This document shows positions 1 to 47,924 of a DNA stretch of 47,924 bases, piece after piece. Positions within the stretch are counted from its first letter, which is position 1, and every line of letters starts with the position of its first letter. The stretch comes from Thermodesulfobacteriales bacterium (lineage in GTDB: Bacteria > Desulfobacterota > Thermodesulfobacteria > Thermodesulfobacteriales > Thermodesulfatatoraceae): contig JALSKZ010000055.1 in the NCBI GenBank assembly GCA_026988575.1, positions 1-47,924 of the forward strand. Direction: 5' to 3'. Position numbers and translations under genes: made by a program. Under the pieces are notes generated by a model, which worked only from the letters and a program-made list of their open reading frames with translations, ran no database searches and was not told the origin of the DNA.

Positions 1-148
1 CAGAAAACGACTGGTCAAAAACCCGTATATGCCGCTGAAGGGTGGAAGCAGAATAGAGGTAAAAAGGTGTCCCCACAGCCTGAGCAATGGCTTTTACAGA
101 GACATCTTCGGCGTAGAGTTCACCATCGCGAAAAGTAAAGTGATGCAT
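1..148 (-). CDS. lysA: Diaminopimelate decarboxylase, N-terminal fragment (cut by window edge)
   Basis: This is the first 49 codons of a minus-strand gene that continues beyond base 1. Translated from the ATG at 148 it reads MHHFTFRDGELYAED followed by a segment ending GTPFYLYS (residues 26-33), the usual opening of PLP-dependent diaminopimelate decarboxylases, in which a short beta-strand leads into 'GTP-hydrophobic-YVY'. The enzyme makes L-lysine from meso-diaminopimelate in the cytoplasm. The start is backed by an AGGGGG ribosome site ending about 6 bases upstream. Only 15 bases separate it from the stop of the lipoprotein gene upstream, so the two are probably one transcript. The PLP lysine and the active-site residues lie outside the window, so the assignment rests on the N-terminus and on the lipoprotein-lysA neighbourhood. 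Confidence 0.82.
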   Translation of the reverse strand, partial: MHHFTFRDGELYAEDVSVKAIAQAVGTPFYLYSASTLQRHIRVFDQSFS

Positions 149-163
149 ATATGACCCCCTTTG

Positions 164-1186
164 TCAGTAAATCCCGTATTTTACTTCGACCATTTCTGAA
201 GGTGCACTCTCGTTAGCCCGCGGGGAAGAATCCACAGCGGTAACCCAATAATAGTAAAGACCAGGGCCAGGAAGAGATGTATCAAAGAATTTGGGCTGTT
301 TCAAAAGCCTTGGCGTAAGTAACTTGGGAGGCTCACCCGGGCGCTTACGATAAACCCGGTAACCTGCAAGATCAAGTTCGCCGTTGCGAAACCAACGCAA
401 AAGTACTCCCCTTTTCTCGGGCACAGCTACCAAGCCTTCCGGAGGGCGCGGAGGTGTAAGGTCCCGAGTACGTGCACACGCACGGGGACTCTTGGGCCCC
501 GGAATCATTGTGCCCTGGTAGAAAAACACAGGCTCTACCCGATAACAATAAACCTTTTCGTTGGCAAGGCCTTGGTCACAAAAGGTGTTCTCCGTGACCT
601 TGCGGGCCACAAGTACCACCCTATCCCTTTGGTAACGATAAATACGGTAATATAGGCCCCGACTAACAGGTCTACTATCAACAAAATATTTTACCGGCGC
701 CCATATTAGACACACTTTACCATCCCCACCTTGGGCCTTAAGGCTTTGAGGTGCTCTAGGTGGGGTATGCCAGGCGAATACCCGGGTTTGGACAGGGTCA
801 CTGACACAACGCCATCCCCTGACAGCCTGAATTAAATACTCATATCTACATCCCGTATGAAGGTGATGGTCTTCAAAACAAGAAGTACCTCTTACCCAGG
901 CCTTTTGGTCTAAAGGGAGGAAGAAGATCTTCCGAGATAAAGGTCCTTTTTTATTCTTGCGCGAAAGACGCACTATCCGAAAGCCTTTTAAACCCGGCAA
1001 AGGGTTATTATTGACCGTCTGACGCGGAATATTCCAGCATATCTTTACACCGCTAGGGGTAAGGGTAAGCTTTATACCGGAAGGCGGCACCGGACGTACG
1101 GCCTGGGGAGGCAAAGGAGGCGTACGTCGACCACAAGCCGCGAAAAATAATATAACGGTTATCAAAAAAATGGTCCTGATTCGCAT
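164..1186 (-). CDS. Lipoprotein with LptM-like N-terminus and fibronectin type III repeats
   Basis: A 340-residue predicted lipoprotein. The open frame runs back to 1291, but the ATG at 1186 gives a proper lipoprotein signal: basic MRIR, a hydrophobic stretch and a lipobox FFAAC with the lipidated cysteine at residue 18. After the cysteine comes GRRTPPLPP, close to the CG(L/K)KGPLxxP signature of the small LptM/YifL-type lipoproteins that often sit in front of lysA or dapF. Unlike those roughly 60-residue proteins, this one continues into three segments with fibronectin-III-like beta-strand patterns (roughly residues 35-130, 140-235 and 245-340), two of them opening TPPR(A/P)P. It probably sits in the outer membrane or periplasm. 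The adjacent lysA supports the LptM link. The role of the Fn3 part is unknown. No strong Shine-Dalgarno precedes the chosen ATG. Confidence 0.75.
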   Translation of the reverse strand: MRIRTIFLITVILFFAACGRRTPPLPPQAVRPVPPSGIKLTLTPSGVKICWNIPRQTVNNNPLPGLKGFRIVRLSRKNKKGPLSRKIFFLPLDQKAWVRGTSCFEDHHLHTGCRYEYLIQAVRGWRCVSDPVQTRVFAWHTPPRAPQSLKAQGGDGKVCLIWAPVKYFVDSRPVSRGLYYRIYRYQRDRVVLVARKVTENTFCDQGLANEKVYCYRVEPVFFYQGTMIPGPKSPRACARTRDLTPPRPPEGLVAVPEKRGVLLRWFRNGELDLAGYRVYRKRPGEPPKLLTPRLLKQPKFFDTSLPGPGLYYYWVTAVDSSPRANESAPSEMVEVKYGIY

Positions 1187-1254
1187 TTTGGAAGTAAGAA
1201 AATTAACTTGGACGTTTGAAGTAGTAAAGGCACCAAGACTTTTTCTATCCACAC

Positions 1255-1283
1255 TTGACATCTTCCTTAGAGCAGGATAAGAG
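1255..1283 (+). promoter_or_regulatory. Candidate sigma-70 promoter for trpEG
   Basis: A perfect TTGACA (1255-1260) is followed after 17 bases by TAAGAG (1278-1283), a poor -10. If used, transcription would begin at or next to the trpE ATG at 1290. I see no Trp-rich leader peptide or attenuator in the 100 bases upstream of trpE. Confidence 0.35.
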
Positions 1284-1289
1284 CGGCCC

Positions 1290-2774
1290 ATGATATTAGG
1301 AAATACTATCCCTGACCGTAAGACTTTTGTACAGCTGGCTCAAGACCACAACCTGATTCCGGTCTACCAGGAAATCCTGGTAGACATGGAAACCCCGATT
1401 TCTCTATTTTATAAGGTCTTTGTAGGACACTACGGGTTCCTGCTGGAGAGCTTGGAAGGCGGTGAAAAATGGGCCCGTTACAGCTTTATCGGGGTAAATC
1501 CCTTTTTGATCTTTAGGAGTCGCGGGCAAGAACTCAAGCTCCTTGATCGACACGGCGAAAGGGACAAAAAGACCCTGGACCCCCTAGATGATTTACAACA
1601 GATTATCTCTCGCTTTAAGGCCGCAGAAATACCTGGATTGCCTCGCTTCTTTGGTGGGGCCGTGGGTTTTGTCTCCTACGATGTCGTTCGTTTTATCGAA
1701 AGGCTACCAGCCACTCTCCCGGAGACCACAGGCTTTTCAGATATTCATCTAATGTTTCCCGAAATCCTCCTGGTCTATGATCGCCTAAAACACAGCTTGT
1801 TAATCATTTATAACGCCCGTATAGAAAGCGGAGTCAATCCTGAGGCTATTTACGAAAGGGCCGTAGCCGAAATAAAGGCCATGATCCACAGGGTAAGAGG
1901 CCCGCTTATTTATCCTGGCCAAGATTCCGGAGAGATACCTACGGTATTGAGCCCGGAGATACCCCGAGAACGCTTTCACCACATGGTAAAAAAGGCCAAG
2001 GAATACATAAGGGCTGGAGACGTCATTCAAGTAGTAATTTCTCAGCGTTTCTCCGGAGACAGCTACCTAAAGCCCTTTAATCTCTATCGGGCCCTGCGCA
2101 AAATAAACCCTTCTCCTTATTTATTTTATCTGCGCTTAGGCGACGAAACCCTTATCGGTTCTTCGCCAGAAATTCTAGTACGTCTGGAAGCGGGGCAGAT
2201 AGAAGTACGTCCTATAGCAGGCACCAGACCCCGCGGACTCACCGAAACCGAAGATATTGCCCTGGCCGAAGATTTGCTCGGAGACCCCAAAGAACGAGCG
2301 GAGCACCTCATGCTGGTAGATTTGGGGAGAAACGACGTGGGACGGGTGGCTACTTACGGCACGGTAGATGTTTACGAGCTCCTGGTCATCGAACGCTATT
2401 CCCATGTCATGCACCTGGTATCAGGTGTGAGGGGCCATCTTCGCCCTGATAAAAATATGTTTGATGTGTTACGCGCCACTTTTCCTGCCGGGACGGTCTC
2501 TGGGGCCCCGAAGATCAGGGCCATGGAAATTATCGAAGAATTAGAGCATGCTCGGCGGGGGCCTTATGCCGGCGCTATAGGTTATTTTGGTTTTTCAGGC
2601 AATATGGACCTCTGTATCGCCATAAGGACCCTGTTTCAAAAGGGCAAACGCCTTTACCTCCAGGCCGGAGCCGGAATTGTAGCGGATTCTGACCCTGAAA
2701 GAGAATATCAAGAAACCCTTAACAAGGCCAAAGGTATGATAAAGGCCATTGAAATGGCACAAAGGGGGTTATAG
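1290..2774 (+). CDS. trpE: Anthranilate synthase component I
   Basis: A 494-residue chorismate-utilising enzyme that, with the TrpG amidotransferase encoded next, converts chorismate and glutamine to anthranilate, the first step of tryptophan synthesis. The N-terminal domain carries LLES at residues 51-54, the tryptophan feedback-binding motif of TrpE. The C-terminal chorismate-binding domain shows PIAGTRPRG (about 308-316), DLGRNDVGRV (about 344-353) and YFGFSGNMD (about 430-438). Length and motif order are normal for TrpE, and the feedback motif favours TrpE over PabB. The start sits 12 bases after an AGGA. Its stop codon abuts the trpG ATG, so the two are translationally coupled. No trpD, C, F, B or A follows, so the rest of the pathway must be elsewhere. 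Confidence 0.95.
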   Translation: MILGNTIPDRKTFVQLAQDHNLIPVYQEILVDMETPISLFYKVFVGHYGFLLESLEGGEKWARYSFIGVNPFLIFRSRGQELKLLDRHGERDKKTLDPLDDLQQIISRFKAAEIPGLPRFFGGAVGFVSYDVVRFIERLPATLPETTGFSDIHLMFPEILLVYDRLKHSLLIIYNARIESGVNPEAIYERAVAEIKAMIHRVRGPLIYPGQDSGEIPTVLSPEIPRERFHHMVKKAKEYIRAGDVIQVVISQRFSGDSYLKPFNLYRALRKINPSPYLFYLRLGDETLIGSSPEILVRLEAGQIEVRPIAGTRPRGLTETEDIALAEDLLGDPKERAEHLMLVDLGRNDVGRVATYGTVDVYELLVIERYSHVMHLVSGVRGHLRPDKNMFDVLRATFPAGTVSGAPKIRAMEIIEELEHARRGPYAGAIGYFGFSGNMDLCIAIRTLFQKGKRLYLQAGAGIVADSDPEREYQETLNKAKGMIKAIEMAQRGL

Positions 2775-3440
2775 ATGTCCATCCACCTGGTGGTCATCGA
2801 CAATTACGACTCTTTTACTTATAACCTGGTCCAGCTCTTGGGTATTATGTGCGAAAAGATGACGCAAGGGGCGCGTATCTCTGTCTTTCGTAACGACCAA
2901 ATCGATATCTCCGGGCTAGAAGCTGCTTCGCCAACCCATCTGGTAATCTCCCCGGGGCCCTGCACCCCTAAAGAAGCAGGTATCTCGGTGGAGGCCATTC
3001 GATTTTTCGCCGGCAAGGTACCCATCCTGGGAGTATGTCTGGGGCACCAAAGTATAGGTTACGCCTTTGGCGCCAAGATAGTCCGGGCCAAACGCCTCAT
3101 GCACGGAAAGACCTCCGAGATCATCCACGACGGCCACGGCGTATTTCAGGGGCTCCCCAAAACCTTTGAGGCCATGCGTTACCACTCCTTAGTGGTAGAA
3201 AGAGACTCTTTGCCTGCCGAGTTGTTAATTACAGCCGAAGATGAAGAAGGAGAGATCATGGGCCTTAGGCACCGCGATTTTCCCATCGAAGGGGTCCAGT
3301 TCCATCCAGAATCCATTGGGACCTCTCTTTACGCGTGGAAACGCCTGCGAAGACCTCCCAAAGATTGGGATTTTACCTCCCACGATCTGCCTGAAGGGGT
3401 GATTATATTGCGTAATTTCTTATTCCCCAAGGGGTGTTAA
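2775..3440 (+). CDS. trpG: Anthranilate/aminodeoxychorismate synthase glutamine amidotransferase subunit
   Basis: A 221-residue class I glutamine amidotransferase that supplies ammonia to TrpE. It opens with [13 protein letters not shown], has the nucleophile in GVCLGHQ (Cys88) and the His-Glu pair in FHPES (His177, Glu179). The ATG follows the trpE stop directly, with AGGGGG inside the end of trpE as ribosome site. Such subunits can serve both TrpE and PabB, so a dual role in folate synthesis is possible. Unusual is a stretch of about 23 extra residues after FHPESI (about 183-205, including [11 protein letters not shown]) before the last helix ILRNFL, where most TrpG proteins go straight into that helix. 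Confidence 0.93.
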
Positions 3441-3478
3441 AAAACACGGTCTAATTACCCATTTTTTGTTTATTTTTT
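3436..3478 (+). terminator. Weak candidate terminator after trpG
   Basis: The trpG stop lies inside a small hairpin, GTGTT-AAAA-AACAC (3436-3449), followed downstream by T6 and T7 runs within 3463-3478. The stem is only 5 bp and not directly joined to the T-tract, so this is tentative. Confidence 0.3.
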
Positions 3479-3569
3479 TGGTCCGAAACTCTTAAAATCC
3501 CCTTGTTTTGCTTTACAATATATAACCTGGTTGTTATCATGCGCACCGCACTAAATGAGGAGGTTTACG

Positions 3570-3776
3570 GTGAAGATATTCTTTGATCCGGATATACCTG
3601 CCGAGGTACACGATCAGATTAAAGAAATCATAAAACAACAAATAACCGACGGGCGCTGCAAGTCTTGCGGTTGTAAGGAGATTTACGTCTCTCTTATAGA
3701 CAACACCCTAGATGTCAAATGCTACGACTGTGGAGAGAGTTTTTTTGAAATGGAAATAGAGGCTGAAGAGGAATGA
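3570..3776 (+). CDS. Small zinc-ribbon protein of unknown function
   Basis: A 68-residue protein with two CxxC knuckles, Cys30/Cys33 (plus Cys35) and Cys51/Cys54, separated by a 17-residue beta-hairpin-like stretch: a zinc-ribbon layout. The tail is very acidic (EMEIEAEEE). I place the start at the GTG of 3570, six bases after AGGAGG. The ATG at 3555 cannot be the natural start because that same AGGAGG lies within its codons 2-3. The gene is a single unit with no plus-strand partner, and ends 9 bases from the convergent folE2. I do not recognise a family; nucleic-acid binding or a structural role is a guess. Confidence 0.7.
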   Translation: MKIFFDPDIPAEVHDQIKEIIKQQITDGRCKSCGCKEIYVSLIDNTLDVKCYDCGESFFEMEIEAEEE

Positions 3777-3785
3777 GCAAAGAAA

Positions 3786-4562
3786 TTATTTTTTGCGGCT
3801 CACAAAGGCGTAAGCATTATGCGCATGGATAGACTCAAAGTTTTCAGCCTCCACGGCAAACCAGGTAATTTTGGGGTGGGCCAAAAGGTGGCGGCTAACC
3901 TCCCGCACCACATCCTCCACAAACATAGGGTTATCATACGCCTTTTCAGTGACGTATTTTTCATCCGGCCTCTTCAATAGGGGATATACCGGGCAAGAGG
4001 CACAACCCTCCACCAATTCAATAAGTTCCTCAAGCCAAATAAACCGGCTGAATCGTACCTGTACCCTCACTAAACCCCTCTGATTGTGGGCCCCCTTGTC
4101 ACTGATCTCCCTTGAGCAAGGACATACCGTCATTACCGGCACCCGCACTTCTAAAAGGAGGTCCTTAAAATTTTCTCCCTTGGCCCCATATATCTTGCAG
4201 CCGTATTCCATAAGGGCCTCTTCTCCAGACACAGGGGCCTTTTTGGAGAGAAAGAAGGGAAAATCTATCTCTATGTGGGCCACCTTGGCACACAGTCTTT
4301 TCCTCATGGTATCCAAGAGGCAAGGAATCTTTTTTATGTGTATCTCCCGCCGATATTCGTTTAAGATCTCTACAAATCGACTCATATGGGTACCTTTAAA
4401 GTGATGGGGTAGGTCCACATACATATTGATGGAGGCCACCGTATGCTGAAGACCCTGACTGCGATCGAGTACCGAGATGGGATAGCGTATGCCCTTGATG
4501 CCCACCTTGTCTATTTCAATACGTCGGTAATCAGGAAGACTCTGGACGTCTTTAAGTTCCAT
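3786..4562 (-). CDS. folE2: GTP cyclohydrolase I type B (FolE2)
   Basis: A 258-residue protein of the FolE2/GCYH-IB family, which converts GTP to 7,8-dihydroneopterin triphosphate for folate and, in many bacteria, queuosine. Recognisable family features are PVMTVCPCS (the metal/catalytic Cys147 with Cys149), GAHNQRG (His159) and the C-terminal ESIHAHNAYAF. Full length is usual for the family. The ATG is 10 bases after a GGAGG that lies at the end of the upstream cooC-like gene, and 5 bases separate the two genes, so they form a pair. FolE2 can use metals other than zinc, so its presence instead of FolE may reflect zinc economy. With tgt in the same window, a queuosine link is possible but untested. 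Confidence 0.94.
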   Translation of the reverse strand: MELKDVQSLPDYRRIEIDKVGIKGIRYPISVLDRSQGLQHTVASINMYVDLPHHFKGTHMSRFVEILNEYRREIHIKKIPCLLDTMRKRLCAKVAHIEIDFPFFLSKKAPVSGEEALMEYGCKIYGAKGENFKDLLLEVRVPVMTVCPCSREISDKGAHNQRGLVRVQVRFSRFIWLEELIELVEGCASCPVYPLLKRPDEKYVTEKAYDNPMFVEDVVREVSRHLLAHPKITWFAVEAENFESIHAHNAYAFVSRKK

Positions 4563-4567
4563 TTTCT

Positions 4568-5311
4568 CTATGCCTCCAGTTTAGACAACATCTTGAGTAC
4601 CTCTTTATGCGCCCCGGCGTCAATTTCGCCTAAGGGTTTACCCTGCCGTTCGGCCTTTGCCAAAGATTCCTCCCAGAAAAAAGAGGCCAACAATTTGTGC
4701 CCCAGGGCCTCTTCTAAGAAGCTCTGGTCTTCAGGACTCCGCAAGGCGTTACCCACAAAGTGAACTTGCTCGATACCTAACTGTCTAGCCAATTGGCCAA
4801 TACGTTGCGCAGTCTCAATGCTTCCCCTGTATGGCTGTACCACCACCAGCAGGTGATCTACGCTGGCCACCGTACCACGGCCAAAGTGTTCTACACCGGC
4901 TTCCATATCAAGGACTACCGCCTCTTTGGCTTCTAGCAATAACAGGGTCAGTAAATGACGTAAAACCGTCTGTTCTGGACAAGCACAACCAGCTCCCGCC
5001 ACCCGAATGGCCCCCAGTACCATGAGACGCAAGGCCCCTTTCCGGAGCATAAATTTTTCGGGCAAATCTTCCACATGGGGGTTCAGGACATAAAAAGGCC
5101 CGTTTTTTTGGGCCCTTTCCGCCAACAACTCCCGCATCTCCGCCAAAGGTACTATTTTTTCCTCCCTAAAACCCAAAAGACGGGCCAGATGGGGACTTGG
5201 ATCGGCATCAATAGCCAAGACCTGATACCCTTTAGCGAGGAGGGCGTAACACGTCAAGCTTGCCAGGGTGGACTTCCCTACCCCCCCTTTTCCACAAAAG
5301 GCTATCTTCAT
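4568..5311 (-). CDS. cooC: CooC-like MinD-family ATPase (metal-cluster maturation)
   Basis: A 247-residue P-loop ATPase of the SIMIBI/MinD class. It has a deviant Walker [10 protein letters not shown] (residues 7-15), IDADPSPHL (34-42), a CACP motif with Cys109 and Cys111, and [14 protein letters not shown] (133-146). The CxC pair and LDMEAGVEH pattern match CooC proteins, ATPases that help insert nickel into carbon monoxide dehydrogenase by binding metal at the dimer interface. A strong AGGAGG precedes the ATG. No carbon monoxide dehydrogenase gene is in the window, and its partner gene is folE2, so the client enzyme cannot be named from here. A maturation role for another nickel enzyme is possible. 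Confidence 0.8.
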
Positions 5312-5363
5312 CCAGACCTCCTAAAATTTTTATACCCAAAACTTTTTTAGAATACCACTTTTC

Positions 5364-5391
5364 TTGTCTTACTGCTGGGTTGGCTTATATT
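5364..5391 (+). promoter_or_regulatory. Candidate sigma-70 promoter for proS
   Basis: TTGTCT (5364-5369), a 16-base spacer and TATATT (5386-5391) lie 34 bases ahead of the proS start, with AGGAGG at 5412-5417 in the leader. Confidence 0.55.
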
Positions 5392-5424
5392 GTGAAAAAC
5401 TTTAACTCTACAGGAGGCTCAGAG

Positions 5425-7152
5425 ATGAAGCGTTCGGGATATTTTCTCCCCACTTTACGGGAAGATCCCTCTGAAGCCGAGGTAATTAGCCATAAACTCA
5501 TGCTGCGGGCGGGCATGATCCGTCGCTTGGCCTCCGGCATCTATAGTTTTTTACCCCTGGGGTTGCGGGTCCTGCGTAAAGTAGAAAACATAGTCCGCGA
5601 AGAAATGAATCGTAGTGGCGCCCTGGAAGTGCTTCTACCCTTGGTCCAACCGGCAGAGTTGTGGCAGGAATCTGGTCGATGGGAGGCCTATGGTAAAGAA
5701 CTGTTGCGCTTCAAGGACCGCAAAGACCATGACTTCTGTTTAGGACCTACGCACGAAGAGGTTATCACCGACCTTATTCGCCGAGAAGTACGCTCCTACC
5801 GAGACTTACCCCTTATCCTCTACCAAATTGCCACCAAGTTTAGAGACGAAATTAGACCTCGTTTCGGTCTTATGCGGGGTCGTGAATTTATAATGAAAGA
5901 TGCTTACAGCTTTGATCGCGACCAAGAAGGGCTGGACCGTTCTTATCGTCGCATGTACGAGGCCTATGAGCACATATTTTCCCGTTGTGGCTTGCGCTTT
6001 AAGGCCGTTATGGCCGACACCGGTACTATAGGGGGCGATGAATCCCACGAATTTATGGTCTTGGCCGAAACCGGCGAAGATGTCTTGGCGGTTTGTCCGC
6101 ACTGTGGTTACGCCGCTAATTTGGAACTTGCCGAGGCCCAAACCCACTACGAATACCCCGAAGAGGCAGAAAAGCCCTTGGAAAAAAAGCCTACGCCCAA
6201 CGTAAAGAGGGTAGAGGACGTGGCCGCCTTTTTTGGTGTCCCGCCGGCCAAATTGGTAAAAACCCTTATTTATGTGGTGGATAATACCCCGGTGGCGGTA
6301 TTGATCCGTGGAGATCACGAATTAAACGAGGTCAAACTTAAAAAGGCCCTCAAAGCCCAACGAATAGCCCTGGCCGATGCGGAAACCGTACAAAAGATAA
6401 CCTGTGCCCCGGTGGGGTTCGCTGGCCCCATAGGCCTCAAACACGTAAAGATTATAGCCGATCGGGCCGTTTACGGGCTCAAAAACTTCATCGTAGGGGC
6501 CAATGAACCAGATGCTCATTACGTAAACGCAAACTATCCCCGCGACTTCCATATCGAAGGTTTTTACGACCTCCGTAACGCCACCAAGGGGGACTTATGC
6601 CCCCGCTGTGCCAAGCCCCTTGATCTTATCCGGGGGATAGAAGTGGGGCACGTATTTAAACTGGGTACCAAATATAGCCAGGCCCTTGGGGCTAACTTTT
6701 TGGACGAAAAGGGCCAGGAACACCCTATTATTATGGGGTGTTACGGGATCGGCGTCTCGCGCACCGTGGCCGCGGCCATCGAACAAAACCACGACCAAGA
6801 CGGAATTATCTGGCCGCTCAACATCGCCCCCTTCCACGTGGCCTTGCTGACCTTAAACACCAAAGACCAAAACTTGATGGAAGTATCAGAAAAACTCTAC
6901 CAAAGCCTAGAAAAAGACCATATCGAAGTCTTATGGGACGACCGAGACGAACGCCCAGGAGTGAAGTTTAAAGACGCGGATCTAATTGGGTTACCTTATA
7001 AATTAGTGGTGGGGAAACGCTTTTTACAAAACGGGACGGTGGAATTGAAAGAACGCCGTACCGGAGAGACCAAGATCCTAAAACCCCAAGAGGCTGTTTC
7101 GTTTCTCAAAGAGGAAATAGAGTCTAAAAAAGCGGAGGGCTGTGCACGATAA
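5425..7152 (+). CDS. proS: Prolyl-tRNA synthetase, bacterial class with editing insertion
   Basis: A 575-residue class II aminoacyl-tRNA synthetase that charges tRNA-Pro. The ATG at 5425 follows AGGAGG by 7 bases and starts [14 protein letters not shown], typical for the bacterial enzyme; the open frame extends 55 codons further upstream but without translation signals. Motif 2 lies around residues 137-160 ([17 protein letters not shown]), motif 3 around 438-455 ([13 protein letters not shown]). Between them, about 225-385, is the YbaK-like insertion that clears mischarged Ala-tRNA-Pro. The anticodon-binding domain follows motif 3 (about 470-570). The 3' end overlaps the convergent cupin gene by 29 bases. 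Confidence 0.97.
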
Positions 7153-7465
7153 AAAGCATCAATTCCTGACCACCATTGTTGCGCACCGCGTGCTCTTCTT
7201 GGGGTAAGACCAAAATATAATCTCCCGGGCCCACGGGGATCCAGTTTCCGTTAACCAAGGCCTCCCCGTGGCCCTCTACTACATAAATCGAATCCAACTG
7301 GACATCATGGGTGTGCACGGGGATTTCCACGCCGGGAGCAATTTTCAAGATGGACACACTCATGCGGTCGGTCTTCGCCGAATCAACCAATACAGCAATC
7401 TTTACCCCAGAAAACTTGGGATGATCCTCAAATTTTATGTCCTTTGCTGCCCAAGAATAGGCCAT
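7124..7465 (-). CDS. Small single-domain cupin
   Basis: A 113-residue one-domain cupin of unknown substrate. It shows motif 1 as [19 protein letters not shown] (His51, His53) and motif 2 as [17 protein letters not shown] (His92). The usual glutamate of HxHxxxxE is not in place; the position is Leu57/Asp58, so metal binding may be altered. The ATG at 7465 follows GGGGAGGAG by 3 bases, and lies 16 bases downstream of the fusA stop, so it is probably co-transcribed with the EF-G gene. A longer open frame starting at 7582 would overlap fusA heavily and lacks support. The 3' end runs 29 bases into proS on the other strand. Confidence 0.82.
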
Positions 7466-7481
7466 ATTCTCCTCCCCAAAG

Positions 7482-9542
7482 CTAGTTGTGGGCCAAATCG
7501 TCAGGCCGGTCAAAACACTTAAAACGCATGGTAAAACTCGCCCGGCCCTGGGTAGACGAACGGAGATCCGTAGAGAAACCAAACATGTTAGCCAGAGGGA
7601 CCACGGCCTGGACCACCTGCACCGGCCCGCGCGTTTCTATTTCTAAGACTTGCCCCTTCCGGGTATTTAACAAATTTATGACCTCGCCCAAGAATTCCGC
7701 GGGAGCTACTACTTCTACTTCCATAATAGGTTCGAGAAGCAGGGGACGGGCCTGTCTAAAGGCCTTCTGGAGAGCAGCCACGGTAGCGGCCCGCGCCGCC
7801 ACTTCGTGAAACACCCCGCCAGGAAAAGCAATATCCAAGAGCGTTACCTCGGTATCCACCACCGGATAGCCGTATATAATCCCTGCCTGAAGGGCCTTCT
7901 CCACTGTGTCTACCAAAAGGCTTGCCTTCTCTGGCGACAGCCTCTCGTGAGGGATAAGAGAGGCAATCAAATTACCGGCTCCCCGGGGGCGAGGCCGCAC
8001 CCGCAATTTCACCTCGGCCATTAAGCGCTCCTCGCCTACCTGGCGATCAAATATTTCGTTTGCCTCCGCCTCTTTACTTATGGTCTCCCGGTACACTACC
8101 TGTGGTTTGCCCACCGATACCTCTACCCCAAATTCACGACGAATACGCTCCAACAGCACCTCTAGATGCAACTCTCCCATCCCCGAGATGATTCTCTGCC
8201 CGGTGTCCTCGTCTTCTTTTACACGAAAAGTGGGGTCTTCCTCCTCAAGCTTGGCCAAGGCCGCTTCAAGCTTTTCTTCCTCCGCACGGGTCTTTGGTTC
8301 AACGGCAATGGAGATTACCGGCTCGTAAGTCCCGATGGTCTCAAGGAGGATAGGGTGTGCTGGATCACAGAGGGTGTCTCCGGTACGGGTATATTTCAAC
8401 CCCATCACCGCCACGATATCGCCTGCTCCGGTACGATCCAGACGGAAACGCTTATTGGCGTGCATGCGGAAGATCCGGGCAACTTTTTCACGTTTTCGTT
8501 TAGTGGCGTTAAGCACCGCGTCGCCCACTTCGAGCACCCCAGAATAGATCCTTATATAGACCATTTTACGGCCTTCAAACATCTGTACCTTAAAGGCCAG
8601 GGCTGAAAACGGGGCCTTTTCCTCGGGGGGACGAAACTCTTCCTTCCCCGTCTCGGGATTAATACCTTTTATAGGGGGAATGTCCAAAGGCGAAGGGAGA
8701 TAGCGTACGATACCATCAAGGAGGGGTTGTACCCCCTTATTTTTCAGGGCCGAACCAGCAAAAACCGGTACGATGTCCAGGGCTAAAGTCCCCTGACGAA
8801 TGAGTTTGTGTATTTCTTCGGGGCTAAAGGGCTCTTCGGCAAGGTATTTTTCCAAGGCAGCCTCGTCAAACTCCACCACGGTCTCTAAGAGGTCCTTGTG
8901 CAGACGAGACACCTCATCTTGCATCTCCGCAGGGAGGGGATGATAAGTATATTTCTCCCCCAGACTTTCTTCCTCCCACAGGATCAACTTCTTTTGGACT
9001 ACATCGATGACCCCTTGAAAATCCTGTGCAGAACCATAGGGCATAGTAATAATTACAGGCCGTGCGCCCAATTTTTCCCGCATCTGTCGCACGGTTCTCC
9101 AAAAATCGGCCCCTATACGGTCCATCTTATTGACAAAGGCGATCTTGGGGATACCGAATTTTTCGGCCTGGTGCCATACGGTCTCTGACTGGGGCTCTAC
9201 TCCCCCTACACCGCAAAATACTCCTATGGCCCCATCGAGCACACGCAGGCTGCGCTCCACCTCCATGGTAAAATCCACGTGCCCCGGTGTGTCTATGAGG
9301 TGAATTTCACAATCCCGCCAGTAACAAGTGGTACAAGCCGCCGTAATGGTTATGCCCCTTTCTTGTTCCTCGGGCAGGTAATCCATGGTGGCCTGGCCTT
9401 CGTGCACCTCCCCAATACGATGGATCTTTCCGGTATAGTAAAGAATACGTTCGGTAAGAGTAGTCTTGCCGGCATCGATGTGGGCAATAAGACCAATATT
9501 TCGGATCTTGTTAATCTTTCCTTTAACGCTCATCTCTGGCAT
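7482..9542 (-). CDS. Elongation factor G paralog (EF-G-like GTPase)
   Basis: A 686-residue translational GTPase with the EF-G layout: G1 AHIDAGKT (residues 20-27), DTPGHVDF, NKMD, then domains II-V (ISGMGELHLE in domain III). It is homologous to fusA, but domain IV differs from canonical EF-G. After YRETI (near 483-487) the SGGRGQYGHV loop that reaches the decoding centre is missing; instead there is FDRQVGEERLMAEV and RPRPRGAGN (roughly 496-520). That pattern is typical of second-copy EF-Gs. It is not next to rpsL, rpsG or tuf, which also argues for a paralog. The ATG at 9542 follows AGAGGT by 4 bases; ATG 9533 is an alternative. Role (translocation, recycling or ribosome rescue) cannot be told from sequence. 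Confidence 0.9.
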   Translation of the reverse strand: MPEMSVKGKINKIRNIGLIAHIDAGKTTLTERILYYTGKIHRIGEVHEGQATMDYLPEEQERGITITAACTTCYWRDCEIHLIDTPGHVDFTMEVERSLRVLDGAIGVFCGVGGVEPQSETVWHQAEKFGIPKIAFVNKMDRIGADFWRTVRQMREKLGARPVIITMPYGSAQDFQGVIDVVQKKLILWEEESLGEKYTYHPLPAEMQDEVSRLHKDLLETVVEFDEAALEKYLAEEPFSPEEIHKLIRQGTLALDIVPVFAGSALKNKGVQPLLDGIVRYLPSPLDIPPIKGINPETGKEEFRPPEEKAPFSALAFKVQMFEGRKMVYIRIYSGVLEVGDAVLNATKRKREKVARIFRMHANKRFRLDRTGAGDIVAVMGLKYTRTGDTLCDPAHPILLETIGTYEPVISIAVEPKTRAEEEKLEAALAKLEEEDPTFRVKEDEDTGQRIISGMGELHLEVLLERIRREFGVEVSVGKPQVVYRETISKEAEANEIFDRQVGEERLMAEVKLRVRPRPRGAGNLIASLIPHERLSPEKASLLVDTVEKALQAGIIYGYPVVDTEVTLLDIAFPGGVFHEVAARAATVAALQKAFRQARPLLLEPIMEVEVVAPAEFLGEVINLLNTRKGQVLEIETRGPVQVVQAVVPLANMFGFSTDLRSSTQGRASFTMRFKCFDRPDDLAHN

Positions 9543-9586
9543 ATTACCTCTGGGTAAATAATGGGCAATATGGAGTAAAAAGCAAG

Positions 9587-10189
9587 ATGCCAAGTCCTTA
9601 TTTTATCTTTTTAGTGGCCTACTTGGTAGGCTCTATACCAACGGCTCTTTTAGTAGCCCGTCCCTTTGGCCTTGATCCACGCCAACACGGGAGCCGAAAC
9701 CTGGGGGCTACCAATGTGGCCCGGCTTTTGGGGAAAAAGTGGGGGTTAGTAACCCTCTTAGGAGACATGGGTAAAGGAATAATACCCATGCTCTTGGCCA
9801 AACATCTGTTTTCAAGTGAGCCACAAGCCGCGTGGTTGGTAGCAGGGGCCGGTTTTTTTGCCTTTTTGGGCCATCTATTTCCTTTATACCTGGGTTTTCG
9901 CGGGGGCAAAGGGGTAGCCACGGCCGCTGGTGTTTTCCTGGTCCTCTGCCCCCTGGCCATCGTCATAGACATATTGGTCTTTATCCTGGTGGTAAGGTTT
10001 ACCGGCTACGTATCTGTAGGGTCGTTGCTTGTGGCTGCTTTAACGCCCCTGCTTGTGCGTATATTCTGCCCCGAGCCAGCCTACTTTTGGGTATGTTTGG
10101 CTATGGCAATACTGATCTGGATTCGCCACCAGGCCAATATAAGAAGGCTTTTGCGTGGAGAAGAAAAGACCTGGAAGAAAAATGCCTGA
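9587..10189 (+). CDS. plsY: Glycerol-3-phosphate acyltransferase PlsY
   Basis: A 200-residue polytopic inner-membrane enzyme that transfers an acyl group from acyl-phosphate to glycerol-3-phosphate, the first step of phospholipid synthesis. It has the family motifs GSRNLGATN (35-43), GHLFPLYLGFRGGKG (95-109), and multiple hydrophobic helices. The gene is divergent from the EF-G gene with only 44 bases between starts, and its last 8 bases (ATGCCTGA) overlap the start of the next gene, indicating translational coupling with the membrane glycosyltransferase. Confidence 0.96.
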   Translation: MPSPYFIFLVAYLVGSIPTALLVARPFGLDPRQHGSRNLGATNVARLLGKKWGLVTLLGDMGKGIIPMLLAKHLFSSEPQAAWLVAGAGFFAFLGHLFPLYLGFRGGKGVATAAGVFLVLCPLAIVIDILVFILVVRFTGYVSVGSLLVAALTPLLVRIFCPEPAYFWVCLAMAILIWIRHQANIRRLLRGEEKTWKKNA

Positions 10190-11648
10190 GACAAAGCGCT
10201 ACGAATTAGCCAATTTGCGCCCTTGGGCCCTTTTTCTGCTGATTTTCCTCTTTGCCCTGTTGTTTCAAGGCAGCCGTGGGCTCTACGATCGAGACGAAAC
10301 CCGTTATGCAGAAGTGGCCCGCGAAATGCTCATGACCAAAGATTTTGTTATCCCCCACCGGGGGCTTCGGATCCACCTTACCAAACCTCCTCTCACCTAT
10401 TGGGCCCTGGCGGGGAGCATGAAAGTCCTTGGCGTAAATGAGTGGGGTACCCGGTTACCCAACGCCCTGGCCTTTTCTCTAACCGCCCTATTGTGTGGTC
10501 TTATCGCCCAAAGTCTGTGGGGAAGACGCCAGGAAGGGCTCTGGGCCACCCTCATCTATGTTACCACCCTGACCCCCTTTGTAGCAGAAAACATCGTCAC
10601 CACCGACACCTTACTTGTCCTTTGGGAGACCTTAGGCGTATGGGCCCTGGTCCAAGGTCTGCATAAAGAAAGGGCCCACCACTGGTTCGTCCTCCTTTGG
10701 GCCGCCTGGGGACTGGCCTTTTTTACCAAAGGCCCTGCCTTGATCCCCGTGGTAGCGGCCTTTTTGATATTTTATCTACGCCACAGGGGACTCTTTCCTT
10801 GTTTTCCCTTGCCCCTGGCCGGAGCCCTGCTCTTTTTTTGGCTGGGGCTGTGGTGGTACGTCTACATATGCCTGTTCCACCCCCAGGCCTTCTCTTTCTT
10901 CTGGGAAGAACAAATTATGGGCCGTGTGGCCGGACATTTCCAAAATTCAGCCTGGTACGCCCCTTTTTATCTTTATCTACCCCTGGTAACCCTGGGGGCC
11001 CTGATCTGGTGGGCCTTTTGGGCCCGAAAGCCAAAGGCCGCCTTAGCTTTCTTGGACGGCATACGCAATGATTGGCGAAAAGAACTGGTTGTTTTGTGGT
11101 TTCTGGTACCCCTGCTGGTCTTTTCCATAGCTCGCTCGAGGCTTCCTCTCTATATTTTGCCCTGTTTTCCACCCCTTGCCGTGGCCACGGCCCCATTCTT
11201 TACCCGAAACTATACCTTTTCTTCGGGGATACGTCGGCTGTTACTGGCCTGGATTTTCTTCCTCCTAGTGGGCAAGGCCCTGTGGGCCCAAATCCCCGTC
11301 CCCCAAGACGCACGTCGTTATTCCCAAATTGCCCAGCCTCTTTTCTCCCCAGGGGCTTGCTTAATAAGCATCGGAAATGCCCGGGGCGACGGATTGGCCT
11401 TTTATACCAAGGCCCCCTGGATCCATCTCAAGGGCTTTGAAGAGTTCTGTCCGCAACGTCTGCCCCACCTGCTTGATACACCCTACACAAAAAACTGTCG
11501 GGTATGGCTACTCTTATTGAGCCGAGAACAACTCAAGCACAGACCTTGGTTGAGGCCCCAAGGTCCCTTTAAAGTACTGCCTACACGAAATGTCCTTTTT
11601 CGCCTCTCCCGGGAGGAACTTTTGTCCTTGGCCCGAGACCACCGTTAA
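10182..11648 (+). CDS. GT83/ArnT-like membrane glycosyltransferase
   Basis: A 488-residue protein of the GT39/GT83 (PMT/ArnT) group: polyprenyl-phosphate-sugar transferases of the inner membrane. The first periplasmic loop has the acidic pair in RDETRYAEVAREM (37-49), the usual catalytic signature, followed by about ten hydrophobic segments and KPPLTYW. ArnT itself moves aminoarabinose to lipid A; the actual sugar and acceptor here cannot be read from sequence. The start at 10182 overlaps plsY in ATGCCTGA with GGAAG just upstream; an in-frame ATG at 10155 is an alternative that would overlap plsY by 35 bases. Being coupled to plsY and in a genome with WaaA, a lipid A or cell-surface acceptor is plausible. 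Confidence 0.85.
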   Translation: MPETKRYELANLRPWALFLLIFLFALLFQGSRGLYDRDETRYAEVAREMLMTKDFVIPHRGLRIHLTKPPLTYWALAGSMKVLGVNEWGTRLPNALAFSLTALLCGLIAQSLWGRRQEGLWATLIYVTTLTPFVAENIVTTDTLLVLWETLGVWALVQGLHKERAHHWFVLLWAAWGLAFFTKGPALIPVVAAFLIFYLRHRGLFPCFPLPLAGALLFFWLGLWWYVYICLFHPQAFSFFWEEQIMGRVAGHFQNSAWYAPFYLYLPLVTLGALIWWAFWARKPKAALAFLDGIRNDWRKELVVLWFLVPLLVFSIARSRLPLYILPCFPPLAVATAPFFTRNYTFSSGIRRLLLAWIFFLLVGKALWAQIPVPQDARRYSQIAQPLFSPGACLISIGNARGDGLAFYTKAPWIHLKGFEEFCPQRLPHLLDTPYTKNCRVWLLLLSREQLKHRPWLRPQGPFKVLPTRNVLFRLSREELLSLARDHR

Positions 11649-11689
11649 TAGTTCTCAATCCCGTTGGGTTCAGGTAAGGATTAAATAAA

Positions 11690-12478
11690 ATGGGGAAACA
11701 AATGTTGGTGTTTATCGGTACCTCAGGGTGGAATTATCCGCATTGGCGAGGAGTATTTTATCCACAACGCTTGGCCTCAAGGGAATGGTTGTCTTATTAC
11801 GCCTCTTATTTTAACACCGTGGAGGTAAACGCCACTTTTTACGGCACGCCCAAAGAGAAAACCATTAGGCGCTGGTGTACCAGTGTCCCCGACCAGTTTA
11901 TTTTTGCCTTAAAGGCCCATCGCTTTATTACCCACGTGCGACGGTTGCGTAAAGTAAAAGAGCCTCTTAGACGCCTTTATGCCCTGGTAGAGCTCTTTGG
12001 GCCTAAGGCAGGGCCCTTATTGTTTCAGCTTCCACCCACTTTGCGTTTTGATCCCTCCCTTATAGAAGACTTTATTGCCTTGCTGGACCTTCGCTTCCCT
12101 ACGGCCATTGAGGTAAGGCATATCAGCTTTCATGACGAGCGCTTCTTTGCCTTGCTCCGTAAGGCCCGAATTGCCCTTTGTATTTCGGATACCGCCGGTA
12201 AATATCCTTCCCTCATAGAAGAGATAACCGCCCACTTTGTGTATATACGCCTGCACGGTTCGCCAGAGTTGTATCAGTCTCCTTACCATACAGAGGAATT
12301 AAGGATATGGGCCCAAAAAATTCTTAGATGGCAACGACCTGCCTATGTATATTTTGACAACGATGCCTTGGGGTGGGCCCCTTTGAATGCTTTAGAACTA
12401 AAACAGTTGCTGGGACAAAAGACCAAACCCTTACCCGCCCCTCTTGGGCCTCTTTCGGAAAAGGAAATTCAGGATTAG
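11690..12478 (+). CDS. DUF72 (YecE) family protein
   Basis: A 262-residue TIM-barrel-like protein of the DUF72/YecE family (COG1801), function unknown. Family hallmarks are FIGTSGWNYPHWRGVFYP at the N-terminus, YFNTVEVNATFYGTP, FALKAHRFITH, LLFQLPPTL, and YVYFDNDALGWAPLNA near the end. An ATG four codons later (11702) is an equally possible start. It lies 41 bases after the glycosyltransferase and 9 bases before hypD in the same direction, so it is likely part of that transcription unit, though no functional tie to either neighbour is evident. Confidence 0.9.
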   Translation: MGKQMLVFIGTSGWNYPHWRGVFYPQRLASREWLSYYASYFNTVEVNATFYGTPKEKTIRRWCTSVPDQFIFALKAHRFITHVRRLRKVKEPLRRLYALVELFGPKAGPLLFQLPPTLRFDPSLIEDFIALLDLRFPTAIEVRHISFHDERFFALLRKARIALCISDTAGKYPSLIEEITAHFVYIRLHGSPELYQSPYHTEELRIWAQKILRWQRPAYVYFDNDALGWAPLNALELKQLLGQKTKPLPAPLGPLSEKEIQD

Positions 12479-12487
12479 CATAAAGGC

Positions 12488-13564
12488 ATGCGACGCCGTG
12501 GACCAACCATACCAGAAATAGCCCAAGCCATAGGACAAAAACTTACGCGCCCTGTACGTCTGATGGAAGTCTGTGGCACACACACCGTAAACATCTTTCG
12601 CTTTGGCTTGAGAAGCCTCTTACCCAAAGAGCTAGAACTGGTTTCTGGCCCCGGGTGCCCCGTGTGTGTAACTCCTACGCGAGAAATAGATTTCCTCGTA
12701 GAGGTTGCCCGACTCCCCCAGGTAATATTGGCCACTTTTGGAGATATGCTTCGGGTGCCGGGTTCGCAATATTCTTTGAAGGACTTAAGGGCCCAAGGGG
12801 CGGCAATCAAAATGGTCTATTCTCCCCTGGACACACTGGAGCTGGCCGAAAAAACCCCCGACAAATACGTGGTCTTTGCCGCTGTAGGATTTGAAACCAC
12901 GGCCCCGGCCGTGGCGGTGACTGTGTTAGAGGCCCAAGAAAGGGGGCTTAAAAATCTCTTCTTCGCCGTCAGTCACCGCACCATGCCTATGGCCTTAAAG
13001 ACGTTGCTCTCTTCGGGAGAAGTACACATAGACGGACTAATTCTTCCCGGCCACGTGAGCACCATTGTTGGTGCCCGTACTTTTGAGTTTGTCCCCCAAG
13101 AATTTGGCTTACCCGCCGTGGTTACGGGTTTTGAAGCACACGATATTATGCAGGGCATATACATGCTTATAAAGCAAATTGCTGAAGGACGGGCTAAACT
13201 CGAAATCGAATACCGCAAGGCAGTAACTTGGCAGGGAAATCTCATGGGGCAACAATTAATGCACCGGGTCTTTGAACCCTGTGATGCCTGGTGGCGGGGG
13301 TTGGGGTTAATACCAGGCAGTGGTCTGAGACTGCGTCCTGCATATCAGGCCCTAGATGCCCAGGCCCAACTTGGCGTTCAGATACCAGAAGGGGAAGACC
13401 CCCCAGGTTGTCGTTGTGGAGATATCCTCTGTGCCCGAGCCAAACCGATAGATTGCAAACTTTTTGGCAAGGCCTGCACCCCTGAGCACCCCAAAGGCCC
13501 TTGCATGGTATCAAGCGAAGGCACCTGTGCGGCTTGGTATGCCTTTTACGACGAAATCGCCTAG
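12488..13564 (+). CDS. hypD: Hydrogenase maturation protein HypD
   Basis: A 358-residue iron-sulfur protein that, with HypC, assembles the Fe(CN)2CO group of [NiFe]-hydrogenases. It has the conserved MEVCGTHT (Cys29), GPGCPVC (Cys57 and Cys60), VGFETTAP, and the C-terminal 4Fe-4S cysteine cluster (about 310-352: CRCGDILC, DCKLFGKAC, GTCAAWY). All key cysteines look intact. The start lies 9 bases after the DUF72 gene. Curiously no hypA, B, C, E or F and no hydrogenase gene is present within the window; hypD normally sits between hypC and hypE. Confidence 0.96.
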   Translation: MRRRGPTIPEIAQAIGQKLTRPVRLMEVCGTHTVNIFRFGLRSLLPKELELVSGPGCPVCVTPTREIDFLVEVARLPQVILATFGDMLRVPGSQYSLKDLRAQGAAIKMVYSPLDTLELAEKTPDKYVVFAAVGFETTAPAVAVTVLEAQERGLKNLFFAVSHRTMPMALKTLLSSGEVHIDGLILPGHVSTIVGARTFEFVPQEFGLPAVVTGFEAHDIMQGIYMLIKQIAEGRAKLEIEYRKAVTWQGNLMGQQLMHRVFEPCDAWWRGLGLIPGSGLRLRPAYQALDAQAQLGVQIPEGEDPPGCRCGDILCARAKPIDCKLFGKACTPEHPKGPCMVSSEGTCAAWYAFYDEIA

Positions 13565-13593
13565 TCCTCTAGGGTAAAAATTTCTGCTGCTTG

Positions 13594-14343
13594 TTAGGAA
13601 GTCCTCTTCTTTAGATGTATCAAGAATTCTTTGTTACCTGCTGGGCCTCGTATAGGGCTTTCCGTAAGGCCCAATACTAAAAGCCCCTGTTTTCGGGCAA
13701 AGGAAGTGATCTTTTCCAGCACCTTTTGGTGCAAAAGGGGATCTCGTACCACGCCCTTTTTCCCCACTTCTTTGGGCCCCACTTCAAACTGAGGCTTTAT
13801 AAGGGCTACAATATCGGCCTGGGGTTTCAATAAAGAAATTACGGCGGGAAGGACCTTGGTAAGAGAGATAAAAGCGACGTCAATGGTGGCCAAATCTGCC
13901 TGCTCGGGGAGATCCTGAGGAGTTAAATAACGGGCATTTATGCCTTCCATATTGATTACCCGAGGATCTTGACGAAGCCGCCAATGAAGTTGCCCGTGGC
14001 CCACATCAATGGCGTAGACCTTTTGGGCCCCCTCTTGGAGGAGACAGTGGGTAAAACCACCGGTGGAAGCCCCTATATCGATACAAATTAACCCCTGTAC
14101 TTTAAGACCAAATTCTTTCAGGGCGTGGGCAAGTTTAAGGCCCCCGCGCGAGACAAACGGACAGGCAGACCCACGTATTTCTATCTTGGCTTCCTGAGAG
14201 ACTTGCGTACCAGCCTTGTCCACCCGTTTATCGTTTACGTAAACAAGACCCGCCATAATCAGGGCCTGGGCCTTTTTACGCGTCTCGGCAAGGCCCCTGC
14301 GAAGCAAAAGTTTGTCAAGACGTTCCTTGGAAGCCTTGGACAT
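13594..14343 (-). CDS. tlyA: TlyA family rRNA 2'-O-methyltransferase
   Basis: A 249-residue protein with an N-terminal S4 RNA-binding domain (about 5-65) and an FtsJ/RrmJ-type methyltransferase domain. It shows SRGGLKL (Lys70), the SAM motif DIGASTGG (89-96), ATIDVAFIS (Asp155) and LIKPQFE (Lys183), consistent with the K-D-K-E catalytic set. TlyA enzymes methylate 16S and/or 23S rRNA riboses; despite the old name hemolysin A it is an RNA enzyme. It stands alone, convergent with hypD (29-base gap) and divergent from the chemoreceptor gene. The ribosome site is weak. Confidence 0.94.
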   Translation of the reverse strand: MSKASKERLDKLLLRRGLAETRKKAQALIMAGLVYVNDKRVDKAGTQVSQEAKIEIRGSACPFVSRGGLKLAHALKEFGLKVQGLICIDIGASTGGFTHCLLQEGAQKVYAIDVGHGQLHWRLRQDPRVINMEGINARYLTPQDLPEQADLATIDVAFISLTKVLPAVISLLKPQADIVALIKPQFEVGPKEVGKKGVVRDPLLHQKVLEKITSFARKQGLLVLGLTESPIRGPAGNKEFLIHLKKRTS

Positions 14344-14368
14344 AGTCTTATTATTAACCCATTTTCCC

Positions 14369-14396
14369 TAAAGCATCAGGGGGGCTTCACCGAAAA
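14369..14396 (+). promoter_or_regulatory. Candidate sigma-28 (FliA) promoter for the chemoreceptor
   Basis: TAAAGCAT (14369-14376), a 12-base spacer and ACCGAAAA (14389-14396) match the motility sigma consensus TAAAGTTT / GCCGATAA at 6 of 8 positions in each half, 32 bases before the ATG of a chemoreceptor gene. Sigma-28 control of chemoreceptors is established in other bacteria; here it is inferred from the match. Confidence 0.42.
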
Positions 14397-14428
14397 GAAT
14401 AAGGCAAACAGAAAAGGCGGGAGGGAAT

Positions 14429-16333
14429 ATGTTGAGACGTTTGATTTATGTTTTATTGGGCCTTTTGGCTTTTTGGGGCTTTTTGCCCGGGTTTTTAGGC
14501 TCAAAAATCCCGGTTCTCTTAAAAATTTGGCCTTGGTTGAATTTGGGTGGCCTTGGGTTCCTCTTCTGGTATCTATGGCAAGACGAAAGACAGGCCTTTA
14601 TAGTGGCCGAAAGGATCAAAGATTATCATCAAGGTATCTTCCGTAGACCAGTAAGGACCTCCAGGGCCATTTTTAGACCCCTCGTGACCAATATAAATGG
14701 TTTGGCCTTGGTAGTAGGGACACAGCTTAGTACCCTGAATCAACAAGCTCGAGTCCTTAGTGAAGTGAAAGACTTTGTCGGCACCTCGGCCCAAAAAACG
14801 ATTGCTTACGCCCGTCATACCGAAAGCTTGGCCCAAGACATGCTTTCTACCGCCACCTCTTCGGCCAATGACGTAGAAACACTCTCGCGGGCCATGGAAG
14901 ACTTACGCACCGCAGCCTCTGAAATCGCCTCTAGTATTACCGAAACGGCCCAAAAGACCTCTCAAGCCCGAGAAAGAGCGGTAAATGCCCGAGAAACCAT
15001 AGAAAAGCTCCTGCAGAGTTCCGAACAGATCGGAAAGGTAGTAAAAGTCATCAATGATATTGCCGAGCAAACAAATTTATTGGCACTTAACGCCACCATA
15101 GAAGCTGCCCGTGCTGGCGAGGCCGGTAAAGGGTTCGCGGTGGTGGCCAACGAAGTTAAAGAATTGTCACGCCAAACCAGCAAGGCTACCGAAGAAATAG
15201 CCAAACTCATAAGCACTATCCAAGAAGACACCCGTCAGGCTGTTACAGCAGTCGAAGATATCACCAATGGGGTGCTTGAAATAGATGATCTGGCCAATAC
15301 TATTGCCTCTGCCAGTGAAGAACAGAGTGTAACTATTGCTGATTTGACCGATAATATAGCCCGTGTAAAAGATATGACGGAAAACACACAAAAACACGCC
15401 CAAGGACTCTTAGAATACGTACGAGATTTTAACCGGCTCCAGACTCAGTTGGAAATGTCCCATACTTGTGTAAGCAATATTGCCCTCCAGAACGAAATGC
15501 TTCTTTCTAGACTGTCTTTTTACGAAAGTGCCTTTACTAAAGAGAGTCAACGCCTCTCTACCGAAACCAAGGCCTTACTATTGTTGTTAAAACATTACGA
15601 ATGGATAAACACTTTGGTCAGTGGTCTTATCCAGGGTAAACCTCCAGAAGTAGAAACCCAAGCAGCCCAATGTCCGTTATCTAACTTTTTAGATGCTCAA
15701 AAAGGACATATGGATCACCATCTCCTAGAAGAAATAAAGAAATATCATCAAACTTTGCATCTTTCGGCAGAAGCAATAAGGACTCACTTGAGCAAAAGGG
15801 AACTGGACAAGGCCATAGAAGTCTTTCGTTCCCAAACAGAGCCCTCTTTTGTGGGTTTTGTCCAAAATTTTATGCACATTATGGGGAAAGACGCCAATAA
15901 GCGGCTGGAGACCGAACCAGAAGAGGAAGAATTTATGCCCTGGGGGCCGGAACTAGAGATAGGAATCAGGGAAATAGACCATCAACACCAAAAGCTGGTT
16001 AACATGGTCAACACCCTATACCGGGCCGTAAAGCAAGGCCATGAGCGAGAATACGTGGGCAAACTACTGGCCGATTTGGTCTCTTATACCGACTATCACT
16101 TTAAGACAGAGGAACGCTATTTTGATCAATTTGGTTATCCAGAAAAAGACATCCACAAAGAAATACACCGTCATCTAGTGGAAAAAGTCATGGATTTTAA
16201 GGAAAAATTCCAACGCGGTGAGGTCAGTATATCTTTTGATCTACTAAGTTTTCTGAAAGATTGGCTCCAAAACCACATTGGGGTCACGGACAAAAAGTAT
16301 GGTCCCTTCTTGAAAAGCAAGGGTTTGCGTTAA
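14429..16333 (+). CDS. Methyl-accepting chemotaxis protein with CZB and C-terminal hemerythrin domains
   Basis: A 634-residue chemoreceptor with no periplasmic ligand domain. Two hydrophobic helices at the N-terminus (about 3-25 and 32-50) form a membrane hairpin with almost no loop. The signalling coiled coil carries the hallmark tip (about 213-247: [20 protein letters not shown]). A CZB zinc-binding domain follows, with H389, C415, H440 and H444 in the expected order, and then a bacteriohemerythrin domain (503-634) with diiron ligands H520, H557, E561, H576, H580, H616 and D621 all visible. Hemerythrin binds oxygen; CZB binds zinc and, in studied receptors, responds to oxidants. The natural reading is cytoplasmic sensing of oxygen or redox state to steer swimming. 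GGGAGGG precedes the ATG. No other chemotaxis or flagellar gene is in the window. Confidence 0.93.
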
Positions 16334-16341
16334 AGAGGACC

Positions 16342-16368
16342 GGGCCCGGGGCACATGTGCCAGGGCCC
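16342..16368. terminator. Hairpin between convergent chemoreceptor and rpe genes
   Basis: GGGCCC (16342-16347) pairs with GGGCCC (16363-16368), with inner GGCAC/GTGCC, a strong GC-rich stem, followed on the plus strand by TCCATTAAAAATTTT. It lies in the 51-base gap and could serve either strand. It is the only clear terminator-like hairpin at a convergent junction in the window. Confidence 0.65.
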
Positions 16369-16384
16369 TCCATTAAAAATTTTC

Positions 16385-17053
16385 TTAAAGGGCCAGAGTC
16401 TCGGTGATGAGCTGACGAAAAGAACTGATAGTTTGGGCGTAGTCCTTGGTACCAAAAATAGCTGAGCCGGCCACCAAGATATCCGCCCCGGCCTCGACCA
16501 CTGCCGGCAGAGTATTCAGATTGACCCCCCCGTCTACCTCAACGGGGATATCCCTTTGATGTTTTTGCAACCAACTTTTTAGGGTCTTTATCTTATCCAA
16601 TACAGAGGGTATGAGACGTTGCCCTCCAAAACCAGGGTTTACACTCATTATCACTATATAATCTAGCTCATCCAGGACATATTCCAGCCAGGATAACGGT
16701 GTAGCTGGGTTTAGAGCTACACCTGCTTTTTTGCCCAACTCTTTGATATGGCCCAGGGTGCGGTGTAAATGGATACAGGCTTCGGCGTGTACGGAAATCC
16801 AATCGGCCCCGGCTTTGGCGTAATCTTCTAAATATCGATCAGGGTTTTCAATCATGAGGTGCACATCAAAGGGAAGCTTGGTAAGCTTACGTATGGCCCT
16901 GATCACCAGGGGACCAATGGTCAAATTAGGGACAAAACAGCCGTCCATTACGTCTATATGGAGGACATCTGCTCCTGCTTTTTCTACCGCCCGGATTTCT
17001 TGACCCAGGTAAGCAAAATCAGCCGAAAGGATAGAGGGTGCTATTTTTAGCAT
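16385..17053 (-). CDS. rpe: Ribulose-phosphate 3-epimerase
   Basis: A 222-residue TIM-barrel enzyme that interconverts ribulose 5-phosphate and xylulose 5-phosphate in the pentose phosphate or Calvin pathways. Motifs: [11 protein letters not shown] at the start, [17 protein letters not shown] (metal His and Asp), [18 protein letters not shown] and EVDGG. I choose the ATG at 17053, eight bases after GGAG; the ATG at 17059 overlaps the upstream stop and leaves only two bases from that GGAG. It is the last gene of the mnmG-rpoH-TPR-lolB-unknown-rpe run. Confidence 0.96.
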
Positions 17054-17058
17054 AGCCA

Positions 17059-17442
17059 TTACTCCGACTTAAGCCCGGGGAACAAGACGATCTTTTCTTT
17101 ATTGTTTTGTTTGCGTGGAGACTGGGGTGGGGTGGGTTCTGGAGGCTCTGGTTTAAAAGGCAGTCTATCCTGGTATTGTCTTAAGAGATTGGGCGGGACT
17201 TTGGTAGTATACCAAACAACATTGGCCCGTTGGACTACAACATGCTCCATCATAAGGGGAATAGCCTGCCACCCAGAGGCATCAATAGCTACCACCGCGG
17301 GCCATTCCAAATCGAAAAATTCCCTTTTTTCCAGGACAAAAGTCAAGGATTCTAGGCCATGGTTATAACACACCAGGCCTAACATCAGACCAGTGGTCGT
17401 TTGCAAAAGTACTGGTTCTTTACGAGTGGCCTTTAAAAGCAT
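17059..17442 (-). CDS. Hypothetical protein with proline-rich C-terminus
   Basis: A 127-residue protein I do not recognise. Residues 1-85 look like a small beta-rich domain ([31 protein letters not shown]); the rest is low complexity, rich in Pro, Lys, Gln and Asn ([12 protein letters not shown]), ending [13 protein letters not shown]. No signal peptide or membrane segment. Its stop overlaps the upstream of two candidate rpe ATGs, and it starts 19 bases after the lolB-like gene, so it belongs to the mnmG operon. A cytoplasmic accessory role is all I would suggest. Confidence 0.7.
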
Positions 17443-17461
17443 GTTTTTAACATAAACAACC

Positions 17462-18184
17462 TTAGCGGATATGCAAGATTACAAAAGCCCTCTTTGCCTT
17501 TTTGTAATCGACCTCATACGAATAGCTCTTAAATCCCTCTGGGCTCTGGAGGGAACAATAATTTGTTGCCTGGGAATAAGGCTGAAAATAGTCAAAGTCT
17601 AGACGGAGAGATAAGCGTAGGGAGGGGACCTTTATTAACACCAAAAAGTCCTGTGTTTTCTCAGGATACTCCACCACCAATAACCTGGTAGTCCCTTGCC
17701 ATATTACTATTTGCTGAAGTCTTCCAGCCTTCCAGACCAAACGGCCTTCAAGGTCTTGATGGTGGAAATAGGCCCAAAGGCTATTATTTCGTTTTTCGGC
17801 CCTATAGACCCAGGGTCGCCAAAAAGGGGGTAGAGCCCTAATCAACAGGTAAGGTAGGGCTTGGGACAGATCTCCTGGCAAGCGAAACAAAAATTGGTAA
17901 GAGGCCCTTTGGGGAAAATAGACTACTCTAAGGTCCTTACCCTTCCAAACCCCTTGGAGGATAGTAAGGCCCCAGGGGCTAGGGGCTTCAAAGTAAATAC
18001 ACTTTAGAGGGTCCCCTAACAGATAAACCCTTCCTTTAAGGCACCGGCCAGGAAAACTCAGCTCGTAACGGGCACTGGCCCTAAAAAGAACAGTCCCAGG
18101 CCAGGGAAGTGATTCTTTGGGGACGGAAGGGCCCCTTAGAGCACAGCCACTCAAAATTAGGAAGAGCAAGACAATTTGGCGCAC
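17462..18184 (-). CDS. LolB-like outer-membrane lipoprotein
   Basis: A 240-residue predicted lipoprotein: MRQIVLLFLILSGC with the lipidated cysteine at residue 14, then a mainly beta protein with many aromatic residues. The size, the single-domain beta pattern and its place directly after a TPR gene recall LolB, the outer-membrane receptor that takes lipoproteins from LolA; in Pseudomonas lolB is likewise next to a TPR protein gene. Sequence identity to LolB is not obvious, so this is a context-based guess; an unrelated DUF lipoprotein is possible. The start overlaps the TPR gene by 28 bases. Confidence 0.6.
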   Translation of the reverse strand: MRQIVLLFLILSGCALRGPSVPKESLPWPGTVLFRASARYELSFPGRCLKGRVYLLGDPLKCIYFEAPSPWGLTILQGVWKGKDLRVVYFPQRASYQFLFRLPGDLSQALPYLLIRALPPFWRPWVYRAEKRNNSLWAYFHHQDLEGRLVWKAGRLQQIVIWQGTTRLLVVEYPEKTQDFLVLIKVPSLRLSLRLDFDYFQPYSQATNYCSLQSPEGFKSYSYEVDYKKAKRAFVILHIR

Positions 18185-19845
18185 AGATTTTTGATCTTTT
18201 CTTTTAAGCGTTTTTTTAGGAGCCTTTTGGGCCCATAGGTAAGGGCCTTGCGATAAGCCCTAAGGGCCTCTTTATCGCGACCTAAGGCTTTAAGGATATC
18301 TCCTTTGTGTTCGTAAATAATGGGGTCATCCGAGACCTGTTTTAAGGCCTGCTCAATTATCTTTAGGGCCTCTTGATATTGTCCCTTTCGATAGTATACC
18401 CAGGCCAAACTGTCTAAGATGTAACCATCATTAGGTCGATATTTGAGGGCCTTTTTAATCAATTGCTCTGCTTTATCAAGCTTTATACCCAGTTCGGCAT
18501 AGGTATAGCCTACGAAATTCAAAATGGTGGGATTGTCAGGTTGCTTTTGAAGTATAGGTTCGATTAGTTTTAGGGCCTCCTGGCTTTTACCAAGACAAGT
18601 CAATAAGAAGGCCGCCGAAATCTTTAGATTAGGATCTTTAGGAAAGAGCTTAAGGCCTTTTTCCACAAACTGGTAACCCAGGTCACAACGATCCAGATCC
18701 TCAAAGATATTCCCGGCCAAGATATACAGATCTTTGTTGTGGGGGTCTTTAGCCAGGGCCTTTTTTAAGAGCCGGCGTAGATGAGAGACGTCTTTTTCAA
18801 GATGGGCCAGACGACGCAAAGCCAGGGGAAATATCTTGGCTTTTGGCGAGATTGCTTGGTATTGCCTTACGGCCTCTGCTAACCTACCAGTTTGTTCTAG
18901 GGCCACCCCTAAATAAAACCTGGCCATATCATTTTGGGGATCTCTCTTTAAGATGTCTTGTAAAATGGCCTGGGCCTTGGTGGGTTGGTTTAGGTCAAGC
19001 AGAATCAAGGCTCGTCGCAAATCAAGTTGTACCTGAGGCCCTAGGTGCTGTTCTAAGGCATCAAGGAGCTTCAGGGCCTCTTGGTAACGATGTTGCTGAA
19101 GATAGAGTTGATATAACGATTGTTCGAGGTGGTAATTATGAGGAAAATTTTTAAGGGCTTTTTGGTATACTTTCTCAGCCTCTTTATTTTCTCCCAGTTT
19201 TTGCAGGAAATTGCCGTATTCTAGGACCCATTGAAGTTCATCAGGGGCCAGTTCTAAGGCCTTGGCATAGGCCTTTTGGGCCTTAGAAAAGTCTCCCTTC
19301 TCTCGATAGAGACGGGCCAACTCTAGCCACAAGGAAGCCACTTTAGGTCTTTTTTTCAGGAGGCTTTTGATCTTGTCAATGGCCTGGTCTAGACGCTTCT
19401 CCTGCATATAGATCATGGCCAAGACCTGAAGGGCCTCCAGATTATCGGGATCTTTTTCCAGCAGTGTTTCCAGAGTCTCTATAGCTCTTGCCTTGCGCCC
19501 CTGCGCCAAATAAAGCTTGGCCAAAATAAAACGTATCTTTGAGTCCTTGGGATCAACCCTTAAGACCTCTTGAGCCAAATTGATAGCCCGCTGATATTTC
19601 CCCAGTTGGGCGTAAACTTTTACTAATTCCCGACGGGGAAAAAGGGCCTCTGGATCACAATTAAGGGTCTTTTCTAGCTCTTCCGCCCCTCTCTCTAGGT
19701 CTCCCTTATTCAGGAGGGTCTCCCCCACTAAAAAATGGTAATAGGCCACTGAGCGGGGACAAAGGAACCCCCACGCGGGTAGGGCCCAAAATATCAAAAA
19801 AGAAATGCTAAGAGCCTTCCAAAGCCAAGGGATAATTTTCTGCAT
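18157..19845 (-). CDS. Secreted TPR-repeat protein
   Basis: A 562-residue protein with an N-terminal hydrophobic export signal (residues 1 to about 26, ending ALPAWG) followed by about fourteen tandem 34-residue tetratricopeptide repeats from about residue 33 to 555, visible as repeated A-x-x-x-(Y/L)-x-x-A/L and DP(E/D)NxxA units. TPR solenoids are protein-binding scaffolds; this one likely works in the periplasm or anchored in the inner membrane. The ATG, seven bases after GAGAGG, lies 38 bases inside the sigma-factor gene, and its end overlaps the lolB-like gene by 28 bases, so the three are translated in step. A role in envelope assembly is inferred from the lipoprotein neighbour. Confidence 0.88.
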   Translation of the reverse strand: MQKIIPWLWKALSISFLIFWALPAWGFLCPRSVAYYHFLVGETLLNKGDLERGAEELEKTLNCDPEALFPRRELVKVYAQLGKYQRAINLAQEVLRVDPKDSKIRFILAKLYLAQGRKARAIETLETLLEKDPDNLEALQVLAMIYMQEKRLDQAIDKIKSLLKKRPKVASLWLELARLYREKGDFSKAQKAYAKALELAPDELQWVLEYGNFLQKLGENKEAEKVYQKALKNFPHNYHLEQSLYQLYLQQHRYQEALKLLDALEQHLGPQVQLDLRRALILLDLNQPTKAQAILQDILKRDPQNDMARFYLGVALEQTGRLAEAVRQYQAISPKAKIFPLALRRLAHLEKDVSHLRRLLKKALAKDPHNKDLYILAGNIFEDLDRCDLGYQFVEKGLKLFPKDPNLKISAAFLLTCLGKSQEALKLIEPILQKQPDNPTILNFVGYTYAELGIKLDKAEQLIKKALKYRPNDGYILDSLAWVYYRKGQYQEALKIIEQALKQVSDDPIIYEHKGDILKALGRDKEALRAYRKALTYGPKRLLKKRLKEKIKNLCAKLSCSS

Positions 19846-20857
19846 CTGGTAGCCTCTCTTTGAGATATTTGCGCAATTTTTTTAAGAGACGTTCTTCTAT
19901 TTGGCGTACCCTCTCTCTAGATATACCAAAACGCTTTCCTATTTGGGCCAACGTCAGGGGATCTTCGGCCAATAAACGTTCATAAAATATTACCCTTTCT
20001 TTGTCTTTTAAATCCTTACCAAACTCTTCCAAGATTTTACGCAAACGTGTTAGAACCTCGTCTTTAGCCACAATATCTTCCACCATAGGTGTAGGAGAGG
20101 CCAAAAAATCGCGGTGCAGTTCGTCGGAATCTTCTTTTATAGGGGCATCCAGACTGATCTCAGAGGCGTTCATCCTTTGTTCCATCTCTATCACGTCTTC
20201 TTCGCGTACGTTTAACCGCTTAGAAATGAGCTTGGGTACGGGCTTAAACCCCAGGGCATCTAAACGGTCTTTTTCTTTCCTAAGGTTATAAAATAGCTTT
20301 CGTTGGGCCTGAGTAGTGCCTATTTTTACCAGGCGCCAGTTATCCATGATAAATTTAAGAATATAGGCCTTAATCCAAAAAGAGGCGTAATAGGAAAACT
20401 TAACTCCCCGGTAGGGATCAAACTTCTTTACCGCTTGCATTAAGCCCACATTGCCTTCTTGTATGAGATCAAGAAAATTTTGCATCCAAAATTTCTGAAA
20501 ATCTAAGGCTATTTTGACTACCAGACGCAGGTTAGAGGTAACCAGGCGGTAGGCAATCCGGGGGTCTTTTGTCTTGTAATATTCTTTGGTTAATTGTTCC
20601 TCTTCTTCCCGCGACAACAGGGGAAACTTGCTTATCTCTTTCAGATATTGCTGTAAAGGATCCAGTAAAACGGGAGAAACACTTTCGCCTTCAGCCAAAG
20701 CGGGTAAAGAAACGGATCCCTTAGTTGAATTATCCTGTAAATCCTTTTGTTCCCGGGATTTTGTCTTTCGCACCTCTTTTTTTTGTTTCGGTCGGGACCC
20801 AGGTTTTTCTGCTGAGGATGGCTCTTTTACTTTAAGACTCTTTATTTTAACCGACAT
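19808..20857 (-). CDS. rpoH: RpoH-type (sigma-32 like) RNA polymerase sigma factor
   Basis: A 349-residue group 2/3 sigma-70 family factor. After a lysine-rich 60-residue extension come region 1.2 (about 66-92), region 2 with [18 protein letters not shown] (131-148) and the recognition helix through NWRLVKIG (173-180), region 3, and region 4.2 with a helix-turn-helix, [18 protein letters not shown] (311-328). [10 protein letters not shown] at 185-194 matches the RpoH box that marks heat-shock sigma factors. The ATG at 20857 is five bases after AGGAG; a GTG one codon upstream is less well spaced. It overlaps mnmG by 11 bases. No CIRCE or other control element is visible because it lies inside an operon. 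Confidence 0.88.
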
Positions 20858-22775
20858 CACCGCTCCTTTCTTTATGTTCGCCCCTCTGAGCCCTTATCGG
20901 ACGCCAACCCCTCTTTTTGAGATAGACCTGGATGGCCCCTATGGCAGCAGGGGTAACCCCGGAAATACGCAAGGCCTGACCTAGTGAGCGAGGACGTATC
21001 TTGGAGAGTTTTTCCCGAATTTCGGTAGAAAGCCCTGGTATTTCCCAATAGTTGAGGTCATCGGGCAGATACATGGCCTCCCAGCGTTTGAAACGTTCTA
21101 TCTCTTGGCGTTGGCGATTAACATAACCGGCATACTTGGTTTCAATCTCGATCTGTTGCAAAATGTCCTCGGAAAGCCCTTTTAAAACGGGAAACCGTTG
21201 TCGTATAGAGCTTAGCGATACCTCGGGTCGCTTCAATAGATCAAAAAGGGCTACGGGTTGCTTTAAAGGAGAAGAACCTATCTCTTTTAAGAATTGGTTT
21301 ATTTCTTCTGGACGCACTTTTATTTGGTGCAACTGGTGTATAACCCTTTCCAAGGTCTCTTTTTTGCGCAAAAAACGGGCGTAGTCTTCAGGGCGCACTA
21401 AACCAACGCGATAACCTATTTCTGTTAGACGTAAATCGGCATTATCCTCCCGGAGCAAAAGTCGATATTCGGCCCTGGAGGTAAACATACGGTAGGGTTC
21501 TTGGGTACCCTTAGTAACCAGGTCATCGATAAGGACCCCTATATAGGCCTGGGAGCGATCTAGGATTAAAGGGGCTTCATCACAGACATACCGGACGGCA
21601 TTTATTCCCGCAATAAGGCCTTGAGCCGCAGCCTCTTCGTATCCGGAAGTGCCGTTAATTTGTCCGGCCAAAAAAAGGCCCTCCACTAGTTTGGTTTCTA
21701 AACTGGGCTTTAGCTGTAATGGGTTTACGTAATCATATTCTATAGCATACCCTGGCCGAAGTATCTCAGCCCTTTCCAACCCCTCAATAGAGCGTACCAT
21801 AGCCCATTGGACATCAATGGGCAAACTAGTACTAATCCCGTTTGGATAAACTTCTACCGTATCTAGGCCTTCGGGTTCAAGAAAAATCTGGTGCCTCGGT
21901 TTATCAGGGAAGCGAAAGACCTTGTCTTCGATGGAAGGACAATATCTGGCCCCCACACCCTTTATCACCCCGGTAAAAAGGGGAGAGCGGTCCACGGCCT
22001 GGCGGATTATTTCGTGGGTCTTTTCGTTGGTGTAAGTGATATAACAAGGCACTTGGGGTAAGAGGGGACGTTTACCTTGATTGGCAAAAGAGAAAAGCGG
22101 CGGAGGGACATCGCCCCACTGGATCTCTAGCCTAGAATAATCAATGGTCCGTCCGTCCAGCCGGGCACAAGTCCCTGTTTTAAGCCTGCCAATCTCAAAC
22201 CCAAGCTCCTCTAGACATACCGAAAGTTTATTGGAAGGAGGATCCCCCATACGCCCCGCAGGAAAATTTTTAAACCCTATATGTATGAGCCCCCTCAGGA
22301 AAGTCCCTGTGGTAATTATCACCGCTTGAGCCTCAAAGATTTCGCCTATAGAGGTTTCTACCCCGACCACTCTACCGTCCTTTACCAAGATGCGATCCAC
22401 CATAGCCTGCTTAACGGTAAGCTTCGGGGTGTTTTCCAGGACGTCTTTCATATAAGCCTGGTATCGCCAGCGATCAGCTTGGGCCCGGCTAGCCCTTACC
22501 GCAGGGCCTTTGCGGGTATTAAGTTTCCGGAATTGGATACCAGTGGCATCAATGGCCCGGGCCATTTCTCCCCCAAGGGCGTCGATTTCCTTTACTAAAT
22601 GGCCTTTGGCTAGCCCCCCGATAGCGGGGTTACACGACATGGCCCCGATACGGTCGAGGTTAATGGTGAGAATCAGGGTTTCTCTACCCAAACGAGCAGA
22701 CGCCAAGGCCGCCTCTATCCCTGCATGTCCTGCACCGACTACTATGATGTCAAATTTTTTAGGATAAACAGACAT
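20847..22775 (-). CDS. mnmG: tRNA uridine 5-carboxymethylaminomethyl modification enzyme MnmG (GidA)
   Basis: A 642-residue FAD enzyme that, with MnmE, puts the cmnm5 group on the wobble uridine of several tRNAs. It opens with the FAD-binding [15 protein letters not shown] (9-23), followed by [29 protein letters not shown] and, in the C-terminal domain, [19 protein letters not shown]; length is typical. It is the first gene of the mnmG - rpoH - TPR - lolB-like - unknown - rpe unit, overlapping the sigma gene by 11 bases. It diverges from the gene at 22897 across a 121-base gap. Its ribosome site AAGGA is about 9 bases upstream of the ATG. Confidence 0.97.
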
Positions 22776-22813
22776 AAAAGATGTCCTTTAAAGCCCTCCG
22801 GTTTTATGAATTA

Positions 22814-22841
22814 TTGGCGGACAGCCGAAAAAATGTAATAA
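22814..22841 (+). promoter_or_regulatory. Candidate sigma-70 promoter for the small gene at 22897
   Basis: TTGGCG (22814-22819), 16-base spacer, TAATAA (22836-22841), lying 55 bases ahead of the ATG in the mnmG-divergent gap. Both hexamers are imperfect. Confidence 0.4.
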
Positions 22842-22896
22842 TATTTTACTAGTTTAAACTAAAACTTAAAGAAGGGTTACTATCTAGGAGCAGCTT

Positions 22897-23274
22897 ATGA
22901 AGATTAATCTTTATGGTATACCCCAAAAGGCCATACAGGGAAGGCCCTCTTCAACCGATAAAGGCAAGGCAGATTTTTCGGCTGTGCTAGAAAGGGCCCT
23001 GGCTAAAGAACCAGGCCCGGTCGTTTCTCAAGGGCCCAATAACCTTGCTCTCCCTTTGGAGACCAAACAATTAACCCACCAAGTACTGGATTTATTAGAA
23101 GCTCTAGCTCGCGATCCGTCCGAAGAGAGCCTAATCTGTCTCGAAAAGTATAGCCAAGCCCTTGCTGATCAGGCCTTAAAACTAGAGCCTTCTAAGGCCC
23201 GCGAAGTCATCGAGGAGGTAGCCCTCACCGGGGTAGTAGAGGCCACTAAGTGGCGCATCGGTCGTTATCATTAA
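22897..23274 (+). CDS. Hypothetical protein, 125 residues
   Basis: An unrecognised soluble protein, predicted largely helical after a disordered first 25 residues (MKINLYGIPQK, then Gly/Pro/Ser-rich). No cysteines of note, no membrane segment. The C-terminal half (EVIEEVALTGVVEATKWRIGRYH) looks like an amphipathic helix. The opening MKINLYG and the F-S-A-V-L pattern loosely recall small flagellar accessory proteins, but I cannot support an assignment. TAGGAGC lies 6 bases before the ATG, so it is expressed. Its 3' end overlaps the convergent CNNM gene by 29 bases. Confidence 0.65.
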   Translation: MKINLYGIPQKAIQGRPSSTDKGKADFSAVLERALAKEPGPVVSQGPNNLALPLETKQLTHQVLDLLEALARDPSEESLICLEKYSQALADQALKLEPSKAREVIEEVALTGVVEATKWRIGRYH

Positions 23275-24508
23275 CTTTTTTATTTTGGGCCTTTTTCTTG
23301 ACCCAAATTTCTATTTCTTCTAGGCCCATCTTATGGGCCCGGCGGATTTGGAATACTAAGTTATCGTATTCTAATCTTTCGCCTATTCTAGGTATTCTAC
23401 CGGCCAGCTTTAATACAAAACCGCCTATGGTTTCATAATCTCCCGGAGGTATATCTAGCCCCAGTTCATCTCTTATCCTTTCGATCTCTAACCAGGCCTT
23501 TACCAAAAAATGCCCTGGTCCCAGTCTTACATAAGGGGCCAACTTGGGGTCAAATTCATCAAAAAATTCCCCCAATATTTCTTCTACCAAGTCTTCGATG
23601 GTAATGATCCCTGAGGCCTGCGCATATTCGTCTACCACTACACACAGACTGCGGCCCTCGCGTTGCATCTCCGCGAGGAGTTCTGCCGCGGGTTTTGTTT
23701 CGGGCACATAAAGCACTTCACGGACAAAACGCCTTATAGACTGCGGCCCCGGGGGGAGGTCTAAAAAATCCATGGCCATGATAAATCCTACAATGTTAGA
23801 TAGATGTCTGCGATAAACTACCAGACGGGAAAAACCCGTGGACACAAACGCCTGTAAGGCCTGTTGAACTGTAGCCCCTTCTTCAATCCCCTTTACCCGA
23901 ACTATGGGTAACATCACCTGGGCGGCATTTTTTTGGGAAAACTCCAATAATCTCTCGATAAACCGACGTTCGTCAGGATCTAGGGCCTCTTCTGAAGAAA
24001 CAAGGAGCCTTATCTCCTCTCGGGTTACGGCTGGTAGTTTAGAGCCCTCTTTGACGGCGGTAAAAAGCTTTATCAAGCGGGACACAGCCCATATAAGAGG
24101 AAAAAGAAGCCGGGATAAGAAATATATCAAGGGAGCTACCCTGGGGGCCAGGTACTCGGCTCGCTGCTGGGCGAAACTCTTGGGTAGTAGCTGGCCGAAA
24201 AGTAACATGGTGGGGGGTAATAACAGGGCCGCAATTAGACTCCCGTAGTGGGGAAAAATATCCAGGAGGAAGGCCGTGGTAAAAACACCGTTACCTATAA
24301 CCGACACATTCAAACCCAACAGAGTAGAAGTCAGAAGCCATTCGGGGTCATCAAGCATTCTTAGAGCGATACGTGCCCCCCAGCTCTTCTTGGCCCATTG
24401 TTTCAGCTTGGTCCTATCGGCGGCTATAAGAGCAATTTCGGCGCCGGCAAAAAAGGCCTCCGCGGTTAAAAAGACCAAAAAAAGGATCACACCGGTATAG
24501 ATCTTCAT
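23246..24508 (-). CDS. CNNM/CorC-type membrane protein (DUF21, CBS pair, CorC_HlyC)
   Basis: A 420-residue protein of the hemolysin-like CNNM family. An N-terminal DUF21 transmembrane domain (about 1-150) with AEAFFAGAEIALIAADRTKLK is followed by a CBS pair (about 195-320; KGIEEGATVQQAL, ITIEDLVEEILGEFFDEFD) and a CorC_HlyC domain (about 330-410; YETIGGFVLKLAGRIPRIGE). Members are linked to Mg2+ and Co2+ handling. Some residues of the first CBS repeat deviate (LPIVRVKGI where most have MTPR), in contrast to the neighbour. The ATG overlaps the stop of that neighbour by 4 bases (ATGA), so the paralogs are coupled. The tail overlaps the gene at 22897. Confidence 0.9.
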   Translation of the reverse strand: MKIYTGVILFLVFLTAEAFFAGAEIALIAADRTKLKQWAKKSWGARIALRMLDDPEWLLTSTLLGLNVSVIGNGVFTTAFLLDIFPHYGSLIAALLLPPTMLLFGQLLPKSFAQQRAEYLAPRVAPLIYFLSRLLFPLIWAVSRLIKLFTAVKEGSKLPAVTREEIRLLVSSEEALDPDERRFIERLLEFSQKNAAQVMLPIVRVKGIEEGATVQQALQAFVSTGFSRLVVYRRHLSNIVGFIMAMDFLDLPPGPQSIRRFVREVLYVPETKPAAELLAEMQREGRSLCVVVDEYAQASGIITIEDLVEEILGEFFDEFDPKLAPYVRLGPGHFLVKAWLEIERIRDELGLDIPPGDYETIGGFVLKLAGRIPRIGERLEYDNLVFQIRRAHKMGLEEIEIWVKKKAQNKKVNDNDRCAT

Positions 24509-25758
24509 GATATCTTTTGGGCCCTTATACGTAACAGGTGGTTTCCCTTTACCTTTTCGGCACTAAAACGGAAGCCATAGGCTTCACAACTAACCCCTTC
24601 CCTGGGCAGGGCCCCAAAGAGATAGAGGACAAGCCCCCCCATGGTCTCAAATTCGTCTGAAGGCAACTCTGAACCAGTGAGGCGGTTAAATTCTTCTACC
24701 CTCAACCGAGGAGATAGCCTCCAGACTCCCGGCCCCAATTCTTCTATGGGGGCCTCTTTGCGGTCAAATTCGTCATAAATCTCGCCAAACAACTCTTCTA
24801 AGACATCTTCCAGGGTAACCAAACCCACGATGGTACCGTATTCGTCCACGACCAAGGCAATTTTTAGATGTCGTTGTTGAAATTCGACCAAAAGCTTGCG
24901 TACACGCATGGCCTCAGGGACAAAAAACGCTGGGCGCACCAATTCCGCCAGACGACGTGCTTTGGGGTTTAAACGCCAACGCAAAAGGTCTTTCACGTGT
25001 AGTATGCCCTTAATTTGGTCAAGGTTATTTTGGTATACGGGGATGCGCGAATAACCCTTTTCTTTAATGGCAAGGATTATCTCGTGGGATATGGGCTGAT
25101 CTTCCAAAGCAAAGATATCACGACGGGGGGTCATGATAGCGTTTACCGGGGTGTTTTCCGAGTCTAGGAGTCCGTAAATAAAACGCCTTTCGTGTTCTCG
25201 CAAAAAACCGGCCTTATAACCTTCTTCTATCAAAGCCAAGACTTCTTCATCAGAAATACCGTGTCTTTCTGTGAGAGGTACCCCCATAAAGCGTAAAAAG
25301 AAGTTGGTAAAAGAGAGAAGAACCACCCGTAGCGGGGTAAAAATAAGGATAAATTTTTCCAAGAGGGGGGCCAACAAACAGGTCATCTTTTGCCGCTTAC
25401 GGAAACCCAAGACCTTGGGGACAAGATCACCCGCGAAAAACAATACTATGCTCATCACGGGAAAGGCCAACATCTCTCCTCGCGGGCCCAAAAGACCAAT
25501 AAAGACTACTGTGGCCAAGGAGGAGGAGAGGATGTCGGCAAACTCGTTACCAATAAGTATGGTAGCCAATAACTTGCGCGGGGTACGGAGGATTACAAAG
25601 GCCTTTTGGCAAGACTTACGCGGATGCTTTTTTAAGCGGAGTTGATCTATCCTAGAGAGTGAAAAAAGGGCCGTCTCCGAACAAGTAAAAAAGGCTGAAA
25701 AACCAATCAGCCCTACAATAGCCCATATCTCCCACCAAAAATAACCGCCTGGATCCAT
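24505..25758 (-). CDS. CNNM/CorC-type membrane protein, upstream paralog
   Basis: A 417-residue protein with the same three-part layout as its downstream neighbour: DUF21 membrane domain (FSAFFTCSETALFSLSRIDQLRL near 20-42), CBS pair with the usual NAIMTPRRDI motif (about 205-215) and LVTLEDVLEELFGEIYDEFD, then CorC_HlyC (FETMGGLVLYLFGALPREG). It has the more canonical sequence of the two. It is transcribed first; the 4-base overlap with 23246-24508 suggests a hetero-oligomeric or tandemly duplicated divalent-cation transporter. No clear Shine-Dalgarno precedes the ATG; translation may start on a short leader. Confidence 0.9.
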   Translation of the reverse strand: MDPGGYFWWEIWAIVGLIGFSAFFTCSETALFSLSRIDQLRLKKHPRKSCQKAFVILRTPRKLLATILIGNEFADILSSSLATVVFIGLLGPRGEMLAFPVMSIVLFFAGDLVPKVLGFRKRQKMTCLLAPLLEKFILIFTPLRVVLLSFTNFFLRFMGVPLTERHGISDEEVLALIEEGYKAGFLREHERRFIYGLLDSENTPVNAIMTPRRDIFALEDQPISHEIILAIKEKGYSRIPVYQNNLDQIKGILHVKDLLRWRLNPKARRLAELVRPAFFVPEAMRVRKLLVEFQQRHLKIALVVDEYGTIVGLVTLEDVLEELFGEIYDEFDRKEAPIEELGPGVWRLSPRLRVEEFNRLTGSELPSDEFETMGGLVLYLFGALPREGVSCEAYGFRFSAEKVKGNHLLRIRAQKIS

Positions 25759-25775
25759 ACAAACATTGTGTTATA

Positions 25776-25814
25776 TTCAAAATTTGAACGAAAGAGCCTT
25801 ACCCTGTGGTAAGG
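25776..25814. promoter_or_regulatory. Two palindromes between divergent CNNM and AI-2E genes
   Basis: A perfect 13-base palindrome TTCAAAATTTGAA (25776-25788) and a 7-bp hairpin CCTTACC-CTGT-GGTAAGG (25797-25814) sit in the 108-base divergent gap. Neither has a T-tract. The first has operator-like symmetry; the second could be an operator or a leader hairpin. Confidence 0.35.
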
Positions 25815-25866
25815 ATAAAATCAAGTAAAATTAGCGTTTAATAAATACGAAATCATAAGGATCTAT

Positions 25867-26997
25867 ATGGAGCGTAACGGCCTCCTAACTGTTATTAGCG
25901 CCCTTCTGGCGGGCTTTATTCTACTCCTTACTCTAAAACTCTATTTACCCTTTTTCCAGCCTATTGCCTGGGCCGCAGTTATAGCCTTGTTATTATATCC
26001 CCTTAATCGGGCCCTAAGATCCTTATTAAAAGGAAGGCCTGGTTTAGTCGCCTTTATTCTATGCTTGGGTTTTGTGGCCTTTGTGTTTTTCCCTTTATTG
26101 GGGGCCCTCACCAAGGTCACTACCCAATCTATAGAAATTATTTCGGAAGTCAAAGATCAACTGGAAAGCGGAAAGATCTCTCTGGTCCCGGACCCTACGG
26201 AACATCCACGGCTCTATGCCCTAGGCCGTACAGTTTTTAAAAAAATTGAAGGTTTCCAACAAGAAATCCAGACTTCTTTGTTAACTGCTCTGTCATGGGT
26301 GGGCCAATTTTTGTTGAGCCATGGCACAGTAATTTTTCGCAATACCCTAAAGATCATCCTTCAAGTAGTCTTTATGATAGTAACCCTCTTTTATTTGTTC
26401 CGGGACGGAGAAAAATTTTTAGAAGGAACCAAACAACTCCTACCCTTACCCCCCGAGGAGACGGAAAACCTCGTCAAAAAGATAAAGCAGGTCTTGGAAG
26501 CCACCCTTTATGGTAGCTTTCTCACCGCTCTAGCCCAAGGGTTGCTAGGTTTTATAATCTTTTTAAGCCTGGGCTTTAGCTCTCCCTTCTTGCTGGGGCT
26601 CCTGATAGCCATTGCCTCTTTTATCCCCATCTTGGGCACGGCCGCGGTTTGGGGGCCTGCGGTGGTATATCTGTTACTGCACGGCTCCTATGCCAAGGCC
26701 TTGGGGCTTTTCCTATACTCTGCTCTCTTGATAAGCCAGATAGATTCCCTCATTCGTCCCTTTTTTATCAGTGGCCGGACAGAAATTCACAATCTATTCA
26801 TATTTTTTTCCATCCTTGGAGGATTAAAACTTTTTGGTTTTTTGGGCCTTTTTCTAGGCCCCATTTTGGTAGCCCTTTCTATTTCTGTACTCGATATTTA
26901 CCGTAGCCGCGTATTAGGGAAGGATTATGCCCGAGTTGCCCGAAGTGGAGACCATACGATACACCCTGGCCCCCAAGATAGTCCACAAGACCATTAA
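25867..26997 (+). CDS. AI-2E family (PerM/TqsA/UPF0118) membrane protein
   Basis: A 376-residue polytopic membrane protein of the AI-2E transporter family. Visible are an N-terminal pair of helices, a hydrophilic region (about 85-150), FYLFRDGEKFL, then GLLIAIASFIPILGTAAVWGP and LGGLKLFGFLGLFLGPILVAL, the conserved C-terminal stretch. Members export autoinducer-2, act as Na+/H+ antiporters or have unknown roles; the substrate here is open. AAGGA precedes the ATG by 5 bases. The last 24 codons overlap mutM in a different frame (71 bases), so the C-terminal tail after ISVLDIYRS is probably of no functional weight. Confidence 0.9.
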   Translation: MERNGLLTVISALLAGFILLLTLKLYLPFFQPIAWAAVIALLLYPLNRALRSLLKGRPGLVAFILCLGFVAFVFFPLLGALTKVTTQSIEIISEVKDQLESGKISLVPDPTEHPRLYALGRTVFKKIEGFQQEIQTSLLTALSWVGQFLLSHGTVIFRNTLKIILQVVFMIVTLFYLFRDGEKFLEGTKQLLPLPPEETENLVKKIKQVLEATLYGSFLTALAQGLLGFIIFLSLGFSSPFLLGLLIAIASFIPILGTAAVWGPAVVYLLLHGSYAKALGLFLYSALLISQIDSLIRPFFISGRTEIHNLFIFFSILGGLKLFGFLGLFLGPILVALSISVLDIYRSRVLGKDYARVARSGDHTIHPGPQDSPQDH

Positions 26998-27736
26998 AAC
27001 CGTAGATATCTCCTTGGCCAAGCTAGTTATCCCTGAGCCCCAAAAATTTAGGGCACAAATACAGGGTAGAAAGATATTAAGGCTCTGGCGCCGCGGAAAA
27101 TATCTCTTGTTAGACTTATCCGGTCAACTTACCTTGATGATCCACTTTCGAATGACCGGCCAATTGGTCTACTTCCCCCCTTCTGCCCCTCACCCACCCT
27201 ATACCCATATAGTGTTTACGCTAAACCAGGGGGTTTTGGTCTATGCCGATCTGCGCCAATTTGGTCGGCTAGAATTGCTTCCCTCAAACAAAATAGAAAA
27301 GCACCCGATCCTTAGTAAATTAGGCCCTGAACCATTGGGTATTAAGAGAGAAGAATTTGAGGCCCTCTTAAAGGCAAAACGTGTCCTTAAGGCCCTACTC
27401 CTTGACCAAAACGTCATTGCCGGCCTGGGTAATATTTATGTAGACGAAATCCTTTTTTGCGCCGCTATTGCCCCCCACCGCAAGGCCTGTAGCCTTTCTC
27501 GTGCGGAAATTTCCAGACTATTTTGTTGCTTACAACGCATACTCAAAGAGGCCATCCTCCTTGGAGGATCCTCTGTGCGTAATTACGTTAATGGATTGGG
27601 CTATAAAGGGAAATTTCAAGAAAGGCACAAGGTCTATCACCGGCGCGGACAGCCTTGCCCCAGGTGCGGACACGCCATCGTTTATACTCGCTTAGCCGGT
27701 CGGGGGACTTACTACTGCCCCCAGTGTCAATATTGA
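26927..27736 (+). CDS. mutM: Formamidopyrimidine-DNA glycosylase
   Basis: A 269-residue DNA repair enzyme that excises 8-oxoguanine and formamidopyrimidines. The catalytic Pro2 and Glu3 are present in MPELPEVET, Lys58 in RRGKYLLL, then the H2TH region (QNVIAGLGNIYVDE) and a C-terminal zinc finger with Cys244, Cys247, Cys264 and Cys267. Since Pro2 is catalytic the start is fixed at 26927, which lies 71 bases inside the AI-2E gene. Start codon follows GGATT; translation is probably coupled to that of the membrane protein. Followed 58 bases later by the rel gene. Confidence 0.97.
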   Translation: MPELPEVETIRYTLAPKIVHKTIKTVDISLAKLVIPEPQKFRAQIQGRKILRLWRRGKYLLLDLSGQLTLMIHFRMTGQLVYFPPSAPHPPYTHIVFTLNQGVLVYADLRQFGRLELLPSNKIEKHPILSKLGPEPLGIKREEFEALLKAKRVLKALLLDQNVIAGLGNIYVDEILFCAAIAPHRKACSLSRAEISRLFCCLQRILKEAILLGGSSVRNYVNGLGYKGKFQERHKVYHRRGQPCPRCGHAIVYTRLAGRGTYYCPQCQY

Positions 27737-27794
27737 TTCTTTTATAGACATGGTTTCAGGCTGGTGCTAAATTATTTAATAGTATGGGTTGCAT

Positions 27795-29972
27795 ATGAAA
27801 CGAAAACATATTGTTCGCCTAAGTGATATCCTAGACCAAATTCAATCTTACCTGCCAGGATGTGATACCTACCTAGTAGAGAAGGCTTATGTATACGCAG
27901 CCAAGGCCCACGCCAATCAAATACGTCGCTCCGGCGAGCCCTATTTATCACACCCCCTGGCTGTAGCCTATATCTTGGCCCTGATGAAGCTTGACTTACC
28001 CACCATTGCGGCAGGCCTATTGCACGACACCGTAGAAGATACGGATATTTCCATACAAGACCTAGAGCAGATCTTCGGCAAAGAAGTAGCGGAAATCGTC
28101 GACGGCGTCACTAAAATAAGCTCTCTCCCCCTAAAGGGCAAAATATACAAAGAGGCCGAAAATTTCCGCAAGATGATTTTGGCCATGGCCAATGATCTAC
28201 GGGTGGTCCTAGTGAAGCTAGCTGACCGCCTTCATAATATGCGCACCTTGGAATTTCAGCCTGAACACAAACGGCAACGCATTGCCCGCGAAACTTTAGA
28301 GATTTATGCCCCCCTAGCCAGTAGGCTCGGTATAGATTGGATCAAACAAGAACTAGAAGACCTTTCTTTTATGTATCTCTACCCCGAAGAATATCGCAAG
28401 CTAAAACAAGAGGTAGAAAAAGTAGTAGCTGCACGTCAAAACTTCATTGAAGAAGTAATACAAATATTAAAAGATATTCTTAAGCGAGAAGGGATAGAAG
28501 GACGCATTTTAGGACGTAGAAAACACCTTTATAGTATTTTTCGTAAACTACAACGTAACAATCTTTCTACCGATGAACTTTATCTTATATACGATATTAT
28601 TGGTCTACGCGTAATAGTAAAAGAAATAAAAGAATGTTACGAAGTTTTAGGCATTATTCATTCTCTTTGGCGTCCGATACCTGGACGCTTTAAAGATTAT
28701 ATCAGTCTGCCCAAACCGAATATGTATCAGTCTCTTCATACTACGGTTATCGGCCCGGGGGGCAGACAGATGGAAGTCCAGATTCGTACAGAGGAAATGG
28801 ATCGTATAGCTAACGAGGGAATAGCGGCACACTGGTTATATAAAGAACAAAAGATAATTTCTGCCGATTCGGCTAAATCTCACCAATTTGAATGGTTAAA
28901 GCGCCTAGTAGAGCTCCAGAAAGAACTCAAGAATCCCCGGGAGTTTATTGAATCTCTACGCATGGATCTTTTCCCCGACGAAGTGTATGTCTTTACCCCC
29001 AACGGGGACATTAAGGTCCTCCCCCGGGGGGCTACTCCTATAGATTTTGCCTACACTATCCACACCGAAGTAGGACACCACTGTACCAGAGCCAAGGTCA
29101 ATGGACGTCTAGTACCTTTGGACTACCAACTAGAAACTGGTGATATTGTAGAAATAGTTACCTCTGCCAACCAAAGGCCCCGTCGCGATTGGTTGAAGTT
29201 TGTAAAGACTGGACGTGCGCGAAGCCGTATAAGGCAATGGCTGAAACGCGAAGAACATGAACGCATTATGATTACGGGGCGGGAAATACTAGACAAGGAA
29301 TTTCGTAAATATAAAAGTTCTATAGGGGTCTTTTTAGATAGCCCGCAGGCCCAAAAAGTGGCCAAGGCCTTTTCTTTTAAGTCTGTAGAAGATCTGATCT
29401 TGGCGGTGGGTTTTGGTCGTCTTACCCCCTCCCAAGTAGTACGTAAATTTCTGCATTCTCAAGAGGAGAAAAAAGCTCCCGAGGAAGACCTAGAGAACAT
29501 AACGCGGAAGGCCACTATAACCGAAAAGAGCGACGAAATTTTTTCCGTGGCGGGAGAACACGGCCTCCTCTTTCATCTCAGCCGCTGCTGTAACCCCATC
29601 CCTGGAGACGAGGTGATTGGCTACATTACGCGTGGCCGAGGTATTACGGTACACCGCATAGACTGTCCCAATCTCAAGACCCTCGACCCTGAAAGACGTA
29701 TAGAAGTTAGCTGGGAAACCAACGATGGGGCCGTTTACCCGGCCCGCATCGCGGTCTTTACCATGGATAAAAAGGGGATGTTAGCGGCTATTTCCAGTGC
29801 TATTAGTGCCAGTGAAGCCAATATCCTCCAGGCCGACGTCAAAACCACCCCTGATAAAAAGGCCATCTTCCACTTTTTGGTAGAAGTATCAGACAAGGGG
29901 CACCTGGATCGTATCTTTACCAACGTAAAACAGATCGAAGGTGTAATTCGGGTACAACGGTTACTTTCTTAA
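27795..29972 (+). CDS. rel: Bifunctional (p)ppGpp synthetase/hydrolase Rel
   Basis: A 725-residue RelA/SpoT-family protein that both makes and degrades the alarmone (p)ppGpp. The HD hydrolase domain is intact (LLHDTVEDT, residues 75-83). The synthetase region (about 235-345) has FKDYI and NMYQSLHT, with methionine where PKPNGYQSLHT is usual. TGS (about 390-450) and a C-terminal ACT domain (about 650-725) complete the long form; CCNPIPGDEVIGYI marks the ZFD/conserved-cysteine region. The ATG at 27795 has only a weak GGG nearby; the TTG two codons earlier is not preferred. Its stop shares a TTAA with the convergent rpmB stop. Confidence 0.95.
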   Translation: MKRKHIVRLSDILDQIQSYLPGCDTYLVEKAYVYAAKAHANQIRRSGEPYLSHPLAVAYILALMKLDLPTIAAGLLHDTVEDTDISIQDLEQIFGKEVAEIVDGVTKISSLPLKGKIYKEAENFRKMILAMANDLRVVLVKLADRLHNMRTLEFQPEHKRQRIARETLEIYAPLASRLGIDWIKQELEDLSFMYLYPEEYRKLKQEVEKVVAARQNFIEEVIQILKDILKREGIEGRILGRRKHLYSIFRKLQRNNLSTDELYLIYDIIGLRVIVKEIKECYEVLGIIHSLWRPIPGRFKDYISLPKPNMYQSLHTTVIGPGGRQMEVQIRTEEMDRIANEGIAAHWLYKEQKIISADSAKSHQFEWLKRLVELQKELKNPREFIESLRMDLFPDEVYVFTPNGDIKVLPRGATPIDFAYTIHTEVGHHCTRAKVNGRLVPLDYQLETGDIVEIVTSANQRPRRDWLKFVKTGRARSRIRQWLKREEHERIMITGREILDKEFRKYKSSIGVFLDSPQAQKVAKAFSFKSVEDLILAVGFGRLTPSQVVRKFLHSQEEKKAPEEDLENITRKATITEKSDEIFSVAGEHGLLFHLSRCCNPIPGDEVIGYITRGRGITVHRIDCPNLKTLDPERRIEVSWETNDGAVYPARIAVFTMDKKGMLAAISSAISASEANILQADVKTTPDKKAIFHFLVEVSDKGHLDRIFTNVKQIEGVIRVQRLLS

Positions 29973-30166
29973 CGTACCGCCTTTTGGACCTTGCCGGCCT
30001 TTAGACAGCGCGTACACACACGCATACGCTTCACCTGACCAGAGGGGGTCTTTACCCGTATCTTTTGAATATTTGGATACCACCAACGCCCGGCATGTTT
30101 GTTAGAATGGCTTACTTTATGACCAGTACGTGGCCGACGACCACAGATTTCGCAGACCTTGGACAT
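29969..30166 (-). CDS. rpmB: 50S ribosomal protein L28 (zinc-binding form)
   Basis: A 65-residue ribosomal protein with the L28 core and two CxxC pairs, Cys5/Cys8 and Cys51/Cys54, the C+ zinc form. The ATG at 30166 follows AAGGAGG by 7 bases; the longer open frame from 30214 has no signal. It stands alone, without rpmG, its usual partner. Its end overlaps rel by 4 bases. Confidence 0.96.
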   Translation of the reverse strand: MSKVCEICGRRPRTGHKVSHSNKHAGRWWYPNIQKIRVKTPSGQVKRMRVCTRCLKAGKVQKAVR

Positions 30167-30213
30167 GTTTTTTCCTCCTTTTGAGATACATGACTTTGCG
30201 TTAACAAAGCGCA

Positions 30214-30241
30214 TTTATAACGAGTATTTTGATTTTAGCAA
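30214..30241 (-). promoter_or_regulatory. Candidate sigma-70 promoter for rpmB
   Basis: Read on the minus strand: TTGCTA (30241-30236), 16-base spacer, TATAAA (30219-30214), giving a leader of about 40 bases before the rpmB ATG. Confidence 0.5.
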
Positions 30242-30270
30242 CTCCCCTAAAAATATGGTAAAAGGATTTT

Positions 30271-30618
30271 ATGAAAGGAGAAAGGCGCCATTCCCAAAGG
30301 GCCAGGTATGTATTCCAGGTGGATTACAGCACCCCAGAGGCCCTTTTTAACGAATTTGCCGAAGATATAAGTGAGGGCGGGCTTTTTATCAAGACAAAAC
30401 GACCTTTACCCATTGGTACCGAAATCATCCTGGAATTTATCTTGCCCTTACTCCAGGAACCCATACGTGTACGGGGTCGGGTGGAGTGGCATACTGAACT
30501 TCCCTGTGTAAAAAAACGCATCTCGGGCATGGGGGTAAGCTTTCAAGGCCTTTCCGAACAAGATAAAGAAAAGATTAACGCCTTGGTGCGCCAGTTACGT
30601 AAAAATAGTCCTGATTAA
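30271..30618 (+). CDS. PilZ-domain protein (c-di-GMP receptor candidate)
   Basis: A 115-residue single-domain PilZ protein. It keeps the two c-di-GMP binding motifs: RxxxR (Arg6-His-Ser-Gln-Arg10) and DISEGG (residues 32-37, fitting D/NxSxxG), and the later GMGVSF. The sequence resembles the stand-alone PilZ type of Myxococcales and relatives. AAAAGGA precedes the ATG by 5 bases. It is divergent from rpmB and precedes carD in the same direction, though a separate promoter serves carD. A role in motility or matrix control is usual for PilZ and is inferred. Confidence 0.9.
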   Translation: MKGERRHSQRARYVFQVDYSTPEALFNEFAEDISEGGLFIKTKRPLPIGTEIILEFILPLLQEPIRVRGRVEWHTELPCVKKRISGMGVSFQGLSEQDKEKINALVRQLRKNSPD

Positions 30619-30676
30619 ACAACTAAAGATTAGTACCTTCTTTGGATAAGCACTGGGTACCCTCCTGAGCTGTTGG

Positions 30677-30705
30677 TTCACAAGAAACGTTTTTAATGCT
30701 AAAAT
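30677..30705 (+). promoter_or_regulatory. Sigma-70 promoter for carD
   Basis: TTCACA (30677-30682), a 17-base spacer and TAAAAT (30700-30705) with an extended -10 TGC (30697-30699). The match is good (5/6 each half) and lies 31 bases ahead of the carD ATG, with GGGGAGG in the leader. Confidence 0.65.
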
Positions 30706-30736
30706 TAGCCCTAAATTTTTGTGGGGAGGTCGGCTC

Positions 30737-31231
30737 ATGTTTAGTGTGGGGGATATGGCTGTCTATCCGGCTCACGGTGTGGGTGTGATAGAGGCCGAAG
30801 AAACCAAGGTCATTGGGGGCGTAGAAAAGACCTTCTACGTAATGCGTATTTTAGATAACAATATGACGGTACTCATCCCCAAGGATAACATCAATCGTAT
30901 AGGTCTACGCAATATCATTTCTCCTCAAGAAGTAGAAAAAGTCTACGGAATTTTGAGAGAGAAAGAAGTTAACTTCAACCACCAGACTTGGAATCGTCGC
31001 TATCGCGAATATATGGAAAAGATTAAAAGTGGTTCTATTTTCGAATTGGCTCACGTTTTGAGGGACTTACACTTAATCAGCAATGATAAGCAATTATCTT
31101 TTGGCGAGCGACGCATGCTTGAGACAGCCAAAAATCTCCTGGTAAAGGAGTTATCTCTAGCAGAAAACAAGGAAGAACAAGAAATCAGTGAAAAGATAGA
31201 CCGTATTTTGGCCGGTGAGGCTGGGGGTTAA
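30737..31231 (+). CDS. carD: CarD-family transcription regulator
   Basis: A 164-residue CarD_CdnL_TRCF protein. Residues about 1-60 form the RNA polymerase interaction domain (FSVGDMAVYPAHGVGVIE, then NMTVLIPKDN), and the rest is helical (about 65-160; RYREYMEKIKSG, FELAHVLRDL, GERRMLETAKNLLVKEL). CarD binds the beta subunit and stabilises the open promoter complex at many promoters including rRNA. The ATG at 30737 is preceded by GGAGG at 7-8 bases; the frame extends six codons upstream to a TTG with no support. Three bases separate it from the PIN/TRAM gene, an order widespread in bacteria. Confidence 0.95.
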   Translation: MFSVGDMAVYPAHGVGVIEAEETKVIGGVEKTFYVMRILDNNMTVLIPKDNINRIGLRNIISPQEVEKVYGILREKEVNFNHQTWNRRYREYMEKIKSGSIFELAHVLRDLHLISNDKQLSFGERRMLETAKNLLVKELSLAENKEEQEISEKIDRILAGEAGG

Positions 31232-31234
31232 TGG

Positions 31235-32275
31235 GTGTTAAAAAACGCCTTATTAGGCCTTTTTATATTGACCTGTGGCCTGATCGGCTATTTCTCGTTT
31301 AATCACTTAGCCCAAATTAATCACAAGGCATGGATGCCCTGGGTGGGCACTTTAGTAGGAGTTTCGATTGCCTGTTCTGCTGTCCTGATTGAACGCTACA
31401 TCCGAAACGTCCCTTTACCTGTAATCACGGGAGGCACTATTGGCTTAGCCTTGGGCCTCATTGTGGCCCGACTACTTTCCCTGGCCTTTGACCAACTCCA
31501 CGGAGGTGTATTGGGGGCCTTTCTCTACGTAATGCTATCGGTCTTCTTTGGCTATTTGGGCCTGGCTATTGGGGGACGAAAGTTCTCAGAGCTACAAACC
31601 CCTTCGAGATCCTCTAACCTTGGCCACGACCCGGTCTCTAAAGAGCTACAACCCCAACTACGCCCAAAAGTGGTGGATACAAGTGCCATTATAGATGCTC
31701 GTCTGGCCGATATGTGTGCTACCGGGTGGATAGATGGCCCTCTTATTGTACCTTCTTTTGTCTTACAAGAGCTACAATACATTGCCGACAGTACGGACCC
31801 TCGCAAGAGGACCCGTGGTCGTCGCGGCCTTGAAGCCCTAGAAAAGATCAAAGACTCCAGCAAGGTAAAAGTACGCATTATTGATAAAGACTATCCTCAC
31901 CTCAAAGATACCGACGCCAAACTAGTACGTCTTTGTCAAGAATGGGGCGCCAAGTTGATCACTACGGACTATAACCTGAACAAAGTGGCGCGGTTGGAAG
32001 GGGTAGAAGTACTAAATGTAAATGACCTTTCTCTTGCCTTACGGCCCATTGTTTCTGCTGGAGAAGTGCTACACATCTATCTTGTCAAGGCCGGCAAAGA
32101 AAAGGACCAGGCTGTGGGATATTTGGACGACGGCACCATGGTGGTAGTGGAAAATGGCCGTCCGTTTATCGGACAAGAGGTAGATGTGGTAGTAACTAGT
32201 CTCCTACAGACCCCCGCAGGCCGCATTATTTTTGGCCAAGTGAAAGAAAAAAAAACGGACAAGGCCGTAGCTTAA
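31235..32275 (+). CDS. Membrane PIN-TRAM domain protein (YacL-like ribonuclease)
   Basis: A 346-residue protein with four N-terminal hydrophobic helices (about 3-112), a PIN ribonuclease domain (about 145-265) with the full set of acidic residues Asp148, Glu179, Asp227 and Asp245, and a C-terminal TRAM domain (about 283-340). This is the YacL/PIN-TRAM layout, thought to be an RNase held at the membrane. The start is GTG at 31235, about 7 bases after GGGGG. It follows carD by 3 bases, matching the common carD-yacL order, but ispD does not follow. The end shares TTAA with moeA. Confidence 0.9.
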   Translation: MLKNALLGLFILTCGLIGYFSFNHLAQINHKAWMPWVGTLVGVSIACSAVLIERYIRNVPLPVITGGTIGLALGLIVARLLSLAFDQLHGGVLGAFLYVMLSVFFGYLGLAIGGRKFSELQTPSRSSNLGHDPVSKELQPQLRPKVVDTSAIIDARLADMCATGWIDGPLIVPSFVLQELQYIADSTDPRKRTRGRRGLEALEKIKDSSKVKVRIIDKDYPHLKDTDAKLVRLCQEWGAKLITTDYNLNKVARLEGVEVLNVNDLSLALRPIVSAGEVLHIYLVKAGKEKDQAVGYLDDGTMVVVENGRPFIGQEVDVVVTSLLQTPAGRIIFGQVKEKKTDKAVA

Positions 32276-33504
32276 GGCAATAAAAAGACATCTATTTCTT
32301 CGCCCTGGTATACTCCCTCACTTGTTTCAGGAATACGCAACAGACCATGGGCCTGTGCCATAGAGGAAATTAGGCCTGAAGGTCTAAAAATGGGTTCCGC
32401 TAAGAAGCCGGAGTCTTTATCTTCTTTGAGTCGTACCCGTACATAATCTTCTCGCCCCAAGGGTGAGGGAATATTTCTTGTGGCACGGGCCTTTATCTTA
32501 GGCAGGGCTATATCCCTTACTTTTGCCCCTTGCAAGTGGAGCAAATAAGGACGCACTAATACGTAAAAAACCAAGAGGGCACTGGCCATCTGCCCCGGCA
32601 AACCAAAAACTATTTGGGGGCCCACTTGGGCCACAATGGTAGGTTTACCTGGACGCAAGGCCACTCCGTGGCACAGAAGGCGTGCTCCCGGTAGGCGTTT
32701 TATACAACGCAGGGTAAAATCCCTTGTGCCTACCGAGGAACCTCCAGAAATCAATACCACATGAGCCTCGATAAGCCCTTTATTTAGGGCCTGAGACAGG
32801 TCTTCTTCCCGATCAGGGACTATACCCAAGAGCAAAGGCTCGCCCCCGGCTTCAAGTACCCCTGCGGCCAAAGAGTAGGAATTGGTGTCTCTGACTTGGG
32901 CTAGAGAAGGACTATCTTGAGGAGGAACTAATTCGTCTCCAGTGGAGATAATAGCTACCTTGGGTGGGGAACACACTTTAACATGGGTGAGACCTGCTTG
33001 GGCCAACAAGCCTATTTGCCCAGCCTGTAGTTTTGTCCCTTTAGGCAACAATATTTCCCCGGCCCTTATGTCCTCTCCTCGTTGAAGGAGATTTTCCCCA
33101 GGGGCTACAGGACGCGTAATTTCTACCAGATCTCCTATTTCTTGGGTGTATTCCACCATGACCACGGCATCTGCTCCAGGAGGGAGCATACCGCCGGTGG
33201 CAATTCTTGCTGTCTCTCCTGTTTCAAGCTGAAAATTAGGAACCACACCCATGGGGATATCGCCTTTTAAACGCAAGATTACAGGTTCACTTTCCCGGGC
33301 CCCAAAGACGTCTTGGGCCCTTACCGCGTAGCCATCCATGGTAGAACGCGCAAAAGGGGGTAGATCCTCCGGGGCAATTACGTCTTCGGCTAAAAATCGC
33401 CCCACAGCCCTAAGAAGGGCTACTTCTTCTTTTGGTAGAGGAGGTAGTAAAAAGAGTTCCTGGTATATTTGATCCACCTTTTTTACCTGGAAAAAAAATT
33501 CCAT
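32272..33504 (-). CDS. moeA: Molybdopterin molybdotransferase MoeA
   Basis: A 410-residue enzyme that inserts molybdate (or tungstate) into adenylated molybdopterin. Family motifs are FARSTMDGYAVR, ARIATGGMLPPGADAVVM, AIISTGDELV, RDTNSYSL, LISGGSSVGTRDF and LPGQMASALLVF. It stands alone; no moaA-E, mogA or molybdoenzyme gene is in the window. The N-terminus begins MEFFFQVKKVDQIY with no strong ribosome site. It is divergent from pgi across 138 bases and ends in a 4-base overlap with the PIN/TRAM gene. Confidence 0.95.
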   Translation of the reverse strand: MEFFFQVKKVDQIYQELFLLPPLPKEEVALLRAVGRFLAEDVIAPEDLPPFARSTMDGYAVRAQDVFGARESEPVILRLKGDIPMGVVPNFQLETGETARIATGGMLPPGADAVVMVEYTQEIGDLVEITRPVAPGENLLQRGEDIRAGEILLPKGTKLQAGQIGLLAQAGLTHVKVCSPPKVAIISTGDELVPPQDSPSLAQVRDTNSYSLAAGVLEAGGEPLLLGIVPDREEDLSQALNKGLIEAHVVLISGGSSVGTRDFTLRCIKRLPGARLLCHGVALRPGKPTIVAQVGPQIVFGLPGQMASALLVFYVLVRPYLLHLQGAKVRDIALPKIKARATRNIPSPLGREDYVRVRLKEDKDSGFLAEPIFRPSGLISSMAQAHGLLRIPETSEGVYQGEEIDVFLLP

Positions 33505-33584
33505 AAAGAGTGACTGATAATTTTTTTGGCATTTTGGCCTATATTAACTCTATTTTAAAACTTATACAAAACCGATTAATTTCT

Positions 33585-33613
33585 TTGCAAACTATAGAAA
33601 AGTTGGCTTTAAT
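33585..33613 (+). promoter_or_regulatory. Candidate sigma-70 promoter for pgi
   Basis: TTGCAA (33585-33590), 17-base spacer, TTTAAT (33608-33613), with GAGGAGG in a leader of about 23 bases before the pgi ATG. Confidence 0.5.
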
Positions 33614-33642
33614 AACGCAACAAATCCTAAGAGGAGGTCTTC

Positions 33643-35328
33643 ATGGAGCTACGTCGTCCCTCACAGTTATCCGAAGAAGAAAAAAAGGCCATCTTGCAAA
33701 AGATTTTTCAAAAAGATCCTACGGCCTTTACGGCTGACCCAGAAAAACAAAAGCTCATAGGCAACCGTCTGGGTTGGATAGATACCCCCTTGACCATGCG
33801 AAGCGCTCTAGAAGAGATAAAAGCCTTTGCCGAAGAGGTCAAGGAACACTTCGATTATGTAGTCCATTGTGGGATGGGAGGCTCAAGCCTCTTTCCCCTG
33901 GCTCTAACACGTATTTTTAGCCCTGAACCTGGTTACCCTCGGCTATTGGTATTGGATACCACCGATCCCGAAGAAATAGAGCAAATAGAAAGGGAATGTA
34001 ATGTTAAACGTACTTTATTTATTGTAGCCAGCAAATCCGGGACCACGGTAGAAACTAACGCGCACTTTCAATATTTTTGGGAAAGGGTAGCCCAAGAGGT
34101 AGAGGAACCAGGGGGACATTTTGTAGCCATAACCGACCCCGACAGCCCTTTACATAAGTTAGGTGAAGAACGCAAATTTAGACGCATCTTTTTAAATCCC
34201 CCCGATGTAGGAGGACGTTACGCCGCTTTGACCTATGTAGGTTTGGTACCGGCAGCTTTAATGGGGCTTGCCATTGAAAAGTTTTTAGACGCAGCCGAAG
34301 AGATGTTGGCTACCTGTTCACCTGATATCCCTTGGGAATATAACCCCGCGGCCTGGCTGTCAGAATACATGGCCGAACATTTCTTCAGGGGGCAAGACAA
34401 GCTTACCATTATGGCCGATCCTATCCTACGCCCTTTCACTCTCTGGATAGAACAACTGGTGGCAGAAAGTCTGGGCAAAGAATTTACCGGCATAATCCCC
34501 ATTGTAGGAGAATCTCCCGGGTCTCCTACTGTTTATGGCCCCGACCGAATCTTTGTCTATTTAGGACTCAGGGGGCGCCAAGATCTCTATCAGCGTCTGT
34601 TTGCTGACCTGAAAGACGCACGCTTCCCATTACGTACCTACTGGCTGGAAGACCGCTATGAGCTTGGTGCAGAATGTGTGCGGTGGGAATTGGCCGTAGC
34701 CTTAACAGGCATATGGCTCAATCTAAACCCCTTTGACGAACCAGACGTCATTAAAGCCAAGCAAAAGACCAAAGAAGTACTGGAAAATTTCAAAAATACC
34801 GGCGAGTTCCCTCTTGAATTCTTCTTAGACGAAGACCTCAACGTAGGCTTTTTATACAGTGCTCCCCTGAAAGTACAGTATCCCCGCCTAAGAGCAGTGG
34901 TGAAAAAATTCTTTTTCGACTTATCTCCCTGGGGTTATATTGCCTTTCTCCCCTATCTCCCTTACGATCCAGAGGTAGAAGAGCTTTTTATAGACCTGCG
35001 GACGCTCATTAGGGGACGGCGTCAGTGCTCGACCATATTGGGTTTTGGACCTCGTTATCTACACTCTACCGGTCAGCTGTTTAAAGGCGGTCCTCGCTCA
35101 GGGCGTTTTTTCATCTTCACGCGTAAAGGGAGACGCGAAGACCAAATGATTCCTGGTTTTGGTTATACTTTTTGGGACCTTCAGTTCGCCCAAGCCTATG
35201 GAGATTTCCAGGCCCTAGAAGAGAGTGAAAGGGCGGTTATCCATATCCATATGCAAGAAAACTATAAGGAAGACTTAAAGCGTTTCTACCAATTTATGGA
35301 GGAAATTACTCGTCTTTCCGAATTTTAG
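33643..35328 (+). CDS. pgi: Glucose-6-phosphate isomerase, Tal-Pgi family, stand-alone
   Basis: A 561-residue double-SIS isomerase that interconverts glucose 6-phosphate and fructose 6-phosphate. It shows CGMGGSSLFP (about 77-86), ASKSGTTVET (about 128-138), GIWLNLNPFDEPDV and GFGPRYLHSTGQLFKGGP. The last two patterns are those of the isomerase half of fused transaldolase-isomerase proteins rather than E. coli-type Pgi; here there is no transaldolase part, and the first 50 residues (ELRRPSQLSEEEKKAILQKI) form their own start. GAGGAGG lies 5 bases before the ATG. The channel gene follows after 4 bases. Confidence 0.93.
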   Translation: MELRRPSQLSEEEKKAILQKIFQKDPTAFTADPEKQKLIGNRLGWIDTPLTMRSALEEIKAFAEEVKEHFDYVVHCGMGGSSLFPLALTRIFSPEPGYPRLLVLDTTDPEEIEQIERECNVKRTLFIVASKSGTTVETNAHFQYFWERVAQEVEEPGGHFVAITDPDSPLHKLGEERKFRRIFLNPPDVGGRYAALTYVGLVPAALMGLAIEKFLDAAEEMLATCSPDIPWEYNPAAWLSEYMAEHFFRGQDKLTIMADPILRPFTLWIEQLVAESLGKEFTGIIPIVGESPGSPTVYGPDRIFVYLGLRGRQDLYQRLFADLKDARFPLRTYWLEDRYELGAECVRWELAVALTGIWLNLNPFDEPDVIKAKQKTKEVLENFKNTGEFPLEFFLDEDLNVGFLYSAPLKVQYPRLRAVVKKFFFDLSPWGYIAFLPYLPYDPEVEELFIDLRTLIRGRRQCSTILGFGPRYLHSTGQLFKGGPRSGRFFIFTRKGRREDQMIPGFGYTFWDLQFAQAYGDFQALEESERAVIHIHMQENYKEDLKRFYQFMEEITRLSEF

Positions 35329-35332
35329 GAAT

Positions 35333-36364
35333 ATGGCTGAGTATTTAAGACAATTTTTTATTGCGCTTCTGCTGCTGATAATCCTACTCTTTGTAGGTAC
35401 GCTGGGATATTATCTTTTGGAAGGGTGGTCACTTTTAGATGCGTTTTATATGACGGTAATAACTATTTCCACCGTCGGTTTTGGAGAAGTTCATCCCCTT
35501 ACTAATGCCGGTCGTTTGTTCACCATCTTCTTAATTCTAGGCGGTGTAGGGGTAGCTATTTATGTTTTTTCGGCGGTTACAGAGGTCATGGTCTCTGGAC
35601 AGATCCAAAACATTCTGGGGCGAAGACGCCTAGAATATAAGATTGAGAACCTTAAAGAGCATTACATCATCTGTGGTTACGGACGCATTGGCCATCATAT
35701 TTGTCATCTTATTGCCCGAGAACTACCCTTTGTAGTGGTGGAAAACGATCCCGAACGGATCAAGGCCTTGGAAGAAAGTGGATTTATCTTTTATCAAGGG
35801 GATGCAACCAACGAAGACATCCTGAAACGCGTAGGCATAGAAAGGGCCAAAGGGTTGGTTGCGGTCCTGGGTTCTGATGCAGATAACGTTTATATTAGCC
35901 TTACCGCCAGGAGTCTTAACCCCGAACTTTTTATAATAGCCCGTGCCGATGAAGATCACGTGGTACGCAAACTTCAGCGGGCAGGGGCCAACAAGGTTGT
36001 ATCCCCTTACCTGATTGGAGCCCGTCGGATGGCCATGACCATATTAAGGCCTGCGGTAACCGACTTTTTGGAGCTAGCCACTCCCGAGGCCAATCTTGAA
36101 TTGCAACTCGAAGAAGTGCGCATTACCTCTCAGTCTGGTTTAGTGGGTAAAAAACTGATTGAAAGCGGTATACGTCAATTTTCCGGGGCTATTATCCTGG
36201 CTGTCCGTAAGATTACCGGGCAGATGATCTTCAATCCCCCACCCGATTATATCATAGAAGCCGGAGATACCCTGGTAGCTCTAGGGGATCGTAAAGGTCT
36301 TTTGCGCCTAGAAGAGGTAGCGTCGGGTAAAAAAGGATTAAAAAACTTTAGAAAAAGTTCCTAA
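35333..36364 (+). CDS. Two-TM potassium channel with RCK (TrkA-N/TrkA-C) domains
   Basis: A 343-residue MthK-like channel subunit. TM1 spans about 7-27, the pore loop has the selectivity filter TVGFGE (47-52), TM2 about 62-83. The RCK domain starts at YIICGYGRIGHHI (111-123), a Rossmann fold with the ligand-binding GxGxxG, and a TrkA-C domain (about 255-335) follows. Four subunits would make a K+ channel gated by cytoplasmic ligand (Ca2+, nucleotide or redox in relatives). The ATG lies 4 bases after pgi. Convergent overlap of 27 bases with fthC. Confidence 0.93.
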   Translation: MAEYLRQFFIALLLLIILLFVGTLGYYLLEGWSLLDAFYMTVITISTVGFGEVHPLTNAGRLFTIFLILGGVGVAIYVFSAVTEVMVSGQIQNILGRRRLEYKIENLKEHYIICGYGRIGHHICHLIARELPFVVVENDPERIKALEESGFIFYQGDATNEDILKRVGIERAKGLVAVLGSDADNVYISLTARSLNPELFIIARADEDHVVRKLQRAGANKVVSPYLIGARRMAMTILRPAVTDFLELATPEANLELQLEEVRITSQSGLVGKKLIESGIRQFSGAIILAVRKITGQMIFNPPPDYIIEAGDTLVALGDRKGLLRLEEVASGKKGLKNFRKSS

Positions 36365-36916
36365 AAGACCGAATTCGGTGATGACCACATCCATACGCAC
36401 ATCGTGGGGAGCAAGCGGTAGCTCGGGAAATATTTGACAGGCAAAGGCCAAGGCCGCCCGAGGCACTTCGGGGGCCTTAATTAACAAACGATCGTAAAAA
36501 CCCCCGCCATAACCTATTCTGCCTCCTAAGGAGTCAAAGGCCACCCCTGGACAAATAATAAGGTCTAGCTCGCTTGGGTCGATCTGGTCACTACGGGGTG
36601 AGGGTTCTAAAATCCCATAGGCCCCAGGGAATAGTTCCCCAAAGTGACGTAGACGATGTATAGCCAATTTTTGGAGCCTTACTAGGGTGCGTGGCAAATA
36701 GATTTCCTTATTTTGGGCCAAGGCCGCCCTTAACAAGGGCCAGGTCTCTACTTCGTCTCTAAAAGAGGCGTAAAGCAATATTTTTTGGGCCCTGATAAAG
36801 GGCAACCATTGAAGGACACGTCCAGTGATACACCGGCTCTTTTGCCAGCGCGCCCGGGGAGAAAGGGTCGCGCGTAAATTCAAGGCCCGCTTTCGAAACT
36901 GTATTTTCTGGTCCAT
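36338..36916 (-). CDS. fthC: 5-formyltetrahydrofolate cyclo-ligase
   Basis: A 192-residue ATP-dependent enzyme that recycles 5-formyl-THF to 5,10-methenyl-THF in the folate pool. It has the N-terminal QFRKRALNLRATLSP and the nucleotide-binding GGRIGYGGGFYDR (131-143), with ICPGVAFD just before. Length is normal. Its 3' end overlaps the potassium channel gene by 27 bases. The region upstream carries an inverted-repeat element (36948-37143) that lies between this gene and the divergent rmuC-like gene, so promoter signals are hard to tell. In gammaproteobacteria the gene follows 6S RNA; I could not recognise one here. Confidence 0.94.
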   Translation of the reverse strand: MDQKIQFRKRALNLRATLSPRARWQKSRCITGRVLQWLPFIRAQKILLYASFRDEVETWPLLRAALAQNKEIYLPRTLVRLQKLAIHRLRHFGELFPGAYGILEPSPRSDQIDPSELDLIICPGVAFDSLGGRIGYGGGFYDRLLIKAPEVPRAALAFACQIFPELPLAPHDVRMDVVITEFGLLGTFSKVF

Positions 36917-36947
36917 AATTTATTACCAAAACACAAAACAAATGACA

Positions 36948-37143
36948 CTTTGCCATTGTCATGGCAAAGCGCCTCTGCCCCGTAATGGCGAGCAAATGCC
37001 CATTACGTGTCATGGCGAAGCATGAAGTGCCGGAACAATCTCAGAGTGGATCTAGATCGCCACGGCAGGCTTTGCCCGCCTCACGCCATACAACGACAGG
37101 TACAAGTATAGACGCACGGATATACAGATCGCCTTGCCATGAC
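36948..37143. repeat. Degenerate palindromic dispersed repeat (MITE/REP-like)
   Basis: The 290-base gap 36917-37206 holds no gene but several inverted repeats: CTTTGCCAT-TGTC-ATGGCAAAG (36948-36969), CGTAATGG (36981-36988) with CCATTACG (37000-37007), GGCAGGC-TTT-GCCCGCC (37064-37080), and an outer pair GTCATGGCGAAGC (37009-37021) with GCCTTGCCATGAC (37131-37143), matching at 11 Watson-Crick positions plus one wobble. GTCATGGC occurs twice in direct orientation (36958, 37009). The stretch CAATCTCAGAGTGGATC is familiar from a palindromic repeat scattered in many bacterial genomes. Only one copy is in the window. No protein is encoded, so mobility would depend on a helper. Confidence 0.6.
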
Positions 37144-37206
37144 TTTGTTTAGCATAAAAATTGCTTCCGTAATAGTATATGGAAACAAAAAGTTGAGGGG
37201 AACACA

Positions 37207-38043
37207 ATGGGTATTGATCTGTGGATATGTTTAGGCATATTTTTTTTGTTTTTACTGTCCTATTTGGGGCTATGGCAGTGGCTGCGCTGGCAAATACGCC
37301 TTTGGGAAACACAATTAAAACACTTAGAGCTCAATCTACAGGAATTGGGCCACCAAGTTGTCGATAAAGAGTTGCCCCAGCTACGTCGCTGCCTAGAAGA
37401 AACCCGGGCAGAACTCCACCAAATAACTAATATTATCGCTGGTCGACAGTCGGGCGCGGCCATGGAAAGGGCCTTAGAAAAGGCCCTTTCCCTCCTGCCT
37501 CAGGGATGGATTTTGCGTAATGTGGACCTAGGCCCTGGGCGCGTAGAATTTGCCCTCAAGCTTCCTGGTGGCTATTTGGTACCTGTGGACAGTAAATTTA
37601 TTGACCTAGGAGAAGAAAAGATCACGCCTGGGGAGATCAAACACCGGTTAAAAACGCGTGTAGAGGAAGTACGTAAATATCTGACCGACCCCCGTACTAT
37701 AGGATTTGCTGTGGTAGTAGTACCCGAAGGGGTCTATCCCCTGTGTCGTTCAATATTGGCCTCCCTGGCTGAACAATGTCTAATTGTGGTCTCCCAAAAA
37801 GAGCTCCTTCCTGTATTGTCGGCAACATATCTCCTGGCCCAATATTTAGGCATATCTCAAGACCTGGAAGAAACAAAAAAAGAACTCCTCCAGGCCCAAG
37901 AGGCCTCAAAGAGAGCTCTGGCCTCCTTGGCCAAACAACAAAACGCCTTGGTCCAGCTAGGAAATAGACGTGAAGAAGTATGGCGGGAATTAGGGCTCAT
38001 AGAACGAATTTTAAGCCGTCTTACCGGCAAAGGGGCTTTTTAG
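37207..38043 (+). CDS. RmuC-like protein with N-terminal membrane anchor
   Basis: A 278-residue protein: one hydrophobic helix (4-22), a coiled coil (about 28-80), and a domain with the RmuC pattern: GRQSGAAMERALEKALSLLP, then VEFALKLPGGYLVPVDSKF (near 118-136), where DSK fits the PD-(D/E)xK nuclease-like core. A second coiled coil covers about 222-262. RmuC proteins limit rearrangements at inverted repeats in E. coli, but biochemical action is unproved. This one is shorter than E. coli RmuC (about 475 residues). It starts after GAGGGG at 6 bases, next to the repeat element, and precedes a receiver and a RAM protein. Confidence 0.8.
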   Translation: MGIDLWICLGIFFLFLLSYLGLWQWLRWQIRLWETQLKHLELNLQELGHQVVDKELPQLRRCLEETRAELHQITNIIAGRQSGAAMERALEKALSLLPQGWILRNVDLGPGRVEFALKLPGGYLVPVDSKFIDLGEEKITPGEIKHRLKTRVEEVRKYLTDPRTIGFAVVVVPEGVYPLCRSILASLAEQCLIVVSQKELLPVLSATYLLAQYLGISQDLEETKKELLQAQEASKRALASLAKQQNALVQLGNRREEVWRELGLIERILSRLTGKGAF

Positions 38044-38053
38044 GTAAAACAAT

Positions 38054-38083
38054 TTGTATAATTTGTTTGCTTTTTGGTATATA
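38054..38083 (+). promoter_or_regulatory. Candidate promoter region before the receiver-domain gene
   Basis: The 83-base gap contains a perfect TATAAT (38057-38062), which lacks a good -35, and an overlapping TTGTAT (38054-38059) - 18 bases - TATATA (38078-38083) pair. Which, if either, is used is unclear. Confidence 0.35.
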
Positions 38084-38126
38084 TTTTGTTAATTCTAACG
38101 GTTAGTATCCCTAAAAAGGACAAATT

Positions 38127-38480
38127 ATGGCCAAGAAGATCTTGGTAATCGAAGACGATAAAGAAGTCCTAAAAATGCTCCTGGATTATCTAAAGTTATT
38201 AGGTTACGAAACTGAAGGGGCTGAAGACGGACTAACAGGGCTAAAACTTTTGCGCACCGCAAATTTTGATGCGGTGATTACAGATATCACCGTACCCTAT
38301 GTGAGTGGTATAGGTATTATATCCATCATCAAGAAGGATCATCCTGACATTCCCGTAATTGCTATTACGGGCTTTGGAGCCGAAGTTGAAGCCTTGGCCC
38401 AAGAAAAACATGCCGATGTGGTCTTATCCAAGCCTTTTGAAATGAAAGAGCTTAAAAAAATCCTTCAAAAACTGCTCTAG
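38127..38480 (+). CDS. Stand-alone response-regulator receiver domain
   Basis: A 117-residue CheY-like receiver with nothing after it. It has the acidic pocket Glu9-Asp10-Asp11, the phosphoacceptor Asp53 in VITDITVP, Thr81 in IAITGFG and Lys102 in LSKPFEMKEL. It may relay phosphate or act by protein contact; the kinase is not in the window. The AGGA ribosome site is close to the ATG. Its neighbour 9 bases downstream is a lone RAM domain, an unusual pairing. Confidence 0.92.
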   Translation: MAKKILVIEDDKEVLKMLLDYLKLLGYETEGAEDGLTGLKLLRTANFDAVITDITVPYVSGIGIISIIKKDHPDIPVIAITGFGAEVEALAQEKHADVVLSKPFEMKELKKILQKLL

Positions 38481-38489
38481 GAGGTAGCC

Positions 38490-38735
38490 GTGGCCCTAAA
38501 AGCCTATATCTTGATTAATACCCAAATAGGTAAGACCTCCCAGGTTGCCCAAACCCTAAAACAAATGCCCGAAGTCAAGAGGCTTGATATCATTATGGGG
38601 CCCTACGATATAATTGCGGAAGTAGAAGTCCAAGATCACGATGTGTTGTCCGATATTGTAATAAAGAAATTGCAGACTATTGAACATATTCAACACACCA
38701 TGACCTGCCCTGTGGTAAAGATAGAAAATGACTAA
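38490..38735 (+). CDS. Stand-alone Lrp/AsnC ligand-binding (RAM) domain protein
   Basis: An 81-residue protein consisting only of the RAM (SIP) domain of Lrp/AsnC regulators: AYILINTQIGKTSQVAQTL, then LDIIMGPYDIIAEVEV, and HTMTCPVVKI at the end. No DNA-binding helix-turn-helix is present. Such proteins form oligomers and may bind amino acids or modulate partners. The start is GTG at 38490, five bases after TAGGAGG. Its TAA stop overlaps the waaA TAG stop in CTAA. It is likely co-expressed with the receiver domain before it. Confidence 0.9.
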   Translation: MALKAYILINTQIGKTSQVAQTLKQMPEVKRLDIIMGPYDIIAEVEVQDHDVLSDIVIKKLQTIEHIQHTMTCPVVKIEND

Positions 38736-39952
38736 AAAAACTCACTGAGCCATTGGGCCTGACGTTTTGCTGCTCCGAGGAGGCTTTGCAAGGCCCTCTG
38801 AGCACCCAGGGAAGTCTTTTTATATAGTTCTTGGTCCGCTAAGAGTTCTTCCAGGCCAAAGACCAACCCTTGAGGAGAAGACACGGTTAACCCCCCTTTA
38901 TGTTGTAGGAGGGCCCTTTTTTCTGTCTCGAAATTTTCCATATGGGGCCCGAACAAGACCGGTACCCCAAAAGAGGCTGGTTCCATAGGGTTCTGTCCTC
39001 CCTTGGGTACTAAACTCCCCCCCACAAAGGCCACCTTGGCCAGACTATAAAGACCAAATAAAGGGCCGATGGCGTCTACCAAGAGGGTTTTTGCCTGCAG
39101 GCCCGAATTTAGAGAAGACCAACGTTGCCACGAAAGACCCCTTTGCCTCAAAGCATTTTCCCAGGAATCAAGGTGGGTAAGATGCCTAGGGACAATGGCA
39201 AATTTTATCCTAGGCCTTTGGGCCAGAAGGGCTATGGCCTCTGTAACCGGGTTTTCTTCTCCTCGACGCACACTACCAAAGACGACCAAGGTAGTATCTT
39301 GGGCCAGTTTCAATCTTTTCAGAAGGGGCCTTCGGTCCCAAGACTTGGCCCGTTTCCAAAGTAAGTCGTGTTTGGCATTGCCTAAAATAAAGAGCCTTTG
39401 AGGGCAGACCCCCAAACGTTTAAACCTTTTGGCCTCTACCTCTCCCACGGCAGCCACGCCGTCCAAACGGGCCAGTAAAGGGGCAAAAAGACACCGGAGC
39501 ATTAAATATCTGGGATAGCTACGGGCGGATAAGCGTCCATTTAAAACGACTACCTTTGTCCCCCGGTCCTTGGCCAAGGAAATATAACGGGGCCACAGTT
39601 CTGTTTCAATCAAGGCCAGCACCCGCGGCGAAAGGCGGGTCAGGGCCCTTTGAACAAAGGGCTTGATATCATATGGAGCCAAGGCTATAGGAAGCCCAAG
39701 ACTTACTAATAATTCCTGGGCCTTTTTTTTTCCTGTGGGGGTAAAAAGGGTCAAAATGACCCTGAGATCGGGACGCAAAGCGTAAAATTCTTCCATTATG
39801 GCCGCTGCTACTGTGGCCTCTCCTACAGAGGAAGCATGTAACCATAGATCTACGGGGCCTGGTAATTCCCCACGACGTTCAGGGACAGGGGGTGAAAAAA
39901 AGGCCTTTATCCCTTTACCCGCTAAATCATAAAGCCTTAGCCCGAGGTTCAA
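38732..39952 (-). CDS. waaA: 3-deoxy-D-manno-octulosonic acid transferase (Kdo transferase)
   Basis: A 406-residue GT-B glycosyltransferase that adds Kdo to lipid A precursor at the inner membrane. Motifs: WLHASSVGEATVAAAI with the catalytic Glu, LIETELWPRY, NGRLSARSY, VAAVGEVEAKRFKRLG, GNAKHD, and the end FVGGSLVPKGGQNPMEPASFGVPVLFGPHM. The start is TTG at 39952, which overlaps the rlmB stop (TTGA) and is 8 bases after GGAGG; no suitable ATG is nearer. It ends the ftsH-to-waaA run. Its presence shows the organism makes LPS-type outer membrane. Confidence 0.96.
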   Translation of the reverse strand: MNLGLRLYDLAGKGIKAFFSPPVPERRGELPGPVDLWLHASSVGEATVAAAIMEEFYALRPDLRVILTLFTPTGKKKAQELLVSLGLPIALAPYDIKPFVQRALTRLSPRVLALIETELWPRYISLAKDRGTKVVVLNGRLSARSYPRYLMLRCLFAPLLARLDGVAAVGEVEAKRFKRLGVCPQRLFILGNAKHDLLWKRAKSWDRRPLLKRLKLAQDTTLVVFGSVRRGEENPVTEAIALLAQRPRIKFAIVPRHLTHLDSWENALRQRGLSWQRWSSLNSGLQAKTLLVDAIGPLFGLYSLAKVAFVGGSLVPKGGQNPMEPASFGVPVLFGPHMENFETEKRALLQHKGGLTVSSPQGLVFGLEELLADQELYKKTSLGAQRALQSLLGAAKRQAQWLSEFF

Positions 39953-40692
39953 TGACTGTACCTCCGCTGACGCAAGACTTCAAACAGGGCTACACTACCG
40001 GCAACAGATGCATTTAAGGACTCCATTCTCCCCGGCATGGGGATGGCCAGCAACAAGTCGCAGGTCTTTCTTACCAAGGGGCGTATCCCCTTGCCTTCAC
40101 TACCTACCACCAGGGCTAAAGGGACCTTCAAATCTGCCTCATAGAGAAGGTTTGGGGACTCCCCCGCCAGACCTATGACCCAAAGGCCTTCTTTTTTTAG
40201 GAATTCCAAGGCCTGCACTATATTGTTTACGCGACAGATAGCAAGGTGGAAGACGGCCCCTGAAGAGGCCTTGATAACCGTGCCGGTAACGTCTGCACTA
40301 CGATGTTTGGGGATGATAAGCCCGTGTGCCCCAGCCGCTTCCGCACTGCGTATAAGTGCTCCCAGATTCTGGGGATCGGTAATCCCGTCGGCAACCACCA
40401 CCAAAGGTAGATCCCCCTTGTGAAGAGCTCTTTTTAGTAACTCCGGTAGCTCAACATAATCAAAAGTACGCAAATAGGCCACCACACCCTGGGTGGTAGC
40501 CCCTTTGGGTACTTTGGCCGGATTAAAACGGGATTGGAGCTTAAAAGGAACGTTGTTTTTCTGGGCAAGCTCTACAATGCGGTGGAGTTTACCCTTTATT
40601 TGGCCCTTTGCTATAAGGATTTCTTCTAGAGAGTGGGGCCTGGATTTTAGGGCCTCAAGGACAGGATTTATCCCCCAAATGACCTTACTCAT
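39949..40692 (-). CDS. rlmB: RlmB/TrmH-type 23S rRNA 2'-O-methyltransferase
   Basis: A 247-residue SPOUT methyltransferase that methylates ribose G2251 (E. coli numbering) of 23S rRNA. It starts KVIWGINPVLEALK, the N-terminal L30e-like substrate-binding domain (about 1-80), followed by SPOUT motifs DGITDPQNLGALIRSAEAAG, VVGSEGKGIR and IPMPGRMESLNASVAGSVALFE. The four-base overlap ATGA with gmk upstream and the TTGA overlap with waaA downstream show translational coupling. Could alternatively be a TrmH-type tRNA enzyme, but the layout with the N-terminal extension fits RlmB. Confidence 0.93.
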   Translation of the reverse strand: MSKVIWGINPVLEALKSRPHSLEEILIAKGQIKGKLHRIVELAQKNNVPFKLQSRFNPAKVPKGATTQGVVAYLRTFDYVELPELLKRALHKGDLPLVVVADGITDPQNLGALIRSAEAAGAHGLIIPKHRSADVTGTVIKASSGAVFHLAICRVNNIVQALEFLKKEGLWVIGLAGESPNLLYEADLKVPLALVVGSEGKGIRPLVRKTCDLLLAIPMPGRMESLNASVAGSVALFEVLRQRRYSH

Positions 40693-41294
40693 GAAAATTT
40701 GGCCAAAAGGTCTTGTCTACGAAAGGTACGCTGGCGTTCCGCAAACAGGATAGATTTGAGTTCCTGTAAGGCCTCTTTAAATTTATCATTTAAGACCAGG
40801 TAATCAAACTTAGGGGCCTGAGCAATTTCCCCCTGGGCCTGGTCCAACCGTCTCCTAATGGTCAGCTCATCTTCGGTATTTCGTTTACGTAACCTTCGTT
40901 CTAGTTCTTCCAGACTAGGGGGTAAGACAAATACCAATACGGCGTCTTGCCCCAAGACCTCCTGTACTTGCGCGGCACCCTGAACATCTATATCTAGGAG
41001 GATATCGCGTCCTTGTTTTAGGCTTTCAAGTACCTGCCTCTTAGGGGTGCCGTAAAAATTGCCGTGTACCTGGGCCCACTCCAAGAACTCGCCTCGGGCT
41101 ATCATTTGTTGGAATTCTTCTGGTGAGACAAAATAATAGTCCACACCATCTCTTTCCCCAGGGCGTGGAGGCCTGGTAGTGCAAGAAACAGAAAAAGTAA
41201 TATCACGCACCTCTTGCAAGAGATGACGACAGAGAGTTGTCTTTCCGGCCCCCGAAGGGGCCGAAACCACCAGGACTAGACCTCTGCGGGGCAT
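40689..41294 (-). CDS. gmk: Guanylate kinase
   Basis: A 201-residue enzyme that phosphorylates GMP to GDP. P-loop SAPSGAGKTT (11-20), SCTTRPPRPGERDGVDYYFVS (GMP binding), ARGEFLEWAQVHGNFYGTP, and LLDIDVQGAAQV. It sits one base after remA and in ATGA overlap with rlmB. The order yicC-remA-gmk is widely conserved, although rpoZ that often follows is missing here. Confidence 0.97.
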   Translation of the reverse strand: MPRRGLVLVVSAPSGAGKTTLCRHLLQEVRDITFSVSCTTRPPRPGERDGVDYYFVSPEEFQQMIARGEFLEWAQVHGNFYGTPKRQVLESLKQGRDILLDIDVQGAAQVQEVLGQDAVLVFVLPPSLEELERRLRKRNTEDELTIRRRLDQAQGEIAQAPKFDYLVLNDKFKEALQELKSILFAERQRTFRRQDLLAKFS

Positions 41295-41621
41295 CTAAGC
41301 CGCTTTTTCTTTCTTCTTGCGATTTTTTTCGTCCTCACATTCATCAAAGGAGGCTTCCGAATAGGCCTTGATTAGATCCGTGGCTAGACGCTGCGAAATG
41401 GTCTCGGCCTGAATGGCGGAAAGTATTACATGGTTGCTATCGGTAATGATTATGGAACGGGTCCGCCGGCCCTGGGTGGCATCTATAAGACGCTTGGATT
41501 CGCGGGCCTCTTCGCGTAAGCGCTTCATCGGTGCCGAATTAGGATTCACTATCGCAATGATGCGCTCCGCCACCACCGAATTACCAAAACCAATGTTCAA
41601 AAGACGGCATTTACAACTCAT
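41295..41621 (-). CDS. remA: RemA-like regulator (DUF370)
   Basis: A 108-residue member of the RemA/DUF370 family. The core, [19 protein letters not shown] to [20 protein letters not shown], is plainly visible. In Bacillus, RemA forms rings that bind DNA and activates matrix genes; elsewhere the role is unknown. Two oddities: the N-terminus is extended by SCKCR, giving a CxC before the usual LLNIGF start, and the C-terminal end is charged ([16 protein letters not shown]). GGGGGATTGGG lies before the ATG. A near-consensus promoter lies in the yicC-remA gap, so remA, gmk, rlmB and waaA can be transcribed apart from the genes upstream. Confidence 0.93.
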
Positions 41622-41661
41622 CCCAATCCCCCAAATGCAAAATTTTTCTAATTTGGCCGAG

Positions 41662-41690
41662 ATTATAACAAAAATTTAAATTGTCGTCAA
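41662..41690 (-). promoter_or_regulatory. Strong sigma-70 promoter for remA-gmk-rlmB-waaA
   Basis: On the minus strand TTGACG (41690-41685), 17-base spacer, TATAAT (41667-41662): 11 of 12 consensus bases, the best promoter in the window. It lies 41-69 bases ahead of the remA ATG in the 91-base gap after yicC. Confidence 0.85.
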
Positions 41691-41712
41691 CGTGTGAAAC
41701 ATTACGCTATTT

Positions 41713-42594
41713 TTATTCAATGTTTTGCACTTGTTCTCTCATTTTTTCCAGTGTGCATTTTGCTTCGACAGCCAGCTGCGAAATACGGGCCAAGGCGGCC
41801 TTATTCGAAAGGGTATTTACCTCGCGAAACATCTCCTGAATTAAAAAGTCCAGCTTGCGACCGTGTGGACCTGGAGCTAGCAGAGTCTTCTTGAATTGTT
41901 CGATGTGACTCTTTAGACGATCTAATTCCTCGGTGATATCGGTCTTGTCGGCCAAAATTACCACTTCCTGATGTAGACGGAGGGGGTCAAGCCCTTTGTC
42001 AGCCAAAAGTTTGGTCAGGCGTTCCTCTAAACGCTTGCGGGCCCTGTCGAAGGCCTCGCCTTTTAGGGCTTCTATCTTGAGGATTATCTCCTCTAGGATA
42101 CGTATATTTTCTTTTAAAGTCTGAGCCAGGTAAGTGCCCTCTGTGTAACGCATTTCTTTAAGACCTTCTAGGGCTTTAGTCAAAACCGGGGCAATTTCCT
42201 GCCACAGGGCGTCTAAATCTTCCTCGGCTTCTAAAGCACAAAAGACATCCCGCATGCGTAATAAGTCGGAGACCTGCGGTTGTCCGTCTAGAGAAAGAAG
42301 CGTCTTTAAAAGGCGCATCTTAGCCACATATTGTGCCGCAAGTTCTGTATTCACGCTCAACTCCTGGCCCCCTGGAGGGGTCCCCAAGATATGAACGTAG
42401 ATCTCAAATCGTCCTCTGACGAACCATTCCCGTAGTAAACGGCGAATCTTTTCCTCTAGGCCCTGGTATCGACGGGGCAACCGCAATATTATCTCTAAAA
42501 AACGATGATTGAGGCTCTTTGCTTCCACCCGCAAGCTCCAGGTATCCGAAACCATTTCGGCCCGACCAAAACCGGTCATACTGTAAAGGGTCAT
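41713..42594 (-). CDS. yicC: YicC family endoribonuclease
   Basis: A 293-residue YicC/YloC-type protein. It begins TLYSMTGFGRAE, with SLNHRFLEI and RLPRRYQGLEEKIRRLL in the first part, and the conserved end DITEELDRLKSHIEQF...GRKLDFLIQEMFREVNTLSNKA. The E. coli homologue is an endoribonuclease that acts on small RNAs. The ATG follows AGGAGG by 5 bases. It comes before remA and gmk, the classic arrangement, and after cobQ by 36 bases. Confidence 0.95.
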   Translation of the reverse strand: MTLYSMTGFGRAEMVSDTWSLRVEAKSLNHRFLEIILRLPRRYQGLEEKIRRLLREWFVRGRFEIYVHILGTPPGGQELSVNTELAAQYVAKMRLLKTLLSLDGQPQVSDLLRMRDVFCALEAEEDLDALWQEIAPVLTKALEGLKEMRYTEGTYLAQTLKENIRILEEIILKIEALKGEAFDRARKRLEERLTKLLADKGLDPLRLHQEVVILADKTDITEELDRLKSHIEQFKKTLLAPGPHGRKLDFLIQEMFREVNTLSNKAALARISQLAVEAKCTLEKMREQVQNIE

Positions 42595-42630
42595 AAAAAC
42601 CTCCTTTTGCTGGAAAAATGTCTCTACAGA

Positions 42631-44064
42631 TTAATCAAGATTTAAAACACGGTCTAACTTGCCCAAGAATTGGGCTACTGAGGATTGGGCACAGATGGAG
42701 GCCAATTTGTGTGCCAAACAGTGGGAAAAATGTGTATAAAGGGGAGCTGGTAGACCAAAATGGCGGGCCAAAAAGCTCAAAAAGGCGTGTCTAAAGTCGT
42801 CTTGATAGAATAGCCCGTGCAAATAAGTACCAAAGACCATATTTCTACAAAGCGCAAATACCTCTTTATCGGCGAGGAAACTGCGCCCGTAGCGGATCTC
42901 AAACCCCGAGACCTTGCCTTGATAAAAAGGCCAATCCAGGTATAGCTCTTGAGAACAGGCTCTCTTTACCGGATAGAAATAGGTAGTATGAGGTAATAAA
43001 CCAAGGCCTGCTACTTCTCCCCGAAACTCAACCCCCTGGTCCACAATCGTTTGGCCCAGAAGCTGAAAACCTCCGCATAGCCCCAAAATCACCTTCTTGC
43101 CCACCAGTGACCGGATCTTGGCGGCAAGACCTTTTTCGTGCAGATAGGCCAGACTGGCCCTGGTATTTTTGCTCCCCGGTAAGATTATGGCGTGTGCTAC
43201 TTCTAAATCTTGGGGATGATCGGTAAGCAATACCTCTACTCCCTCTTGCAGATTTAGGGGGTCAAAGTCCAGGTAATTGGAAATGTGCGGGTAATACACC
43301 ACAGCTATCCTTAACCCCTCGCCAGAAGAAGAGGCCCTTTTAAAACGGAAAGAGGCGCTATCTTCTTCAAAGAGTGTTTCGGAAAAATAAGTTATAAGCC
43401 CCAAACAGGGTTTAGAAGTCTTTTGTTCCAAAATAGAGATACCCTCCTCAAATAGGGAGGGATCTCCCCGAAACTTATTGACCACAAAACCCAACGAAAG
43501 GGCTTTTAAAGAAGAAACCAGCTCATAAGTGCCCCATATCTGGGCAAAAATCCCACCTCTATCGATATCTCCTACCAGAATAAAAGGTATCTGGAAGTGT
43601 TTGGTTAATTCGTAATTTACGAAATCATCTGGCAATAGATTTAATTCGGCAAGTCCCCCGGCCCCTTCCACAACCACCCAGTCGTTTTCTTTCAAGAGCT
43701 CTTGAAAAAGGGCAAAAATTTTTTCTTTATAAGTAGACTTATAACTTTTAAAGGTCTTGGTAGGCAGTAGGCCTTTAGACTTACCCATAAAGATGAGTTC
43801 GGAAATCATATGACCCATGGGTTTTAGCAAGAGAGGGTTCATGCGTACCGAAGGCCTTTGACCGCACGCCCAGGCTTGAAAGGCCTGAGCAAAGGCCATC
43901 TCTCCTTCCGAGGTGGCAAAGGCGTTTAAACTCATGTTTTGGGCCTTAAAGGGTGAGACTTTAAGGCCCTTCTGAGACAGATGATAACCTACTATCGCGG
44001 TGAGCAAGCTTTTGCCCACCGACGACATGGTTCCCAAGATGGCTAAGGCTTTCCCTTGAGACAA
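42631..44064 (-). CDS. cobQ: Cobyric acid synthase
   Basis: A 477-residue CobQ/CbiP-type amidase that uses glutamine to amidate four side chains of adenosyl-cobyrinic acid a,c-diamide in B12 synthesis. It has an N-terminal dethiobiotin-synthetase-like ATPase part (GTMSSVGKSL, 11-20; PFKAQNMSLNAF; VVVEGAGGLAELNL) and a C-terminal glutamine amidotransferase with LGLCGGFQLLG (near 322-332) and GTYLHGLF. The start is TTG at 44064, with AAAGG five bases upstream, 8 bases after the yajC stop. It is the only B12 gene in the window, and no cobalamin riboswitch fits in that 8-base gap. Confidence 0.95.
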   Translation of the reverse strand: MSQGKALAILGTMSSVGKSLLTAIVGYHLSQKGLKVSPFKAQNMSLNAFATSEGEMAFAQAFQAWACGQRPSVRMNPLLLKPMGHMISELIFMGKSKGLLPTKTFKSYKSTYKEKIFALFQELLKENDWVVVEGAGGLAELNLLPDDFVNYELTKHFQIPFILVGDIDRGGIFAQIWGTYELVSSLKALSLGFVVNKFRGDPSLFEEGISILEQKTSKPCLGLITYFSETLFEEDSASFRFKRASSSGEGLRIAVVYYPHISNYLDFDPLNLQEGVEVLLTDHPQDLEVAHAIILPGSKNTRASLAYLHEKGLAAKIRSLVGKKVILGLCGGFQLLGQTIVDQGVEFRGEVAGLGLLPHTTYFYPVKRACSQELYLDWPFYQGKVSGFEIRYGRSFLADKEVFALCRNMVFGTYLHGLFYQDDFRHAFLSFLARHFGLPAPLYTHFSHCLAHKLASICAQSSVAQFLGKLDRVLNLD

Positions 44065-44072
44065 AGGTGCCT

Positions 44073-44405
44073 TTATTTGCTCTTTTCCTGGGTTAAGATA
44101 CTTACCGGGCCTGCTATGTAACTCTTAAGCACCTTGATATGTACGTCTTTGGCTATTTCCAGGGTGACCACATTGTCTTCTACGCGTACTACATGGCCAA
44201 TGATTCCCCCAGAGGTAAATACCTTATCACCCCGTTTTAAGGCTTCTAAAAATTTTTGGTGTTCTTTGGCCCTTTTCTGCTGGGGGCGAATGAGTAAAAA
44301 GTAAAAAATTACAAAGATGAGTATTAAGGGTAAAAAAGCGACAATGGGGTTACCCCCTCCTTGCTGGGCCTGTCCTCCAGCCATAGCAAAAGCAAGTCCT
44401 AACAT
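44073..44405 (-). CDS. yajC: Sec translocon accessory protein YajC
   Basis: A 110-residue small membrane protein of the Sec translocon. One transmembrane helix (about 21-42, with FLPLILIFVIFYFLLIRPQQ), then a cytoplasmic domain with the conserved LKRGDKVFTSGGIIGHV. It starts one base after tgt ends, with AGGAGG in the end of tgt. The tgt-yajC order is common, but secD and secF, which normally follow, are replaced by cobQ. Confidence 0.95.
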   Translation of the reverse strand: MLGLAFAMAGGQAQQGGGNPIVAFLPLILIFVIFYFLLIRPQQKRAKEHQKFLEALKRGDKVFTSGGIIGHVVRVEDNVVTLEIAKDVHIKVLKSYIAGPVSILTQEKSK

Positions 44406-45557
<1,152 letters not shown>

Positions 45558-45613
45558 TCACTACTGATCTGCCCTTTTAAGCCAATTTTTCGTCTAAAAC
45601 AGAACTTAATAGA

Positions 45614-46723
45614 CTAGAGGATCCTTAGACGATTACTCAGGGAGAAACCACGCAATTTGGTCTCCGCGGGCAAACCACGGGCCTGGATAAGGACCCAATG
45701 ACTCATACCAAGGCCTTGGGGGAGGATAAGCATTTTTAAGGCCTCAAGGTCTTTGCTTTTACCTGGGGAAACTTCGCTCAAAAGATTTTCCACCCCAAGA
45801 CCTACCAAAAAAGGGGCCTGTTGGGTAAAACCGATGTTTACCAAACCCAAACGCTCTCCCAGTCCTTTTAGGAGAGAAAAATCTACGTGGGCGGTGATAT
45901 CGGTATGTCCAGGAGCAGCGTAAGGGTCTTCTAAGAAACGATGATGGGCATAACACATAAGGGTACCACGGTAGCGTTCGGGATGATAATAATCCCTTTG
46001 AGAATAGCCATAGTCGATAGTTATGAGCGCCCCTTTGTTTAAGCGCCGAGATATTTCCTTAAAGAAAGGCTCTATAGAGAGGCACACCTCGGTACGGTAC
46101 CCCAACGGCCAATTTTCTATATAGGGTTTTAGGCGTTTTAAGATTTCTGGAGAGCTGAGGGCGGAAAGTGCCTCGGTGATCTTTTTCTGCCTGGCTGTCA
46201 CATAGACTTCTTTTAGTCCTTCTTCTGTCAATTCCACCAGATGGACTGGAAAGGCGTCAAAAAGTTCGTTAGAAAGAAACACCCCGGTAAAAGAGGGTAA
46301 ATCTTGTATATCTTGCACCCAAGAAACTTTACAGGCCTTTTCCGCCAGTATCTCTTTCTGTCTCGCCTGGTAGGCAGGGAAGGGTTCAATTATGAAATAA
46401 GGAAAATCAAACCCCTTTTTTTCTAGGTAACTTAGTATATCTAAGGCCAAATAGCCTTCCCCGGCCCCTGCTTCTACCAAAATGAAATCTTTGGGCTGGT
46501 CAAGGAGAGTCCATATTTCTAATATCTGAGTGGCTAGAGCTGCTCCAAACACCGAGTGTACACACGGAGAAGTAAAAAAATCTCCCCTACGCCCTATGGA
46601 AGGGGCCTGGGCATAATAGCCAAAATCGGGGTGATAAAGACATAGCCCCATATATTGGGCAAAAGTCATGGGAGATTCCCGTTGTAATATGCGCCATAAC
46701 GCTAAATCTGGAGAGGTTCCCAT
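45614..46723 (-). CDS. SAM-dependent methyltransferase, MidA/NDUFAF7 family
   Basis: A 369-residue protein of the DUF185/COG1565 group. It has MTFAQYMGLCLYHPDFGYYA at the start, GRRGDFFTSPCVHSVFG, the SAM-binding VEAGAGEGYLALDIL (about 103-117), LSNELFDAFPVH and ITIDYGYSQRDYY. Mitochondrial members methylate an arginine on NDUFS2 of complex I; bacterial roles are little known. It starts directly after the ftsH stop, so they are co-translated. Alternatively a general protein methyltransferase. The gap to tgt (89 bases) holds a hairpin but no clear promoter. Confidence 0.92.
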   Translation of the reverse strand: MGTSPDLALWRILQRESPMTFAQYMGLCLYHPDFGYYAQAPSIGRRGDFFTSPCVHSVFGAALATQILEIWTLLDQPKDFILVEAGAGEGYLALDILSYLEKKGFDFPYFIIEPFPAYQARQKEILAEKACKVSWVQDIQDLPSFTGVFLSNELFDAFPVHLVELTEEGLKEVYVTARQKKITEALSALSSPEILKRLKPYIENWPLGYRTEVCLSIEPFFKEISRRLNKGALITIDYGYSQRDYYHPERYRGTLMCYAHHRFLEDPYAAPGHTDITAHVDFSLLKGLGERLGLVNIGFTQQAPFLVGLGVENLLSEVSPGKSKDLEALKMLILPQGLGMSHWVLIQARGLPAETKLRGFSLSNRLRIL

Positions 46724-47924
46724 TTAAACGCTTTCCTCTTCTCCCTTCAAAAGAAGTTTTAACTCATCGCCTTCTAGGGTTTCTTTTTCTAGCAGGGTAT
46801 GGGCCAGCTTTTCTAAGCCCTTACGCCGCTCTTTTAAGACTTTTTGGGCCTTTTGATAGGCCTCTTGGATAATCTTGGCCACCTCTTTGTCTATGATACG
46901 TGCGGTTTCTTCACTGATGTCTTCTCGATGGCGCCACATGGGTTCAATAAAAAGGCTCTCTCTCTTACGGAAGGTCTGCGGGCCAAGGACATCGCTCATA
47001 CCGTAGTCCATCACCATGGCCCGGGCGATTTCGGTGGCCTTTTCCAAGTCGTTTTGGGCACCAGTGGATACTTCTCCATAGACCATTTCTTCTGCTGCTC
47101 GTCCCCCCAAGAGAACAGCCAGACGATCTAAGAGTTCGGAGCGGGTCATAAGATAGCGGTCTTCGGTGGGTAATTGGAGGGTGTAGCCCAGGGCAGCCAC
47201 TCCTCTAGGCACAATGGAGACTCGGTGTACAGGATCGGCATAGGGGAGGTGAGCCGCTACCAAGGCGTGGCCTGCCTCGTGGTAAGCTACGCGTTCTTTC
47301 TCGCGCCGTGAGATATAGCGACTCTTTTTCTTAAGACCCGCGATAACTCTATCTACCGCCTCCTCAAAATCTTCCATCTCCACCCATTTTTTCCCCTTCC
47401 GCGCGGCAAGCAAGGCCGCCTCGTTGACCACGTTGGCCAAATCAGCACCTACCATTCCCGGCGTTCGAGCGGCAATGACTTTGAGATCCACATCAGGCGC
47501 AAGCTTTACGTGACGTGTATGAACCTTCAAGATGGCCTCCCGACCCTTTAAATCGGGCCTGTCTACGACTATATGGCGGTCAAAACGCCCTGGACGTAAG
47601 AGGGCCGGGTCTAATATCTCGGGCCTATTAGTAGCGGCCATTATGATAACCCCTTTTTTAGAATCAAACCCGTCCATTTCGGTCAAAAGCTGGGCCAAAG
47701 TCTGTTCGCGTTCATCTACTCCAGAAACAGGGGATACCCCGCGAACCTTGCCCAGGGCGTCTATTTCGTCGATGAAAATGATACACGGGGCCTTTTCCTC
47801 GGCAGTTTTAAATAGGTCGCGGACCCTGGCAGCCCCCACCCCTACAAAGAGTTCTACAAAAGACGAGCCCGAAATAGAGATAAAAGGCACCCCGGCTTCT
47901 CCGGCTACCGCCTTGGCTAAAAGG
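46724..47924 (-). CDS. ftsH: ATP-dependent zinc metalloprotease FtsH, C-terminal part (cut by window edge)
   Basis: About 400 codons of FtsH; the N-terminal membrane segments and Walker A lie beyond the right edge. Reading in from 47923, the fragment begins [11 protein letters not shown], just after the P-loop. It has Walker [12 protein letters not shown], the second region of homology ([20 protein letters not shown]) and the zinc site HEAGH, then the protease domain to a typical acidic end. FtsH is the membrane-bound AAA+ protease that removes damaged membrane proteins and regulators such as LpxC or sigma-32 in E. coli. The end abuts the midA ATG. Confidence 0.97.

Follow-up and report, generated by a model that had tools for sequence, protein, structure and literature searches.

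A very probable decayed MITE related to IS630-family transposons between fthC and an rmuC-like gene in Thermodesulfobacteriales

The palindromic sequence lying between fthC and an rmuC-like gene in the genome of a Thermodesulfobacteriales bacterium (2.01 Mb in 88 contigs) is, with high confidence, a decayed copy of a MITE, related to IS630-family transposons but non-autonomous. It was examined in a window of 47,924 nucleotides, the whole stretch of DNA analysed here. An IS630-type transposase probably moved this element, since its ends match those of complete IS630-family elements. Such an enzyme would have cut and pasted copies in trans into TA targets, and the window copy would have inserted between the divergent fthC and rmuC genes and then decayed, so that it would now form nearly all of the sequence upstream of fthC.

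Extent and parts of the window copy

The element filled positions 36921-37174, that is 254 of the 290 bases of the gap (36917-37206) that separates the divergent fthC and RmuC-like genes; this is wider than the interval 36948-37143 of the earlier note, and its right end was pushed from 37170 to 37174 by eye. Only 4 bases separated the fthC start codon from the element in our reading of the sequence, and 32 bases, including a GAGGGG motif seen by eye, lay between the element and the rmuC start codon. The sole ORFs overlapping the 254 bp were short (63-86 aa), and the element is without coding capacity except for such chance ORFs. The features are as follows.

36338-36916, minus strand: fthC, 5-formyltetrahydrofolate cyclo-ligase (PF01812, E=8.9e-38)
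36921-37174, plus strand: whole element, very probably a degenerate MITE, 254 bp, with TATTAC... / ...GTAATA ends (left-end model R1 and right-end model R2)
36921-36967, plus strand: left end, TATTACC followed by CACAAAACAAATGACA...CATTGTCATGGCAA (left-end model R1)
36948-36969, plus strand: small perfect hairpin, CTTTGCCAT / ATGGCAAAG (inverted-repeat search)
36958-37019, plus strand: three direct repeats resembling GTCATnGCGAG, at 36958, 36982 and 37009 (24 and 27 bases apart)
37036-37052, plus strand: CAATCTCAGAGTGGATC, inner part of the core palindrome (inside the stretch aligned to C76:22622-22731, 75% identity)
37054-37063, plus strand: AGATCGCCAC, second half of the core (comparison of copies)
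37113-37174, minus strand: right end, TATTACGGAAGCA...TTTTTATGC...AAAGTCATGGCAAGGCGA (right-end model R2, matched at 37170-37113)
37133-37143, minus strand: closing arm, CTTGCCATGAC (inverted repeats)
37207-38043, plus strand: RmuC-like gene (PF02646, E=1.2e-7)

The end models were built from 23 rows (left, R1; 12 of them from the own genome) and 21 rows (right, R2), and the window copy was in neither. R1 matched the window at 36921-36967 on the plus strand (E=3.1e-8) and R2 at 37170-37113 on the minus strand (E=6.1e-7), so that both ends were found in the right order, orientation and spacing. A second R1 match (E=5.6) was the third GTCAT repeat. Together with the end alignments of the family, these matches give the element the terminal inverted repeats of a MITE; it is likewise short (254 bp) and devoid of a transposase gene.

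The inverted repeats described in the earlier note were recovered at 36958-36971/37130-37143 (13 of 14 positions complementary), 36948-36956/36961-36969 (9 of 9), 36976-36988/37000-37012 (85%) and 37008-37018/37057-37067 (82%), and its familiar core, CAATCTCAGAGTGGATC, was indeed there. An additional outer pair, 36912-36933/37162-37183 (73%), fell outside the coordinates of that note. GTCATnGCGAG-like repeats spaced by 25-27 bases recurred in loci L002, L003, L005, L006 and L007.

Copies in the own genome and in related genomes

With the gap as query, 18 matches at E<=10 came from its own genome, one of them the gap itself; the best of the others was 75% identical over query bases 50-153. The earlier note had held that an absence of other copies would speak against a repeat; comparison with the rest of the genome and with other genomes showed that other copies exist. 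Exact GTCATnGCGAG occurred at 49 sites, versus 1 for the reversed control, and 38 clusters or single exact motifs, including that of the window, were counted in the fetched loci. Fuller copies were bounded by TATTAC(T/C)RGGAGCACAAAACAGATGACATTTTGAACATT before the first motif and by inverted TATTAATGGGAGCATATTTTATCCGACAAAGT at the far side. This outer pattern alone gave 30 matches against 7 in controls (18 against 0 in a tighter form), several of which were inward-facing pairs. In the genome-wide scan R1 found 49 places at E<=1, among which the window copy ranked 18 (E=1.3e-6); 30 left ends had E<1e-3. Seven other two-ended copies of 137-367 bp were present in this genome, and two-ended copies overall were 136-367 bp long; multiple dispersed copies, as expected of a MITE, were thus found. 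Family alignments showed two conserved ends that are distinct, inverted to each other and fixed in position relative to the core.

Placement was assessed for 32 own-genome intervals on the basis of mechanical ORFs: overlap with retained ORFs stayed at 30 bases or less in 23, and 9 were within 10 bases of an ORF end, while 14 lay between tandem genes, 7 between divergent and 2 between convergent ones, 9 being unclassed. Motif copies near contig ends were observed in C15, C16, C17, C23, C26 and C47, which is expected if the repeat breaks assembly. Right-type ends at C23:4191, C23:6542, C49:6775, C86:28813 and C26:257 preceded another palindrome, GGATCCGTTYC...GGAACGGATCC, whole or in part, which is apparently nested in the element.

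Searches with a complete copy gave matches in 8 of 41 genomes of the order, i.e. in 7 of the 10 family genomes (own included) and, weakly, in 1 of 31 outside the family; copy numbers in this search are lower bounds, some genomes having been scored on their first 20 candidates. The outer pattern was found in all 10 family genomes, mostly well above control. Three sister-genus genomes supplied 20 loci, picked among the matches to one copy, and 16 of these had both ends, 136-244 bp apart. AATTTTGCAAAGGTYTC-like sequences, which resemble the GAGACCTTTG ends discussed below, were seen in or beside sister-genus copies of genome G004 (L253, L245, L249, L251).

Termini were compared in 22 two-ended copies, composed of 14 of the 16 from the sister genus (L256 and L263 dropped), the seven from the own genome and the window copy. 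TA...TA termini occurred in 16 of the 22, which is partly a selection effect as a TATTA pattern was used in finding copies, and a further flanking repeat of at least 3 bp in one, the other 21 having none. In G004, a sister-genus genome, the gene following xseA encodes an M23 peptidase and harbours a copy in its 5' end (L319:1348-2358; PF01551, PF02601). The M23 frame ran open through it, about 64 residues being added near the putative signal peptide, and removal of 192 bp (the element and one TA) would, as judged by eye, also keep the frame. A net gain of 192 bp thus fits a TA duplication, and a duplication of TA is argued from the TA...TA termini and this one reading frame. At the same xseA-M23 locus, a related gene had about 42 extra bases in G005 and about 270 in G003. 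Rickettsia palindromic elements are described, in extracts of PMC10969869 and PMC3733652, as in-frame insertions in genes; like them, the G004 copy is palindromic and sits in a gene with the frame kept, a likeness of description. DNA comparison yielded no empty sites in the sister genus, where flanks had diverged (69-88% identity in short pieces) and xseA-M23 was the sole locus read across. For the window copy the comparison covered genomes of other genera, in which rmuC relatives were 28-40% identical, and the protein scan of genome contigs gave no empty site.

IS630-type partner and alternative explanations

A DDE_3 gene of IS630 type occurred in 1 of the 10 family genomes, and none was found in the own genome by family search or protein search. 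When the DDE_3 protein was searched in 41 genomes of the class, five gave matches:

Complete or nearly complete IS630-type genes: G010, 5 places; G018, 4; G023, 1 (protein search)
Partial IS630-type genes: G009, a cut gene and two fragments; G005, a fragment; G023, a fragment (protein search)

The transposase, of about 350 aa, belongs to the IS630 family (NF033545, E=1.5e-76; DDE_3, PF13358, E=1.8e-43). Flank-aligned copies of the IS measured 1111 bp in G018 (n=4) and 1146 bp in G010 (n=5), with TATTAA/TTAATA at the termini of all nine. IS630 elements duplicate TA. The IS and the window element are alike in their TA termini and in carrying TATTAA...GCA...GACA-kind sequence at both ends; they differ in that the IS, 1111-1146 bp long, holds a transposase gene, whereas the window element has no gene and a palindromic core. 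Over 28 bases, the IS ends, which were placed with words copied from the flank-aligned IS sequences, agreed with the left or right MITE consensus at 19-22 positions, and none of 20000 shuffles was as good, whichever of the five distinct IS ends was taken. Up to 22 of 28 positions are therefore shared between the TATTAMTRGGAGCA... ends of the element and those of complete IS630-family elements, which come from two genomes of the order. One G010 copy of the IS also contained TATTAATGGGAGCAGAAAATACTCGACA.

The end models behaved unequally on the IS. R1 matched an end in 5 of 11 searched IS loci (E 2e-4 to 3e-4, all in G010). R2 was poorer: its one good match, again in G010 (4.4e-5), lay beside the IS and was not the IS's own end, and locus L323 gave only E 0.037 and 1.1. 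Neither model matched the G009 IS locus, L280. An autonomous element with the same ends was thus found, but in other genera of the order and not in the own genome. The IS-bearing genomes G010 and G018 gave no MITE match in the DNA search; MITE and IS were found together only in G009 and G005, where the IS is cut or fragmentary, and no complete IS was found in MITE-rich genomes. The family's one DDE_3 gene, that of G009, was rejected as an intact partner, as it is cut by the contig end and has no end-model match; its locus displayed two TIR-pattern matches (up to 3 mismatches), one of them about 117 bases beyond the gene. No inward TIR pairs 1-3 kb apart were noticed by eye among the family-genome matches listed. 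Two observations concern the surroundings of IS630-type genes. A short stretch with MITE-like ends lay directly beside one G010 copy (L326:2183-2276; R2 E=4.4e-5 at 2274-2247), and a second transposase gene, DDE_Tnp_1 (PF01609, E=1.2e-6), adjoined the IS630-type gene of G009 (L280:432-1361).

The sequence might be viewed instead as a BIME-like cluster of REPs moved by a RAYT (REP-associated tyrosine transposase), its TATTAMTRGGAGCA ends being incidental. Its palindromic units are modular, GTCATnGCGAG repeats stand in tandem 24-27 bases apart, no target duplication extends beyond TA and the own genome holds a Y1_Tnp gene. Yet, the ends are conserved, fixed relative to the core and matched by an IS630 element, and that Y1_Tnp (RAYT-like) gene, the sole one found in the genome (L009:1174-2016, contig C33), carries a different repeat, GGGGACAGGC, at about 1079, 1438, 1724 and 1846 of L009, before and within its reading frame. 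A RAYT as direct partner was accordingly discarded, the element flanking no RAYT gene. TGTCAT at 37008 does carry the tag of CGTC-tagged REPs (CGTC or TGTC, then AT), and both those REPs and the window palindrome have an xGTCAT start, head-to-head pairs and a distribution over several phyla, and for neither was a dedicated transposase found (extracts of PMC3733652). According to the same extracts, however, CGTC-tagged units are of 20-40 bp with stems of 8-9 bp and loops of 4-5 bases, whereas here a single arm is unfolded and longer terminal repeats enclose the pair; as DNA, neither the intact C75 arm (z +2.0) nor the window arm (z +0.4) gave the REP-type hairpin. This alternative was judged very unlikely.

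Expression of a small RNA or a structured regulatory RNA from the gap was given a lower probability still, although the minus strand folds strongly (for 211 nt z -5.6, equalled by 0 of 200 shuffles; for the whole 254 bp z -6.7, 60 shuffles) and bears a terminator-like hairpin (36973-36944). The plus strand folded more weakly (z about -2), folds of other copies were uneven (z from -6.8 to +1.1), and promoter-like (1 vs 0.7) and terminator-like sites (1 vs 0.8) did not exceed their numbers in shuffles. The earlier note had itself named a structured RNA such as 6S as the identification that would count against its reading; Rfam gave nothing at gathering level over the whole window and, on the gap, one chance-level match (8.6 bits against a cutoff of 55), so that 6S and other Rfam RNAs were dismissed for want of a covariance-model match at gathering score. 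In our folding models a long hairpin can arise from the palindrome, chiefly on the minus strand, and a full palindrome unit from elsewhere (L317) reached z -7.1; the core unit of the window alone (37007-37092, plus-strand DNA) folded no better than shuffles (z -0.4), which marks the window copy as degenerate. Least probable was a site acted on by the adjacent RmuC-like protein, a connection which the earlier note had suggested from the effect of E. coli RmuC on inversions at short inverted repeats. Adjacency speaks for it, but the protein was matched in 1 of 10 family genomes, the own one, while the element was found in 6 of the 9 others and at many other places of the own genome. A decayed MITE related to IS630-family transposons thus remained the preferred reading.

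The core palindrome in other phyla and its possible carriers

The earlier note had also seen here a degenerate palindromic repeat scattered in many bacteria. This was borne out for the central palindrome, which is merely the interior of a 254-bp element whose own terminal inverted repeats match an IS630-type transposon. Exact matches to the 29-base arm GTCATnGCGAGCGAAGCGAAGCAATCTCA, which is also exact in the own genome at C75, came from at least 115 stretches in contigs of GTDB genomes. Among the matches listed were Omnitrophota, Chloroflexi, Nitrospirae, Deltaproteobacteria, Bacteroidetes, Planctomycetes, Parcubacteria, Calditrichota and others, as well as Campylobacter, the cyanobacterium Scytonema and Thermodesulfatator autotrophicus, many records being MAG contigs in which binning errors are possible. 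Palindrome units were taken from 80 loci where a closing arm and 80 bases of flank were available; of these 47 units, 16 were surrounded by outer inverted repeats scoring at least 12, versus 1.5 expected from swapped flanks, although some of the 16 (L115, L122, L148) look like further palindrome copies. The outer repeat GAGACCTTTGnAnAA gave 282 matches in six genomes (15 to 90 per genome, control 0), which had been chosen from the 80 loci mostly because such ends were seen there. No ORF cluster extended over more than 7 of the 80 loci and none was identified by family search, and a recurrent transposase neighbour of the palindrome was rejected for these loci.

A second kind of carrier appeared in Deltaproteobacteria MAGs. 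Thirteen short GAGACCTTTG-ended elements with both flanks were present among 30 loci listed, two of them nested in one locus (L293), and 9 of the 13 had direct repeats of at least 5 bp, versus 3 of 156 swapped flanks. The GTCATnGCGAG core occurred in three of them, two with such direct repeats, and others had other interiors. Like the window element, these MITEs are small (100-195 bp) with terminal inverted repeats, and one of them, L317, holds the identical 29-base palindrome arm; they differ in terminal repeats that are unrelated to those of the window element and in 5-bp duplications. Since the core was found inside GAGACCTTTG elements too, at least two kinds of MITE enclose the palindrome. 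Across L291-L318 (genomes G041-G046), GAGACCTTTG-ended MITEs displayed interchangeable interiors, including GTCATTGCGAG, GTCATTCCCGCGG, GTCATACCGGCGG and GTCATTTCGAGG palindromes.

We tentatively propose, at somewhat less than even probability, that the GTCATTGCGAG...GCAATCTCA palindrome travels as a passenger module and lacks its own transposase; it would have spread within and between phyla because MITEs belonging to different transposon families repeatedly took it up into their interiors. As part of this proposal, the carrier would be of IS630 type in Thermodesulfatatoraceae (TATTAMTRGGAGCA ends, TA), while GAGACCTTTG ends and 5-bp duplications suggest another transposase in Deltaproteobacteria. 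The IS630 partner makes this more probable, as it distinguishes the two carriers.

A MITE holding a REP, multi-phylum CGTC-tagged palindromes and in-frame palindromic insertions are already known. QMITE2 of Coxiella burnetii is described, in extracts of PMC5896051, as a MITE of 150-190 bp holding a repetitive extragenic palindrome; it and the window element are both small MITEs containing a palindrome, but QMITE2 has a GTAG-type palindrome and direct repeats of 7-11 nt, whereas the window element has GTCATTGCGAG and nothing beyond TA. CGTC-tagged REPs occur in several phyla and, in the extracts of PMC3733652, no dedicated transposase was found for them, the question whether RAYTs or other transposases mobilise such repeats being left open there. 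Among the matches listed, this palindrome was not found under any name in open-licence literature, and sequence-word searches gave no title on such bacterial repeats.

Our results interpret an unexplained gap as very probably a transposon fossil, name its probable mobiliser and remove the RmuC hypothesis. An arm identical over 29 bases across phyla, inside different terminal repeats, suggests a testable answer to the CGTC mobilisation question raised in the extracts of PMC3733652. If true, the passenger nature of the palindrome would explain the spread of CGTC-kind palindromes that are said in print, as far as those extracts go, to have no dedicated transposase.
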